From assembly GCA_019044685.2 (NCBI GenBank), contig JAGTXX020000003.1, positions 1,426,001 to 1,490,000 on the forward strand: DNA of 64,000 nt. The letters run 5' to 3'. Source of the stretch: Nannochloris sp. 'desiccata'. Taxonomy: Eukaryota; Chlorophyta; Trebouxiophyceae; Chlorellales; Chlorellaceae. Positions 1-64,000 of this stretch are shown piece after piece. The position numbers were made by a program, and so were the translations under genes. The notes under the pieces are model-generated. The model was given only the letters and a program-made list of their open reading frames with translations, was not told the DNA's origin and ran no database searches. How positions within the stretch are numbered: position 1 is the stretch's first letter; each line of letters starts with the position of its first letter.

Positions 1-2132
1 CTAAACAAATAGCAGCTAATGGTATCCCAGTGTTGTTACTTTTCAGAGTGAGAGTTGCTTCTGTGAGTAGAAAGTTCCCACTGAGTTCAAGCCAAGCACC
101 TTCTTCGCGACGAGCTTTCTTTTTACCAGGGCTCGCACCAACACCGTCGAGGTCACTACCATGGCTGCTGCCACTTTCTTCATTATTTTTCTTCCTTTCT
201 TCCTCTTCAGGATGGAAATCAACAGCTTCATACAATTCGCGTACATCTGATGCTGTTGGTCTCGGAAGCAGCGCTGAAGCTGATGCTTTAGATAGAGTAT
301 AAGAAGGACTCCTGCTCTTGCCGCTACGACCATGACCATACCCACCGTCAGGTCTTGTCGTCACAGCCGAGGCACCATAACCAACAAAACTAGCAGCCTT
401 GGCCACACCCCAGAAAACACCACCTCCAGCAATACTCTCCCCTTCATCACTAGGAGAACCGCCTTTCCTAACAGCAGTACTACCAGTATAAGAAGTACCA
501 GTACCATCAAGACTATGGGCTGCTGCAGAGCGGCACATCAGAATATCTTGGACGCACAATAGTCTCTCACATTCAAGCAACCGTTTCTCTCCAAGTGGAC
601 TCAGCCCTATTCGAATTGGCACTGATGCTGAAGAGGTTTGCTGTTGTTTTTGTAGCTGAGGTGTCTCAGTCAGCGGCTGCCGATCGCTGCTTGCCACTGC
701 CACTGCTGCTGCCTCTTCAGTTTTCTTTTCGAGATCCCTCTCCGCATCTAATTTCTTACGGTATAGCAATACATACTGCCGTCTATCATGCTGTATTTGC
801 GCTGGTGGTCGCCATGGTGCTGCCTTTAATGGCCCTTTAAGATCTGCCAGCACAGCGTTCACAGCATATCGCCACATGGCACGCCAATCACGCAATGGGG
901 TTGATGGTCTCAAATGAGCATGCTTTGCTCGAGCTGATGTCCAATGAACTTGATCAACACAACCGAGAATATCTTTCAGTTGACATGGCCTGATAGCTAC
1001 AGGGATAGAGTGTACTATTGCAGAGGCATGTACTTTAATTGGATCTGTACCACCCCCACCGATGATTTTGGAAGTGACGTGTACGATAATATCCGTACTG
1101 TGTAATACATTCCAATCAATTTCACTGACATCTTTATCTAGAGTTTTAATTTCATCTTTATTAGAGGGTGGCGGTAGATGTAGTAGAGGGGAAGCACCCC
1201 CTTCTCGTGATAGACTAGATGAAGCAGTACTACTGCCAGTATTATTTATAGAAATATTATTTCCTACTTTCCAATATAATTGGATACCTTCAGCTGCAAT
1301 TTGCTTTTGAATAGATCCTCTCGCCGCTGTTGAAGAATGCACAGCCACACCGGCATCCTCCGCTAGCAACAACGAAGCATGCTCCGTCTCACCAGGGAGG
1401 CACGTATGCAATTTCCCTAGCTTAAATCCAAAGCTACGCCCTGTAGTAGGGTCTACAACCCGAATATGAACACTGCTGACACTTAAATGAAGCCTACGTA
1501 GTAACATAGTGACTGCATGCTGTACTAAAGACCATAGCATCCCTCCTTGTTTAGCTTCTGCTGGAGGCTTCCCATCTGACTCTGAAGAGACCCCTGCTGC
1601 GAGCTCTTGTAGCTCTTGTGCAGCGAGATGTGCTTGTTTAACAGCCCAGGCACGCTCGGAAGAAACGTCGGGGGCGAGGTCTTCTGGAGTTAGGAGAGCA
1701 AGAGTCAGCTCGACATTGGCGAGGTCAATCACCACGGGGGACCTCAGAGCTCTCCATGGAACGTGGATTTGTAAAGTTCCGATTTGACCGTGAAAGAGTT
1801 TAAATGGGAGCTGCATGTGATCGAACGCGTCAGGGCGAAAGGCGACATTTTGCATCGTTAGACCAGTTCTCCAGGCTGCAAAAACAGAGGGCGGGAAGTT
1901 TAAAACTATAAGATTTGAAATGTGCACATTGTGGCAGCAACGAGTGATTAAGAGGAGATTGCATCCTCTGCAATCTACTCTGCCATGATGATCGTGGTTA
2001 TATAGCTCGTGATCAGGGCAATTGCGTGTTATACTCACCACTCCATAGACTGATCCTTAGCTGTTCTCTCTGCACCTCCAAAAACTGGCCCAAATAGGAC
2101 GCTAGGAGGTCACTTGCCCAGCCCTCAAACAT
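1..2132 (-). CDS. VPS13: VPS13-family lipid-transfer protein, N-terminal part (runs off left edge)
   Basis: VPS13 proteins are giant bridge-like lipid transporters at organelle contact sites. Two exons are visible: 2039-2132, starting at MFEGWASDLLASYLGQFL, and 1-1875, joined across a GT-AG intron with donor GTGAGTAT and acceptor TTTTTGCAG. The spliced frame reads through the chorein_N signature: helix, then QLRISLWSG, then LPFKLFHGQIGTLQIHVPW, then a V-x-I-D-L strand. The rest of the visible ~650 residues is typical VPS13 N-terminal sequence with low-complexity, Ser/Gly-rich loops near the left edge. The stop codon and most of the protein lie outside the window. The start was chosen because MFEGW is the conserved first turn of chorein domains; a shorter start inside exon 2 would cut that domain. 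It is divergent from NDUFAF1 across a 392 bp promoter. The subfamily (A/C or D) cannot be told. Confidence 0.85.
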
Positions 2133-2524
2133 CTTGATAGCGCGCTGCACTAGCGATAGTTGGCAGAAATGGTCTAGGGCAGTAGATAAATTGAAGGTGA
2201 CATAAGTAATATTTAACTTGGCCTTGGATTTAAGGTCCAATGTGCAACTGATTGGACTGCAGGCTTTCAGATCCAGCACTCTGATTTTTCCTGAAATAAT
2301 TTCAACAGAGTTATGGCTGACTTAAAGCCAGAAAAGCTGAGAATCTTCAAATGGTAAATTTCTTCAAAGCGGCGGTGTAAAATCACTTCTTCTTTGACTT
2401 TGTGAGCTCAAGCAAATAGAAGGTCACTATTTTTACATTGGATACATTTCATAATTTTTGTAAATAAATTAGGCTTGCCTGCAGGCATTACTTTCATCAA
2501 TTAAGGTTGAAGACAGTGACAAAA
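2133..2524. promoter_or_regulatory. Divergent intergenic region VPS13 / NDUFAF1
   Basis: 392 bp between two divergent start codons, so it must hold both promoters. I see AT-rich sequence and no clear TATA box, repeat or RNA gene. Confidence 0.4.
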
Positions 2525-3585
2525 ATGATCGTAAGGCGACTGTTGAAAGCAACCTCAGAATATCTGAAAAAAGGTATCCAAGACCAATTATGCAATGTAG
2601 CAGTATCGATGATATAGATACAATGCATATTCAGCAGTATATTGACTATCAATGCCATTGAGTAAATAAACTAATCAGCTCCGCTCCGTCCGCTTGCCAC
2701 CATTTTTGCCTTTTGCAGCTCAAAACCCGTGGCCTGAAAAGCAACGCATGCTCTACCAATTTGGAAATCAGGAGGAGTTAACTATGTGGAATGTGTTTTC
2801 AGATTCCCAGCTGGGTGGTAAATCTACTGCTGCCATACAACCTTCTTCGGACACACCAGTACGCCACATTTAGATTCTTTTTTCTGAATTTTTCTCTCTA
2901 ACTCTATTCTTATAACTACCTAAGAATTTATCTTAACCTGACTTGTCTATATTTCTTTGATTCTCCCCACAGTCTGCTGCTGAGTTTAGTGGTATGTATA
3001 GCAGAGAAGTTAATGACGATGCTAGTACTCGCCTTAAGAGGAGCGGATTTGCAGGCATCTCAGTCCGTGCACCCCAAGGAGAGTACCTAGACTTGGATGA
3101 TTTCCATTCTCTAGTGTTTAGAGTAAAAGGCGATGGAAGAAAGTATTTAGCAAATATTAGGACAGATAATTGGATCGTGGGGGAGAGTACAGATGACGTT
3201 TGGCAAGCTTTCTTATTTGCTCGGTAAGAGTCTTCATATTTAATTGTTTGGATTTCACACAATTAGACAGTGCTCTCGTACCTTTCATCTCGTACGAAAT
3301 GCTTTATATATATCAGCTAATTTATCTTCAACTCTGTGTATATCCCTTTTATAATTTTACAGGGCTGGTGAATGGAGTGAGGTTGAGATCCCTCTCAACA
3401 GATTTTTAATGACGTGGCGAGGCAAAGTTTTAGAACAGCAAGTAGAGATGCATCCTGGTCGTATCACTGGGCTAGGTATATCATTAGCTGGAGGGGATGA
3501 TTTACAGCCTGAAGGGCCATATGCTTTGGGGATAGAGTGGATTGCAGCTCGAAATCATGCCGTCATCGTTAGCAATGAAGACTAG
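2525..3585 (+). CDS. NDUFAF1: Complex I intermediate-associated protein 30 (CIA30/NDUFAF1)
   Basis: CIA30 is an assembly chaperone of mitochondrial NADH dehydrogenase. Four exons give a 220-residue protein: 2525-2573, 2719-2858, 2973-3223 and 3363-3585. All three introns are GT-AG, and the reading frame continues correctly across each junction. The first exon (MIVRRLLKATSEYLKK) looks like a short basic mitochondrial presequence. Family hallmarks follow: WNVFSDSQLGGKSTAA near residue 42, the GFAGISVRAP strand, and EYLDLDDFHSLVFRVKGDG, the galactose-binding-like CIA30 fold. The C-terminal part with PEGPYALGIEWIAA also fits. Exon 1 is the least certain part because it is short, but it supplies both an ATG and the right phase. 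Confidence 0.85.
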
Positions 3586-3867
3586 CTAATTAATTAGTAT
3601 GAGGATTTTTTATGGCAGATTAAAGTTTTCTTTCATGTAGATTGCTTTATTTCAGTGTAATTTTACATAGGAAAGCTACAATTAAAATCGATCTAAATCT
3701 AGTTTCACAAGCACCAAAGAGAGAAGTCTGATGCTTTTAATCTTAATTTTGTTTGTGGAGTGTGGTGCCCAATTCCTTGATACTGATTGTTTAATGCTCT
3801 AGGTTTACATGTTCTGTAAATACATGTCATAGTATACGGTTTGATAGCTACTTTATAAAACGTGTTT

Positions 3868-4416
3868 TTATCCTTGTGCTGCTGCTGCTGCTGCAAACGG
3901 ATTTTCAATTTCTTCCGTGCCGTCACTCGGTGCCACCGTCATTACGGAAGTACCACGGCAGACAATCAACCCTAATCCACGTTTCTGTTCAGTTACTCGG
4001 AGATGATCTTCAGGGTCTGTAGTAGTAGGGGCAAAAAGCGAAAAGAAAGAGGTTAGAAATGGAAAAAATGAATACATAATATGACAGAGCGCCGGGAGAA
4101 ATAAGTAGTGTGTACAAAGACATGATATTCTTAGTAAACGTACCTCTCAAGTATTCTGTAGCTTCATCTAATACCAAATTCAGTAGCTGGTCGTATCCTT
4201 TAAGGGTTCCGACGACTGCAAGAGCGCGGTAGGGAAAGAGGGGGTGACATTGTGAGAGACAGCGGCGGTGATTGATCAGAGTGGTTCACAAAAACATATA
4301 CAATTTGGTATCATGTGCAATTGTGACACACCTTCGCGACCTCCAGCGAGCTTTACAATGATGCTTTTGTCAATGAATTTAGCAAGATTTACGGCTGTAT
4401 CCTTTTGTCTTGACAT
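3868..4416 (-). CDS. LSM7: U6 snRNA-associated Sm-like protein LSm7
   Basis: LSm7 is a subunit of the LSm2-8 ring that binds the U6 snRNA 3' end and of the LSm1-7 ring in mRNA decay. Three exons (4332-4416, 4144-4215, 3868-4016 on the minus strand) give 101 residues, close to the usual ~103. The spliced protein starts MSRQKDTAVNLAKFIDK. It then has the Sm1 motif (KLAGGREVVGTLKGYDQLLN with LVLDEATEYL) and the Sm2 motif, GLGLIVCRGTSVMTVAP. The C-terminus is a poly-Ala tail encoded by a GCA repeat. Codon phases match at both junctions (phase 1). The 3' end faces NDUFAF1, and the 5' end is divergent from the ELL-like gene. Confidence 0.92.
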
Positions 4417-4790
4417 TGTATTATTGATCGAATTCAAAAAAAATGTGTTCTAATTACAGAGAGTAGATTGTTTGTAGGCGTATAGAACTTAAGATCGCGT
4501 CGCATAAATTGGAAATCAACACTTAATTCAATCGCGTGTGCTGTATCCAGAGCTCTATAAGGCCTTCAAAATATAAAATGTTTGAAGTTCAGCTTCATTT
4601 GTATGCTCTGCCTACTTGCACGAGCCTTAATTTAAATTTTACCCAAGCTATAACGGCATTAAGGAATGGTACCAGGCATCGCATCGGCAAATAAAATACT
4701 ATGAGGAAGGAAATATGATGATCAAAATATCAGCAATCTGACGTTTAAATAGGCAGTGTAGGCTCAATTGCCAAGCCGACACAAATCAAC
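4417..4790. promoter_or_regulatory. Divergent intergenic region LSM7 / ELL
   Basis: 374 bp between divergent starts. It is AT-rich, and I recognise no discrete motif, repeat or RNA. Confidence 0.4.
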
Positions 4791-6535
4791 ATGACAGATC
4801 GACACGTTCGATTTGCATTGGGTGATGAGGGGCAAGCGCCGTATGCAATGCAGCTCCGCATCACCCCACAATTGTTGACCGCCATCAGATCTTCTTCCGC
4901 CGCTCTTGCTGGTGCTGGGACTTTACAGCAGCAGCAGCACTCGATTCAGCTCGACGCTGCATCCAAAAAAGCGGTGAGTCAGATGAACTTGTCTGTTAAA
5001 AGTTCAATTCCGAATAGCATTTAGTAGAAAATATTCACATCTATTTTATTTTATATCTTTTGCAGGTCGTGACTCTCAGTGGTGAAGAATTTCATTTCAA
5101 AACCCTACCAGATCAGGGCTGTTCCATCTTAAAAACTGACCAAGAACAAGGAATTGCTACGGTTGAGGGCTGCATTGCTCAGAAACTGCAGCCAGTGAGG
5201 ACAGTTGCTGGCACAGCAGCTTCTTTGGCAGCAGCAGCAGCAGCAGCAGCAGCCTCGGGAAAAAGCGCTGCTCCTCCTCTTCCTTGTTCTCTGCCCAATC
5301 TGCCTGCCTCTCTCCCTGCTGCTCCCCATTCGATAGTATCTCCACTAGATTCACAGAAAGAAGCACCACCACCCTTACCATCGTCTTCCTCTTTAGAAGA
5401 CCCAAACACCCTAAATCTATTACGTAATGGCCTTGCTGAGGCTGCAGCAATGCGTGGCAGCGTCCGCCTTGTTCTTATATCTCTATTAGCACACCGTCCT
5501 ACTGGTCTCCGTACAATCAAAACAAAACTAAATACTCTACAAGAATGTGTATCTAATTTTAAATATCCCCAGGGCAAAGGAGATCTAGAGCAAATGCTAA
5601 AGAAAGTCGCAGCGTTCAAAGCGCCAGGAAATTATGTTTTATTTTCTGGACTAGAACGTGAAATAGAGCACTTGGTAGAAGAAGCTGAAGCTATTGTTAA
5701 ATCTGATAAAGAGAAAGCAGCTGACAAAGTACGTGTCAATCTCGCCCAGTCAAAAGCACAGGAGAAACAGAACCAGGGGGGAAACAGAACCAGGGAGGCT
5801 GTTCAACAAGAATCATCGCCGGCAAAGGTGAACAAGAAAAAGAGGCCAAACGCCCCGTCCTCTTTACCTACTAGAACTGCTACCCCTACTTTATTTACTG
5901 GAACTGAAGAAGGTCTACGTAATGAAGATGCTGAAGAACCATCTGTCCCCCCTGCTGCACGGAGGAAAGTGACCCCTAGTCTGACTTCTGAAGACGGTGG
6001 CACTACCACCGCCACGGCAACTGCTGCCTCACGCCCGTTATCATCGTCGAGCCGTGGCTCTGGTGGTGCAGATGAAAGCTGGGTACTAGAACATGCACAA
6101 AGACTTCCAGAACCGGCCCCATCAATCACTACGGCTACTGATTACCACACCGCCAATGCTGAGTTTCACCGCCGATATTTAGTTTATTTTAAATTACATC
6201 AACTACTCTCTGCAAATCGTCGCGATTTTGAGGCTCTGCAAGCTGAAGTTGACGATGCGCTTTCTGTCCAAGAAAAAGAGAAGATTGAAGGTGAGGTAGA
6301 GAGGCTTTGGACACGAAGGGCGAATAGATCAAGACGATGGGAAGCCGCATTTCGAGTGCTTCATGAAGAGTTAGCTGAATGGAAGAATGCTTTGAGTAGG
6401 TATGCTTCTTCTATGACTTCTAGTGATAATAATGAGAATAATACTAATAATAATAATAGCAGGCGTAATAATGCCGGTGGTTCTGCTGCTGCTGGTTGGG
6501 GTGGATTGAGTGGTCTTTCAGAAGAGGAGATTTAA
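4791..6535 (+). CDS. ELL: ELL-like RNA polymerase II elongation factor
   Basis: ELL proteins suppress Pol II pausing and are part of super/little elongation complexes. Two exons (4791-4973 and 5066-6535) give 550 residues. The N-terminal ~170 residues resemble the ELL_N region (VVTLSGEEFHFKTLPD, then a Gln-rich segment), and a winged-helix-like stretch (RLVLISLLAHRPTGLRTIK) lies near residues 190-260. The C-terminal residues ~415-510 match the occludin/ELL three-helix domain, with DYHTANAEFHRRYLVYFKLH followed by regularly spaced acidic/aromatic residues ending in LHEELAEWKNAL. The middle is disordered, basic and Ser/Thr-rich. A GCA repeat at ~5226-5252 encodes a poly-Ala run. The family call rests mainly on the C-terminal domain. 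Confidence 0.75.
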
Positions 6536-7492
6536 TTTGGAAAAAGAAACTCGCTCTCGAATAGACAAAAACTTCTCAAGCTTGTTGCACGATTAAAAAA
6601 GCTTGAATTCCCTCTATATTTAATGTTTTTGAGTATACATATTCTAAGGAATTATCAATAAACCTACGATTCCCCGTGTTTTTATATATCACGCGGAATT
6701 GAATATTTTTGGAGTGTTGTTTTTGCCAGCACCCCCTTCAACAAAACCAAAAACAGACGATGCCTTTGTTTTTTCCCCCTTTCTTTCAATTGCATTTGTT
6801 CCCAGTATGCATCTTTTATTAAGAAACTGTTTTACTTTTGTTTTCAGTACCAAACTGTGCTTAATTTGTTCCTTCTGAACTATAAATTTTCTTTTGCGAT
6901 ACGGTGTGTCGGCACCTCCCCACACCAACCGTCGCCCCCTTGTAAACTACTAGTCTGCAAAACACTTAATTGATTACGCAGTACAGCGTTTCGTGTATTT
7001 AGAAAGAAAAGGACTAACGTAAAGACGATACTTGTACCGGAACAGCCCTGTTCCAAACCCTTGGCCGAGCGATCGACGCCAGGACGGTTCGGCAGAGCTC
7101 GCATCTGGCTCAATTCGCTTACCTCTTGGCGGCTCTACACCGAACGCTTTCCACTTCTTCAATGTAACTTTGGGGAGACGCGCTTTTTCTTCACAAACGC
7201 GCGATTTCAGGCGATACGGCCTCGCTTTGAGGGAGGTGAATCCTTTTGAAATCGGCCAAAATACTCGACATAAATAAAAAAAAATAAAAGTAAATTCGAC
7301 ATTTTTTGACCTTATTTTTTTCAAAATCGGAAATCGTACTTATGATGCCATTCACCAAAAATTATAGATAAGTAGTTTAACTTATCATTGAACTCAAAAT
7401 GTTAGTGTGGAAATTTAGTGAAACTTTGGAATCATCAGTATCCGCTCGCCCTTAAGTAGGCTGCAATCAGCAGGCCCTATCAATAAAACGTC
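6536..7492. other. Intergenic region with a GC-richer unassigned island
   Basis: 957 bp between two converging genes. The ends (6536-6880 and 7280-7492) are AT-rich. The middle, ~6890-7280, is clearly GC-richer and stays open in several frames on both strands (for example 6974-7324 minus and 7032-7277 plus), but no frame gives a recognisable protein. A perfect 7 bp palindrome with a 2 bp spacer (GGAACAG CC CTGTTCC) lies near 7040-7055. It may be the relic of a mobile element or a transferred fragment; I cannot say which. Confidence 0.4.
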
Positions 7493-10129
7493 TTAGACCT
7501 TAATCAATTTCCATTGAACGCGTGTAGAAGAAGAAGGAGAAGAAGAAGGAGGAGAAGAATTCCAAGTAAAGGCGTCAGTCTTGCTGCAATCATCCTCATA
7601 GCCGAGCAACTTGCCCTTCAAGGCGCCTGTTACCGCTTTAATATTCACAGGCAAACCATCACACGTCTTGCTTCCAAGAAGCTTCACAGGGTTGATTACC
7701 ACCTTCCAGCTTGAACCACCAAGACGAGGTGATGGCTTGGAAGCTGCTGAAGCCAAATTGGTATACTGGGTGTTGTTGGAGCATCTGTCGGCAATCACAG
7801 CAGACGGCGCAGAGGTAGATGCACCGAGGGTAGCAACAGCATTAAGTTTCCAGTGAGTCCTAGGAGGCTCTGATTGGTTCTCTGTGCGGAGAAGAACGGC
7901 TCTATTATTGCAATCAGCAACGCTGAATGCAATAAACTTGCCAGGACAGCTCACAGACTCAATCTGGTAAAGGCCCTTCCACTTGCAGGTGCTCTGGGAA
8001 GGCTTTGGTGGTGGCGACCCTGGCAATGGAGCAGGAGACGGCTCTGGAGTTGCCACAGGAGCAGCAAGACGGAATCCGGCATCAGATTCTTCTCTAGCAG
8101 CTGATACATAGCTGAAAGTTGTAGATGACAAACTTGCAGGTCCGCCAGCATAAAATCCACCGCGTTGGCCCCTCGAGCTGCTGGGGTTGCCATCTGCATT
8201 ATTCCATTCCCATACATTGCCATTTTGGTCAAAAGTGCCATAATAACCAGGTGAATTTGAAAAAGCGCCAACATCAGAAAGGTAATTCTTTGAGATGTCG
8301 TATGTGGGACTTTGGGGGACTGAATAATAGCCATTTGTATAGATAAAGTTGGCTTGGTTGGGCAAAGAACCTATCGTATTGCCTGGCAAGGTCGAGTTTT
8401 GAGTGGCGTAGGGGAAGTATCCACCAGCACCACCGTTTAATGCAGGACTGTAAAACCCAGACTTGTACCATTCACTTTCAGATGGAATATAGTAGCTTGG
8501 AGGTTTCCCGATGTTGGGATTGATCGAATTTTGGGCAGGGAAAATGCCGCTCACAACGCCGTACAGTGGATATGCACCATTTTCAGTTGTGCTGGTGTCT
8601 TGAGGCCCTTTTGGCTGTCCATTTGACATCCAATTTGCAAAACGAGCAGCATCGAAGCAACTTACGTACGTAATTGGCCTGTTGGCGCTGGTACCACCGT
8701 TGTACATCACCGAGTACGTGTAAGAACCTTGAGAACCTTGGCGAGATATGCCAGCAATAACCATATCGGTCGATAATTTTGGATTCCACAAGCTATACGT
8801 GTCATTGATAGCAGCAACCGCATTAAGAAAGGTGGTGTATTGACCAATTGTTACTAAATACTTGCCTATTTGATACTCGTATGGCATAGATCCTTGGGCA
8901 ATCAGAGGGTCTGCAGGATTGTTGATATCCGAAACAGTGGTCATTTGATATTTAATCATCTCAGAGTCAGGTGTCGGGGTAGGTGTAGGTGCAGGAGGTG
9001 GAGTTGGAGGAGCAAGAGATGGTGAGCTTGGAGGCGAAGTTGAAGGAGAAGGAAAAACAACGTCTCCAATAGGGCTGGTGAGACGGAAGCCTCCATTATT
9101 GGCGGCTGTCGTTAATGGATTGGCAAGGCGATAGGAAGCTTCCATGTAACCAGCATAAGAGGTCCAGCCACCTCCTCGGAGGATTCTGTACGCAACAAGG
9201 TCAGGAATATCATTCCACTGCACGCCAGAATTAATAAAAAAGAAAGGCCATAGTTGTGAGAAAATTAAACACGTATCTAATCTATTCAGAAGACGGAAAG
9301 GTCAACCTACCTCCCAAACATTTCCATTTTGCTCGAAAGTGCCATAGTAACTTGCACTTCCGGTGAAAGCTCCAACGTCAGTCAAGTAATTGATAGTAGT
9401 GAGTAAATCAGGAGATTGCGTCGTGCACATAAGACCCTCTGGATTGATATAATTCGCCTGATTATACTTTGAGCCAATCGCATTTCCAGGGTTTTCATTA
9501 CTCTGTGTAGCAAAACGATAATACGTCTGCGACTGAGCATTGTAAAAAGCAGATTTATACCATTCATCTTCACGAGTAATATAGTACACAGGACCTTTAC
9601 CAGTGTTTGGATTGATTGCATTGATTGGTTTGGCATTGCCGCTCAGAGCTCCGTTTACTGCATAGGTGCCGTCTTCAGTGGTTTTGCTGCCTTGAGCACC
9701 ATTAGGCTGGCCGTTAGCCATCCAATTAACAAACCTACAAGCACGCCACCACGTCATATAACATCCAGGGCGGTTTGCACTGTCGCCACTGTTTTCAATG
9801 ACCGAGTAAGAAAAACTTCCAGTGGCACCGCTTTGCTTAATGCCAGCGATGTTGAGATTTGTCGCCATTTTAGCATCATACAGGCTGTATGTGTCAGTTA
9901 CAGCAACGGCGTTGAGAAAATCGGTGTATTGTTGAATAGTAATGGGATATTTGCCAATTCTGTATTCGTAGTCAACTTTGCCAAAACCGGTGAGGTCGGC
10001 AGGGTTGCCGGCATCTCCCACTTGAACCATATCCAAAGTAACAGTGGATGTAACAGATGTTAACGAAGTAAAAATGATCAGGAAAGCATACAGCCATCTG
10101 TACAACTGTGTGACTAAATTATTTGTCAT
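7493..10129 (-). CDS. Secreted protein with tandem FGE-sulfatase (SUMF1-like) domains and Cys-rich C-terminal domain
   Basis: Two exons (9311-10129 and 7493-9217) give 847 residues. The junction GNVWE / WNDIPDL restores an intact domain. An N-terminal signal or anchor helix (LYRWLYAFLIIFTSLTSVTS) is followed by two FGE-sulfatase (C-type-lectin-fold) domains at ~25-340 and ~365-660, linked by Pro/Thr/Ser-rich spacers. Both carry the signatures EYRIGKYPITIQQYTDFLNA / EYQIGKYLVTIGQYTTFLNA, FVNWMANGQPNGAQ, YGTFEQNGNVWE and RGG..GFRL. The last ~150 residues hold regularly spaced cysteines and may be a lectin-like trefoil. Catalytic formylglycine-generating enzymes need two cysteines near the C-terminal RGG motif; neither domain has them, so a binding rather than enzymatic role is inferred. 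This subfamily is common in planctomycetes, verrucomicrobia and cyanobacteria. The first ATG is at 10129. Confidence 0.85.
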
Positions 10130-10484
10130 GGTGTTCACGCCCGTCTATTGCTTCAATCTTTTGCCCTTTTCTAGTTTAAAGTAAAATTTAAAGACCCTTG
10201 CTCAAAATGTGGATTAAACTTCTCGAAGAGGTTTTCTATTGTTTAAAAGGCACCAATATTCCTGCCTTGAAAGTTTTGTTTGTTTGTTTGTTTGTTTGGC
10301 ATGCACCTGATCTTTAATGGAATACGTGCGGAAGCACACTGATGCACATTAGCGTACTAGCGAATATTATGATGATATTATGAAGACATATTCTTTACCA
10401 GAACATTTATATTATTTGGCCTACAATATTCTTCTCACGTCTCGTTACGGGCACGTAATCAATCATCTTTTGAACAGCCTCTTT
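10130..10484. promoter_or_regulatory. Upstream region of the FGE-domain gene
   Basis: 355 bp between the FGE-domain start codon and the inverted-repeat element. It contains a TTTG tetranucleotide repeat (about 10274-10298) and otherwise AT-rich sequence. It probably holds the promoter of the FGE-domain gene. Confidence 0.35.
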
Positions 10485-10838
10485 TTTTCGGATATTCACT
10501 TCGGATATTGGAATTTGACATTTTGATGGGGCAGGTCTAGAGGCGTTCTTAGGCCTTCGCGCTTGGTAACTTTGTTTATCAATGTCTGGAGATAAGATTG
10601 TAGGCCGTCTTGCTGCCTGTACCCCGCGCACAAATATTTTTTTTACAATCACATGCAAATCTTTTACACAAAGATCAAACTGTAAAAATGAATGCAAGGT
10701 GCTCGTAAAATGACCATAACATATAGTTCATGCATATATATATAAAGTTATGCGGGCTTCATGCAAATACAAACGCAATTAGTTCCCTTAGCGGTCCAAT
10801 TAGGCTGCCTGCAAAAAAAAGGGGTTTCGGATATTGAC
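10485..10838 (+). repeat. Left arm of the inverted repeat
   Basis: 354 bp, inverted copy of 11641-11996. It includes an A/T dinucleotide microsatellite (around 10733-10745) whose length differs between the arms and the TTCGGATATT motif at both ends. Confidence 0.85.
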
Positions 10839-10919
10839 GGCATAAGAAAGCCATTTCTCCAATATGTTATGCCTCCGCGAAATTTTGGTTCTTTCAACTG
10901 TTCTATACTTCTGGCCGCA

Positions 10920-11480
10920 CTATTCTCGAACTGGGAGGGGACTGAAAAGGTTATGGCCATTATTAATAGGAGCACCCAGCCCAGATGCACTGGTGCCGGC
11001 AGCAGCGAACCCTCCCCCAGGCAAGGCATGCCTTGTTGAAAGAGCTATCACATGCCCCTCTACAACTCTCCTATTTGCATGGGGAGTAGCTTGGAGGGTG
11101 GTAGGAGACCCAGTGAGGTCGACTAAACTTGGCGAATGGGCCAAGTTTATGATGCTCGGAGAAACCAAGTTCATGATGCTCGGAGAAACCAAGTTAATGA
11201 CACTGGAGGAGACCAAGGTGGAAGAGCGAGAATGGTGTTCGTCCCATTGGGGTTCCCACCGATGTTGGATCACAGGGGAACGAGGAGGAGAGGTAGCAGA
11301 AACAAGGTCATTGTGACCATCATGATGATCTTGAGGGGTCGGCGCAACATAAGGTGCAGCCGGAGCATTCTGCACGGAAGTCAAGTATCAGTAATTACAT
11401 TGAAATGTATATAGAGCGGGAAGAGCAAGGAGTTTTATGCTTACTGGAGTCTCCCAAGGCCGGAACTGGTAATCACTCAT
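10920..11480 (-). CDS. Unknown protein encoded inside the inverted-repeat element
   Basis: Two exons give 161 residues: a 36 bp first exon (11445-11480, MSDYQFRPWETP) and 10920-11369. The donor is CCA|GTAAGC and the acceptor CCGTGCAG, both in phase 0. The protein is hydrophilic and Pro/Ser/His-rich and contains three imperfect copies of an 8-residue unit (SSSVINL, VSPSIMNL, VSPSIINL), encoded by a ~24 bp tandem repeat at about 11140-11215. It has no signal peptide, no membrane segment and no transposase-like catalytic residues. I do not recognise the family. Its promoter would lie in 11481-11640 or in the right arm. It could be a passenger gene of the element or a native gene trapped between repeats. 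Intact splice sites argue that it is, or recently was, functional. Confidence 0.5.
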
Positions 11481-11640
11481 TGCAGTGTAGCCTTGCAATT
11501 TGGGGGATAATTAAGAATGGAATGTGATTCACAGAGTAGTTTGAAAGGTTTAAAATGGTCTACACCCCTGAAAAATCGGCATAAATGGGTAGATGAGGCC
11601 TTCGGGTGGATAAGGCCAACTGCAAGAAGTCAATATCCGA

Positions 11641-11996
11641 GTCAATATCCGAAACCCCTTTTTTTTGCAGGCAGCCTAATTGGACCGCTAAGGGAACTAA
11701 TTGCGTTTGTATTTGCATGAAGCCCGCATAACTTTATATATATATATGCATGAACTATATGTTATGGTCATTTTACGAGCACCTTGCATTCATTTTTACA
11801 GTTTGATCTTTGTGTAAAAGATTTGCATGTGATTGTAAAAAAAATATTTGTGCGCGGGGTACAGGCAGCAAGACGGCCTACAATCTTATCTCCAGACATT
11901 GATAAACAAAGTTACCAAGCGCGAAGGCCTAAAAACGCCTCTAGACCTGCCCCATCAAAATGTCAAATTCCAATATCCGAAGTGAATATCCGAAAA
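11641..11996 (-). repeat. Right arm of the inverted repeat
   Basis: 356 bp, inverted copy of 10485-10838, with one extra copy of the TCGGATATTGAC unit at its inner edge. Confidence 0.85.
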
Positions 11997-12108
11997 GAAG
12001 AGAATTTTTGAACCCTAAAAGAAAGGAAAAAGACCAGGAGGCCCCTTTCGTCCGTATTCAATCTACAAAACACTGTGCTCTATTAATTACACAATGGACA
12101 CATATATT

Positions 12109-12652
12109 CTAATCATGTAATGTGTCGAGTTGCTGTAATTCAGCTTTCAATTGCTCCATTTTCAATCCCATACTTCTTTGTACTTTACCCCGCTCATTCT
12201 CTTCCAACCCACTTAATAAAGTATCCCACTGTTCTAGCACTTTATCGACGAGGCCTTTCGCGTCATCGTAGCTATCGTTAAAGTAAGTTGTCCCTGCATC
12301 TTCTTGAGCGTATGCTATCTCCTCACGGGCTTCTACAAATAAATCATTAATCTGAAATAGAGGAGCAGGAAAAAAGTTAGTCTTCAAGACGGCGGCGGTG
12401 GTGACGCCTTAAATTTACTTTGGTTAGTAACCTATAAACTAGGGTTCGTATGAAACATATTTTTACCTTGTCCATGGATTCTTGGACCTGCTGCGTAGCG
12501 TCAGCACCAGGGCTGCTCTGCCAGCGGCGGAGAAGATGAGACGGTGCAGAAGCGACAGCAGCAACAGGAGAAATTGTAGCACCAGAGGTTGGGACAGCCC
12601 TCCAGGCAATTCCCATATTAACACAAACAATTTGACGCGCTATTTTAAGCAT
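12109..12652 (-). CDS. Small mitochondrial coiled-coil protein, function unknown
   Basis: Two exons (12467-12652 and 12109-12351) give 142 residues, joined at ESMDK / INDLFVEAREE in phase 0. The first ~50 residues are basic and Ala/Ser-rich with an HLLRRWQSS segment, as in a mitochondrial presequence with a cleavage region. The mature part is a helical, charged domain (VLEQWDTLLSGLEENERGK, then KMEQLKAELQQL) that looks like a conserved soluble coiled coil. I do not recognise a named family. The 3' end lies 113 bp from the inverted-repeat element, and the 5' end is divergent from CruP. Confidence 0.7.
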
Positions 12653-12951
12653 TTTATACTGGCTTGGGTATTACAACAGTGCAAAACTAATATCGAATCA
12701 AGAAAAGTGATCTCTGCAGAATAAAATGTATCTGGCTTTTTTTGCTTACTGCAATCGTATTAATTATGAACCAGATCGTTGAGCAAATTAAAAATATTTA
12801 CCATGGGTGTTTTCAGGTGTCTAAAGCAGCACAAAAAGCAGTGCCCACAAAAAATCTGTTTAAAATTTGCCTGATATTTCCTATAAGGCCACCGAACCCA
12901 GAACTGGCCCTAAATTTAATTCTTAACATCATTCGTAATCATAATCAAACC

Positions 12952-14772
12952 ATGGCAGCAAAGAGCCCTGTTTTCAAGGCACCGCTGTCAAATACCACTC
13001 GGCAAAATTATCCGAGATGCCGTTTGCACCCACGCGGTCGTGCTCCCGTGCGTATGCAAGCCACCACACAACAAACAAGCAGTATCACAGAACGCGTATT
13101 CAAAGATCTGGAGCGTAAAGCTGCAGAGGAAAGTAGTGGTGCTGGTGGTGCCGGGGGTGGGACGACTCTAGCTGACCTGAAACGGTTGGACGCAGCGTGG
13201 AAGGATCTTAAAGCTCGTGAAATCTACGGCCTACCTCCTAATTTTGTCCGCAACACAAGAGATCTCTTACCTGCTACACCTGCTCTAGATGTGATCATCG
13301 CTGGAGGCACTCTTGGCATTTTTCTCGCCGCTGCTCTTCAATGTGCCGGTCTTAAAGTCGCAGTCGTTGAACGTGGTCCTTTAAAAGGTCGATCCCAAGA
13401 GTGGAATATCTCGAGAAATGAGTTGACTGAGCTTGTAGAAGCAGGCGCACTCAGCGTAGAGGATGCCGAAGCGAGTGTATCGATTGAATTTAACCCAGTC
13501 AGAGCAGCATTCCACGGTTATAAAGATGTCTGGACTAGTGACGTGTTAAACTTGGGTGTAAGTCCCGAGAAGCTTATAGAAGGTGCCCGTCGTGCATTTG
13601 AATCAGCTGGCGGTTTAGTAGTTGAAAAATTACCATTAACAAACATTTGGGTGCATCCTAATGGAGTTCAGGTTCGGGGCGCCGACAAAGCTCTTGCGGC
13701 AAAGTTGTTGATTGATTGTATGGGTCATCAAAGCCCAATTGTACGTCAAATTCGACACGGACAGAAACCTGATGGAATTTGCTGTGTGGTAGGCACGTGC
13801 GCACGTGGATTTGACCCCGAAAAGAATTCTACTGGAGACGTTATAGTGACCAACTCGCCTTCTGAACCACCATGTTCTCATGCTAATTCTGCTGGTACGT
13901 TAAGTAATTTACAGACGTTTTGGGAAGCGTTCCCAGCTGGAAGTGACCTGAGAGACCGTACTACGTATATGTTTACCTACATAGACGCAGCGCCAGAACG
14001 TCCCTCCTTAGAGTCTCTCCTTGAGCACTATTGGCATGCAATGCCGGAATACCAAAATGTTAAATTAGAAGACTTGGAGATTCGCAGAGTACTTTTTGGA
14101 GCATTCCCTACGTATAAAGATTCTCCATTAGCTCCTCAGTTTGATAGAATTCTCGCTGTTGGTGATGCAAGTGGCATTCAATCACCGCTCTCTTTTGGTG
14201 GACTGGCGGCAATGTCAAGGCATATTTCTCGATTAACTAGCGCAATTACCGAAGCTGTGGAGGCTAATGCATTCAAAACATACCAGTTAAAGTATGTGAA
14301 TGCATACAACCCTTCTCTTTCAGCTGCCTGGATGATGCAAAGATCCATGAGTATTCCAGCAGACGTAAAAAATTACGACGTTGATTTCATTAATAGATTG
14401 CTAGGTGGCAACTTTGCTGCAATGGAGAAAATGGGCGAAGCTACGTTGAAACCATTCCTACAAGATGTGATTCAGCCGGTTCCATTGGGGAAAACATTGG
14501 TAAAACAGATTGTTGCTGACCCGTTGTTTGTGTTGGCAATTTTTGGCAGAGTTGGGGTTTCCCCTTTGTTAAACTGGATGGTTCATTATGTAGCAATGTT
14601 GGCGTATAGTGGGGCGTATACTGTAGCAAAGAAGTATAATATTGTAGAAAAGGCGGAGGAGAGGTCTTCTCCATGGCAAAAATATTTAATTAAACGAGCG
14701 GTGCAGCGGTGGCAATATGGGGCCGGTTTGGACTTCAAGAATCCAATTGACGGAAAAGAAAACACTTCTTAA
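12952..14772 (+). CDS. CRUP: CruP, lycopene cyclase paralog (plastid FAD oxidoreductase)
   Basis: Single exon, 606 residues. CruP is a cyanobacterial/plant paralog of the CruA lycopene cyclase, linked in the literature to protection against reactive oxygen species rather than to bulk lycopene cyclisation. From about residue 112 there is an FAD Rossmann segment (LDVIIAGGTLGIFLAAA, then VAVVERG), followed by SQEWNISRNEL, which is characteristic of CruA/CruP. A second FAD-contact motif, AVGDASGIQSPLSFGGL, lies near 403-420. The C-terminus has hydrophobic membrane-associating helices. The N-terminal ~50 residues are basic and Ser/Pro-rich, as in a plastid transit peptide. The frame is open further upstream (to 12742), but MAAKSPVF at 12952 sits in a good initiation context and gives the more plausible transit peptide. 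Confidence 0.87.
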   Translation: MAAKSPVFKAPLSNTTRQNYPRCRLHPRGRAPVRMQATTQQTSSITERVFKDLERKAAEESSGAGGAGGGTTLADLKRLDAAWKDLKAREIYGLPPNFVRNTRDLLPATPALDVIIAGGTLGIFLAAALQCAGLKVAVVERGPLKGRSQEWNISRNELTELVEAGALSVEDAEASVSIEFNPVRAAFHGYKDVWTSDVLNLGVSPEKLIEGARRAFESAGGLVVEKLPLTNIWVHPNGVQVRGADKALAAKLLIDCMGHQSPIVRQIRHGQKPDGICCVVGTCARGFDPEKNSTGDVIVTNSPSEPPCSHANSAGTLSNLQTFWEAFPAGSDLRDRTTYMFTYIDAAPERPSLESLLEHYWHAMPEYQNVKLEDLEIRRVLFGAFPTYKDSPLAPQFDRILAVGDASGIQSPLSFGGLAAMSRHISRLTSAITEAVEANAFKTYQLKYVNAYNPSLSAAWMMQRSMSIPADVKNYDVDFINRLLGGNFAAMEKMGEATLKPFLQDVIQPVPLGKTLVKQIVADPLFVLAIFGRVGVSPLLNWMVHYVAMLAYSGAYTVAKKYNIVEKAEERSSPWQKYLIKRAVQRWQYGAGLDFKNPIDGKENTS

Positions 14773-15095
14773 TAATTCATGAGAGATTTCTTAGTTGAGT
14801 ACTAATATATACTAGTAAGTATTTGAATTTACACAAGAAGAAAATTGATTAGTTTTTCTTGCTTTCTTCATAGTATATAGATAGTATGCTATTATTGTAA
14901 GTGGTGTTGTAGACGACAAAATTGTTTGCATGGTTGGTTCAAAAGAAATAATTCATTTTTGGAGATATTTAAGAGGAATTTAGGCACTACACAGCAAGGT
15001 GATAGTAGCTATCAATCAATTGCAATTTGCAACTCTAAGCGTTGTTTCTTTAGTTCTATGGACAACAAAATTGATGAAAGAAATTGGTGGTATCT
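14773..15095. other. Convergent intergenic region
   Basis: 323 bp between the tails of CruP and the DUF1517 gene. AT-rich 3' UTR sequence only; nothing else recognised. Confidence 0.4.
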
Positions 15096-15744
15096 TTACC
15101 AACGATCATCTTCCTCATCAGAACGAGTGTTCTTTTTATCACCATCCTGTCCATTCGTGAAGTTTTTAACAGTCTGGAGAGCAATGTTAATGAAGAACAT
15201 GACGATCAGGATGTTGAAGAAGGAACCCAAGCCAAAGACAGGGAAGAAACCAATGCCACCGCCGAACATGGGCATGCCGTAGCCATAAGGGGAGACAATA
15301 GGGGGTGCACTGTAGTAGTTGTAGTTGCGAACACCGCCACCGCTAGCACCAGGAGAAGATCTAGGCATAGAAGGAGCACTGTGAAAGGGAACAAGGGGAG
15401 TAAAGTCAGAAGCAGGGTTCTTGTCTTTTTAGAGAACTAAAACCGGGAAAGAGAAAATAAAAAATTGAAACTTACCTTCTGGGACGTGAAGAGAAGCCAG
15501 AGCCACCCATGCGACCTCCGGAACGAGCTGCAAGAGCTTCGTCAGGAGTTCCAGCAAGCATAAGAGCAGCAGCAAGCACAGCAATAGCAGGAATCTTGGC
15601 CTTTTCGAGAATGCTCTGTTCAGTTTCCTTCTGGGCAGAGCAGCGGACACCAGCCGTCATCTTGCGAGCCTGAAGAGGCTTGAACTCAGTATTACGGGTG
15701 AGACAGGGGGCACGAGGGGCCAACTGCAGCTTAAGGGTGTTCAT
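15096..15744 (-). CDS. Short DUF1517-type thylakoid protein
   Basis: Two exons (15476-15744 and 15096-15378) give 183 residues; the junction restores SSRPRRSAPSMPRSS. The N-terminal ~55 residues look like a plastid transit peptide. They are followed by a hydrophobic export-like segment (IPAIAVLAAALMLAGTP) ending in ALAA, then a Gly/Ser/Arg stretch (RSGGRMGGSGFSSRPRR), a Tyr/Pro/Gly-rich region (YSAPPIVSPYGYGMPMF) and a membrane helix (FFPVFGLGSFFNILIVMFFI). This order matches the N-terminal half of DUF1517 proteins of cyanobacteria and plastids. The family's long C-terminal soluble domain is missing: the protein ends in a charged DEEDDRW tail. The function is unknown. Confidence 0.72.
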
Positions 15745-16072
15745 CGTGCACATTAACATCGAGAAGATATGTATTGTGTTTCGAAGAACAGTCGTTAGCA
15801 AAGTCCACTTTACTATCAAAGTTGTGGAGTAAATTCAACTTTACGTTTATATTTTACAAGCGAATGCGTCAATTTGAGTGAATATAAAATATCTTGAGGC
15901 CTCAAATATCTCCTTTCAAACTTCCTTTGCACAGCTCAAAATAAATCCCAGAGACAATGTCGGGGCATTTCGTAATATTATGCATATATGTGATCATATA
16001 TTGTTTAGGTAACCGTGCCCATTGCCAGTAAGGGTGCACTTGATCAGATCCCAAACTTGTCCATGTTACAAC
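15745..16072. promoter_or_regulatory. Divergent intergenic region DUF1517 / phosphoglycerate mutase
   Basis: 328 bp between divergent starts. AT-rich, no discrete motif recognised. Confidence 0.35.
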
Positions 16073-17805
16073 ATGAAAAATAAAGTCGCATTCGTTCTCA
16101 TTGACGGCGTGGGAGACGTCAGCATTCCCCGTCTCGGATTCAAAACACCACTAGAGACAGCTAAAACACCCGTTCTAGACGCCATCGCAGGTAATAACTA
16201 TCTTAATTTTTTAATCAGCATTGCGCCGCCTCCTTCTTTTTCAGTAGTGCCACTGTTCCGTTCCCTGAAATAACACCCTAATCTAATCCAGTTTTCTTTC
16301 TCCTTCTGTATAAATATAAAGCTGCTGGATATAATGGTCTAATAGATCCTGTAGAACCAGGCTTAGCTTGCGGCAGTGACACCGCTCACATGTCTCTCTT
16401 TGGCTACGACCCTCGCCAACTCTACCGCGGGCGAGGTGCCTACGAAAGCATGGGTGCTGGACTCTCAATGCAACCAGGTGATATTGCATTCAAATGCAAT
16501 TTCGCTACTTTAGATCCAGAGACAAAAATAGTCCTTCATCGCCGTGCAGATAGACGTTTTGAACAAGAAGGGCCAGTCCTTTGCTCTGCTGTAGATAATC
16601 TACAAGTCCCTGGCTACCCTGAACACAAAATTTTTGTGAAATATGCGACCGAGCATAGGTGTGGAGTTGTCGTACGTGGTCCTGGTCTGACCGATACAAT
16701 CACTGGGACAGACCCCCTAAAAGATAATCTTCCTCTACAAACATCGCTCCCTCTAGATCCCTCTTGTAGCGAAGCAATACACACTGCAAAAGTGATTACA
16801 GCAGTCGATGAACTCATACGCAGTGTTTTAGAAAAACACCCTGTAAATGAAGAGCGTAGAAAGGCAGGGAAGTATCCAGCAAATGTGATTTTATTAAGAG
16901 GATGCGGGTGTCGTTTAGCCCTTGTCCCGTTTGCTCAGCAACATTTTATGCAACCCTGTATCGTTTCTCCAACAAAAATAATCGCCGGGCTTGGTATGTG
17001 CGCATCAATGGATGTTTTAGACGTTCCAGGGACGACTGGAGATTATAGAACGCTATTTCATAAGAAAGCCGAGGCAGTGGCAGAAGCGCTCTGTCGTGAG
17101 AATAATAATAATTATGAATTTGCGTTCTTGCATGTGAAGGCAGTCGATGATGCAGGCCATGATCGTGCTGTAGATTTAAAGGTAAGGTATCTTGAAGTGG
17201 TGGATACAATGGTTGGTCAATTGCTCCGCTTACTATGGCAGGCAGAAAGAAAGTATGAAGTTGATTTAAAAGACGGGGAAAATAATGATGAGAAAAAACT
17301 ACAGCAGCAAAAGTTTACTGTAGTAGTAACAGGCGACCATTCGACCCCGGTAGAGTTTGGTGATCATTCAAATGAACCTGTCCCTTTTGCCATTGCCCAT
17401 GTGCGTCATGCTGTGCATGCTTTGGGCGGTGACGTGGCAGTAGAGAAAATAAAACTAGGGCCCATTCCCCATCCAAAAGCTGAAGGCAAAGAAGAAGAAA
17501 GTGAAGGACACGTAGGCAATGGAAATGGTTTCATGTTTAACAATCTGAATGCTATTACTAATGGCAAAATCAATGGCACCAAGAGCGATGCAAGGACTCT
17601 ATTTCTTAATGGCAGCAGCAGCGGTGGTGAGAGTAATGATAATTGTGTTACTAATGAGTACTCCTATGGTGATTCAGTGTTGAAATTTACAGAATTTGAT
17701 GCTGCTCAAGGTGCTTTAGGAAGGTTTCCTGGTAGTCAAGTGATGACTGTTGTTAAAGAATATGCAGGGGTATCACAGACCTCTGCCAATGGTGATGATT
17801 TTTGA
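16073..17805 (+). CDS. Archaeal-type cofactor-independent phosphoglycerate mutase (ApgM)
   Basis: Interconverts 3- and 2-phosphoglycerate in glycolysis. Two exons (16073-16190 and 16322-17805) give 533 residues; the join restores PVLDAIAAAGYNGL. Alkaline-phosphatase-superfamily metal motifs are present: FVLIDGVGD near residue 10, the nucleophile motif GSDTAH, and VVTGDHSTPVEFGDHS late in the chain. GRGAYESMGAGLSMQPGD and FKCNFATLD are ApgM signatures. Relative to archaeal enzymes there is a ~60-residue Asn/Gly/Ser-rich insertion (17490-17670) before the conserved C-terminal segment LGRFPGSQVM. No transit peptide is evident, suggesting a cytosolic enzyme. The start is the first ATG (MKNKVAFVLID), which begins right at the first strand of the fold. 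Confidence 0.88.
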
Positions 17806-17910
17806 AGAACTTGATTTCCCCTGCGTCAGTTAATATTGTTAAAAAAACAGTGGTTTACATACGATAAAGAATACATCATATACTAATAGAAGTACAATAA
17901 TAAATACAAA

Positions 17911-19035
17911 TTAGCAGGTTTCAAGGGGCCAAGGTTCCTCACAAGGCAATGCTTCATATAAAATAGATTTTGGTGCCGCCATAGCGTCTTGATTTTGTAT
18001 CAATCTCAGTTCCCTCACAGCACACACGTTTGCATTTCTTTCTCGCTCCTCTGCACCGCCCCCATGCCCTGAGGCATACTGTACTGTATCTAAGAGTACT
18101 GTCTGCAGGCCAGCTACTGCATATTCTAGAGCTAGTTTTAAATTTTCAGGGTGTCGATGCATCCACCCAAGAAGGAGAGCAGTGAAGAGATCGCCTGTCC
18201 CTGTGAAGTAGCCCTTTACCCTTGGAACCCTTAACTTATATTGAGTATAGCTATTGTTTTCTGTTGTTCTCGTGGTGTTCCCATCAGCCGTGGTGCCACG
18301 AAGCTGGCCGGTGTGTTTTTGTTTTTGTTCGATGGTCGTGCTGGCGACGATAATTACCCAACTAGGATCTAAGTTCAAACTAGTAATAACCACGGTATGT
18401 GGTCCTTTAGAATGAAGAATAGCACATGCAGCAAGTGCATCTTCTTCGCTTGTAATAGGCATCTCTGCGAGGAGCTCAGCTTCGTACTGATTCGGAGTTA
18501 TAACAGAAGCGATGGGGAGGATGGAGGTACGGAAAGCATGTGGGAGCTCAGGTCTGCAGTACAATCGGCCATCATCACCTTGCACAGGGTCGCATACTGT
18601 AGATCAAACATGCGAAAGAATGGGTTACTATATAGAAATGAAATTTCTCTGTGAAAGGAGGATGGATATTTTCTGTGTGCCAAATGAATATTTCAATGTT
18701 TTACCGTAAATTAAGTTTGGGTTAATTTTACGAAGACGATCTACAACCCCAGCGATAGTTTCCAGCAGTGATAAGCTCCCTATATACCCTGTCAGCAGGT
18801 GGGTATAATTCAATAGACCGTTGGTTTCTAGTCCATCTATTAGTTGCAGCAGACCAGTGCCATCCAGCACCTTGCCGGTGAAATTTGGGTAGCCAGTGTG
18901 ATTAGAAAACTCGACAGTGTTTATGGCATCTACATCCATTCCTAGACGATTTAAAGGGAGAACCGCACATTTATTACCCACATACCCATGCACGACATGG
19001 CTCTGTATCGATAGTACTCGAGAATTTAGCATCAT
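17911..19035 (-). CDS. PDXK: Pyridoxal kinase
   Basis: Phosphorylates pyridoxal, pyridoxine and pyridoxamine in the vitamin B6 salvage pathway. Two exons (18705-19035 and 17911-18596) give 338 residues; the junction restores [19 protein letters not shown], the ribokinase-fold DPVxGD motif. Other marks are the start [18 protein letters not shown], the substrate segment [26 protein letters not shown], and the anion-hole/catalytic motif [17 protein letters not shown] carrying the Asp base. A low-complexity insertion (~30 residues, Thr/Asn-rich) sits between the central sheet and the GTGD motif. The start is the first of two adjacent ATGs (19035, 19032). It is divergent from Pol kappa. Confidence 0.92.
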
Positions 19036-19439
19036 CTGAAGGATTTGAGTTTTCAAATGAGAGAAGGCATGCGAATCGCGAGATTCAAAAAACACAATCC
19101 AAAATTACAAATAAATATAGAGATCAGGATTAAATTGTTTATAACTGAACTTATTGTAGGATAAGGTGCAGATCAAGAGGTGAATGATTTTTTTCATTGC
19201 GGTGGCGGCAGAGTTGTGAGGTGAAAAGTTCAATATGCAGCCAAAAACTCAAGCTCCTAGCATAATAATATTAAATATTGAACATAGTACTACAACAGGG
19301 TGGTATATGGCACGCTATGAAACGCTTTTGTCTCATTCTGCAAGCACGTTGATCTCATTTGTTTGATCACATTCAAAAAGTTGATTATCTCCAAACGCCT
19401 TGCATTGCCTGACCAAGCACAGCTTTACTTCCCAAAATA
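19036..19439. promoter_or_regulatory. Divergent intergenic region PDXK / Pol kappa
   Basis: 404 bp between divergent starts. AT-rich; no specific element recognised. Confidence 0.35.
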
Positions 19440-21377
19440 ATGCATCGCCAAAGCTCTCCTTCTGGGCACCAGAAGACAGCACCTCGCACGAGCGCTACTA
19501 ACCTCCCAGCGAGCACGAGCACCTCGCCAGCTCCCGCTCCTGGAGCACCTCCTCAATATGAAACAGTTTTTACCAACGCCAAAGCAGGAATGGATAACGC
19601 TGACTTGAATAAAGTCAAACAAGTTGTCTACGAAATGTCCAAAGACTCTGCTCACTTCCAAAATGAACAACGCAAAATGCAGCAAACTGAAGAAAAGATC
19701 GCTCGATTCAAAGCCACTGCTGCTTCGCTTTCTTCCTCAGAACTCGCAGCAAAGGCTGCTGCAATGGATGCACGTATAGCTGAACTCGAAGCAACACGGG
19801 ACCTCAAGAGAACATGGATTCACGTCGACATGGATGCTTTTTTCGCTGCTGTCGAGGAATTGTCCAATCCGTCGTTGAAAGGAAAACCCTTTGCCGTCGG
19901 GGGCATTGGGATGATATCCACTGCCAGCTACGCTGCGCGTGGCTACGGAGTCCGTTCTGCCATGCCTGGATTCATAGCTTTGAAGCTTTGTCCTGAACTG
20001 ATTTTCGTTCCAGTTAACTTTGAAAATTATCGAAAAGCAAGCGAAATTACCAGAAAAGTTTTTTCTGAATATGACCCCCATTTTGAATCTGCCTCCCTCG
20101 ATGAAGCGGCACTTGACGTAACTGACGTCTGTGCATCACAAGGTATCAGCGGAGCTGAGATCGCAGAGCAGATTCGAGAGAAAGTAATGATAGCAACGAG
20201 TGGCTTGACCTGTAGCTGTGGCGTAGCCCCCAACCGCACTTTGGCAAAGATATGTTCAGATAAGAATAAACCGAATGGACAGTATGTATTGGAATCTACT
20301 AAATCTGCAGTAGAAGCCTTTGTACAGGATTTACCAGTGCGTAAAGTGCCCGGGGTAGGTAGAGTGACTGAACATGTTTTACGAGCGTTTGGTATTGAGA
20401 AATGTGGCGATATGTTTCAACATAGGGGTCTTCTCGCAGCTTTATTTTCCCCTCTTTCAATGGATTTTTTTTTACATTGCGCTTTGGGACTCGGTTCTAC
20501 ACAGCATGGAGACAGTGTGGCAGAAGGGGAAGTAGGGAGGAAAGGCATTTCTACAGAAAGAACTTTTCGACCGATATCAGTTCGAAGTGAATTAGAAGCA
20601 AAATGCAAAGTGCTTGCTGAAAATTTGGCGGCAGACATGGCTGAAGAAAACTTGAGAGGTAAAACATTGACTTTAAAATTAAAATTGACTACTTTTGAAG
20701 TGAGGACACGGGCTGTGACGCTGACTAGGTATATACACACTGCTGAAGATATTCTAGCTGCTGGGATAAAATTATTAAGAGCAGAGTTGCCGGTCGAGAT
20801 TCGGTTGATGGGGTTGAGAATGAGCCATTTTTACGAAGAGCCAAAGAGAGAACCTGGTCAACCTTCTCTGGAAGATGTATTTAGCCGGCGAGAGAACAAA
20901 CACCAGCAGCAACAGAAACAAAAGAAACAGCAATATGTGGAAGAAGAAAGTAAGAAAAGTGAAGACATTATAACTGACAATGATGAAATCTCTTTAGTAC
21001 ATACAAGTCAAGTATTGAGTGCTGGAGATGAAGTAGAGCTTACCCTCAGAGACTGGCAAGATCCTTCCGCCATACCTGCTCCTATACCTGCGAAAAAACA
21101 AGGGAAAGCTGTTGTGGAGCTGCCCAAAACGTGGGCGTGCGAGAGGTGTACTTTTGAAAATTCCAAAAGGCAGCTTGTATGCGAGATGTGTGGCTGTTCA
21201 AAGACCGGAACCCGCCCAGGAGACGATGCTGGTGCTGTAGCGGGAGGAGGGGGTCAGCGTCGTGGTAAGAAAAGATCCCAAACAACAACTGGATCTGCTT
21301 CAGCAGCAGCTGTGGGTGGCCATGGCGCATCGATATTAGATTTCTGTGTTGCTCAAAAAACTCAGAAGAAAGAATAA
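19440..21377 (+). CDS. POLK: Y-family DNA polymerase kappa with C-terminal NZF zinc finger
   Basis: Translesion polymerase that extends past bulky minor-groove adducts. Single exon, 645 residues. The N-clasp helices (MDNADLNKVKQVVYEMSKDS, residues 51-70) are specific to Pol kappa among Y-family enzymes. Catalytic carboxylates are Asp130/Asp132 in WIHVDMDAFFAAVE and Asp221/Glu222 in SASLDEAALDVT. The helix-hairpin-helix VRKVPGVGRVTEHVL and the little-finger domain follow to ~480. Residues ~562-586 form a RanBP2/NZF finger, W-x-C-x2-C-T-F-x-N-x7-C-x2-C, instead of the UBZ fingers of animal Pol kappa. The last residues, GASILDFCVAQK, resemble a degenerate PCNA-binding box. A Gln/Lys-rich linker separates the core from the finger. 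Confidence 0.93.
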   Translation: MHRQSSPSGHQKTAPRTSATNLPASTSTSPAPAPGAPPQYETVFTNAKAGMDNADLNKVKQVVYEMSKDSAHFQNEQRKMQQTEEKIARFKATAASLSSSELAAKAAAMDARIAELEATRDLKRTWIHVDMDAFFAAVEELSNPSLKGKPFAVGGIGMISTASYAARGYGVRSAMPGFIALKLCPELIFVPVNFENYRKASEITRKVFSEYDPHFESASLDEAALDVTDVCASQGISGAEIAEQIREKVMIATSGLTCSCGVAPNRTLAKICSDKNKPNGQYVLESTKSAVEAFVQDLPVRKVPGVGRVTEHVLRAFGIEKCGDMFQHRGLLAALFSPLSMDFFLHCALGLGSTQHGDSVAEGEVGRKGISTERTFRPISVRSELEAKCKVLAENLAADMAEENLRGKTLTLKLKLTTFEVRTRAVTLTRYIHTAEDILAAGIKLLRAELPVEIRLMGLRMSHFYEEPKREPGQPSLEDVFSRRENKHQQQQKQKKQQYVEEESKKSEDIITDNDEISLVHTSQVLSAGDEVELTLRDWQDPSAIPAPIPAKKQGKAVVELPKTWACERCTFENSKRQLVCEMCGCSKTGTRPGDDAGAVAGGGGQRRGKKRSQTTTGSASAAAVGGHGASILDFCVAQKTQKKE

Positions 21378-22030
21378 ATTACCCTGTTTATACTTGCTAC
21401 TCTGTGTAGTAGTTTATTTCTACTACTCTCATTCGTACTTAATGAAACAACAGCTATACTGACTTACTTGTAATTTAGGAAAGAAGATGAAGGAGAGATA
21501 AAATATTCAGAAGGAATGCATCGAATTAAAGCAAAAAAGAACAGGCATACACAAACACATACGAAGGTGGGGAAAAAATTAGGGGGGGGGGGGGGGGGAA
21601 AGACTGTAATTACAAAAAATAGATCGTAGCATCAACAACTTGACTTTTACTAGGCAGTCAATATTTTGTTAACAAAAAAACAAAAAAAAACATGGAAAAC
21701 TTTTATATGGAAGCTTTTGTTGTCATTAAGAGGTATAAAAAAGAATGAATAGGGGGGGAGAAACGTTAGAAACGTTTAAAACACGCGAAAATTTATTTTC
21801 AGAAAAATGGGGTCAAGAAAGAAATCACCACGTCGATGTACTTCTTCTTGTTAATTTTATTAGGTAGGACTACTTCTTTGTCATTATTCGAAAAAAGGGA
21901 TGGCTTGCTCTTTATTTAAGATCATGCAGCCATCTTAATAAAAGAGAGGGGGAGAGAAAAATAGGTATCTAGTAGATAGTATATCCGAGCGTAGTGATTA
22001 AACTAAAAGAAAAAAAATGACCGTGTGCAT
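21378..22030. other. Convergent intergenic region with a 17-nt poly-G run
   Basis: 653 bp between the tails of Pol kappa and the pseudokinase gene. It holds a homopolymer of 17 G at 21582-21598 and several A-rich runs. No reading frame or RNA is recognised. Long 3' UTRs are likely. Confidence 0.5.
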
Positions 22031-25000
22031 CTACGTCATTGTTATTTGAAGTTGGTTCAGCGTCTCAGCAACTTCATCAAAACTGGGTCGATCAAGAGCG
22101 CATTCAGCCAAGCACCGTTGCATCAGCTCAGAAACAGGGGCAGGGACACCTTTGATTTCTATCGGTAAGCGGCACCCTTGTACCGCCACAGCATGCACCA
22201 CTTCCATCGGGCGCAATCTCCTCCACGCCCTTCTGGCGCACAGCATTTCCCACAGCAGCACGCCAAAGGAATAGACATCACTTGCAAGAGTCATAGGTGC
22301 ACCAAGAAGGACATCAGGTGGGATATGGGCAGCGCATGGAGGTCTATTCATCGCTCTGATTGTCGTTCCTCTAAACTTCAATAAAGGATGCTCTTCGATA
22401 CCTCCGCCATCAGCATTCGCACGAGTGGTACCATTTGCATAAATACCATAGATAGACTGCGTTGTAGCTGATGCCTCGTTACAATGTCCACTGAGAACCG
22501 CTTCACTAGCAACCAAAGCATAATCACTCACACAAGCTTTCCACCCACGGTACTTTTCATTTGAATCTGACGTCAGCAATACATTATTACTGGTTAACGC
22601 ACCGTGTATGGTACCAGAAAAGTGTAATACAGACATCGCGGAGGCTATATCGTGTGCAGTTAAAAGGATTGCACGGAGATCAGAGATAGCAGAGGCTCTT
22701 GGTGAGCTTCCTCCTCTGCCGTCTACACCACTACCGTTCCCATTGCAAGGACCGTTCGTATTGATTGGATCGACAGCAGCCCCGTGAATTTGACCACATT
22801 CAATGGCATCTCCCAGTTGTCCACGATTACAAAACTCTTCTACAGTCCATACTTCTAAATGAGTTCTCGTTGGAATGCCAGTAGGAGAAGCCATCACCGC
22901 CGACGTCAACACGGTGACTAAATTTGGATGACGAGGCAACGCAGTCAACGGTAAAGTAAAGGTACTAGGAGAAGAATCGTCGCTTTCTCTCCACATATCT
23001 GTGACTTTGACTGCCACACGTTCTCTCTTCCACACACCACGGTAACATCGACTGTTACTCCCGCAGCCTATTAAAGCGCCCAAGGTGGTTTCCCTTAAAG
23101 TGGGAGGAGGTCTATCGATAAGACCCCAAGCTCCAGAGCTGTTTTGAACATTTAAAGAAGGACGTGATACACCCAACAATGATTCTAATCCTCCTGTCTG
23201 ATCGGCAGTCGTTGGTTGATATTTGGCTGCTTCAGGGAGATCTTCATAACAGGCGCTGTCCCAAACTGTGGCGGAGCAGGCAAGCTGGGCGGCAGCTTGT
23301 AGTTCCTGTTGAGAGGGTCCGTCTGAAAAGCCGGAAGAAGGGGCAGTTCCATGACCGCCACGAGAAGAAGGAACATGCATATTCTCATTCTCTACTGATG
23401 TTGACACTGAATCATTTTCTGCTCCACGGCCAGGCTCATGAAGACTTTCTATTTGTCCATTGCCTTCGACTCCAGGCACGACGATTTCTGTTGTTTCGCC
23501 GTAATTATGGAACGGAGAGACAGGTAATTTACGAGGTGGGGGTCGAGGAGGTCCTTGATTAAGTACAACACCGAGATAGTAGACAGGCTCAGGCAAGAGT
23601 GCTTCATTCTTTTGTTGGTTGACCGTCGCAGCAGCTCCTTTTTCAATACTGCTAGCCTGAGGCTCAATTAATGGAGTAGTAGATAAAACAGATAACGCAG
23701 CGGCGAGCTCCTCTCGCTTTGAGTTTGTAAGATCAGCAGAGATGGGTTCATTTGCTCTTCCGAGGCCACGAGCAGCAGCAGCACCGTCGACATCCCCCTG
23801 TAACATCCAATCTAAACCAATACCGGCAGGGACAGCAATTTGCGGCATTGCAGCAGCTCCTAACCTACCTGGTTCACTCACAGGTTTGAATCGTAAGTTG
23901 ATGACTTCGCCCTGACGGACGGTGCTGCGAACGGAAAGGGTAAACGCTTGGCCAAGACGGGCAGCTGTCATGGCGATAGCTACCGCTGAAGGATCAATAG
24001 CGTTGCCTTGAAACATGTGCCAAAAGGGAGCTAATGGTTGCAGAGGAGGGCCAGTCAAACCATCACTGTTGTTAGTGGTGGGGGTAGTGTGAGCGCTACC
24101 AGCAACAGAGGAGGAGGTTGCAGAGGCTCTCGCAACTTCAGGATCACTTCCTGTAGCCTTTGCCCATGCATCATTGCAGTAGACTACTGGCCATTCAGGT
24201 TGGGAGACGTCTGTAAGCATGACCGCTTCATTCAAGGCATCCATAGCACGAAGGACTTGGCCAGTGGCAGATTTGGCCCCTTGGAGAGCGTTCTTAAGTT
24301 CAGATTGGTCCTCCTTCATGATTCTATCGCGTTCCAGCTCTCTAGTAGCTAATTCAGCGAAATGGCAGAGTATTAAATACTGTTCAGCGCTGAATCTACG
24401 TGCTTTTGTATCGATAACACAGAGCGTCCCGTAACGATGCCCAGTCGACCCAACCAGTGGTGATCCAGCATAGAAACGGATATATGGCTTTCCCGTAACG
24501 TATTTGTTCGTGTTGAATCTGGTGTCAGCTTGGGCATCCTCTACCACAAGCATGCGAGGGGTAGCACCTTCTAAAATGCGATCACAAAAACTTCCGTGCC
24601 TGGGTGCTGTCTTTGCCCATTCTCCTGCTCGGCTGTGGAAATGAATGGTACTATCATCGAGGAGCGTGATAGCGCTAATAGGAACTTGGAAAAGAGCCTT
24701 CATAATGAACGTAATGGAATCAAAACGGCCCTCTGGCTGGCGCTCGATCATTTGCAAACTACGCAAGGCAGCCAGCCTCTCTGCCTCAATAAAGAAGGGG
24801 AGAATATCCGCGTTTCCTTTGTCGACATCATTAAGGCCTCCACCACCGCAATGTGGTGGCGTTTCGCTCGCTACAGAGGCTCCGTTTCCAGCATAGCCAT
24901 TAGTTAAAGAAGAGATGCTCGTTTTAGCCGAGTCACTGACTCCGAGTTTGTTAACCGTATGTAAACTTGATTCAGACTTCGAATTAATACCCTCATCGCC

Positions 25001-25120
25001 CTGCAAGGAAATGTAAGCTAGGTAGTAGATATTTCTATGCATACAATAGTGTGGATTAAAGTCATTCGCCGCTCAAGGACGCACCTGAGGTATCGGGCGC
25101 GAGGCTATGCAACCACCCAT
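22031..25120 (-). CDS. GAF-PAS protein with C-terminal pseudokinase domain and N-myristoylation motif
   Basis: Two exons: 25085-25120 (12 codons, MGGCIASRPIPQ) and 22031-25000, in phase 0, giving 1001 residues. The MGGC start fits dual N-myristoylation and palmitoylation, so membrane attachment is inferred. A GAF domain (~88-235) contains FMKALFQVPISAITLLDD-like and FYAGSPLV-GHRYGTLCVIDTK strands. A PAS-like segment (ALNEAVMLTDVSQPEWPVVY) follows at ~255-310. After a long disordered region a protein-kinase fold lies at ~655-990: P-loop GCGSNSRCYRG, VAVK lysine, SDVYSFGVLLWEML. The catalytic loop reads HGALTSNN instead of HRDLKxxN and DFG is DYA, so catalysis is probably lost. GAF/PAS plus TKL-kinase architectures are frequent in green algae. 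The ligand is unknown. Confidence 0.85.
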
Positions 25121-25350
25121 GGTCCCCTTTCTCAACTAAATGTTTTTTTTTGTAAGTTTTGAGGCCGGCCGGCAACTTTTCCAAGCCTGAATGAACAGAA
25201 ATTCATGGTGGTACTGCCAGCTGCAGTCATTGCGTGGCGCAGCGAGAAGCCATTTTAATTAAATATGCATGTCTCATGTCACTGTAATTATTGATTTGCT
25301 AGTGTTTATAACACATATAGGTAGTTCTAAATGCGCGCAGGCCAGCGGAA

Positions 25351-26298
25351 ATGTCTCAAAATATCAATAATTTATGGTTGAATGAATCTGATCAACAAGC
25401 ATGGTTGGCAACAAATAAACAGTCTCATTACACCCTCTTTGCGGCATTCTTGTTCTTTAATACATTATCCTATGTATGCGATAGAGGTTTTGCTAGACGA
25501 ATACACTCTCCAAAACTCGCTGCTCAAGCAAAACATGGCATCTCTCAATTTTGTCACGCCGCCTTTACCGTTTCCTCCGCAATCTACACCCTTACTCACC
25601 GGTCATGGCTGCTCGACCCTGAATTCTGCGACCCTGCCCGTCTCTTTTGTTTTGACAATATAAATTCTCTTTACCTCGATATACACGCTGGATATCTCTT
25701 CTACGAATGGATTTTCTACTTAATAAATGATGCTGTCCTCAACCCCCGCTTTGATTTTTTGGGCTTTCATAGAACGCTCTTACTACTAGGCTATGCGCTA
25801 GCTAAAGTACACCCATGTAGTTTAACAGTGATTATACTGCCATTCACCCAACTTCTAGCTGTTGCTCAACTAGCAGAATCACGATTAGACCTTGCAGTAG
25901 CCTTTGGCAAACTGCCTCGAGTTTGTGTTGACCGACTTTGGTACGTCGTTATTCTTGCTTTCTTCCGAGCAATTGGAGCTTTGGCAATCTCATTTTATAC
26001 TTGGTGGTGGATAAGTTCGAGAGATTTAATGCATTTAGACTTGCCACGTGGCAAGAGAACAGCGTTGAATACAGCATATTGTTATATTTTTGTTGGCGGC
26101 GGGTTTTCTTTGTCACTTTTATATTTGAATTGGTTTCGAGCTGTTGGAGACTCTCAAAAGAGAGCATATGCTAGGATGGCTCAATCTGCAGATAGTAATA
26201 AGACAGGAACAGGAGCAAAGGAGGCTTTCAGAGCAAGCAGTGGCCCTGCGAAGAAGAAGAAGAAGAAGAAGAAGAAGAAAAATGCCGACCAGGCGTAA
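25351..26298 (+). CDS. Multi-span TLC-domain-like membrane protein
   Basis: Single exon, 315 residues, with about six hydrophobic helices (FAAFLFFNTLSYV, AAFTVSSAIYTL, LFYEWIFYLI, TVIILPFTQLLAV, VVILAFFRAIGALAI, YIFVGGGFSLSLLYL). The HAGYLFYEWIFYLIND and FHRTLLLLGYALA segments resemble the TRAM-LAG-CLN8 fold of the TMEM56/TLCD type, which is implicated in membrane lipid composition. The C-terminus ends in ten lysines encoded by an AAG repeat (26250-26279), so it is probably cytosolic and electrostatically membrane-bound. The TLC call is from overall pattern only. It is divergent from the pseudokinase gene across 230 bp. Confidence 0.6.
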   Translation: MSQNINNLWLNESDQQAWLATNKQSHYTLFAAFLFFNTLSYVCDRGFARRIHSPKLAAQAKHGISQFCHAAFTVSSAIYTLTHRSWLLDPEFCDPARLFCFDNINSLYLDIHAGYLFYEWIFYLINDAVLNPRFDFLGFHRTLLLLGYALAKVHPCSLTVIILPFTQLLAVAQLAESRLDLAVAFGKLPRVCVDRLWYVVILAFFRAIGALAISFYTWWWISSRDLMHLDLPRGKRTALNTAYCYIFVGGGFSLSLLYLNWFRAVGDSQKRAYARMAQSADSNKTGTGAKEAFRASSGPAKKKKKKKKKKNADQA

Positions 26299-26656
26299 AT
26301 AACAAAAAATGAGAAAAGTAAAGTTGATGGTCTGTTCTTTGCCGTGAAACACATCCCGGTTAATTTTATTCGAATACTTGTAGTTTAGTAGTAACTGTAA
26401 AGTAGCCATCGGTAAATGGTTAATAGGCGGGCAGAGAAGGCAGAGAGCGCGCACTTGATCAGGACACTCGGTGACTTGGCTCGGAGCCGAGTCGTGTTCA
26501 AAACACCCACAGCAGCCGATTGATATTCTTCTGATCTTTTACAGATTTAGCAAAAACTGCATTCTCTTCACAATTACCGAACATCTACTTAAGTCATAAC
26601 CAGATTGATTCATATAGCGTAGAGCATTGGTCTCTGCTGTTGAATAATCTGCGTTG
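26299..26656. other. Intergenic region TLC-like gene / thioredoxin-fold gene
   Basis: 358 bp between two plus-strand genes. It must hold the terminator of the first and the promoter of the second. Nothing discrete recognised. Confidence 0.35.
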
Positions 26657-27759
26657 ATGTTGGCAGCTAGATCAATCAGTAACCCTAAGCAATGCGCTGC
26701 TGGGTTCTCTTTTAAGAGTGTGAGCTCCCGCTCTACTAGAGTAACTGCTCGCCATGGAGTAATGAACATTGTGGCGATGGCTAGAGTGGAATCTGAAATC
26801 TTAGAAGCAGGATTCAAAGCCCCTGATTTCACATTGCCCGAGCCCTTGACCGGCAAGTCAGTGAATCTCTATGATTATACCAAAGATGCCAAGGCAACCC
26901 TGATCATGATCATTTGCAACCATTGGTGAGGTCTTAAAGGTTGAATTTACAAGCAGAAATCTGCCATTATGTCTTCAATACAGATTGTCGATATTGCCGC
27001 TCGCTCTGACTACCACAGTTAAATTAATTAAAGCTGATTCTTCCTTTTCCTGCCTTTCTTCCTTCTCCACAGCCCATTTGTGGTTCATTTAAAGCCTTCT
27101 ATTGTCGATCTTGCCAAGGAATACCAGGCTAAAGGTGTCAAGTTTGTTGCTATTAGTCCCAATAATGCTGACGTTACACCCAAGGACGCACCTGAAAAGA
27201 TGGCTGAAGATGCCGTTGCACAGGGCTATACCTTCCCTTAGTAAGCAATTCATACTGTGATTATTTACGTCAATACCCGCATTTAATCAATCAATACTCG
27301 TTTATTTACTTTGAATTTTACTCTCAAATATATTTTCCGCTCTTTTTTCTTTCTTTCTTTTTGTTCAGTCTCTATGACGGTGACCAAGAAGTTGCCAAGG
27401 CCTATCAGGCAGCATGCACCCCTGAATTCATGGTAAGAAAGACTACATTACAGGGCATGGACTATTTTGCATCCAGTACACCTTGAGAGATTTCTTTCCT
27501 CATAGTCCCGCCGCCTAAAATTTAAATTTGTTCATTTTTGTTTCAGGTGTTTGACAAGGACTTGAAGCTTGTGTATCACGGACAATTTGACGACTCCAGA
27601 CCTCCCAGTAAGGGTGGCACGACCCCTATCACTGCTAAGGATATTAGAACTGCCTTAGATGCGGGATTGTCTGGTGAGGCGGTGCCCGGTAAATGGAGGC
27701 CTTCTATTGGATGCAATGTGAAGTGGATCCCTGGAAAGGAGCCTGCCTGGTACGGTTAA
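26657..27759 (+). CDS. Plastid AhpC/TSA-like thioredoxin-fold protein with CNHC motif
   Basis: Four exons (26657-26925, 27073-27240, 27369-27432, 27547-27759) give 237 residues. The first ~40 residues (MLAARSISNPKQ, basic and Ser-rich) look like an organellar transit peptide. The mature part has the redoxin start KAPDFTLPEPLTGK, then ICNHCPFVVHLKPS, whose CxxC pair (CNHC) is completed by splicing across intron 1. ISPNNADVTPKDAPEKMAEDA, YTFPYLYD, EVAKAYQAACTPEFMVFDKD and QFDDSRP follow. The tail PSIGCNVKWIPG is typical of the cyanobacterial/plastid subfamily. It probably acts as a thiol-disulfide oxidoreductase or peroxiredoxin-like enzyme; the substrate is unknown. All exon phases agree. Confidence 0.85.
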
Positions 27760-28001
27760 CTGGTTTGTTTTGCGCAGGATTGAGAATTGGGAGGGCTGAC
27801 TAAAGTGCTTGTGCACTGGGGGCCCTTCGTTGTGGAGTGAAAGTGTGATTTTATCTTCTCAGTTAAAATATCAAATATGCAAGTGCAAATATCGAATTCA
27901 ATTTCTTTTTGATATTTAAGATTGATTTATTTAACAATCTAAGCGATATTACCTAGTACATTGTTCATTTAGCACACAGAACATTACATCGAATCTCCAT
28001 C

Positions 28002-28651
28002 ATGCAGACAAATATGCTTGCAACTGGGCGCATTGCCCTTCGTAGAACAACCGAGGGCAGCTCGATATCGTCTAGAGGGGCTCCATATCACAACGGACTC
28101 TGCAAACTCCCATCTCTCAGGCAATTTAGACAGAACGTAGGAATGCGATGCTCTGCAGCTCAGCCAAAGAAGCTTGCAAAGAGATTGGAGATTGTAGCTA
28201 CGTACCCTGAACCAGAGACAGAAAAGGAGCGCTCCCCAATTGATTTCCCTCAGGTAAGCAGTTGCAGACACTTTCCCACTTGTTCAACCCCGACGGCACA
28301 AAACGGCAGCACAGCTTTTGAAACTATTTTATTCGCATTAATGACTTTCGGAAGCAGCCCTAACGCCATCCTTACATCAATTACATTGAGTAACTAACTA
28401 TTTCCAACTTAAAATGGCTCAATTACTTTCCACAGGAATGGATTACCCCCCAGCCAAGTAGGAGACCAGATATTTTCCCTGAATTTGAAAGATTAGATAC
28501 CCCTATGCCTAAACCATTGCCTGGAGATCCCGCATTACCAGATGAAGAAGAAGAGGAGGAAGAACAAAAGAAGAAGAAGAATCCTGATGACCCTGAGAAG
28601 GAGGAGGAAGGAGAGCCAAAGCCTGATGAGCCTGCTCCCGCTCAAGAGTAG
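28002..28651 (+). CDS. Acidic plastid-targeted protein of unknown function
   Basis: Two exons (28002-28253 and 28436-28651, phase 0) give 155 residues. The first ~50 residues are basic and Ser-rich (RIALRRTTEGSSISSRG to GMRCSAAQ), as in a plastid transit peptide with a cleavage region near MRCSA. The short mature part contains a motif that looks conserved (WITPQPSRRPDIFPEFERL, then PMPKPLPGDP) and ends in a strongly acidic/lysine-rich tail (poly-Glu, KKKK). No membrane helix. I think small algal and plant plastid proteins with this pattern exist but cannot name one. Confidence 0.65.
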
Positions 28652-29037
28652 AACTAGAACAGTTGTTTCGTTCTTCCAATTTTTCCTAGTTAGTTTGAAC
28701 GAAATTTAATGTAAAATATGTTTGCAGAGAGTAAGATAAACAGTTACATTATGAGAATATAGTAATGGAACTGATCACTGAGGTCAGTGTTGTCAATGTC
28801 AGTAGGGGCGGCAAATTGATTGACAGCAGCGACAACCAACGTTCTCCCAGTCTTAATAGCAGAGGGATGCGTGCACATCTTCATTCTTTTCTTTTTATTC
28901 TCTTATATTCAATTAGCTTTAGACACTCTATACGAGGAACTAAGCGAAAACCTTGCTTAAAATAAGGATCGAATTAATATTGAAAAAAAAAAACGTCTCG
29001 ATCTTTGGCAGAAATCCCCTAGATTTCCTAGCCACAG
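28652..29037. other. Intergenic region upstream of COG3
   Basis: 386 bp between two plus-strand genes; AT-rich with an A-run just before COG3. Nothing discrete recognised. Confidence 0.35.
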
Positions 29038-31952
29038 ATGTGGGACTCTATTGATGCATTAGGAGGTGTATCTCCTGTAGGCAGCGATGGCCATTCAAAC
29101 GCTTTCAAGCCTGTAGAGCCAGTTAAAGAGCAGCAGCGATCACTCCCTCCCGCTGCAAGTAAAAGCTACAGCGTGGTGAGTCACTTAAAGAAAAATATAG
29201 CACTATAAGACACGCTCACGGTGCATTATCTCCCTGTCCAAAATCCCAGCGTCGGTGTTCACAACTGAATTAGTCGACGTTGTTATTATTGTCGCTGATT
29301 AAAAATCACTCTGCTCCTCTTCCAATCCTGCAGGCAAGCATCTGGGACCGTGCTGCAGCATTAACAGACATTCAACAACAAGCAATTGAAGTCTTATCAG
29401 CTGCTTGCGCTCAACGCCCTCTCCCTCCTCAATTAGCCGATGCGACCGCCAATGCAACGGCAGCAACTCCAACGACTGCCAACGAGTCCCACAAGCTCCC
29501 TTTCTCTCCAACCGAAGACACTAATGCTCCTGCTGATACGACTGCCAATGCGTATACTTCTTCCCGTGCAGAGCTAAGTTTTGAGGGCACTTCCTTTGAC
29601 GATGTCGTCTTACAGAATAGCTCGGAGTTTTATAAATGGCTTTCTGTTCTAGAAGCAGCCAGAGCCAGCGAAACCGAAGGCAAATTCCAACGACACGCCG
29701 CCGTTCTTGACGCCCACTTAGCCTCTTGTGATGATTTATTGAACACAATTGACGGGGCGTTGGAATTATTTAGTAAACTGAAAGTTGGGCAGAGGACAGT
29801 GAGCGAACGCACTGTTGCTTTGCATGTGACCTGCGACCGTTTAGTTAAAGAAAGAGAAGCTCTGGTCAATGCTGCAGATGCATTACGTAGTAAATTGATG
29901 CATTTTGATGAATTGGAGAATGTAGCTGCTCAATTCCAGTCTGCTTCCTTTTCTTCTTACTCTTTTGGAGGCTTGGATGACCTTGGAAATAATTCTAACG
30001 AGGAAGGAGTAAAAATAATGGATTCTCTTCGGAAGTTGGATGAAAGCTTGGCATTTGTGTCCGGTCACCCACACTACGCAGACTCCGCGACGTATATAGT
30101 GAAATTTAAACAATTACAAGCAAAGGCATTAGCTTCTGTCCGTGCTAAAGTGCAGCAATCGCTCCGCACCGCTGCACAAACAGTCCAACAATCGGTGCTT
30201 GCGACTCCTCGTAATGGCACTACAGATGCTACGAAGAATGATACAGGAGCAGAGACTACGTTACTGTATGTCAGATTCCGTGCTGCAGCTGAACCTCTCG
30301 TGAAATCTCTGCTACAAGGTATAGAAGCCCGATCTGGTGCAAGCCCGGAATACGCTCGTCTATTATATGAGTGTCAAAATATACATTGTGAGACACGCCT
30401 TGGTCTTATGAAACCCTCTGTGACCGCGCATTTGAAAGCATTGAATGGACAAGCGTTGCCTACCGTACTTCGTTCTGGATGCACCTTCTTGTTACACATT
30501 GCACAACTAGAACTTCAATTATTTGAACAGTTTTTCCCAGCATCTACCGCTGCCTCTTCTTCTTCTTCTTCTTCTTCTTCTTCTTCTTTTGGAGGAAAAA
30601 ATGCGAAACCTAGTCCTGCTGGTATTTCTTCTTCTACTACTAGTGGTACTGCAGCGGCATTAGCGCCTCTTATGGACCCATTATGCTCATTACTCTATGA
30701 TTCTATGCGCCCAGGCCTTGTCGGTTTAAAGGATGTTGATGTTTTATGTGAGCTAGCATACATACTCCGCGCTGAAATATTAGAAGAAAATATTAATGGC
30801 AATGGTTCTGATAATAGTGGCAGTGTAGATAAAGAACAGCAGCATCAGCAGCAAAGGAATAGAGGTGACGCAGCAGCATTGCTAGATCCAGTATTGCGGC
30901 GAGTGCTTGGTGATGTTCAAGAAAAGGCAACGTACAGAGCACAAGCGTTTATTCGTGAGAATGTAGCTGGATTCACACCTACAGCTGCTGATTTAGATTA
31001 TCCTGCACTCCTTTCTGCTGGAAAGCAAGAAACAGCAGAAGAAAATCTTGACCAAGGAGCGGGGATTGAAGATACACAACAGCAACAGCAACAGCAACAA
31101 CAGGCACTTACCAGCAATCAATACAGTGGATGGTATCCTCCTGTGCAACGTTCTCTCCTTCTTCTCTCTAAACTCTACCGCACAATCCCTCAAAAGGCCT
31201 TCAACGGACTGGCACATGAAGCAGTTGCCGCTGCTGCTGCCGCGGTTCAAGATGCCCAAAGAGCAATCACCAAAAGTGCAGGTCCTCTCCACGGTCAACT
31301 GTTTACTATTCGACAATTATTGATTCTAAGAGAACAAATTGCACCGTTTGAAGCCGATTTTGCTGTAGTGGAACGCGGTCTAGACTTCTCCCATGTCAAA
31401 GATTATCTCCGACGAACTTTGAGCGGCCAATTGCCTCTGTTTTCTTTCTCCAGTAACAACGCAGTCCTGCAATTAGTCAGCAGAGGTGGTCCACGCTTAT
31501 CTGAACACCAAATGGACGCCAAAAAGGACTTGGAAAGGCAATTAAAGGCCAATTGCGAGGCCTTTATCATGGCAGTGACCAAGTTGACTGTCGACCCTGC
31601 TTTGACTTTCTTAACAAAAGTTACTTCGATTCGAGTTGCTCTTGGTGACGGTCCTGATCAAAAACCCTTACGTGAACACGCCTTTGCTGCACCTGAGCGT
31701 ATAATTGAAGTCGCTGCGTCTGTAAATGCATCTCTTAACGGGCCCTTGCCAGAAGCAGCTGCGGCGTTGAAGGCGTATTTACCAGCAGAGCAAACTCGTG
31801 CTGCGTTGTTCAAGCCTATTCGTAGTAATGTAGTGGAAGCGCATACGCAGTTGATTGGGTTGTTGCAAGGAGAGTACAGTGCAGAAGAAGTGGCTGCTGC
31901 GGCATTGCCTAATGAAGAGCAGCTGGAAGCGATGCTTGACTCAATGGCGTGA
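29038..31952 (+). CDS. COG3: Conserved oligomeric Golgi complex subunit 3
   Basis: COG3 (Sec34) is a lobe A subunit of the vesicle-tethering complex that recycles Golgi glycosylation enzymes. Two exons (29038-29175 and 29334-31952, phase 0) give 918 residues. The N-terminal signature is SIWDRAAALTDIQQQAIEVL. It is followed by the family region FYKWLSVLEAA, CDDLLNTIDGALELFSKLK and TVSERTVALHVTCDRLVKE (residues ~145-250), a helical rod as expected for CATCHR proteins. Low-complexity insertions are a poly-Ser run encoded by TCT repeats (30557-30587), an Asn/Gly/Ser loop and poly-Gln (31078-31102). The total length is slightly above the usual ~800 because of these. Convergent with the PsbTn-like gene. 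Confidence 0.9.
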
Positions 31953-32210
31953 CGTGACTCTTGGATAGTTAATACATAGTCTGTGATGGTCATGTATTAT
32001 TATTTTTTGTGTAAAGATTCTTGCCGAGACGCTTTTTACATATCAAGATACGGTGTTTGTAATAGAATGAATGAGCATCAGCTATTGTAAAACAAAACAC
32101 TGGGCGTCGCGGCAAAAAAAAAAAGGACAATGTTGTACTAATTCTCTTCACAAAAATATTACCCTAGTCATCGCTATGCGATCTCTCTCAAGTGAAAATT
32201 GCTAGGCAAT

Positions 32211-32858
32211 TTACTTCTTGGCAGAGTTCTTGAGGCAGCTGCAGGGCAGAGAGAAGTGCAATATATAAGTCAGAAGGCGAAAAAAAAGTTGTATACCGCT
32301 GTCAAGTCATAATACTTGGGAGGTAAAAACTTACAGCTTAGCAGTGGGGTTGGAAGCGCATACAACGTTCTTGACCTCAGCAGCCTGGACGGGAGCTGCG
32401 TTGATAAGGACGGCAGCAGCGAAAGCAGCAAGACTGACAAAAGCGGCCTTTTTAGGGGCAGCCTGCAGCAAAGCAAAGGGGGGAAAAGCGGTAATGAAAA
32501 TGAATTAGTTAGGGTATGTGCTTCTTTAGAGTGTTCAAGGTAGTTTGAAGTTGATATTACGGCGATCCTCCCCGATGCTCTATGTTTAAGCAGCGAACAA
32601 AGCCTCGCAAAACCATCAATGATGCTATCTGAGATCAGGAGGAGTATTGGCGGTGCAAGAGTCCCTAACTTGCATAATCGCCATCCGTAATCAGTATTAC
32701 TATCTAAGGACATTATGTGACCTTAACTGATCCTTTGCATCTGGGGAGGTTCCGAAGAAGATGGAAATTTATCTCACCATGGGCTTGGAGCTAGCCTGGC
32801 ACACGATGGTTGTGCGGGCTGCGGCGGGGCGAGTAGTGCGGAGAGTAGCGGACTGCAT
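32211..32858 (-). CDS. PSBTN: PsbTn-like 5 kDa photosystem II lumenal peptide
   Basis: Three exons (32778-32858, 32335-32462, 32211-32238) give only 78 residues; each intron has GT-AG ends and the phases agree. The protein has a stromal transit segment (MQSATLRTTRPAAARTT...), then a basic/hydrophobic thylakoid export signal (KKAAFVSLAAFAAAVLINAA) ending at a VQAAE-type lumenal cleavage site. The mature peptide is only ~25 residues, with VVCASNPTAKLCLK. The pattern V-C-x3-PTA-x2-C, two cysteines seven residues apart, matches the C-terminus of plant PsbTn (PVC...PTARIC). The nearby promoter and the bipartite targeting support a lumenal photosystem II subunit. The mature peptide is so short that a chance resemblance cannot be excluded. 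Confidence 0.62.
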
Positions 32859-33222
32859 GATGACGAATAACTAATTGAAATTGGGAGGGACGGAGAAAAT
32901 TCTCGAGAAAAAGAAATCAACTCAGTTTATCTAAATCTGAAGGTACAATTTTGTGCCCAAGTGTACCTCAACTTAAGCCAAGGGCTCCAAGATTACACAG
33001 AGCATCTGTTCTATTCAGTTGCTGCTCTCCTAGAACCTTTTGCTTCCTTAAATTACATTCACGTAGTGGGTATATACCCTTACAAAAGGCAAGAGTCAAG
33101 AAAATTAAATCGAATACATTTTATAATCTGTTGTCTAGTAGCATTCAAAAGACAAACAGCGACAGCCTCAGTCTTTATAATACATATCCGTAAGCCATAT
33201 ATCACTCAATAACGAGAAAGCT
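32859..33222. promoter_or_regulatory. Upstream region of the PsbTn-like gene
   Basis: 364 bp upstream of the PsbTn-like start and downstream of the RGG/Q-rich gene's stop. Nothing discrete recognised. Confidence 0.35.
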
Positions 33223-35023
33223 TTACGTCTCTTCCTCTTCGTCTTCTGCTCCAGCAAGAGCAGCATCAATATCCTCAGCACTTGGAACATACTCTTCTTC
33301 TTCTTCTTCTTCTTCCTTTTCAGCAGCACCATTGGCGGCAGCTGCATCTCCGACATCTTCACCACCCCCAGCTGCTTCAATTGGACCATCTCCACTACTA
33401 CCACCTTTCTTTTTCGCTTCTTCTAGCTGCTTTCTCAACGCATTCAGTTGTTCTTCCTTCTCCTGTAACAACTTCCATGTCTTTTCTCTCTCGTCATCTT
33501 GCCGTCTTTTCTGAACTTCTGCCAGTGCTGCTCTTGTAAGCGCAATCTCCTCCGCCCGTCGTTTCTTCGCTTCTTCTGCCTTTGATGCAGCGATTTTCAA
33601 CTCGCCAATCTTTCGTTTCCTTTGTTCAGCGAGCTCTCTATTTTTTGCAGCTTGTTCTTCTCGCATCGCACGGATGGCGGCGAGTTTCTTTTCTTTTGCT
33701 TCTTTTTCCTTCTGAGCTTTCTCTTCCGGCGTAAGCTCTGGCTCTGGGGTTCCCGCTTTATTAGGAGTATGCTGACCCTCTCCTTGCTTCATAGCGCCAT
33801 GATGCTGTGTCTCCTCTCCTTCCTGTGTACCACCACCACCACTGCCGCTGTTTCTGATGCTCACCCCCCCAGGGCTTACCCCTCTTCCTAGCTCCCTTCC
33901 TCGGCCTCTTCCTCTACCACGTCCTCCTCCTCTGCCACCACCACCTAGTGGCCCACCACCACCCATAGTATTCATCATCGCTTGCTGTTGGTGTTGCTGC
34001 TGCTGCTGCTGCTGTTGATACATTTGTTGCTGCTGTGCCATCAACATTGGGTTGTTCAATGGGTTCATCATTCCTCCTGTGTTCATTGGGCCCATACCCA
34101 TACCTAAATTAAAATTAGGTTGCGATAGTCCCTGCGAAGAACCGCCACCACCAGAACCGCTTCCACCACCACCACCTGCCATTGCCGCCATTTGCTGCTC
34201 CATTGCTAATCGTTGTTGCATCAACATTTGTTGCCGCTGTTGTTGCTGCATAAATGCTAGTTGTTGTTGTTGCTGTTGGAGTGACATGGTGTTATTGACA
34301 CCGCCGCCTAGTGGAGGAGGTGGTGGTGGTTGGCCTTGCATACCACCAAGACCCCTCATAGGCATTCCATTGCCAACACCACCGCCGCCAATTACATTAC
34401 CGCCATCCATGCCAAAGGCAAGGTTCATCATTCCTTGTTGCGCTCCTCCATGCATCATTCTTGGATTGTGTTGCTGTTGCTGCCAATTTATATTGCCTTG
34501 GGTGTGATGTTGTCCTCCTCGGCCTCCTCTACCGCCGCCTCTGCCGTGGTCATGGTCGTGGCCACCTCGGCGAGAGTCTCGGCCTTGCTGCTGGTGTTGG
34601 TCATGTGAACGATTCCGGGTACTACGAGATCCTCCCCCAGGGACAGTATCTTCTCTGTAAGCTTCTGGTTGAGAGCGCTGCAAGGGAAAATAAACACTTA
34701 AAGAAGGCTAGTCAAAGAGCGGGGATGAAGATTGAATCGAAATTATATAGCTTTTTAAAATCAAAATCTGCAATAAAACAACCCGTGATTCTGACATTAA
34801 CTAAACAAATTGGGCGTAAACCTACTTTTTTATCTACCTTTCCAGCGGCAGGGCCTCGATCTTCCTGGACATCACCAGGTTCGTTGTCTTGAATTGCATC
34901 GTGAGAAGGCGCTGCAGGTTCTTCCCCCTCTGAGTCTCCGTAATCTACTTCTTCATCATATCCAGCTTCTTCTCCATTCCCATCACCTTCATAAGATAAT
35001 TCTAATTCGAGCTCGTCTGCCAT
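33223..35023 (-). CDS. RGG- and Gln-rich low-complexity protein, probably RNA-binding
   Basis: Two exons (34838-35023 and 33223-34677, phase 0) give 546 residues. The N-terminus is acidic (MADELELELSYEGDGNGEE). A basic Arg/Gly/His region with RGG-type repeats follows (RGGHDHDHGRGGGRGGRGG), then Met/Gln/Gly-rich prion-like sequence with several poly-Gln runs encoded by CAG/CAA. A second RGG cluster (RGGGRGRGRGRGRE) precedes a Lys/Glu/Ala-rich helix typical of a long coiled coil (~residues 375-485), and the tail is acidic. No folded RNA-binding domain is seen. RGG plus prion-like composition suggests an RNP-granule or mRNA-processing factor, but that is inference from composition. The start is the first ATG. 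Confidence 0.7.
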
Positions 35024-35397
35024 CTTCTCCACAATTAATGATTCAAGATATTTGTAACTAAACAGTATTCACTGTATGATCTCTTGCGCGTTCATTGTGT
35101 GATTCAATAAAGTGCTACAATACAAATAAAAGTCAGAAATGCTTACAAGCTGCTCAAGTGTTAGAATCTATGCTCGAAACTTTTCAAACATTTGTTTTCT
35201 TCTTCGCAAACTTTCGCATATATTTTCGAGTTTACTCACCGTTCCATCATTGCTATACAAATTCCAGATTTATTTGCCAAGCGCCTGAGGAATTTATGGA
35301 CCTTGAATTATTCGTAGGTACACGATCACATCCGAAAAAAAAGAATTAAGGGTTTATTTATCTTTCTCGTAACAGCAGTACCTGAAGAAACTATTTT
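35024..35397. promoter_or_regulatory. Divergent intergenic region RGG protein / RMD1
   Basis: 374 bp between divergent starts; AT-rich, nothing discrete recognised. Confidence 0.35.
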
Positions 35398-36594
35398 ATG
35401 TTGAGAAGGGCTACTTCTCAATTGCTTCGGCAAGCGGTTTCCTCCAGCTTCGTGCAGCAACAAGCCAGAGATGCTCACCTCATTGCCGCCGCATGTTCAC
35501 CGTTGCTCTCTAAGTTTATTACTTCTTCACCACAACAGCTTGAGTATTCTTCCCTAAATAGACAATCAAACTTTGGACTTCCATCACTACCATTCCGAAC
35601 ATTCGGCGCTGCAGCTGTATCAGCTCCAGAAACAGCAACTCAACATACACCTTCACAAATTCCGCAAACCCCGAAAAAAGGTGGCCACCGCCTAGCAGCC
35701 GTCCTCCCACCCACTCAAGCCCTCCCTGCCCAAAATGTCCGCGTTGAAGCCACCTACGTCGGCAGTGCCATCAATATTTACGATCTCATGGCCCATCCAG
35801 AATGTCACGGCCACTACAAACGTCTCCACAAGGGCACAGTCATTCTTTCTTTAGATAAAAACACCGGAGAAATTTCTGAATCCATGGAGGCAGATGGAAT
35901 GCCCTTGGGCCCCTATTTAGTGGCTACAACGTATGGATCTGCTGTCTTTTTCAACGTAGAATCCGCACAGAAAGAAGAGTGGTTGAATGTACTACGACAT
36001 GTAGCTGTCGAACCAGCTCCTTCAGGAGATAAGAGGTACAATGAAGAGTACTCTGTTGCGGTGGTACCGGAATTACCCGCCTGGTCACAACTGGAACCTG
36101 AATGTATCCGCTTACAAACTTTAGATTTACGTAATATGCAAGTTATCGCGCAAGTACTAGCCCAGTCTGTGGCTTTAGATTTCTATTCTGCCCATGTAGA
36201 AAGGACAATCGAAACGTTTTGTTCTATGAATCTTGAAATGGCAGAAAGCGCAAGTATCGCTGGCGTCGATAAACAGGTGTTGCTACGATTGGTAGCTGAG
36301 AATAATATAGTGATGACGGAGATCATTAGTAAGCTGGGTGTTCATGAACGGTACGATATAGCTTGGAAATACGTTCAGTACGGTCGAATTTGGGAATTTT
36401 TACGGTCAGAATTGGAGATGGAACCGAGATTCAAAACTTTGGATATGAAGTTGAATTTGATCCAGGATAATTTGAAGTATTTTTTAGAGATATTGCAAGC
36501 GAGAAAGAGTGATAGTTTGGAGTGGACTATTATTATATTAATTGCGGTGGAGATTGTGCTGAGTTTATATGAATTGAAACTAGGCTGGATGTAG
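35398..36594 (+). CDS. RMD1/RMND1-family mitochondrial protein (DUF155)
   Basis: Members of this family (yeast Rmd1/Rmd8, human RMND1) act in mitochondrial translation or inner-membrane organisation. Single exon, 398 residues. A basic N-terminus (MLRRATSQLLRQAVSSSF) suggests mitochondrial import. The DUF155 core spans ~150-375 with YGSAVFFNVESAQKEEWLNVL, ALAQSVALDFYSAHVERTIE-like helices and the diagnostic C-terminal stretch LDMKLNLIQDNLKYFLEILQ. This is followed by ARKSDSLEWTIIILIAVEIVL, a single transmembrane anchor that closes the family domain. Length and order are standard. Convergent with the HAD nucleotidase. Confidence 0.88.
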   Translation: MLRRATSQLLRQAVSSSFVQQQARDAHLIAAACSPLLSKFITSSPQQLEYSSLNRQSNFGLPSLPFRTFGAAAVSAPETATQHTPSQIPQTPKKGGHRLAAVLPPTQALPAQNVRVEATYVGSAINIYDLMAHPECHGHYKRLHKGTVILSLDKNTGEISESMEADGMPLGPYLVATTYGSAVFFNVESAQKEEWLNVLRHVAVEPAPSGDKRYNEEYSVAVVPELPAWSQLEPECIRLQTLDLRNMQVIAQVLAQSVALDFYSAHVERTIETFCSMNLEMAESASIAGVDKQVLLRLVAENNIVMTEIISKLGVHERYDIAWKYVQYGRIWEFLRSELEMEPRFKTLDMKLNLIQDNLKYFLEILQARKSDSLEWTIIILIAVEIVLSLYELKLGWM

Positions 36595-36840
36595 AGACAT
36601 CAGAAACTCTATTTTGATTTGTTTTTTAAATTAAACTGTGGCGCCAGCGGGCGGGAAGAAACTTCAGTTTCACATAGGTGTGTTGTTATACCTGGTAATA
36701 CTTTATAAGCTTCATTATAGTAGTGCTTTAATTACATATGCAAAAGAATCCTCATTACGAATGTACATTTACTCGAATTAAACTCACCATTCAAGAATTA
36801 ATCAAAAAAAAAATCATGCGGGGTATATCTTTCAAAACAA

Positions 36841-39128
36841 TCAAGATTCCTTGTCTTCATGACTCATTGAATCTACGCGACCCCGGTAACTTTTCAAAGG
36901 ACTATAAAACATCATATTGCTCACATGACTGGTGTACAGACATGCAAATCTTTCCACCTGGTGTGCATACAATGACCTTTGATATCCAGTTTTAAATAAC
37001 TGACCCCACACCGGATGGAAGGCTTCGTGGTGGGCTTGAAGTAAGGACCTGTGACGTGTCCGGAGTGCATCTCTCTGTTCTCTCAGGTTACTTAAGAGAT
37101 CGAGGATGGTAGCTTCTGTGGTGAAATCATCATCATCAGAAGACATTGATGAGTCATCAAATGAAGAGACTGAAGAGATAGTAGATTCATATCCGTTGCC
37201 GTTGCTACTTTTCTTAAGTTGTGTTGCTGACATGGCCGTGGCCCTTCCAGCTTCTTCTACTTGCGCAGCTCCCTCTTCGCATTCTTCATCAGCATCAATC
37301 ACTTCTTCCTCCATTTCCTTCATCTCAATCGCCATCTCTTCAGAATCTCCTCCTCGGCTCCTTCTCACTTTTTCACCGCCACCGCCATCACGAAGCCTCC
37401 ATTCAAGTCTTTGAATTTGATCTTCCAACGCATCTCGTTGCTGTCTCAAGACCCCTAATTCCTCCATATTCGTTCCACATGCAGTTAAGGTATCTAACTC
37501 ACTCTCTAGCTCTGGAATAACCAACATTGTACGCCAGTTCGCGCCTTTTTTGCCTCGTAGAAGGTCGCTATAAACATGGTCACCAACATACAAAACTTGA
37601 CTTCCGGACTTCACACCGAGCATTTTATGGAGGTCTAAGTACGATCCACCTTGGAAAACCCTCGCCCTTTCAATATTCTCTGAATCAGTATCCGTCGAAG
37701 TAGCCGGAAGATCTAACGAAGAAGAAGAAGAAAAAGAAGAAGGCGCTCCTCCTCTTGCCTTTGGCGGTGCAGACGAGTGTAATCCAATATTTTCCGGCGC
37801 GGACGACGCGATTTCAGGGCTCGGTAAATCTTCTATTCCAATAGGTACCATAGGTGACCCACCCTCAGTATTCCACAACATCCCCGTTTGTGGATGTACT
37901 TCGAACAAATCTTTCCTCTCGGTAAAAAATCTCGGCTTACCACTTCCGGTAATGACGACATCAAAATATTCTAGCCACCTATCATCCCTTTCTTCCGGCC
38001 CTACTTTACCATCAATTAACCAATTCATCACTACACTGGAGTAATCCCACAGTGAATTGGTAGCTAAAAACACTTTTTTACCGGCATTTCGTAACATTTC
38101 AAGGACCGGCACCAAACCTGGGTCTGTGTAAATGTATTTAGAAGGATTTCGTGCGACTTCTCTTTTGATTGAGCCATCTCTATGGCATAGATCAACTGCG
38201 CCGCGGACATCTCGATAGATATCAGCGTACGTTTTTCCAGCAGGGAGTGTACTTTTCGGCAGAGCGTCTTGCATTTCTACCAGTTGCATGAATAAATGGG
38301 ATTCAGCTAATGAGAATAAAGTATCTACATGGCCAAACGTAGGTTCTTCATATTCTTGCCGTTCATTGCTGGTATTATACGTCTCCATTCGTTCATCACG
38401 GCTCAATTCCTTAAACCCGTGATAGGCCAACTTGCAATACTTGTGTCGATCTATTTTGAGAATATTCCCTCGTTTCTTATCAATGACAAGGCCTCGAGAC
38501 ATGTATCTCCAGTCAAAGGTGAGGTCATAGAGTGAATTTGGGTAGCCAAAGTACCTGACAAGTTTATCTACAGTGGCATCGTGTGCTAGGGTTTCAAACG
38601 TGGCAGGTTTATATGACGCCAGAGTGTAGTCCAAGTCAAAACCCACAGCGGTGATTGATTTCATACTAAGTGAACGGTTACAGAAGATTCTACGTCGGAC
38701 GTCTAATGGAGAGGCCCATACCTCATCTGTCCATAAGGGTTGGCCTTCGTTTGGTTGAGGCGGGGGAGGAGGGAAAAGAGCAGCGTCTAGTATTGTGGAA
38801 TGAGCACTGCCCTTCAAGTTGCTGCCTTTGGAGGTGCTGGCTCCGTTTTCATTTCCAGCAAGGTTTGTAATTGTTGCACACAATCCAGATAAGGCGTAAG
38901 GTTGTGCATGTCTGCATTATTTCAATGATAATGGGAAGGAAAAGAAAAAAATATCAAGTATCAGGGGCCTAGGGCAACGAGATCACCAGATCATCAGAAA
39001 AAATGCTTGTGATTTGCAACCAAATTTTATAACCTCCGGTCGCACCTGGATCCTTTCAAAGATATAGCCAAATAACTATGGCGCAGAAAAGCTGAGTGCG
39101 CTCTGTTTAAAACACTTGTGCTCGACAT
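36841..39128 (-). CDS. HAD-superfamily 5'-nucleotidase (NT5DC type), probably mitochondrial
   Basis: Two exons (39046-39128 and 36841-38911) give 717 residues. HAD motif I is VGFDLDYTLASYKP, with both aspartates. Motif II follows as VFLATNSLWDYSSVVMNWL, and the late motif YVGDHVYSDLLRGKKGANWRTMLVIPELE is typical of the IMP/GMP-specific nucleotidase (NT5C2/NT5DC) family. The large exon lacks an in-frame ATG before the HAD core. The only consistent solution I found is a short upstream exon, MSSTSVLNRAHSAFLRHSYL, with GT-AG splice sites in matching phase (phase 2); it also looks like a mitochondrial presequence. C-terminal acidic and Ser-rich insertions lengthen the protein. Substrate specificity is not readable. 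Confidence 0.82.
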
Positions 39129-39794
39129 TGCACTGGAGTTGCTCAAAACATTTGAAATTGTGCACCCAGGCATGGATAATTTCTGGTTTAAAGATTATGA
39201 AGTATATGGTTAAGTTTCTTGGTATACGTTAAAAGGTGCAAAGTTTAGACCGAAAGCTCAACAAGCCTGTGCAAGCTTCACGAATTTCGGGTTTAAAAGA
39301 CTAATTGCCAGCTTGTAGGAGCACTAGAACAGGCTTTCGGCACTGTGAATTGGTTAAGGTAAATTATTTCTAATTCTGATAAAGCTCATTTTGAAAATGC
39401 AGGGGTTTATCCCCAGGGAATCAACGTATCAAAGATTGAATGGCTTTCCTCTGATTTGGCGTCGAAAAGCCTTTTCAAAAGGGCCTACATCAGCAAAGCT
39501 AGCCAGTTCCCCCATTAATTAGGGAACCATCCGCCATCATTTTCTGAGCTGTGAAATTGAAGCGGCTACATCGCCAGGAGACAAGATATCTATTTCTCCT
39601 TCTGCCCAACCACAACTGGCTTTACCGTCTGTGGCGGCACTCACTTTTAAAAAGAAATAGTGAATTTAACCCTTGAAGTCGCTCTGCGCACTCCTAAAAC
39701 AACTTTAAATCATGTATTACTAATTAAATAATTTTATCGCTCAGTATGGAAAGCTAATTCAAGCAGCTACCAAAAGACATTTCGTTGCGATGCA
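39129..39794. promoter_or_regulatory. Long divergent intergenic region, 5'-nucleotidase / STR6-like
   Basis: 666 bp between divergent starts, longer than most here. I see no reading frame, RNA gene or repeat structure. It presumably holds both promoters. Confidence 0.35.
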
Positions 39795-41855
39795 ATGATG
39801 TCAATCGAACAAGAGAACAATGCTGCGGCAGAGGGAGTGTTGCTCTACTATTACTTCATACCTCTATCTACACGACAACTAGAAGAGCAACAATGGTACA
39901 TGGACTCCTGCTCCGATCTTAAATTAGTAGGCCGCTGTCGAGTCGCTAGAGACGGTGTTAATTGCACGCTGGGAGGCAATTACCAAAATCTACAAAAACA
40001 CGCATCCCAAGTCGCTGAACGCTATAACACAGATTCCATAGACTTCAAATTGACCATATCAGCAGGTAGAAAGAATGAACAATCTGCTGCTGAATCTAAA
40101 TTTAATCAACTTACTGTCGATATCGTTAAAGAGGTCGTTACCATCGGCCTTGATGATTTACTAGAAGCCGATGGAGACGTTACAGCAGCACCTATTACTG
40201 CGAGACATGCGTCTCCACTTGAATTTCATCATTTACTACAAAATGCTGCTAACGAAAACGCTGCTCGTACAGAAACTAGTGGTGCAGAGAATAGCGATGA
40301 CACAGTGAAGAAAGAAACAGTACTTGTTGACTGTCGCAACGTCTACGAAACCAGGATAGGACACTTTGAAGCGGAAGGAGTAATTACATTAGACCCAGGT
40401 ACCCGTGCCTTTTCCGATCTCCCTGCTTGGTTTGAAAGTAATGCACGCAAGTTAGCGGGAAAGCGGGTGCTCATGTGCTGCACTGGCGGTGTTCGTTGCG
40501 AACGAGCTTCTGCTTACTTATTAACACTCGGAAGCTGTTTTCAGGGGAACGATGATGTAGTGCAGTTGCAGGGAGGAATAGAAAGATATTTAGAACAGTT
40601 CGGTCAAGAGGGCTTTTTCAAAGGAAAGAATTTTGTGTTTGATGAACGAGGCGAAAGCGAGGGGATACTTCGTTTATTGAAAGAAGAAGAAAAAGGTCTT
40701 AAACCTAGTGATAACAGTTGTTCAGGAACAATACGAGGTGCATGTTGTGTATGCACGACTCCTTGGGGAGAATACGGTGCTCGAGCGCGGTGTAGCGCAT
40801 GCAGAATGCTCGTCTTGCTTTGTGATACCTGCCACTCTAAAACGGGCAATGAAGACGACAAAGCTGGAGAAATTACGAATCAACCAATGATGCTGTGTGA
40901 GCTGTGTCAACAACAACGAAGCAGTACTTGTGATATTACTACCATCAGTACACAACAAGGACCTGTGCCTTACTATACTAATACTAATCTAAATCTTCCT
41001 ACTAGTCTACTACCGTCCACCCGTATTCGGATTCTTTGTTTACATGGTTTCCGACAAACAGCTCGTAACTTTCAAGGGAGGACATCTGCATTGAGACGAC
41101 GATTGAAACACGTAGCGGAGTTTGTATTTATAGATGCACCGCATACAGTACCAGATATTTATGGAAGTATGAATAGAAGCCAACAGCGGCAAGAGAAGAA
41201 GACTCGTGAAATTGAAAATGAAGAGTCCAGCGCACCGTTTTTTATTGAAAGCAATGGAACTTCTACTTCTCCCTCTATCCGTCCTACCACCTCTAATCAA
41301 GATCAATGGGAACAAAAGAGACTCCGTAGAGGCTGGCTAGTATCTCCAGAACAATACAATACTCCTCACTTTCTTCCTCGAGGCGATGATCTAGACCACG
41401 AGCAGTACCACCATCAAACTGCTGGTCTAAAAGAAAGTTTAGACATCCTAGACAACGTACTAGATACTCAAGGACCCTGGGATGGCATACTAGGCTTTTC
41501 ACAAGGTGCGTCTATTGCTGCATTACTAGCCGCACGTGAATGTCATGAACGGCCCACGAAGGAAGAAAGAAGGTTTAAATTTGTGATTTGTTGCAGCGGG
41601 TATCCAAGTCCTTTACGTAATAAAGAACAAGAAAAGACAGTCTTGATGCCTTCTTTGCATGTGTACGGTGCTACAAAGCAAGATAAACAAATATCAGAGC
41701 CTGAGAGTAAGTCTTTATGGGAACAATTTGATGCCGCAAAAAGAGTGCTGCTGAGGCACAATGCGGGCCATGTTATCCCTTCGACCAGACTAGCTGCTGC
41801 GAGGATTGCTGACTTTATCGCATGGGCTAGAGAAGAGGAAAGCAAAGAACACTAG
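39795..41855 (+). CDS. Rhodanese (TrhO/TSTD2-type) fused to FSH1 serine hydrolase, plant STR6-like
   Basis: Single exon, 686 residues, three parts. Residues ~15-120 are the acylphosphatase-like N-domain of the TrhO/UPF0176 family (GRCRVARDGVNCTLGGN). Residues ~125-300 are a rhodanese domain whose active-site loop reads CCTGGVRCERAS, Cys229 being the probable sulfurtransferase residue. A Cys-rich zinc-ribbon-like segment (CCVCTTPWGEYGARARC, then CELC) follows at ~315-375. Residues ~410-680 are an FSH1/OVCA2 alpha/beta hydrolase with LCLHGFRQTARNF, the nucleophile elbow GFSQGAS and HNAGHVIPS for the catalytic His. The same fusion is known in Arabidopsis STR6 (At1g09280). Bacterial TrhO hydroxylates tRNA U34, so a role in tRNA modification is possible but unproven. 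Confidence 0.88.
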   Translation: MMSIEQENNAAAEGVLLYYYFIPLSTRQLEEQQWYMDSCSDLKLVGRCRVARDGVNCTLGGNYQNLQKHASQVAERYNTDSIDFKLTISAGRKNEQSAAESKFNQLTVDIVKEVVTIGLDDLLEADGDVTAAPITARHASPLEFHHLLQNAANENAARTETSGAENSDDTVKKETVLVDCRNVYETRIGHFEAEGVITLDPGTRAFSDLPAWFESNARKLAGKRVLMCCTGGVRCERASAYLLTLGSCFQGNDDVVQLQGGIERYLEQFGQEGFFKGKNFVFDERGESEGILRLLKEEEKGLKPSDNSCSGTIRGACCVCTTPWGEYGARARCSACRMLVLLCDTCHSKTGNEDDKAGEITNQPMMLCELCQQQRSSTCDITTISTQQGPVPYYTNTNLNLPTSLLPSTRIRILCLHGFRQTARNFQGRTSALRRRLKHVAEFVFIDAPHTVPDIYGSMNRSQQRQEKKTREIENEESSAPFFIESNGTSTSPSIRPTTSNQDQWEQKRLRRGWLVSPEQYNTPHFLPRGDDLDHEQYHHQTAGLKESLDILDNVLDTQGPWDGILGFSQGASIAALLAARECHERPTKEERRFKFVICCSGYPSPLRNKEQEKTVLMPSLHVYGATKQDKQISEPESKSLWEQFDAAKRVLLRHNAGHVIPSTRLAAARIADFIAWAREEESKEH

Positions 41856-42009
41856 AATATAGTATAATTTACAGGAGTGTAATAGAAGAGTATTCGTCGA
41901 GCTTCTTGTATAGCAGAGCAGGAAAAAAAAGCGATACATTCAAGTTTACATCCGGGTGCTTCAACAACAGAATAATAAACAAAAACACAATTTCACTTCT
42001 TTCCCCTAT

Positions 42010-42898
42010 CTATTTAGGCAGCAATTTGAATGTATCTGCAATAGAACGCAACGCCTCTTTCTCTTCTTCCCATTTACTCTCTTCAGTAGACGCACCCAAT
42101 AACAATATCTTCCCTAACAAAGCACCAACTGCTACTTCAGCATGCTGCCCTGACGGCAAAGAGACTTCATAGCGATAAATAGTCACAGGATCTCTCTCTA
42201 TTACTCCTAGAACCGATTTTGTATCTCTAGGTGGCTGTGGGTACACCTTAACTGATGTAGTATACACTTTTGTTGTTGGTGGCAAAAGAAGCTTGACTAC
42301 TTCTTGTTGTGTGCCCAGTTGTGTGATGTCGGTGACTTGAGTGAAAGTTTGTTTTAGTTTTGCTGCTTGTGATTGGACCACAGTGATTTTGGAGTTGCCG
42401 TTCAGGGACAAGACTTCTGCTTTGACGGGTTTATCACCCACACGGGCACCTGAATTCCGCAAAAAATAAAGAGATGATTAATTTGATTTTAAATTTATAA
42501 TGACGAAGAGAGGCAACAGGTTTTTTTATAGTTTAATTCGTTTTACCTGGCGCTAGGTTCAGTTCTTTGGGATCTTGATACACTTTGAATGTTTCCGGGT
42601 TGTACTGGAAGAAGAAATCCCGGCCAATGTAAGATTTGATTTGCCTTGGGGGAGCAGGAGCAGCGACGGCAGTAGAGACGGCAGTTGGGGCGGGAGAGTC
42701 GAATGCGAGTGCAGCCTTCTCAGAAGCATTCCAAAAAGCAGGAAGTGCTACGGGAAAAACTATAAGATTTCTGAGAGTGTCTCTGCGGGAAGGGTGACGC
42801 TGTTCTACATGTTCTGCGCGGATACTTGCTCGTGGAAAAGGTGATGATCGAGCCTCTATTTTATGAAAAATATGCTTGATGGCCTTCATTGCAGGCAT
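42010..42898 (-). CDS. PsbP-family thylakoid lumen protein
   Basis: Two exons (42547-42898 and 42010-42449, phase 1) give 263 residues. The N-terminus is a plastid transit peptide, followed by a twin-arginine thylakoid signal (SRRDTLRNLIVFPVALPAF, cleavage near ALAF), so lumenal location is inferred. The mature part has PsbP-fold features: YIGRDFFFQYNPETFKVYQD, a central strand region with VLSLNGNSKITVV, and a C-terminal stretch ERDPVTIYRYEVSLPSG followed by the final helix EEEKEALRSIADTFKLL. It could be PsbP itself or a PsbP-domain (PPD) protein; I lean to a PPD/PPL because the sequence is divergent. It shares a 216 bp divergent promoter with PYM. Confidence 0.78.
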
Positions 42899-43114
42899 GA
42901 TTTAGATACTATAAGTATGCTTGAACAATTAACATGTCAAATCAAGGGTAATTTGGTGCACATATCAAGCTAAACTTGAGATGAAGGCGCCAATGACGAA
43001 AACTATTTTTTTCTGATTTTATTTTGAGCCTCCTCTCCTCTTCCAAACAGGCATATTTGAGAAAATATATAGATTTGCATTAGTAATACACAGTATCATG
43101 TATACGTAGGCACC

Positions 43115-43921
43115 ATGGCGAGCAATCAATACGCTGTAAATGAGCAAGGTGAAAAAATAATTGCGTCGTCGCTACGTGCTGATGGCACTGTGCGCAAAGA
43201 ACGGAGAGTTAGAGCAGGCTATGTCCCTCGAGAAGAGGTACCGGTATACGTTCCAAGGCATATTAGGGTGAGTTTGTAGGGAATATTAAGGTTTTGGACT
43301 TTTTAAAAAATAAGTTCGATTCACAGATTTCCCGCCAACAGAGTTGCCCAACTTAAAACAAGTATATTTTTCTTACAGGAGCGACGTGCTGCAGCTGGTG
43401 GGACTGAATCAACCACAACCAGTCTACCTTCAGTTGAAAGAAGAACAGGCAGTATGAATAGCTCAGTACCTGGTTATTCAGAAAATCCTCCCCATGGTGG
43501 CGTCAGCAGCAGAAGGGCAAAAGGACTGGAAGGCATATATCCTACTCAGGCTCCATCTGCTGTCTCTAGCCAAGTTCTTGATAGTGTAGAGGGTGCAGTA
43601 GATGCATTACACAGACTACACATTAAAGAAACTACAACAGCGACTTGTGCTAGCAAAACACGGCAAATTGGGGAGGATAGTAAAAAATTAAGTAGAGGTC
43701 GAGGCGCCGGCAGTTTTAAATATCAACCTTCTTCTAGTTCTTCTGCGGCTTCTACAACAAGCACCGCTGAGCATAGAGCATCTATTAGTACGTCTAATCT
43801 TAGTAGCAATAGTAACAATCAAAGAGCGAGATCACCGCCTCTTCGGCCACCTATAAAATCTTTACCATCCACTAATGAAGATGAAGATGATGATGCACCT
43901 CCTGGATTCTCAAACCCTTGA
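43115..43921 (+). CDS. PYM1: PYM, partner of Y14 and Mago (exon-junction-complex disassembly factor)
   Basis: PYM removes exon junction complexes from mRNA at the ribosome. Two exons (43115-43267 and 43379-43921, phase 0) give 231 residues. The N-terminal PYM motif is clear within the first 51 residues: [20 protein letters not shown], then [16 protein letters not shown], the Mago/Y14-binding segment. The remainder is disordered, Ser/Thr-rich, with an [13 protein letters not shown] helix and an acidic end ([12 protein letters not shown]). Presence of PYM fits a genome that still splices pre-mRNA despite few introns. Start context ACCATGG is good. Confidence 0.9.
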
Positions 43922-44048
43922 AAAAATTAAGTAATTTAATCCTGTTTAATTCTGTTGTTGTACCTTTTTATGTACGTTTCTCTGTATTTTTTTTCAGTTC
44001 TAGTTTTACACATATGGTATATACACTGTCAAAACTAATATAATCAAA

Positions 44049-45704
44049 CTACAGAACCCTCCTTCTTGGACGCGGCGTCTGTCTCTCCACCATCAATGCC
44101 TCATCCTCGGTCAGCTCTCTCTTCACTCCATCAGGTCCAGAAACATATGGTTGTTCCTCTGTTTCGTTACCTAATGGTTTGACCAATAAACTCCAGCCTT
44201 CTTTCGGTCGTTGTGGTGCAGCTGTCCTTCGATTCATTCGAGAAAGTCCTTGCCCCGTCTTTCCTAAATTATAATCCAAGGCTCTTTTAAACTCTTCTAT
44301 AAGGTTTGCTTCCTCTTTCTGAGCCAAATCTTCTTCGAGAGCAGCTTGTGGTTTCACCCCAAGGACTTCTTGAGCAATCTCCGGGGTCAAATCTTCTTCG
44401 GATATTTCAGAAACTGATTTTCCCACGACAGCCTCCAATTTTGTCATCACCGCTGCAGTGTCAGCTTCTGCATAATTTGGGTAACTCGGTACTGTAACTA
44501 TATGCTGTTCACCACTCCCTGTGGCTTCATTACAATTCCATACTCCCTCTTCCATGAGAGACCTTAACTCTTCTGCTTCTGGGCTCTCAGCTGCTTCTGT
44601 AGCCTCCTCTAGTTCTTTCAAAGCGACGATTGCCATTACCCTCTGCTGTCGAATTTTAAATATTTTGGCCAACTCCGCAACGCTGTATTTAGTAGGGTTC
44701 TTTTTATGTGCTTGATAAATTGCAGTTTTGGCCGCGTCACTGAGACGGGCGTTTCGCCAAGGATCAGGGGCTTTGCCATCTGTTAAATCAACTGCCCAGT
44801 GTACCGCTCCTCGCTCTTCATCCACCCCTAAAATTTCCCACGCTAAGCGTCCAGGAGGAGCCATATTGACTACCCTTGTTTCCAATGGAGATCCTATAGC
44901 GAACTCAGCAGGCATGGCTTTAGAACGGCCGTTATCCCCGTGTTCATTGCGTATATGGGTGGCCATAGACGCCAGTATACCTCTCTCAAATATACCAAGG
45001 CCATCTTTCCGATCGGCAAATGGAGCCACACTGAGGTACGCTTCAATCGTTTCGGCGAGAAGTAAGAAATTTTCCTTTGAAGCACGTGCAAGAGGACGAA
45101 ATGTACCTTTTTGAACGGGTGCTTCTTTCGTACTTGTTGTTTTTTTAGCTTTATCGCTGTTATTGGAAATAGCATTGGCATTGCCTCGTCGATTAGATTC
45201 TTCTGCTTCTGCTTCTTGGAGGAGTTGTTCTTCTGTGACGTCACGCATACGACGTAGCATGTGATCGAATGCGTTGGAAACGGGGAATCCACCATCTATT
45301 CTACGCCATGCTGGCTCTGTTGATGTTGTTATCGATTGTTCTGCTGCTTGTGTTGACGACGATGGTGAAGAAGGTGATGGGTTGCTTTTTTTGCCTCGCG
45401 GGGGAGGCGTTTTACCAAGCACTTCGAATCCTGCTTTAGGATCATAGCTATCGTCATTATCTTTAGCTGGAGATTTTTTGGGTGCAGCAGAGCGCTTTGC
45501 AGGCATCTTTTTGGTAGTTTTTTCAATTTCATCATCACTATCATTCTCGTCACTTCCACTGGAGGAAGAACCACTTCCGCTGGATGATGAGCTAAATAGC
45601 GATCCTTGGGCATTGTAAAGCCATGTCATCGCCCTTGGGTCGGCCCAAGATGAGCGACCCAAGGTAGATGCTAATGACTTCTGTATTTGCGTTAATAAAG
45701 CCAT
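44049..45704 (-). CDS. Mitochondrial small-subunit ribosomal protein mS45 / Bot1-like
   Basis: Single exon, 551 residues. The N-terminal ~30 residues look mitochondrial. A long disordered Ser/Glu/Lys region follows, then from ~150 EPAWRRIDGGFPVSNAFDHMLRR. The core matches the 'eukaryotic mitochondrial regulator protein' domain (fission yeast Bot1, now mS45): WEILGVDEERGAVHWAVDLTDG, then WRNARLSDAAKTAIYQAH and the helix-turn-helix-like AELAKIFKIRQQRVMAIVALK. The C-terminus is Arg-rich. The extra length over yeast proteins is disordered sequence. The family assignment rests on the SDAAKTAIYQ / helix-turn-helix block. Confidence 0.7.
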   Translation of the reverse strand: MALLTQIQKSLASTLGRSSWADPRAMTWLYNAQGSLFSSSSSGSGSSSSGSDENDSDDEIEKTTKKMPAKRSAAPKKSPAKDNDDSYDPKAGFEVLGKTPPPRGKKSNPSPSSPSSSTQAAEQSITTSTEPAWRRIDGGFPVSNAFDHMLRRMRDVTEEQLLQEAEAEESNRRGNANAISNNSDKAKKTTSTKEAPVQKGTFRPLARASKENFLLLAETIEAYLSVAPFADRKDGLGIFERGILASMATHIRNEHGDNGRSKAMPAEFAIGSPLETRVVNMAPPGRLAWEILGVDEERGAVHWAVDLTDGKAPDPWRNARLSDAAKTAIYQAHKKNPTKYSVAELAKIFKIRQQRVMAIVALKELEEATEAAESPEAEELRSLMEEGVWNCNEATGSGEQHIVTVPSYPNYAEADTAAVMTKLEAVVGKSVSEISEEDLTPEIAQEVLGVKPQAALEEDLAQKEEANLIEEFKRALDYNLGKTGQGLSRMNRRTAAPQRPKEGWSLLVKPLGNETEEQPYVSGPDGVKRELTEDEALMVERQTPRPRRRVL

Positions 45705-45915
45705 CGTGTTAATTACTAAAAAAACTGATCATTAGGATATTTATGTAGCTGGATATATTTAGAATACTTATGATTAGAACTATAATCGCTACACTTGTTT
45801 TTCTGTGTTTATAATTGTCTGCCAGGGCACAGCGTCCATGACATTTCACCTTGTGATTTTTGGTTGGTTTTTTGTTTTACCTTTTCCTTACAGTCAAGTA
45901 ATCCATGTAGTTATT

Positions 45916-46614
45916 TCAAGGATATTTAGAGGTAGGTTCCCCACCAAGTTTTGCACCAGCATCTTCCAATTGTTGTTTATATTCTTGCCAAGCATTCACC
46001 CACTCCGCTCCATCTTTTGCCGCCGCTGCTGCTGATCCGTGAGCCTCCATCGCTGCTAATACCTCCCCCCTAATAGACTGAAACGCCAGATTACTGAGCA
46101 TAGATGCTGGAGGTGTTATTTGACCGGTCAACCATTTATACAACTCTGGATTCTCTTGGTCTAATAAGACTTCCAAGTCATTTAACGTTTCTGGTGCCAG
46201 TCGTTCAATTTCACGCTCTGCCCACATTCCAACTAAGAGATCAAGTTCAAGCCAGCCGCGTTGACGAGCACGATACAACATCCTATTGATTTGCTGCAAA
46301 GGGAGTGAAACAGAAAATAAAGCTTGAAATTTGTGCTGCAATAGAAAAAGAAAAGAATAAATTGTGGCGGGAGAACTACCAACCACAAGATGACAAACTG
46401 AAAAACTCACTGCTTTGCGTGTAGACCCTTGCTCTGCGTCTGCCGCGGACACGTGATGCGACAGTGTGAAGTTTCTCAAGCAAGTGAGTGTAGGAGCTTG
46501 GCTAGTGTTAGAAAGAAGGGCTCTATTATTTGAAACCATGTAGGATGACATGAACCCCTCCAAAGATGCCCTGAGGCCAGTAGGGGCTATCAACCCTCTT
46601 CGCAGCTGCTGCAT
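45916..46614 (-). CDS. SDHAF2: Succinate dehydrogenase assembly factor 2 (SdhE/Sdh5)
   Basis: Needed for covalent flavinylation of succinate dehydrogenase subunit A in mitochondria. Two exons (46411-46614 and 45916-46293, phase 0) give 193 residues. The first ~65 residues are a mitochondrial presequence. The second exon contains the SdhE fold: QINRMLYRARQRGWLELDLL, with the conserved RxRGWLELD signature (RGxxE) that contacts the flavoprotein. VGMWAEREIERLAPETLNDLE and LLDQENPELYKWLTG follow. The C-terminal tail of ~45 residues (KDGAEWVNAWQEYKQQLE) extends beyond bacterial SdhE. Divergent from the Pro-rich thylakoid gene. Confidence 0.93.
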   Translation of the reverse strand: MQQLRRGLIAPTGLRASLEGFMSSYMVSNNRALLSNTSQAPTLTCLRNFTLSHHVSAADAEQGSTRKAVSFSVCHLVVGSSPATIYSFLFLLQHKFQALFSVSLPLQQINRMLYRARQRGWLELDLLVGMWAEREIERLAPETLNDLEVLLDQENPELYKWLTGQITPPASMLSNLAFQSIRGEVLAAMEAHGSAAAAAKDGAEWVNAWQEYKQQLEDAGAKLGGEPTSKYP

Positions 46615-46794
46615 TTTTGGGTCAGTCTTGGAATCCCTAATTGTAATGGCATTTGGTCACAAAATGTGTGGTTATGGAAGCAAAACATTGCTTTTGTCCT
46701 TTACTCTTGCGCCTTTTTTTCAGGGACAGCTTTTGAAAGATCTTTTTGGATAAATTGACCTGAAACCAGCCATCGCAAGCAATTTTAAAACGCC

Positions 46795-48015
46795 ATGCAA
46801 TCGCTCCCCACAAATAACCGTGCCGGGCTGGCTCTGGTTAGGCCTGCTGGTCAAGCCAAGCGCTCATTGTCGATGAGCAAAAATATCAAGCCTGCTCTTC
46901 CCCATGCCAAGGGTCCTGATGATAACGCTGCTATTGAAGTAAGCGGGAAAACTAATAGAAATCGTTGGCGCCACATCCTTTTCAATTACGTTGGATCATT
47001 AACTAACTTTTTTGAATCATTTTACTGCTTACAGATCACTTCTGTATCTTTGGCTCTTCTCATGACTTTAAGCGCTTCTCCTGCATTTGCCGAAACAGAT
47101 TCATATGAAGACATGCTCAAGAAATTCAAATCCAAGCAAGCTGATACTGTCAAGCAATACGAAAAAGCTGCAAAAACATCTTCCAATTTAATCGCCTCAC
47201 CTTCTCCTCCTGTTAGTGACAAGCTCCCCTTCAGCTCATTCTTTGGTTCAGGCGACAAAGGCGGAGGCATACAGTCTGATAGTAGCACCGCTTCTGAAAG
47301 CGCCAAGCCTCTTTCTTCCTTCGCAGCACCTAAAATAGAGGCCCCCAAAATACCCGACTTGCCCGAGATGCCGGCTTTCTCTGCTCCGAAGATGCCTTCC
47401 TTCTCTACTCCCAAGTTTGACTTGCCTAAAATGCCAGATATGCCAAAAATGGATATTCCCAAATTTGAGGCTCCTTCCCTACCAGCTCCTGCTCCTCCAG
47501 CTGTGAAGAAAGCAGAGCCTGCCCCCGCTCTGCCTGCTGTGCCCAAACCTATTGCACCACCAGTAGTCACAGCACCAACACCTCCTCCTGTGGTTGCTAC
47601 GCCCTATGTACCCCCTCCCCCTCCGCCAGTACCTGTCGCACCTCGGCCAGCTCCAGTTGCTCCTAGCCCTACTCCCGCCCCCGCTCCTGCGGCAGCTACC
47701 AGTTCTCAGGGCGACTACATGGACCGCTGGCAGCGTGATCAGGCTAAATCTGGCAGCGCTACAAAAGCCGTCACCACCCCTTCTCAGAGAGCATCTACTA
47801 CTGAAAAGGGAGCACCTACTAAGAAGAAGGCATTCAGTTCAGGGAAACGCCAAGGCCCTCTCCCATTATGGTTTGCAGAATTTCTGACGTTGGGCTTAAT
47901 TGCTGGCTTTGGAGCTGCTGTATTATTCTTACAGGATGCTTTGAAGGGTGCGTATGTTGCTGCTGATAAGGCCATTGCAGGAGCGACAGCAAACTTTAAC
48001 AAAAGATCAGATTAA
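46795..48015 (+). CDS. Pro-rich thylakoid-targeted membrane protein, unknown
   Basis: Two exons (46795-46938 and 47035-48015, phase 0) give 374 residues. The intron is 96 bp and carries no in-frame stop, so intron retention would add 32 residues inside the targeting region; the GTAAGC donor and TGCTTACAG acceptor make splicing more likely. The spliced N-terminus is bipartite: a basic transit segment, then ITSVSLALLMTLSASPAFAE, a typical thylakoid signal with an AFA|E cleavage site. The mature part starts with a coiled segment (DSYEDMLKKFKSKQADTVKQ), then carries short repeats of the type APKxPxxxxPKxxLPKMP and long Pro/Ala/Val runs. It ends with a membrane helix (FLTLGLIAGFGAAVLFL). I do not recognise the family. 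Confidence 0.68.
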   Translation: MQSLPTNNRAGLALVRPAGQAKRSLSMSKNIKPALPHAKGPDDNAAIEVSGKTNRNRWRHILFNYVGSLTNFFESFYCLQITSVSLALLMTLSASPAFAETDSYEDMLKKFKSKQADTVKQYEKAAKTSSNLIASPSPPVSDKLPFSSFFGSGDKGGGIQSDSSTASESAKPLSSFAAPKIEAPKIPDLPEMPAFSAPKMPSFSTPKFDLPKMPDMPKMDIPKFEAPSLPAPAPPAVKKAEPAPALPAVPKPIAPPVVTAPTPPPVVATPYVPPPPPPVPVAPRPAPVAPSPTPAPAPAAATSSQGDYMDRWQRDQAKSGSATKAVTTPSQRASTTEKGAPTKKKAFSSGKRQGPLPLWFAEFLTLGLIAGFGAAVLFLQDALKGAYVAADKAIAGATANFNKRSD

Positions 48016-48159
48016 ATAAAAAGAGGAGAGGGATGAGAAAGACGAGAGTAGAGTGTTTAAATAGTTTCCTTCCCTTTATTGCTTTACTGAAATGACTGCT
48101 GATTGATTGATTGAGTGATTGATTGACTAATATTTGTGGGATTTATCATATTTCTTTAC

Positions 48160-48211
48160 GTGCAGCTTCCCCCAATTTGTGTAATGCTAAATTTACAAGA
48201 AAATAGAACGC
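48160..48211 (+). repeat. Degenerate repeat, copy 1 (other copy 50172-50224)
   Basis: Begins GTGCAGCTT and ends AACGC; roughly 80% identical by eye to 50172-50224. Both copies lie 50-150 bp beyond the stop codon of a minus-strand gene. Confidence 0.6.
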
Positions 48212-48286
48212 TGTATGTCAAGGTGTTCAGTGCCGAGGCATGGCTCATTTTTTATTCCGAAACAAAAACTCCGAAAATTTTGACTT

Positions 48287-48349
48287 TATATTCTTAAATC
48301 TGAGAAGCTATATATTCATAGCTATGTATATTCTTAAATCTGAGAAGCT
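48287..48349 (+). repeat. 23 bp direct repeat, two copies
   Basis: Identical 23 bp units at 48287-48309 and 48327-48349, each ending in TCTGAGAAGCT, separated by 17 bp of related AT-rich sequence. Confidence 0.85.
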
Positions 48350-48360
48350 TGCGCGTCCGC

Positions 48361-49534
48361 TCACATAGCAGCACGATTAGCCATAGCAGCTAAACATTTC
48401 AGGCCAACGCCGCCTCCATCTCCATTGCATCCGCTATCGACGCCATTTACCCGCAAAGGCACAGCTACATTACGACAAGACTGATACCTACCACCTGTAT
48501 GAATTCCAGTCACCATCTGAGCATCTTTGTCGTACAATAAACTCCCACTGTGACCCTTGCACGAATCGATATCGGGAACAAAATAACCATCATTGAGCTG
48601 GCCAGGCATTGTGCCGGACGATGAAAATTGAGTACACCCATTGTATTGAGGATATCGCTGGCAGGGAGAATTAGGAATGTCCGCCTCCTGTCCAGGATAT
48701 CCAGCTATTAGCACATTGGTGCGGTTATATCCAATGCGCTCACCCCAAGGTAGTGGAGCATAGGGCAGGACGTCATTCGTCTTAATAATACCACCATCAA
48801 AGGGGTTGCTGAATTTATCACCCGACCACTTACTGGCTTTAGCGAGAGAAATACTCCGGGTAGTTTTAGACAGATTGCAAGCATTATTTCCCTTGCAAAA
48901 GACATTGACTGAATTAGCGAAGCCTTGTTCTTTGTCGAACAAGCAATGACCGGCTGTTGCGATGTAGCGATCGCCTGCTATCCAACCAGAACACGAGCGT
49001 TCTATATATCTTACATTTGAAATTCTCCAATATGACTTAATAGAGCACGCCTGTAGAAATGACAATTGTTGTGGAGAATCATGGGTTGACTTTGGATCTA
49101 TGGAAGATAGAGCAGGGCAGAAGTAACAGCCGTACCTGAGAGGAGTTTGATGGCTGTAAACTATTTGCGCCACAAATAGCAGCTGCTTCACCATCTTGGG
49201 TATCATTACCATCCAATTGGAGCCCATTTAAGCCAACTGCAGCAATGATTGGCGCGGCAGGCTCAATGATAACGTTGGGCTGGTCAGGGCTAAATGGCAC
49301 AGTAGCTACTGCGTTGGATGGATACGACTCATCTGGGGCTATAGCAGAAGAATCTATGCTCCCCAATAGGAAACTGTCGTCAGTCGATTCAGGAAAAGGT
49401 GACTCGACTGAGCCTGGAACGAAATTGGAGGCCTCGTCAAGATTCAAAGCTTCAGTAAAGATCTGCGCAGAGGCTACAGAGAGAATGAGGGCGACGACAA
49501 GGAAGCGGCCAACGACTACAAACATGGTGGCCAT
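48361..49534 (-). CDS. Secreted trypsin-like (S1/V8-type) serine protease
   Basis: Two exons (49136-49534 and 48361-49050, phase 0) give 362 residues. A signal peptide (FVVVGRFLVVALILSVASAQ) is followed by a ~110-residue Ser/Pro/Asp-rich pro-region. The catalytic domain shows SGWIAGDRYIATAGHCLF (His), NPFDGGIIKT (Asp) and DSCKGHSGSLLYDKDAQMVTGIHTGG (Ser), in the order and spacing of chymotrypsin-fold proteases. The GHSGS rather than GDSGG nucleophile loop and the IAGYPG motif favour the glutamyl-endopeptidase/V8-like branch. At least eight cysteines suggest an extracellular, disulfide-bonded enzyme. Physiological role unknown. Confidence 0.87.
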
Positions 49535-50276
49535 GGTGGCTCGATAAAGTGATCACTGGACGATTTGATAGTTGTATACAAGTACTGATATAATTTAATA
49601 TTTATTATAATGCAGGAGACTGTTGTATTGGCTAAAAATAATGATAGGTCAAAGTCAACCCTCAGTGCATGCATGCAACAAAATTAATATCCAGACCCTG
49701 GATTCTTTCATATTCTCTTTAAATTTCTCTATATAGCCTGACCGTTTCTCTGTCTTTATATCTTTCAAATATCACTGTAACCCTGCTTTGCCCAATATGC
49801 TCCTAATAGGCTCTTCACAGCACATATAGTCTTCCAATACAATGCATGCATGCATATCGCCTTTTTCACTTTCGAGGCATAACTTTCTTCCTGCAGTTGA
49901 CCACTATTTTCCCCCCAGGAAATCCTCTCGCTGTATAACCCGTGTCTATATGTTCCATTGTTCATTTTTCCAGCAGAAGGCACGTGTCTAGTTTCCTTGA
50001 GCTCTTCAACCACCAACTTCTAATGATCACACGCTTCACTCGCGCTGGTGGCCACGCGCTGGTAGCCATGGCTGTTGCAGCTCCACTTCCAAACACATCC
50101 TGCTTTGCATAAACAACAACGTAGGAGCAGTATAATTTTCAAGCTGTAAGGGACTTTATTATATTGATTAAGTGCAGCTTTCCCAATTTGCGTAATGCTT
50201 AATTTCCAAACAACATTTGAACGCCATATACTTACAGTTATCTATAGTTTATTAAGATATCTACAGTGTATTAATA
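49535..50276. promoter_or_regulatory. Intergenic region upstream of the protease gene
   Basis: 742 bp: promoter of the protease (minus strand) plus 3' region of the SGNH gene. ATGCATGC-type short palindromes occur near 49671-49680 and 49842-49855. The second copy of the degenerate 3' repeat lies at 50172-50224. No reading frame supported. Confidence 0.4.
50172..50224 (+). repeat. Degenerate repeat, copy 2 (other copy 48160-48211)
   Basis: Begins GTGCAGCTT and ends AACGC; see copy 1. It starts 53 bp beyond the stop of the SGNH-family gene on the minus strand. Confidence 0.6.
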
Positions 50277-51815
50277 TTATCTACACACTTGACTCAGAAT
50301 AGCGTGTAAAGTACTGTGTAAAAACATACTCTTCTTGTTCTTTCCGAAATGAACTGGATCATCCCACCATCGTCCCGGCGCAGCTCCCGTCATCCACCTC
50401 AAATCTATATGCTCAACCCCAGCTTTCCCTAGCTCCATCGAGGCTCTATCTTCTAGTTCTCTAACCACATCTGCAGTCTGCCAGTCGTAAAAGACGTCTG
50501 GTGGCGATGGTGGTCTCTTATTTAAACTAACCCAGAAAACTCTTGGTTCTGGAGCATTTTTATCCTTTAAGGCTTCTTTTCTCGCTGCTATAATATCATC
50601 ACGAAGGGTATCTATACTGCTTAAATAAGCTTTCACAGCCCATTGCTTTCTGCATCCGCATTGTAGCGCCAACTTTCCACTGCATTCCTCAGAAGAACAG
50701 TCAACGTACTTTGACCAAGCTTTCATCACATCCTCTGCAGTAGTTGTACTAAAAAATTCAGCTACGTCATGTAGTACACTATTTATTAAGATAGCTTTCC
50801 CGGATCGAATAGCCTTTCGAAGTTGGGCGCCGGAAGGTTGTGACCAGGCGTGAGTCAATCCTAGTCTATACGGTTTATATAACGGGATAAACTGTACGGC
50901 ATCTTTACCTAGCCACCGTTGGAAACCAGTGACTAAATGCAAAGTCCTAGAATCGCCCGCTAAAGTTATAGAGTTGTCTAAAGCACAGGTGCGAGCATCT
51001 GTTGTATCAAAAAGTTGTGGACGGCAAGAAAAAGGTTTAAATATATGTTGAATTCCACGTTCTATATTGGATATGTGGTTGAAGATTTCATCATCGACTG
51101 CTCCTTGGCATATATTAGTTGTAGAACAGGGCTCGGAGTGGTCTATCCAGGTGCCAGGCCCCCCAGGGCCTTGGCAGATTTCTTGGGTTCTGTAATTGTC
51201 ATTCGTGTCAGGTCCTTGTGTTTTAATCCATTTGGCTTGTAATACCGGAGCGTACGGGTATTGAAAACAATTTAAGAAGGCTTCAAATGTAGGGAAATCA
51301 CCAGCAAGGATGTAATCAATAATTGAAAAAGTGGTGGAACTCTTGCTGCTGCCGGCGTTGGATTTCTTATAAAGAGCTGTCTTGCCAGGACGACACTGAC
51401 GGAGTTGTTCTTTAACTGGAGAGCGGACTAAAGTGATGTTCACATTCCATTCTCCAAGTTCAAGGCCAGCAGCGGTAGGGCAGTGGTGCGTGTTGTCTTC
51501 AGAGCGAAAAAGGAAGCAGCCAAATTGCTGGCCATTAGGGCCGCTGAGACGGGCGTGTAAAGAATGTCTCAATATTTTGTGAGATTCTTGAGGGTCTTCA
51601 TGAACGACGAATGTATCTCTTAGAGATTCGAATTCCAAAATTGGTTCCTGATCACGCTCTTTTTCAGAGAAAATGCGGCCGTCGACAGTTGAGAAATCAG
51701 TCAGAACAGCAACGTTGGAGGCGTTAGAATTTCCACGGCGCTGGTATAAGAAGAACAATGCCATCAGTAGTGAAACTGCAGTCACTACTTTCTGACTAGT
51801 AGATAGATTGTTCAT
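50277..51815 (-). CDS. Type II membrane SGNH/PC-esterase-family protein (TBL/NXPE-like)
   Basis: Single exon, 512 residues. An N-terminal anchor (VVTAVSLLMALFFLYQRRGN) suggests a Golgi type II topology. The luminal domain contains the SGNH block I motif SITLAGDSRTLHLVTGFQ (nucleophile Ser in GDSR) and the C-terminal DxxH motif in GRWWDDPVHFGKN. AILINSVLHDVAEFF corresponds to block III. This architecture is that of plant trichome-birefringence-like O-acetyltransferases and animal NXPE/CAS1 proteins, which act on glycans. About ten cysteines imply disulfides. Acceptor glycan unknown. The divergent neighbour is RPAP3, with a hAT element between them. Confidence 0.75.
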   Translation of the reverse strand: MNNLSTSQKVVTAVSLLMALFFLYQRRGNSNASNVAVLTDFSTVDGRIFSEKERDQEPILEFESLRDTFVVHEDPQESHKILRHSLHARLSGPNGQQFGCFLFRSEDNTHHCPTAAGLELGEWNVNITLVRSPVKEQLRQCRPGKTALYKKSNAGSSKSSTTFSIIDYILAGDFPTFEAFLNCFQYPYAPVLQAKWIKTQGPDTNDNYRTQEICQGPGGPGTWIDHSEPCSTTNICQGAVDDEIFNHISNIERGIQHIFKPFSCRPQLFDTTDARTCALDNSITLAGDSRTLHLVTGFQRWLGKDAVQFIPLYKPYRLGLTHAWSQPSGAQLRKAIRSGKAILINSVLHDVAEFFSTTTAEDVMKAWSKYVDCSSEECSGKLALQCGCRKQWAVKAYLSSIDTLRDDIIAARKEALKDKNAPEPRVFWVSLNKRPPSPPDVFYDWQTADVVRELEDRASMELGKAGVEHIDLRWMTGAAPGRWWDDPVHFGKNKKSMFLHSTLHAILSQVCR

Positions 51816-51953
51816 ATTTTATACGCTGAATCGCAACAACCAACACATTGCTAACTTGGGAATTTTGCGATAATGGTAGACAGTGTTAAGGACTACGGGT
51901 CAATTGAAGGTTGGCGATGTGTATGGTTATTTATAGATGCACAGCGAACCTTG

Positions 51954-51961
51954 GTACTTGT
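51954..51961 (+). repeat. 8 bp target-site duplication, left
   Basis: GTACTTGT directly before the left inverted repeat; identical to 52742-52749. Confidence 0.9.
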
Positions 51962-52741
51962 CAGGGTTGCACTTAAGGATTTGGCCTGGCCCCAAATCCC
52001 GGCTATTTTCGGCGTTTCCAGCGATTTTTTGGCCATTTTCCACGGCTATTTTTGAGCCGATCTGCAGCTCCCGGCCATTTTTCTATAATTTCAATTGTCG
52101 TTATATTACATATTTTTCTGTTTTCCCTCCATAGAGAAGAGTTTTCGCTGTATGAGTCAGCAAATCTGAGATGATTACTTAGTAAAAGAAACAACAAAGC
52201 TTGATCTCTCAAGCGTCCGCGCCTCTACGGTCCCTCAGCTCCCACCAATGCTCAAAAGCCTCCTGATAGGGGAAATTTTGCACGTTATACGGCGAGGCTG
52301 CAAGCCGCATGCACGTGTTCAAGTGAGTTTCTCCCATTCTGTTCCTCAATGCCGTCAAGTCCAAGCTCATGGCTGAAAAGCGACGTTGCAACCAAGTCGA
52401 TCACCTCATCAGAGATGGGTTGTTCATGATCATGATCGGGTTGCTGAACACTCTGAAGCTCGGCTGGGGTGCTCATAGTGAATAAATGGGTCCAGAAATG
52501 AATTCTGTATGCGTATGTAAGCAAAATTTGTTGTATTTACAAATAGAATTTCAAATTTTATGTTCTGAAGTTCGGCTATTTTTGGCTGTTGTGGCCTCGG
52601 TCCCGGCCAAAATTTTCGGCTATTTTTTGTCGCCGGCCAGCATGGCCGGCGACAAAATCCCGGCTATTTTTACCTTCTGAAATCCTTCCGGCTATTTTTT
52701 GGGGGCCGAAATGGCCGAATAGCCGGCTAAGTGCAACCCTG
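51962..52741. mobile_element. hAT-superfamily non-autonomous DNA transposon
   Basis: 780 bp bounded by a perfect 14 bp terminal inverted repeat, CAGGGTTGCACTTA (51962-51975) and its complement (52728-52741). It is flanked by a perfect 8 bp target-site duplication GTACTTGT (51954-51961 and 52742-52749). CAGGG-type ends plus 8 bp duplications are diagnostic of hAT elements. Both subterminal regions carry many copies of a CGGCTATTTT-like motif, as expected for transposase-binding sites. The centre keeps a C-terminal transposase fragment, so this is an internally deleted copy. It lies in the divergent promoter region between the SGNH gene and RPAP3, ending 143 bp before the RPAP3 start. Confidence 0.92.
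52209..52391 (-). pseudogene. C-terminal fragment of a hAT transposase (dimerisation region)
   Basis: About 60 codons remain, with RRFSAMSLDLTALRNRMGE and THLNTCMRLAASPYN. This resembles the end of the hAT C-terminal dimerisation domain, where R-x-F-S-x-M/hydrophobic and R-N-R-M/L are conserved. The catalytic core and the N-terminal BED-type region are absent. It has its own stop codon, so it is the natural C-terminus. Not expected to be active. Confidence 0.7.
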
Positions 52742-52749
52742 GTACTTGT
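52742..52749 (+). repeat. 8 bp target-site duplication, right
   Basis: GTACTTGT directly after the right inverted repeat; identical to 51954-51961. Confidence 0.9.
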
Positions 52750-52884
52750 AGTTTAGGTGCAGAAAAAGAGTGAGTAAAAATCATTAATCAAGGCGCCACT
52801 CGCAGAAAAAATTCAAAGCAGGGCATTCGAATGAGATTAATCACAGTCCATGTATACCTAGAAAAATAAACAATATTATATAAG

Positions 52885-54165
52885 ATGCCGAAGAGCAGCG
52901 GGGGGGCGCGCATGCGGCCTGAGGAGCTGAAAGCATACTTGAATGCAATGCACTCTGATCAAGCCAAGCCCACGACAAAATCACAAGTAAATGGTGCTCA
53001 GTGTGCCCAGACAAATACTACTATATCATCTCTAGCGGTAGAGTCCAAATCAAATGACTGGAAGGAAAAGGGCAATGCCCAGTTTAAATCTGGAAACTAC
53101 TCTGCCGCCATTGATTGCTACACCTTATCAATCGAGGCAGAACCTACCTGTGTCGCCCAGTCAAACCGCGCTATGGCACACCTTAAACTGCATAACTACG
53201 ATAATGCAGTGAAAGATTGCACTGCAGCACTGGCATTAGATGAAAACTACGTGAAAGCATGGCTCCGTCGAGGCGCAGCACACCGCGAGCTCGGTTTCTT
53301 GGACAAAGCAATAGCTGATTTCGAAGCAGCCTTGCGGTTGGAGCCTCGAAATAAAAGTGCAATGGAGGATAGAAAGAACTGTATTGAGAAATGGATACAG
53401 GAGAATACTTTGAAAGGAATAAGTAGTAGTGCACTCGTTTCTGAAATGGTTTCGATTCCTATCGTTCTTGCGCGTGATGATAATAGTAGGAGGAGTGAAG
53501 ATGAGGTTCTGAAGCAGGTATCAACAACGAGAGGAGATACATATCAGCAAGTAAAGCAGCAGCAAAAAATGGAAGGATTAATAAAAGAAGCAGTAGTGCA
53601 AGAGATTGAGGACCTAGACGATAACAAACCACCGCCGTTACCAGAAGCAAAAGTAACTATTACTACGAAAACCCAGAAAATAAAAGAATTACCAGATTGT
53701 ACGCCATCATTATCGTCGGTACCACTACCACCACTACCCCAGCAACAACCGGCATTATTTATAGCACAAGCAGCATCTTTCAAGGCGCCAAAGACTGGCG
53801 TTGATTTTGAACGAAGCTGGAGAGGATTTAAAGGAAATGTAGAGCAGCAAGCAGTATATTTACGCCAAATTAATGCACATCAGTTGCCTGTATTGCTAAA
53901 ACAAGTGCTCACGCCCAGCTTGTTAGTAGCTTTACAGCTCACTGTTCTAGGCCCGATGCTCTCGACAATAAAAATAACAACTCGGGAGGAGAATGAGAAA
54001 GCTGCAGCTGCCATTTTAAAAGCTTTGCCCAAGGTGGTTCGGTTTAGTATGAATGTTTTGAGTTTATCTGCTTCCCAAAAAAAGGAATTACGCGCAGCAT
54101 GGGACACAGCATGCCTAGATTTCCCAGAATTGGGTCAAATTCGCACTAGTTATTTAGTGGAATGA
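52885..54165 (+). CDS. RPAP3: RPAP3/SPAG1-like TPR co-chaperone (R2TP component)
   Basis: Connects HSP90 to the R2TP complex that assembles RNA polymerases, snoRNPs and PIKKs. Single exon, 426 residues. Three TPR repeats lie at ~55-165 (WKEKGNAQFKSGNYSAAIDC, SNRAMAHLKLHNYDNAVKDC, AWLRRGAAHRELGFLDKAIA), with the carboxylate-clamp residues typical of HSP90-binding TPRs. After a Pro/Thr-rich linker, residues ~305-415 form an RPAP3_C domain (DFERSWRGFKGNVEQQAVYL, then a conserved helical tail to AWDTAC). The TPR + RPAP3_C order matches RPAP3 and SPAG1; with one TPR block it is closest to short RPAP3 forms. Confidence 0.88.
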   Translation: MPKSSGGARMRPEELKAYLNAMHSDQAKPTTKSQVNGAQCAQTNTTISSLAVESKSNDWKEKGNAQFKSGNYSAAIDCYTLSIEAEPTCVAQSNRAMAHLKLHNYDNAVKDCTAALALDENYVKAWLRRGAAHRELGFLDKAIADFEAALRLEPRNKSAMEDRKNCIEKWIQENTLKGISSSALVSEMVSIPIVLARDDNSRRSEDEVLKQVSTTRGDTYQQVKQQQKMEGLIKEAVVQEIEDLDDNKPPPLPEAKVTITTKTQKIKELPDCTPSLSSVPLPPLPQQQPALFIAQAASFKAPKTGVDFERSWRGFKGNVEQQAVYLRQINAHQLPVLLKQVLTPSLLVALQLTVLGPMLSTIKITTREENEKAAAAILKALPKVVRFSMNVLSLSASQKKELRAAWDTACLDFPELGQIRTSYLVE

Positions 54166-54304
54166 AAAAAATTCGTTTTCATTTTTGTCTTTAAGATGTA
54201 ATATAACGTTGATACCATTTAAATATACGTTTTCACTTACACTGTTGAACTCTAGAATAATAAATTGATTATAATTACGCATCAAAATCAACTATGATGA
54301 AGGT

Positions 54305-55855
54305 TTATTCAATTTTGACCAGAGTCTTATTTTTCTTCCCCGCTGCCAACAACATCAATCTGCCTTCAATGAGATCACCTTCACTTAGCACATGCCCTTC
54401 ATCTTCAATTTTCATATTATTCACACGAATACCACCCCCTTTAATCATCCTACGCCCAGCTGCTTTGCTTGGCTGCATCCCTGCTGCGACCAGAATATCA
54501 GCCAGCGGCTGTCCAATAATCTGATCTCTAGAAAGTACCGCAGAGGGGGCATCAGCAGCTGCTGCTTCAAGCGTAGCTGCATCCAATTTAGCAGAAGAAC
54601 CTGGTGCTAACGCTGCAGTTGCGTTTAATGCTTGTGCAAGACCTTCTTCCCCGCGAACAAAACGGGTGACTTCTTCCGCTAAGCGTTTTTGCGCCGCGTT
54701 GGGGACATACTCAGCTGCTTTCATCGATTGCTCTATAGCATCAATCTCTTCCAATGGTAAAAACGTCAGCATTTTTAAGAATTTGGGTACATCTGCATCA
54801 GTTGTCTTTAATAAAAACTGATAAAATTCGTACGCAGATAGTTTTTCTGGGGATAACCAAACTGCCCCGCCTTCAGATTTGCCAAATTTGCTGCCATCAG
54901 ACTTTAATAATAATGGAAACGTCAATCCAAAACACTGATATTGGTCTTCTTCTCCATTGTTATAATCTCCATCTTCTTTACCAAGCATACGCCGTACGAG
55001 ATCTGTACCAGCAATGATATTACCCCATTGATCACTCCCGCCCACCTGTACTTTGACCCCCATTTCCCTTGCCATATGTACGAAATCATACCCCTGGAGT
55101 AATTGATAGGTAAATTCAGTGTAGGAAATGCCAGATTCGGATTCCATACGTTTCCGGACACTTTCCTTAGCAATCATTGTGCCTACACGTGCGTATTTAC
55201 CAATATCTCTTAAGAAAGTAAGAAGCGGCATAGGCCCAAACCAGTCCAAATTGTTGACAATCATCGGTTCAGGGAGATTTTTAGATGGTGGGGTGAGTAA
55301 ATGACGTAAGGTACGTTCTATGGCAGAGATATTTGCTTCAATCAATGCTTCAGAGAGGACAGGGCGTTCTGCAGATTTTCCAGACGGGTCGCCAACACGG
55401 CCGGTTGCGCCACCTAAGAGAGCGACGGGACGATGGCCACAGCGTTGAAACCAGGATAAGACAATGATTCCTAGTAAGTTCCCTAAATGGAGGCTGTCGG
55501 CTGTGGGGTCAAAGCCGCAGTAGACCAAGAGAGACTCACGAGCGGCAGCTGCTTCAAGCTCGGGACTCGTTATTTCTTGTAAAAGGCCTCTCGAACGTAA
55601 TACGTGGACAATATTATTTGAACTAGAATCCTGAATATTTATTTCAGTATTTTCTGCTTGTTGGGTTGACGTCGCCGCATTGCAGGTGGTAGAGGTGAAA
55701 GGTCTAGCAGTGCTGTAGGAGGCATGGCGTCGGTGACTAGAGAAGGAGGATGGGAGAGGAATAATGTCCGAAGAACGGCGAGAACGGATGGTCATCGCTC
55801 GTGATTGTTGGGTCCATAGTATTCTAAGCTTTCCTAAATTGCTGCCGAGCTGCAT
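54305..55855 (-). CDS. YARS2: Bacterial-type tyrosyl-tRNA synthetase, organellar
   Basis: Charges organellar tRNA-Tyr. Single exon, 516 residues. The class I HIGH motif is LHLGN in YCGFDPTADSLHLGNLLGII; KMSKS is KFGKS in GSKFGKSEGGAVWLSPE. The tyrosine-binding segment TYQLLQGYDFVHM and the QVGGSDQWGNIIAGTDL motif are present. The C-terminal S4-like RNA-binding domain reads ADILVAAGMQPSKAAGRRMI, then GGIRVNN. The start at 55855 is the first in-frame ATG and gives a ~85-residue Ser/Arg-rich presequence (RSRRSSDIIPLPSSFSSHRR) suitable for mitochondrial or dual mitochondrial/plastid import. Divergent from AFG1. Confidence 0.93.
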   Translation of the reverse strand: MQLGSNLGKLRILWTQQSRAMTIRSRRSSDIIPLPSSFSSHRRHASYSTARPFTSTTCNAATSTQQAENTEINIQDSSSNNIVHVLRSRGLLQEITSPELEAAAARESLLVYCGFDPTADSLHLGNLLGIIVLSWFQRCGHRPVALLGGATGRVGDPSGKSAERPVLSEALIEANISAIERTLRHLLTPPSKNLPEPMIVNNLDWFGPMPLLTFLRDIGKYARVGTMIAKESVRKRMESESGISYTEFTYQLLQGYDFVHMAREMGVKVQVGGSDQWGNIIAGTDLVRRMLGKEDGDYNNGEEDQYQCFGLTFPLLLKSDGSKFGKSEGGAVWLSPEKLSAYEFYQFLLKTTDADVPKFLKMLTFLPLEEIDAIEQSMKAAEYVPNAAQKRLAEEVTRFVRGEEGLAQALNATAALAPGSSAKLDAATLEAAAADAPSAVLSRDQIIGQPLADILVAAGMQPSKAAGRRMIKGGGIRVNNMKIEDEGHVLSEGDLIEGRLMLLAAGKKNKTLVKIE

Positions 55856-56202
55856 TTGTCTGGCAAATACGAGAAAATTGGGAATGTGATGAAGATATAA
55901 ATTATTCTTAGGGGAGAAGACAATCGACAATGTGCGTAGCTTTCAGGTTAACAGTATTCTAGATGCAATTGCTAAATAATTGATTGTCTGTTATGTGAAC
56001 CAAATTGGCAAAAAGTTATCAGTTTTCCTCATTTCTTGCTGTTCAAAAACAACGCTCGCCCACATAAATTTTCAAACTCAAGTCATAGCAAAATCATATT
56101 CAAAACAAAAAGTATCAAGAATGATAACTACTGCGTGGAGGATTGCGCTTGGAACGCAAAGACTATTATAAATTTCGTGATCACGGAAAACCATAATCCA
56201 AG
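55856..56202. promoter_or_regulatory. Divergent intergenic region TyrRS / AFG1
   Basis: 347 bp between divergent starts of two organellar-protein genes. Nothing discrete recognised. Confidence 0.35.
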
Positions 56203-57948
56203 ATGCAACGGATGAAACTTGCCTCCCGAGCATTATCAACCGCTTTACCAGAACCTAAGCTACCTAATTTACTCCATAGATATGAGGCATTCATCTCCGG
56301 AGGATTTCTTCAGGCGGATGCAAGCCAATTGAGATGCTTGGAGCGGCTACAAACCTTGCTAGAAGACTTGCACTCCTATGGAAGAAAATTGAAAACATAT
56401 GAACACGAAAGGAGTTCTTACGAAGTAAAGAGACAGATAGCAGAACAGCACCTCCATGAAGAACTTTCTAAAAAGCAGAAATATGAGGGCAGCAGTGGTG
56501 GCAGCGGCGGTTGGAGTCTGTCGCAGCTATTCAATAGCTTAAGTAAAGACGAACAAGATATGAATACAAAACACACGTCAGCTAAAGAGCTTGAAAATCG
56601 GCTGATTTCTCTACTAGGACCTGCTCCATCTGCTCCCCCTGCCCCAAAGGGTGTTTATTTATTTGGAAGTGTCGGTTCTGGTAAAACAATGCTCGCCGAT
56701 ATGCTGTACGACGCAGCCTCCGAAAGTAAAGTCTTACCCTTACAACGACGTCTACACTGCAATGCAGCGTTGCTAGAGCTCCATAGCCGGATGCATAATT
56801 TGGAAAAGAAGAATTTCACTTCCTCCTCTGGAATACAATATCTCGATGGTGGCAGTGACGATTTTTTAGGAAAGAATGCAAAAGTAGCTCGAATAGCACA
56901 CCGCAGACTCGTAAGAGAACGTATGATGACCCCTTTAGAAGATTACTCGAAAGGAATAGCGGCAGCAAATGCTACTAGTATGTTGAAGGCAGCACGAGAA
57001 TTGCTCCTAGGTTCTTCTTCTACTACGTATACTACCAACACATCTACTTTTACCCCAGCTGCATTATTATGTTTTGATGAGATGCAAACGACTGATCCGT
57101 ACAACGTTGCTGCATTAAAGGCTCTCACAGAGGCTGCTCTCCAAGATGGCGGCACCCTCGTTGCTACATCGAATAGAGCACCCAAGGATTTGAGTCCTCA
57201 TGGTCTCCACGAAGCGATGTTTGAGCATTTTATAGAGACGTTGGAACGTGGGTGCGATGTAGTGGAACTTAGTTCCCCTGAAGATTACCGCAGAACAAGA
57301 ATAGTATTATCAACAAGGAATAAAACAAAAAATGAAGAAAGTAAGAAATTTTATTTCTGGCCTTTAAATGCTAGTTCTGCCGCTCAGCTGGAATCTGCTT
57401 GGGATAGCTTAGAAGACACAGAAATAACCCAGCCTATAGAAATCCCAGTTATGTTTGGCCGTACTCTTACAATAACCAAGCTTCGTGGCAACACTGCTGC
57501 TTGGTTTTCTTTTGATGATTTATGTGGCAAGCCTTTAGGTCCTTCCGACTACATTGCCCTTGCTTCCCGCTTCAAAACTGTGTTTATAACTGACGTCCCT
57601 GCCATGTCAATGCGTGTGAGGGATAAAGCTCGTCGTTTTATCACTCTGATAGATGAAATATATAATCAAAGAGGGCGGGTAGTGTGCACAGCAGCGGTGG
57701 AATTGGATGAGTTGTTCACAGGCAAAGAAGTAAATGAAGAGCCTTTGATTGATTTAGAAGGGTTGCAGTTTGAAGGGGCTGTAGAAGGTGCAAAGCTTCG
57801 TCGTGATTTGAGTCAAGAAGGAGGGGTTGCGCCAGTGACGATGACGGCAAAGAGGATTGCGGCATTAGGTGGCGAAGAAGAAAGGTTTGCTTTTGCGAGA
57901 GCTGTGAGTAGATTATATGAAATGCAAAGTGAAATTTATACTAGTTAG
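56203..57948 (+). CDS. AFG1: AFG1/LACE1-type mitochondrial AAA ATPase
   Basis: AFG1 is a mitochondrial ATPase linked to turnover of unassembled respiratory-chain subunits. Single exon, 581 residues. A mitochondrial N-terminus (MQRMKLASRALSTALP) is followed by LPNLLHRYEAFISGG, which resembles the typical P-x-x-x-Y start. Walker A is YLFGSVGSGKTMLADMLYD (~residue 153), Walker B LLCFDEMQTTDPYN (~288), then LVATSNRAPKDL and the late family block ALASRFKTVFITDVPAM with FITLIDEIYNQRGRVV. The C-terminal EERFAFARAVSRLYEMQSEIY is also canonical. Family length (~450-500) is exceeded slightly because of a Ser/Thr insertion before Walker B. Confidence 0.92.
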   Translation: MQRMKLASRALSTALPEPKLPNLLHRYEAFISGGFLQADASQLRCLERLQTLLEDLHSYGRKLKTYEHERSSYEVKRQIAEQHLHEELSKKQKYEGSSGGSGGWSLSQLFNSLSKDEQDMNTKHTSAKELENRLISLLGPAPSAPPAPKGVYLFGSVGSGKTMLADMLYDAASESKVLPLQRRLHCNAALLELHSRMHNLEKKNFTSSSGIQYLDGGSDDFLGKNAKVARIAHRRLVRERMMTPLEDYSKGIAAANATSMLKAARELLLGSSSTTYTTNTSTFTPAALLCFDEMQTTDPYNVAALKALTEAALQDGGTLVATSNRAPKDLSPHGLHEAMFEHFIETLERGCDVVELSSPEDYRRTRIVLSTRNKTKNEESKKFYFWPLNASSAAQLESAWDSLEDTEITQPIEIPVMFGRTLTITKLRGNTAAWFSFDDLCGKPLGPSDYIALASRFKTVFITDVPAMSMRVRDKARRFITLIDEIYNQRGRVVCTAAVELDELFTGKEVNEEPLIDLEGLQFEGAVEGAKLRRDLSQEGGVAPVTMTAKRIAALGGEEERFAFARAVSRLYEMQSEIYTS

Positions 57949-58407
57949 TATGGTTGTTTGATTTGAGAGAGAACGAAGGTTGAAGAAAGTGGTGGCCGTG
58001 GCGGTGGTGAAAATAAATAAAATATTATTTTTCTTCTTTGCATTTAAATTCTTTCACGCTTATTTGGGGAATTGTTTTTGTTATATGCGTGTAAAATGTA
58101 CTGCCCGCTAGGGGACGTTTATAGTCAGGGAAGTTTTTGGTCACAAATTACAAGATCACGAACTGCACGCCCAAAACCTTTGATTCTAATATCTTGACGC
58201 TGTCAATTGATAACAGAAGGAGAATATAAGGGCTGAACGATGCAGAATATGTCTATGATGGTTCCAAACCAGATAAAAATCGGTTGTTTTTAAGGATTTT
58301 CCGGGGGTCCCATTTTTTTCAAAATTATGGGGGATATATTAGGCAGAAAACAGCCGAATTTCAAAACTCTTCCTCTAGTGGCTGATCCTGGCTATCGGTC
58401 ACTTGTC
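57949..58407. other. Gene-poor region upstream of the permuted tRNA
   Basis: About 460 bp after AFG1. A TATA-like stretch (gatatatta, 58333-58341) lies ~70 bp before the tRNA 3' half, possibly relevant to its transcription. Otherwise no feature recognised. Confidence 0.35.
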
Positions 58408-58492
58408 ATCGTGAGGTCGCCAGTTCGATCCTGGCAGGGAGAGTCTCAACCCAATCTCCCTTAGCTCAGCTGGCTAGAGCGCACGACTGTTA
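58408..58492 (+). tRNA. Circularly permuted tRNA-Asn (anticodon GUU)
   Basis: The 3' half (58408-58443) precedes the 5' half (58455-58492), with 11 bp between them. Rejoined at position 37/38 in the anticodon loop, they make a 74-nt tRNA. Acceptor stem TCTCCCT (58455-58461) pairs 7/7 with AGGGAGA (58436-58442). The D stem GCTC/GAGC (58464-58467, 58477-58480) pairs 4/4. Anticodon stem CACGA/TCGTG (58482-58486, 58409-58413) pairs 5/5. T stem GCCAG/CTGGC (58419-58423, 58431-58435) pairs 5/5. The anticodon loop becomes CTGTTAA, the usual tRNA-Asn loop. Invariant U8, A14, G15-C48, G18G19, A21, U33, A37 and T-loop TTCGATC are present; discriminator G73 fits eukaryotic tRNA-Asn. Permuted tRNAs are known from cyanidiophyte red algae and prasinophytes, where circular precursors are processed by the splicing endonuclease. 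I could not draw a canonical bulge-helix-bulge by eye. Confidence 0.9.
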
Positions 58493-58495
58493 TAC

Positions 58496-58500
58496 TTTTT
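58496..58500 (+). terminator. RNA polymerase III T-run terminator
   Basis: TTTTT starting 4 nt after the last base of the permuted tRNA's 5' half, in the right place to end a Pol III transcript that covers both halves. Confidence 0.7.
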
Positions 58501-59151
58501 CCACTTCTTATTTAAAATTTAGCATCTACGCCCTCCGAGGAATCCAAAATGAAAACAAATTAAAAATCGGAGCTATCGAGCTTATAATTAGGAATGTTGT
58601 TGACCACCCTTTTAACTGACCAGTAAAAACACCTGTAACATGTTTGGTGGCCCTTATACGCTTTGATCGTAAAGCTAGATGCCTCTACTCGTGGATAACT
58701 GCGTACACTTAAGCCGATTCAGAAAGTTTCAGTTATTTTAAATTCTCCGCCGCCGTTCAAGAGAGAGAGAGAGAGAGATTTACAGCCATATAGCGCGGAG
58801 AACGCACCCTACTGCGGGGTATACATTAATTCAAGAGAAAGCAAGGCCAAATAATAGCAGGACAAGAGAATAACGTTAAAAGCTGTAAGAACAGAAAAAC
58901 CATCAAGCCTATAGCCCCACGTCCTCCGCCGCCGTTCAAGGTAAGAAGTTAAACTTTTTAAAAGTACAGAAGCCATCGGTTGATTAAATTCGAATTATTT
59001 CTACTGTTATATCCTACATTTGAGGTGAATTGCCGATTTCAACCAAAGGAATTTAAACTTTCAACTGACATTGATCAAAGTCAGCGACCCCTATTGGGCC
59101 AGAATAATATACTTCTATTCCATTACCTTACAAATACGGCAGATTAAATCT
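58501..59151. other. Non-coding region with a 17 bp direct repeat
   Basis: 651 bp with no supported reading frame. CTCCGCCGCCGTTCAAG occurs twice (58745-58761 and 58924-58940), once followed by a GA-dinucleotide repeat and once by GTAAG. This GC-rich word stands out against AT-rich surroundings. An unannotated ncRNA or a non-coding spliced transcript is possible. Confidence 0.4.
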
Positions 59152-59751
59152 CTAATTTACGTTTTCAAGTCCTAGCAAGGCTTCCCTCGCCCCCGCAAAT
59201 TGCATTTTAACCACCAAAATAATCACCGCATCCATCACGGCGTCTCCATGCTCTTCACAGCAAGCACTTTCTTTCCGCAACTCTCTAGCAGCAGGGCCAT
59301 ACCGACCCTCATCTACCTTGGCCATATCGACAATTTGTCTTTTAACCTGGAGAACCAAAGGAATCGGGCCTACTTCGCTTCCTACCCCACCACCGCAACT
59401 AAAGCGGTGCACCCAAGCGATTAAAAAACCGCCTTGAACAGCACGCGTTGCTTCTCGCAGCAACAACGTACAGCGATCTAAGGAAGCAATATCTCTATAT
59501 ACTGACGGGAAAGAGGGGTCGTGAGCTCGGTTTCGCCCTTCAGCGCACTCTTCTAAATATTGCCGCTTCACTCCCAAATGGGCCAACAGCCTACCATTGT
59601 AAAGATTCTGAAACCTCCCATTGCCAGCTTTGTAGCTTGAATAGTGTGCAATTGGTGCATTTATCTGATAATTTATTTCAGAGGAGCAGGCACGGCTAGT
59701 TTGAAACGCGTTTTGGTTGGATGCATTGGAAGTGATCTGGGCAACCAACAT
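59152..59751 (-). CDS. Orphan open reading frame, hypothetical
   Basis: Single frame of 199 codons from the first ATG (MLVAQITSNASNQNAFQ) at 59751; the frame stays open a little further upstream. No recognised domain. The first ~60 residues are Asn/Ser/Ala-rich and could be an organellar presequence; the rest is mixed alpha/beta-like, with RDIASLDRCTLLLREATRAV and VVKMQFAGAREALLGLENV. There is a Gly-rich patch (CGGGVGSEVG) and eight or so cysteines. Length exceeds random expectation for this AT content, but without homology it could be a chance frame. Confidence 0.35.
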   Translation of the reverse strand: MLVAQITSNASNQNAFQTSRACSSEINYQINAPIAHYSSYKAGNGRFQNLYNGRLLAHLGVKRQYLEECAEGRNRAHDPSFPSVYRDIASLDRCTLLLREATRAVQGGFLIAWVHRFSCGGGVGSEVGPIPLVLQVKRQIVDMAKVDEGRYGPAARELRKESACCEEHGDAVMDAVIILVVKMQFAGAREALLGLENVN

Positions 59752-60455
59752 ATTGGCAGTTGAAAGCAATATATTGGACAGAGGGGCTCTGGTATTATAT
59801 CGTATGCTAAACAAGCTCTGTATTTAATAACCCGAAACCATAAAACAGCGACTCTTAACCGGGACGCGTATGTCAGGTGGCTGAGGCTTGAATTCATTTT
59901 CCTTCCACCTCAAAAGAGTTTCTAAAGGTCCACGGGGTGCTCAATTTTCAGCATTAAAATACAACTAAGACGTTTAATAATGCCACGGCATGTAGGAGCA
60001 CCCGCTATTTCCCTAAAGGCCTCGTTGTTTTGAGATCACATGTTCCGGAATGGGAGATGCAGAAATAGATGAAAATGTGGCTGAGATATCAGTTGGACTC
60101 CGTCTTCTACTGTTCAATGTATCATTTAATTTGCTAGAAAATATAGCCCATCTCGCAATTCAAGAGAAAAAGGGCTCTGAGGCGCTCCTGCAAAAGGCTC
60201 AAGATGTTTGTTTGACGTCACGCTTACGAACGTACAATTGAAGGTGAAACAGAGTTCACAGCTGATTGCCATACATTTGTTTCGTTACAGCCGTTAATCT
60301 CTAGATAGATTTAATTTACCCACGAAGGTATCCAAGTCTTTCAATCTCTAGACTTTCTGTGTTGAACATTTCCCTCCCTAAAAGCACGCGTAAGGTGCCT
60401 GGTCGATGATCGTCGACTAGTTTTTGCTATCGTACATGTAAAAATGATAAAAGAT
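59752..60455. other. Intergenic region between orphan frame and SbcDC fusion
   Basis: 704 bp. It contains a 63-codon plus-strand frame at 60050-60241 (MGDAEIDENVAEISV...) with amphipathic helical composition, which might be an exon of an unrecognised small gene but has no family match I can make. Otherwise AT-rich and empty. Confidence 0.3.
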
Positions 60456-63400
60456 TCAGATACCTCCCCCAGCAGAACTGCTCCCGTTCATCACTATAAC
60501 CGACCCACTTTGCTGCTTACTAGTCTCACCGCTCGCCCTCACAATGACATCTACTCCATCAAAGGCTCTAGTCATAAAAGATTGCGCCTGCGCCACCACA
60601 AGCACCGTTCCAAACTGGTCCAGCCCTCTTAACAAAGCAGCTAATCTGGCACACCCTTCCCCATCCAAATGCTGCATAACTTCATCCAACACCAACAAAT
60701 CACAACGCAATCTCCCACGTCGTGCTGCGAGCTCTGTAAACCCTAAAGCTAAGGCCAACGCCACTCTGCGACGTTCACCTCCACTAAGCTGTCTGACCGA
60801 CCGCTGCCTCAGTTCTGTCGAGCCAGGGACACGGACCAGTACCTTTTTTTCTACCTGTTCAATAACAGAATCAGCTGTGGTTGTACCGGCAGTAGATTTG
60901 CTACTACTACGTGGCCGGGATGCTGCCAGCTCCAAAGCGATACCTGGTGCTAATTGAGACAAATGTTGATTTGCAGAATGCTGCAATGCACCTAATGCAC
61001 CTTCGAGTACGTACGAAACAATACCAGTACCTCTAAAAGCTTCATCTATAGCCTTTAAATCTTCAATTTCAGTAGAAAGTGCGTTTAATTGCTCTTCTAA
61101 TAGAGAAATGCCTCGACTTTCTCTAGACAGCCATTCTTTTCTGCGTACTATTTCATCTTCTAGAGGACTTTGTTCTCCTTGAGTGGTCAGGTAGTCCGAT
61201 AATACGGATGTAGCAGTAAGTTTGGAGGAGGTACACGCTTGAATCGCGTCGCGTAAAGCCTGAGCAAGGTCTTTGGGGCTCTCGTAGAGAGCGTTAAACT
61301 GTTCTTGAAAGGTAGCAGAACAAGACAAGGAAGAATTTTCTCCTTCTACCGCTTCTTCAATACGTTTTAGTAGTTCTTGAACGCCACCTAAAGCGTTCTT
61401 CGCATCAAATACACCGTTCTCTACAGCATTAAACATCTGTGCTGCCTGTGCCTTTGCTGCTGCTGCCATTTTCATCGTTTCCATCTGCTGCTTTCTCGCA
61501 CTTTGCACTGCTTCTGCTGCAAACATAACACGTTGCGCAGCCTGACGAGCCTTTTCTATAGCCTCTGATGCAGCCAAGGAGGCTATGTCATGCTCTTCTG
61601 CCAGTATTTCAGAGGTAGCTGCGACTTGTTCAGCTGATATTGGTTGCAAACAACGATCGCAGACAGCCACTGTCCCATCTGCTGCTGGTGTGGTTGAAAA
61701 CAACTTTCCTTCTCCGTGCTCGTGCTGATGAGTGTGCCCACTATGTATAGAAGTACTCGAAGAAACGATTTGATCGTCGAATTGTAGGTAGTCTTCTAGT
61801 TGTCGACGTTTTGCTGTGGCAGTTGCTTGAGCGCCTCCTTGCTCCACCTGGGCAGCTGCAAGAGCCTTTTGAGCCTCTGCAAGCTCTTTTTCTAGCCTTG
61901 AAAGCTCTTCTAACGCTGTAGAATCTTGTAAACAGTAATCGACTTCGTCTTGTCTACCATTTTTTAATTTTCCAGCGCTATTTTCCAGCCAAGCAGTTGC
62001 TTTGCTTAAATTAATTTCAAGCTTGCCCCTCACAGCCTGCATTTCATGCCCAACAGAAACCAACTTCTCCTTTCCTCTCGCTCTTCGAAGCTCCATTTCC
62101 ACAACTGCAGCATGTTTTTGATTCTCCAAAACTGCAATTTCAGCTCGTTGCTGCTCTACATAGCGTTCTTTTACTTCTCGTTCTTTAGACACTTCACTCG
62201 AGGTTGCTTTTAAGCTAGCTAAAGCCTTTCTAGATGCTTCTTTTGCATCAGCCCAGATATCTAAATCCACAATTTTGCCTAGCTCTTCCTTAAAGGCCCT
62301 ATCACTCGACTCAAGCAGTGCTGTAATTTCACTTTGACCGTAAAAAGCAGCTCTAGCAAGCAACTCTGTGCCGAGTGCAGCGTCAATTTCAACTTGTGTT
62401 AATCTCACATCTTGCGTTGTTTTATCTACTCCATCTAATTCAAACGTTAAAGCACCACCACGGCCACGTCGCACAACTCTTCTTTCTACGGTAAATGGTA
62501 TTCCATCTACCGTACCTTCTAATTTGACCCTGGCAAATTTCGAATCCTCATTTACTATATCCGAATTACTTAGTCCACGGCCACTGCCTAGCTCAGAACG
62601 TGCATCAACATTCCCAGTCAATGCCCATAATGGCGCCATGACTAATGCAGTCTTTCCAGCTCCATTTGATTCAGCGGCACCGTCAGCGGGCTTTGACGCT
62701 TCGCCTGCTGCGCTTTGAATTTGACCAGTAACGACTACCAAACCACGATCTTGTAATTCGTACCGCTGTGGCTCAATAAAGGAGAAATACCCTTCAATTT
62801 CTACTGCTGTAAAGGATAAAGAAACTTGCCCTCGTTGGTAATTGTTATATCGTGCTACACTAGGGGTACCCGTAGGAGTTATGTTGCGTCGTAGAATTTG
62901 AGATAGAAGCTCTTCTCCACGTGCAATAGATCCGTTTTTAAGTCCACGCATCGCAGCATATTTTTGAAACAATTCTTCAGGGCCTAGATTTTCTGCAGAT
63001 GTAATCCGAGGGGCAGCCGATGGTGTTGGCACCGTGACCAACTCCACTGCAATACCTAGGGAAGCTAACTTTCGTAGAGCTTTATTTTGTTGTTTGATTT
63101 CCTCTGGACGTAAAGCAACGCGGACTCTATCTCCACGGCGAAGATTTTGAGGGAGGAGCTCTGGTAAATCTATTGAGATAGAGCTGATGTCTGTGTCAGT
63201 GATGTCTGTGTCGGTGGCAACTTCCACAGTAGCGACTTCCTCTTGCACATCAGAGCCACTAGTAGTATTACTCTCATTGCTATGAATCGTACTATTCGTA
63301 CTAATACCACTTGTCAGCTGTACATCAAAGTGTCTAGGACCTATGTCTAGCTTTATTTCTTCAACTACTTTCCAAGTAGAGTCTAAAACAAGCAAAGCTT

Positions 63401-64000
63401 TTTGTTGTCCTGCCTCCGCCCTCGACACTGCAGCCAGATTAATTGGAATACAAATTAATTTAATTCGCTCTCATGTTCTCAAAGCAGGTAAAACAAATAC
63501 CATTGTCAAGGTGAATACACATACAATAAAGATAATTCTCTCTCCCCCTCTAAAAAAAAAGAATTTCAAACTGAAGTAAAAACTAAAAGAAAGAAAGAAA
63601 AAACTCTACCTACCTTGATATGGTGAGCCAACGTATCTGATACTCGTTCCAGCAACAATATGTGGTTTATGATAATGCCCAGTATACACAGGAACGCCTT
63701 TGGGAAATAAAGTCGGTGGAATGCCATCACGTGCTTGGCAGGCATCGTTCAATGAAGCACCCTGAACATCCACATGAGCAAAAATAGCAGACGGCAGCTG
63801 AGATGTCGACTTTGCTGCTCCTCCCATTGTAAGTGATATTTCCCCTTTTGCTGCTTCCAATGCTGCTGCTATTTCGTTAGGATCTCTACGGTACGGTAGC
63901 CATAGAGCGCCAGCATACATAGCAGGACCATCAAAAACATGAATCCTATCTGGAGCAGCGGCAGCTAAAGGGGTTAATCCGTGGATGAGCCCACCGAGTG
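60456..64000 (-). CDS. SbcD-SbcC (Mre11-Rad50-like) fusion nuclease/ATPase, 5' end outside window
   Basis: Two visible exons (63614-64000 and 60456-63427, phase 1) join as RYVGSPYQ-VSRAEAGQQKALL, which is the continuous C-terminal part of an SbcD-type metallophosphoesterase: PVYTGHYHKPHIV with the metal-binding GHxH, then GSPYQ..EAGQ. Its capping domain runs to LVTVP. The chain then continues directly into an SbcC-type ABC ATPase: EGYFSFIEPQRYELQDRGLVVVTG, a P-loop ending NGAGKT, a Q-loop-like FYGQSE, a long coiled coil, a zinc hook VCDRCLQPI (CxxC, ~61650-61661), the second coiled coil, signature RQLSGGERRRVALAL and Walker B DLLVLDEVMQHLD. SbcC and SbcD are normally separate subunits of a DNA end-processing complex. 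Organelle targeting cannot be judged because the N-terminus is missing. Confidence 0.88.

Follow-up and report, generated by a model that had tools for sequence, protein, structure and literature searches.

A very probably working, circularly permuted nuclear tRNA-Asn(GUU) gene in Nannochloris, a member of a set of at least 27 permuted tRNA genes

Circularly permuted tRNA genes have so far been handled as rarities: the accessible text of PMC3978253 (Soma, 2014) lists 34 of them in seven species. C. merolae, the richest genome of that list, accounts for 11; four prasinophytes contribute 19, a nucleomorph two and an archaeon two. In C. merolae, where 11 of 43 genes are permuted and four junction types as well as ectopic introns are described (PMC3978253, in the part available), a circular intermediate has been demonstrated (Soma et al., 2007, 2013; as reported in PMC3978253). 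TATA-like or AT-rich sequence lies within about 50 bp upstream of the permuted genes of this alga. Among the prasinophytes, O. tauri carries a permuted tRNA-Asn(GTT) whose halves join at 37/38 and are separated by a linker of 22 bp (Maruyama et al., 2010, in Table 1 of PMC3978253). Two permuted Ser genes are described for the Amorphochlora nucleomorph in the accessible part of PMC4494063, and permuted genes of the trebouxiophyte Auxenochlorella UTEX 250-A are announced for Supplementary Fig. S1 in the available texts of PMC12633428 and PMC12636532. A further paper (PMC13353863) cites the 2007 work and holds nothing more on permuted tRNAs. The literature search, which lay outside most subscription journals, returned no trebouxiophyte report beyond Auxenochlorella. 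The original prediction had confined permuted tRNAs to a few algal lineages and archaea, which still holds, with the amendment that Auxenochlorella has already added the trebouxiophytes (PMC12636532, as far as accessible).

The locus described here occupies positions 58408–58492 of a 64,000-nt stretch of Nannochloris DNA, referred to as the window. It shares with the O. tauri gene the amino acid, the anticodon, the 37/38 junction (type II) and a short linker, whereas it differs from the prasinophyte cases in belonging to the Trebouxiophyceae, in a linker of 11 nt and in a genome that holds at least 27 permuted genes, compared with three to six per prasinophyte genome in Table 1 of the partly accessible PMC3978253. 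As in C. merolae, permuted genes are missed by a standard scan, are followed by a T-stretch after the 5' half and do not encode the CCA (PMC3978253, accessible part); unlike the four junction types of that alga, all 27 genes found here are joined at 37/38, a junction that the finders favour. The likeness to Auxenochlorella extends to annotation, as its tRNAscan-SE set was incomplete and the permuted genes were found afterwards (PMC12636532, in the part available). A permuted tRNA-Asn joined at 37/38 is a kind already known; within the literature searched, what is new is the extent of the layout in one genome. Cross-species scans for the locus yielded no match, in databases from which records very close to this genome may be excluded, and five pattern matches encode no relative.

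The phylogenetic position of the host was approached through a tyrosyl-tRNA synthetase gene near the Asn locus (54305–55930), whose nearest named relatives, at 70–73% identity, come from Parachlorella, Picochlorum (code Picsp_1, the genus by reading) and Micractinium. In a tree of 31 rows the protein falls on the Picochlorum branch together with unnamed, largely environmental sequences, and the Picochlorum clade (support 96/93) lies inside a group with Chlorella and Parachlorella. This one protein tree suggests that the host belongs to the Picochlorum branch of the trebouxiophytes. The nearest gene upstream of the Asn locus encodes an AFG1-like ATPase (56203–57948). Elsewhere on the minus strand of the window, two adjoining open frames (7493–10138) carry FGE-sulfatase (formylglycine-generating-enzyme-like) domains, and another (48361–49227) encodes a trypsin-like serine peptidase.

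The layout of the Asn locus, as read from the sequence, is that of a tRNA-Asn(GUU) with reversed halves, both on the plus strand, the 3' half lying upstream of the 5' half and separated from it by the linker (Table 1). The 3' half reads A38, TCGTG (3' strand of the anticodon stem), AGGTC, GCCAG-TTCGATC-CTGGC (T arm), AGGGAGA (acceptor) and G73, and the 5' half reads TCTCCCT (acceptor), TA, GCTC-AGCTGGCTA-GAGC (D arm), G26, CACGA, C32, U33, the anticodon GUU and A37. The two stems shared between the halves, acceptor and anticodon, are exactly complementary, and after joining at 37/38, a junction placed from the stems in the DNA, all 21 of 21 stem pairs are Watson-Crick. The rejoined sequence retains the conserved U8, A14, G18G19, U33, UUC and R15:Y48. 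Neither a T4 run nor an encoded CCA is present in the linker, the 3' CCA is absent from the DNA, and the T-run follows the 5' half, so that the gene has a one-unit layout. Inverted halves 11 bp apart, a fully Watson-Crick cloverleaf upon rejoining and a T5 run had all been proposed in the original prediction, and each is borne out by the sequence.

Table 1. Features of the permuted tRNA-Asn(GUU) locus (window positions)
Feature	Position	Strand	Basis
T7 tract, 95 nt upstream of nt 38, possible external promoter element	58313..58319	+	T-tract enrichment
G at leader position -3, partner of C32	58405..58405	+	A-I pair statistics
3' half of tRNA-Asn(GUU), A38 to discriminator G73	58408..58443	+	sequence, covariance model, ARAGORN
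T arm	58419-58435	+	within 3' half
Acceptor 3' strand	58436-58442	+	within 3' half
Linker, 11 nt, TCTCAACCCAA	58444..58454	+	sequence
5' half of tRNA-Asn(GUU), nt 1 to A37	58455..58492	+	sequence, covariance model, ARAGORN
Acceptor 5' strand	58455-58461	+	within 5' half
D arm	58464-58480	+	within 5' half
Anticodon stem 5' strand	58482-58486	+	within 5' half
C32, partner of G(-3)	58487..58487	+	A-I pair statistics
Anticodon GUU	58489-58491	+	within 5' half
T5, RNA polymerase III terminator-like run, 4 nt past 5' half	58496..58500	+	sequence

Conventional tools do not report this gene: ARAGORN found no tRNA gene in the 64-kb window in genomic order, and Rfam gave no match at the gathering score. 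At a relaxed threshold, the sole Rfam match in 58200–58700 was YrlA (RF02553), which scored 27.4 bits (E = 0.0008) where the gathering score is 69. A covariance model (R2) was built from an alignment of 13 other permuted tRNAs of the same genome, Asn excluded, and assigned 72.6 bits (E = 9.3e-27) to 58408–58492, with a runner-up of 10.9 bits in the 64 kb. ARAGORN also classified the rejoined sequence as tRNA-Asn(gtt). The identity put forward originally, a permuted tRNA-Asn(GUU), is upheld. In a 12-gene alignment that includes Asn, 98.0% of 252 cells pair and two-sided changes occur in 19 of the 21 pairs; none of 500 shuffles reached the observed values, and slid controls gave 39–47%. On mononucleotide-shuffled loci totalling 516,426 bases, searched on both strands, the structural finder produced one false match. 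Folding of the linear Asn precursor was no better than that of shuffles (z = -1.18, with 24 of 200 shuffles folding at least as well), and its minimum free energy structure (-31.4 kcal/mol) is not the cloverleaf (-26.8 kcal/mol). Chance pairing at the locus was rejected on the R2 score, the shuffles and a test with swapped halves.

The 21.55-Mb genome (18 contigs) was searched by several routes, comprising the YrlA model as bait, a gapped T-arm-to-D-arm pattern, weak tRNA matches and two T-arm motifs. At E ≤ 10 the bait yielded at least 12 matches (46 of 427 candidates scored), and 12 of 12 fold as permuted tRNAs. The sequence GGTTCGANNCC occurs at 95 places, all of them covered, 30 having been cut by the search itself and 58 fetched, while 7 were known or were palindromic partners; of the 75 places of AGTTCGANNCT, 32 were fetched, 5 were known, 36 were dropped for a T-loop position 60 other than C or T and 2 were dropped as repeat copies; and the 168 places of GGTTCAANNCC, of which 100 were listed, contributed no fetched sequence. 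In total, at least 27 distinct permuted tRNA genes were found on 14 contigs, a lower bound since the systematic search was limited to certain T-arm variants and to 37/38 junctions. They comprise Arg (ACG, UCU, UCG, CCG, CCU), Ala (AGC, CGC, UGC), Thr (AGU, CGU, UGU), Leu (AAG, CAA, UAA), Gly (GCC, UCC), Ser (AGA, GCU) and single genes for Asn GUU, Val CAC, Ile UAU, Cys GCA, Phe GAA, Tyr GUA, Lys CUU, Trp CCA and Met CAU (read as elongator). Beside Asn there are thus 26 genes, most of them intact, for 14 other amino acids. With CCA and dummy flanks added, ARAGORN recognized 27 of 27 rejoined genes with the expected anticodon, none of the 27 in genomic order with introns allowed, and 100 of 702 chimeras in which halves were swapped between genes. 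Linkers measure 5–73 nt, and a T4+ run begins within 27 nt past the 5' half in all 27 genes.

Additional copies were found for Gly GCC on contig C13 (L159) and for Trp on C8 (L091, L092), along with a degenerate Leu-like locus (L112). The three Trp(CCA)-like permuted copies of C8 are situated at 321685, 551564 and 552570 (G000:C8), and L092 has an altered acceptor 3' strand; an ARAGORN call of Thr(tgt) with a 107-nt intron at L091 was dropped, as it overlaps the permuted Trp copy. The permuted Val(CAC) gene (L011, G000:C12:298992-299127) has intact stems and carries C33 instead of U33 without an anticodon-intron (A-I) pair, and because of these two features it may be dead or in early decay, or else an unusual tRNA. 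The Ser AGA gene (L116) shows an unusual D arm and also has no A-I pair. For Cys (L014), the junction was set by a 5-nt variable loop; the alternative placement with a 12-nt loop would lose the A-I pair. One candidate of the gapped pattern search (L034) was judged by eye to be a chance match. Near-identical copies of Ser(GCU) (L004/L005) and permuted Gly(GCC) (L140/L159) lie in opposite order on C6 (G000:C6:2472079-2549231) and C13 (G000:C13:218760-296485), which would fit C13 being a second haplotype or duplicating part of C6. T-arm-like stretches were noticed directly upstream in the leader of L133 (GGTTCGACTCC, C16:207081-207091) and just upstream of nt 1 of tRNA-His L006 (TGTTCGAATCC); perhaps these are relics of tandem duplication followed by loss.

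With the Rfam tRNA model at E ≤ 0.001, at least nine genes were detected genome-wide (63 of 825 candidates scored). The ordinary genes of nuclear type that were found also number nine, six of which contain an anticodon-loop intron at or beside 37/38 (His, Pro UGG, Pro AGG, Asp, Ser UGA and Ser CGA), while Val UAC, Gln CUG and initiator Met (L003, by reading) have none. The Ser CGA gene (L037) was called Pro(CGG) by ARAGORN and was read by eye as Ser(CGA) with an intron. The two Ser GCU copies L004 and L005, which look organellar, were excluded from the nuclear-type count. In this incomplete inventory, obtained with finders that favour the permuted layout, 27 of 36 nuclear-type genes are permuted, a share that may be biased since the finders favour 37/38 junctions. 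Every Arg, Ala and Thr gene found is permuted, and for Asn, Cys, Phe, Tyr, Trp, Ile, Lys, Leu, Gly and elongator Met no gene of any other layout was recovered. The tRNAs found include no gene for Glu, Gln UUG, Lys UUU, Ile AAU, Leu CAG or UAG, Gly CCC, Val AAC or Pro CGG, among others. A normal colinear tRNA-Asn(GUU), for which the original prediction had advised a search, was not found either: the 73-nt rejoined sequence matches its own two halves and nothing else in the 21.55-Mb genome, and the 16 matches to RF00005 at E ≤ 10, from 63 scored candidates out of 825, include no conventional Asn gene. The permuted locus is probably the main or only Asn gene of this genome, although a diverged ordinary gene may have been missed since the tRNA inventory is incomplete.

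With regard to transcription, T5+ tracts were found within 100 nt upstream of 18 permuted genes out of the 25 whose flanks were long enough, and of 5 of 8 ordinary genes (Pro AGG left aside), compared with a background of 15.5% of 323 windows. The tracts lie mostly about 60–100 nt upstream and are common to permuted and ordinary genes. They represent a possible upstream or external promoter element for RNA polymerase III. None of four TATA-like motifs occurs within 60 nt of the Asn gene. TFC1 and TFC3 homologues were not found in C. merolae according to the accessible part of PMC3978253, whereas the Nannochloris genome has two matches to the TFIIIC B-block, the better of which (E = 1.1e-8) falls in an open frame of 988 aa. 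This match is a hint, since the model also matches 8 of 14 prokaryote controls, above the cut-off in four.

A pairing of possible relevance to splicing is found at the junction. The partners of the A-I pair are nt 32 and leader position -3, and these form a Watson-Crick pair, always C-G or U-A, in 19 of 27 permuted genes (shuffle p = 7.5e-5), while pairing of nt 32 with the other leader positions from -1 to -10 occurs in 1–10 of 27. The pair was present in 11 of the first 12 genes, and its near-universality was an early impression that gave way to 19 of 27 in the full set; the eight genes without it are Arg CCG, Val CAC, Thr AGU, Lys CUU, Leu AAG (G-U), Gly UCC, Ser AGA and Trp. It is read as the anticodon-intron pair expected of a substrate of the Sen endonuclease. 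A strict bulge-helix-bulge (BHB) was not apparent by eye at the Asn junction. The genome contains genes for Sen2 (best PDB match Sen2, E = 5e-35) and Sen34 (best PDB match Sen34, E = 1.5e-10), as well as RtcB, in full length on C11 and in two pieces on C14. A Trl1-type ligase (PF09511) gave no match in the genome, in a search whose control was silent too.

Several other explanations of the Asn locus were considered. It might be a rearranged pseudogene or relic, in which the outer halves of a tandem tRNA duplication are gone and what is left has died. Outer-exon loss after duplication is indeed a published origin model for permuted genes (PMC3978253, accessible part), and degenerate copies do occur in this genome, namely the Leu-like L112 and the Trp variant L092. 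However, the Asn gene itself retains every stem pair, a correct loop and discriminator, the A-I pair and the T5 run, the 26 further permuted genes show covarying stems and splice-site pairing across 14 other amino acids, and no replacement Asn gene was found, all of which makes decay quite improbable.

Still less credible is a permuted-tRNA-like regulatory RNA that does not serve in translation, such as a Y-RNA module of the YrlA type. The YrlA module adopts a permuted-tRNA-like fold, and the sole Rfam match at the locus is to this family. The match arises because YrlA (bacterial Y-RNA, RF02553) likewise places a T-arm-like hairpin ahead of a D-arm-like one, and it says little, since at E ≤ 10 the model also matches 13 of 14 prokaryote control genomes, none over the cut-off; as an identity for the locus, YrlA was rejected for failing to reach its gathering score by a wide distance. 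Unlike YrlA, the locus has a closed, full anticodon arm with GUU, a matching acceptor stem and G73, its predicted product is a tRNA that ARAGORN accepts once rejoined, and the identical layout bears 26 other anticodons. Single tRNA halves do occur in genomes, and the 100 of 702 swapped-half chimeras that pass ARAGORN lend something to a chance juxtaposition of two unrelated tRNA fragments. This reading is strongly disfavoured, to the point of being very nearly negligible, by the exact complementarity of acceptor and anticodon stems, the R2 score of 72.6 bits and the repetition of the layout 27 times.

The locus is thus very probably a functional nuclear tRNA-Asn(GUU) gene of a trebouxiophyte, circularly permuted and processed via a circular intermediate, a reading that draws on the layout, the cloverleaf, the covariation within the family, the A-I pairing, the T run and the genes for Sen2, Sen34 and RtcB. 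The following course, from transcription through cutting, ligation and circle formation to trimming of the ends, we infer from the published work on C. merolae and prasinophytes. RNA polymerase III would produce one transcript consisting of leader, 3' half, linker, 5' half and a trailer up to the T5 run. The halves would then fold back on each other, with the anticodon stem drawing leader and trailer into an “outside intron,” and the Sen2/Sen34 splicing endonuclease, for which the C32-G(-3) pair would be part of the guidance, would cut after A37 and before A38. The ends at 37 and 38 would be sealed by a ligase, RtcB as the evidence stands, to yield a circular pre-tRNA closed by the 11-nt linker, which RNase P and tRNase Z would excise prior to CCA addition.

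For the genome as a whole, the chances appear evenly balanced that nuclear tRNA genes are permuted by default and that an upstream T-rich element, rather than the order of A and B boxes, sets transcription; if permutation is the default, most of the tRNA supply would pass through circular RNA intermediates. A set of at least 27 genes permits statistics on which leader and loop bases are read by the splicing endonuclease, and it permits asking how RNA polymerase III starts on inverted A and B boxes and how the layout spread through the tRNA set. It also cautions that, in a green alga, the greater part of the tRNA genes can escape standard annotation.
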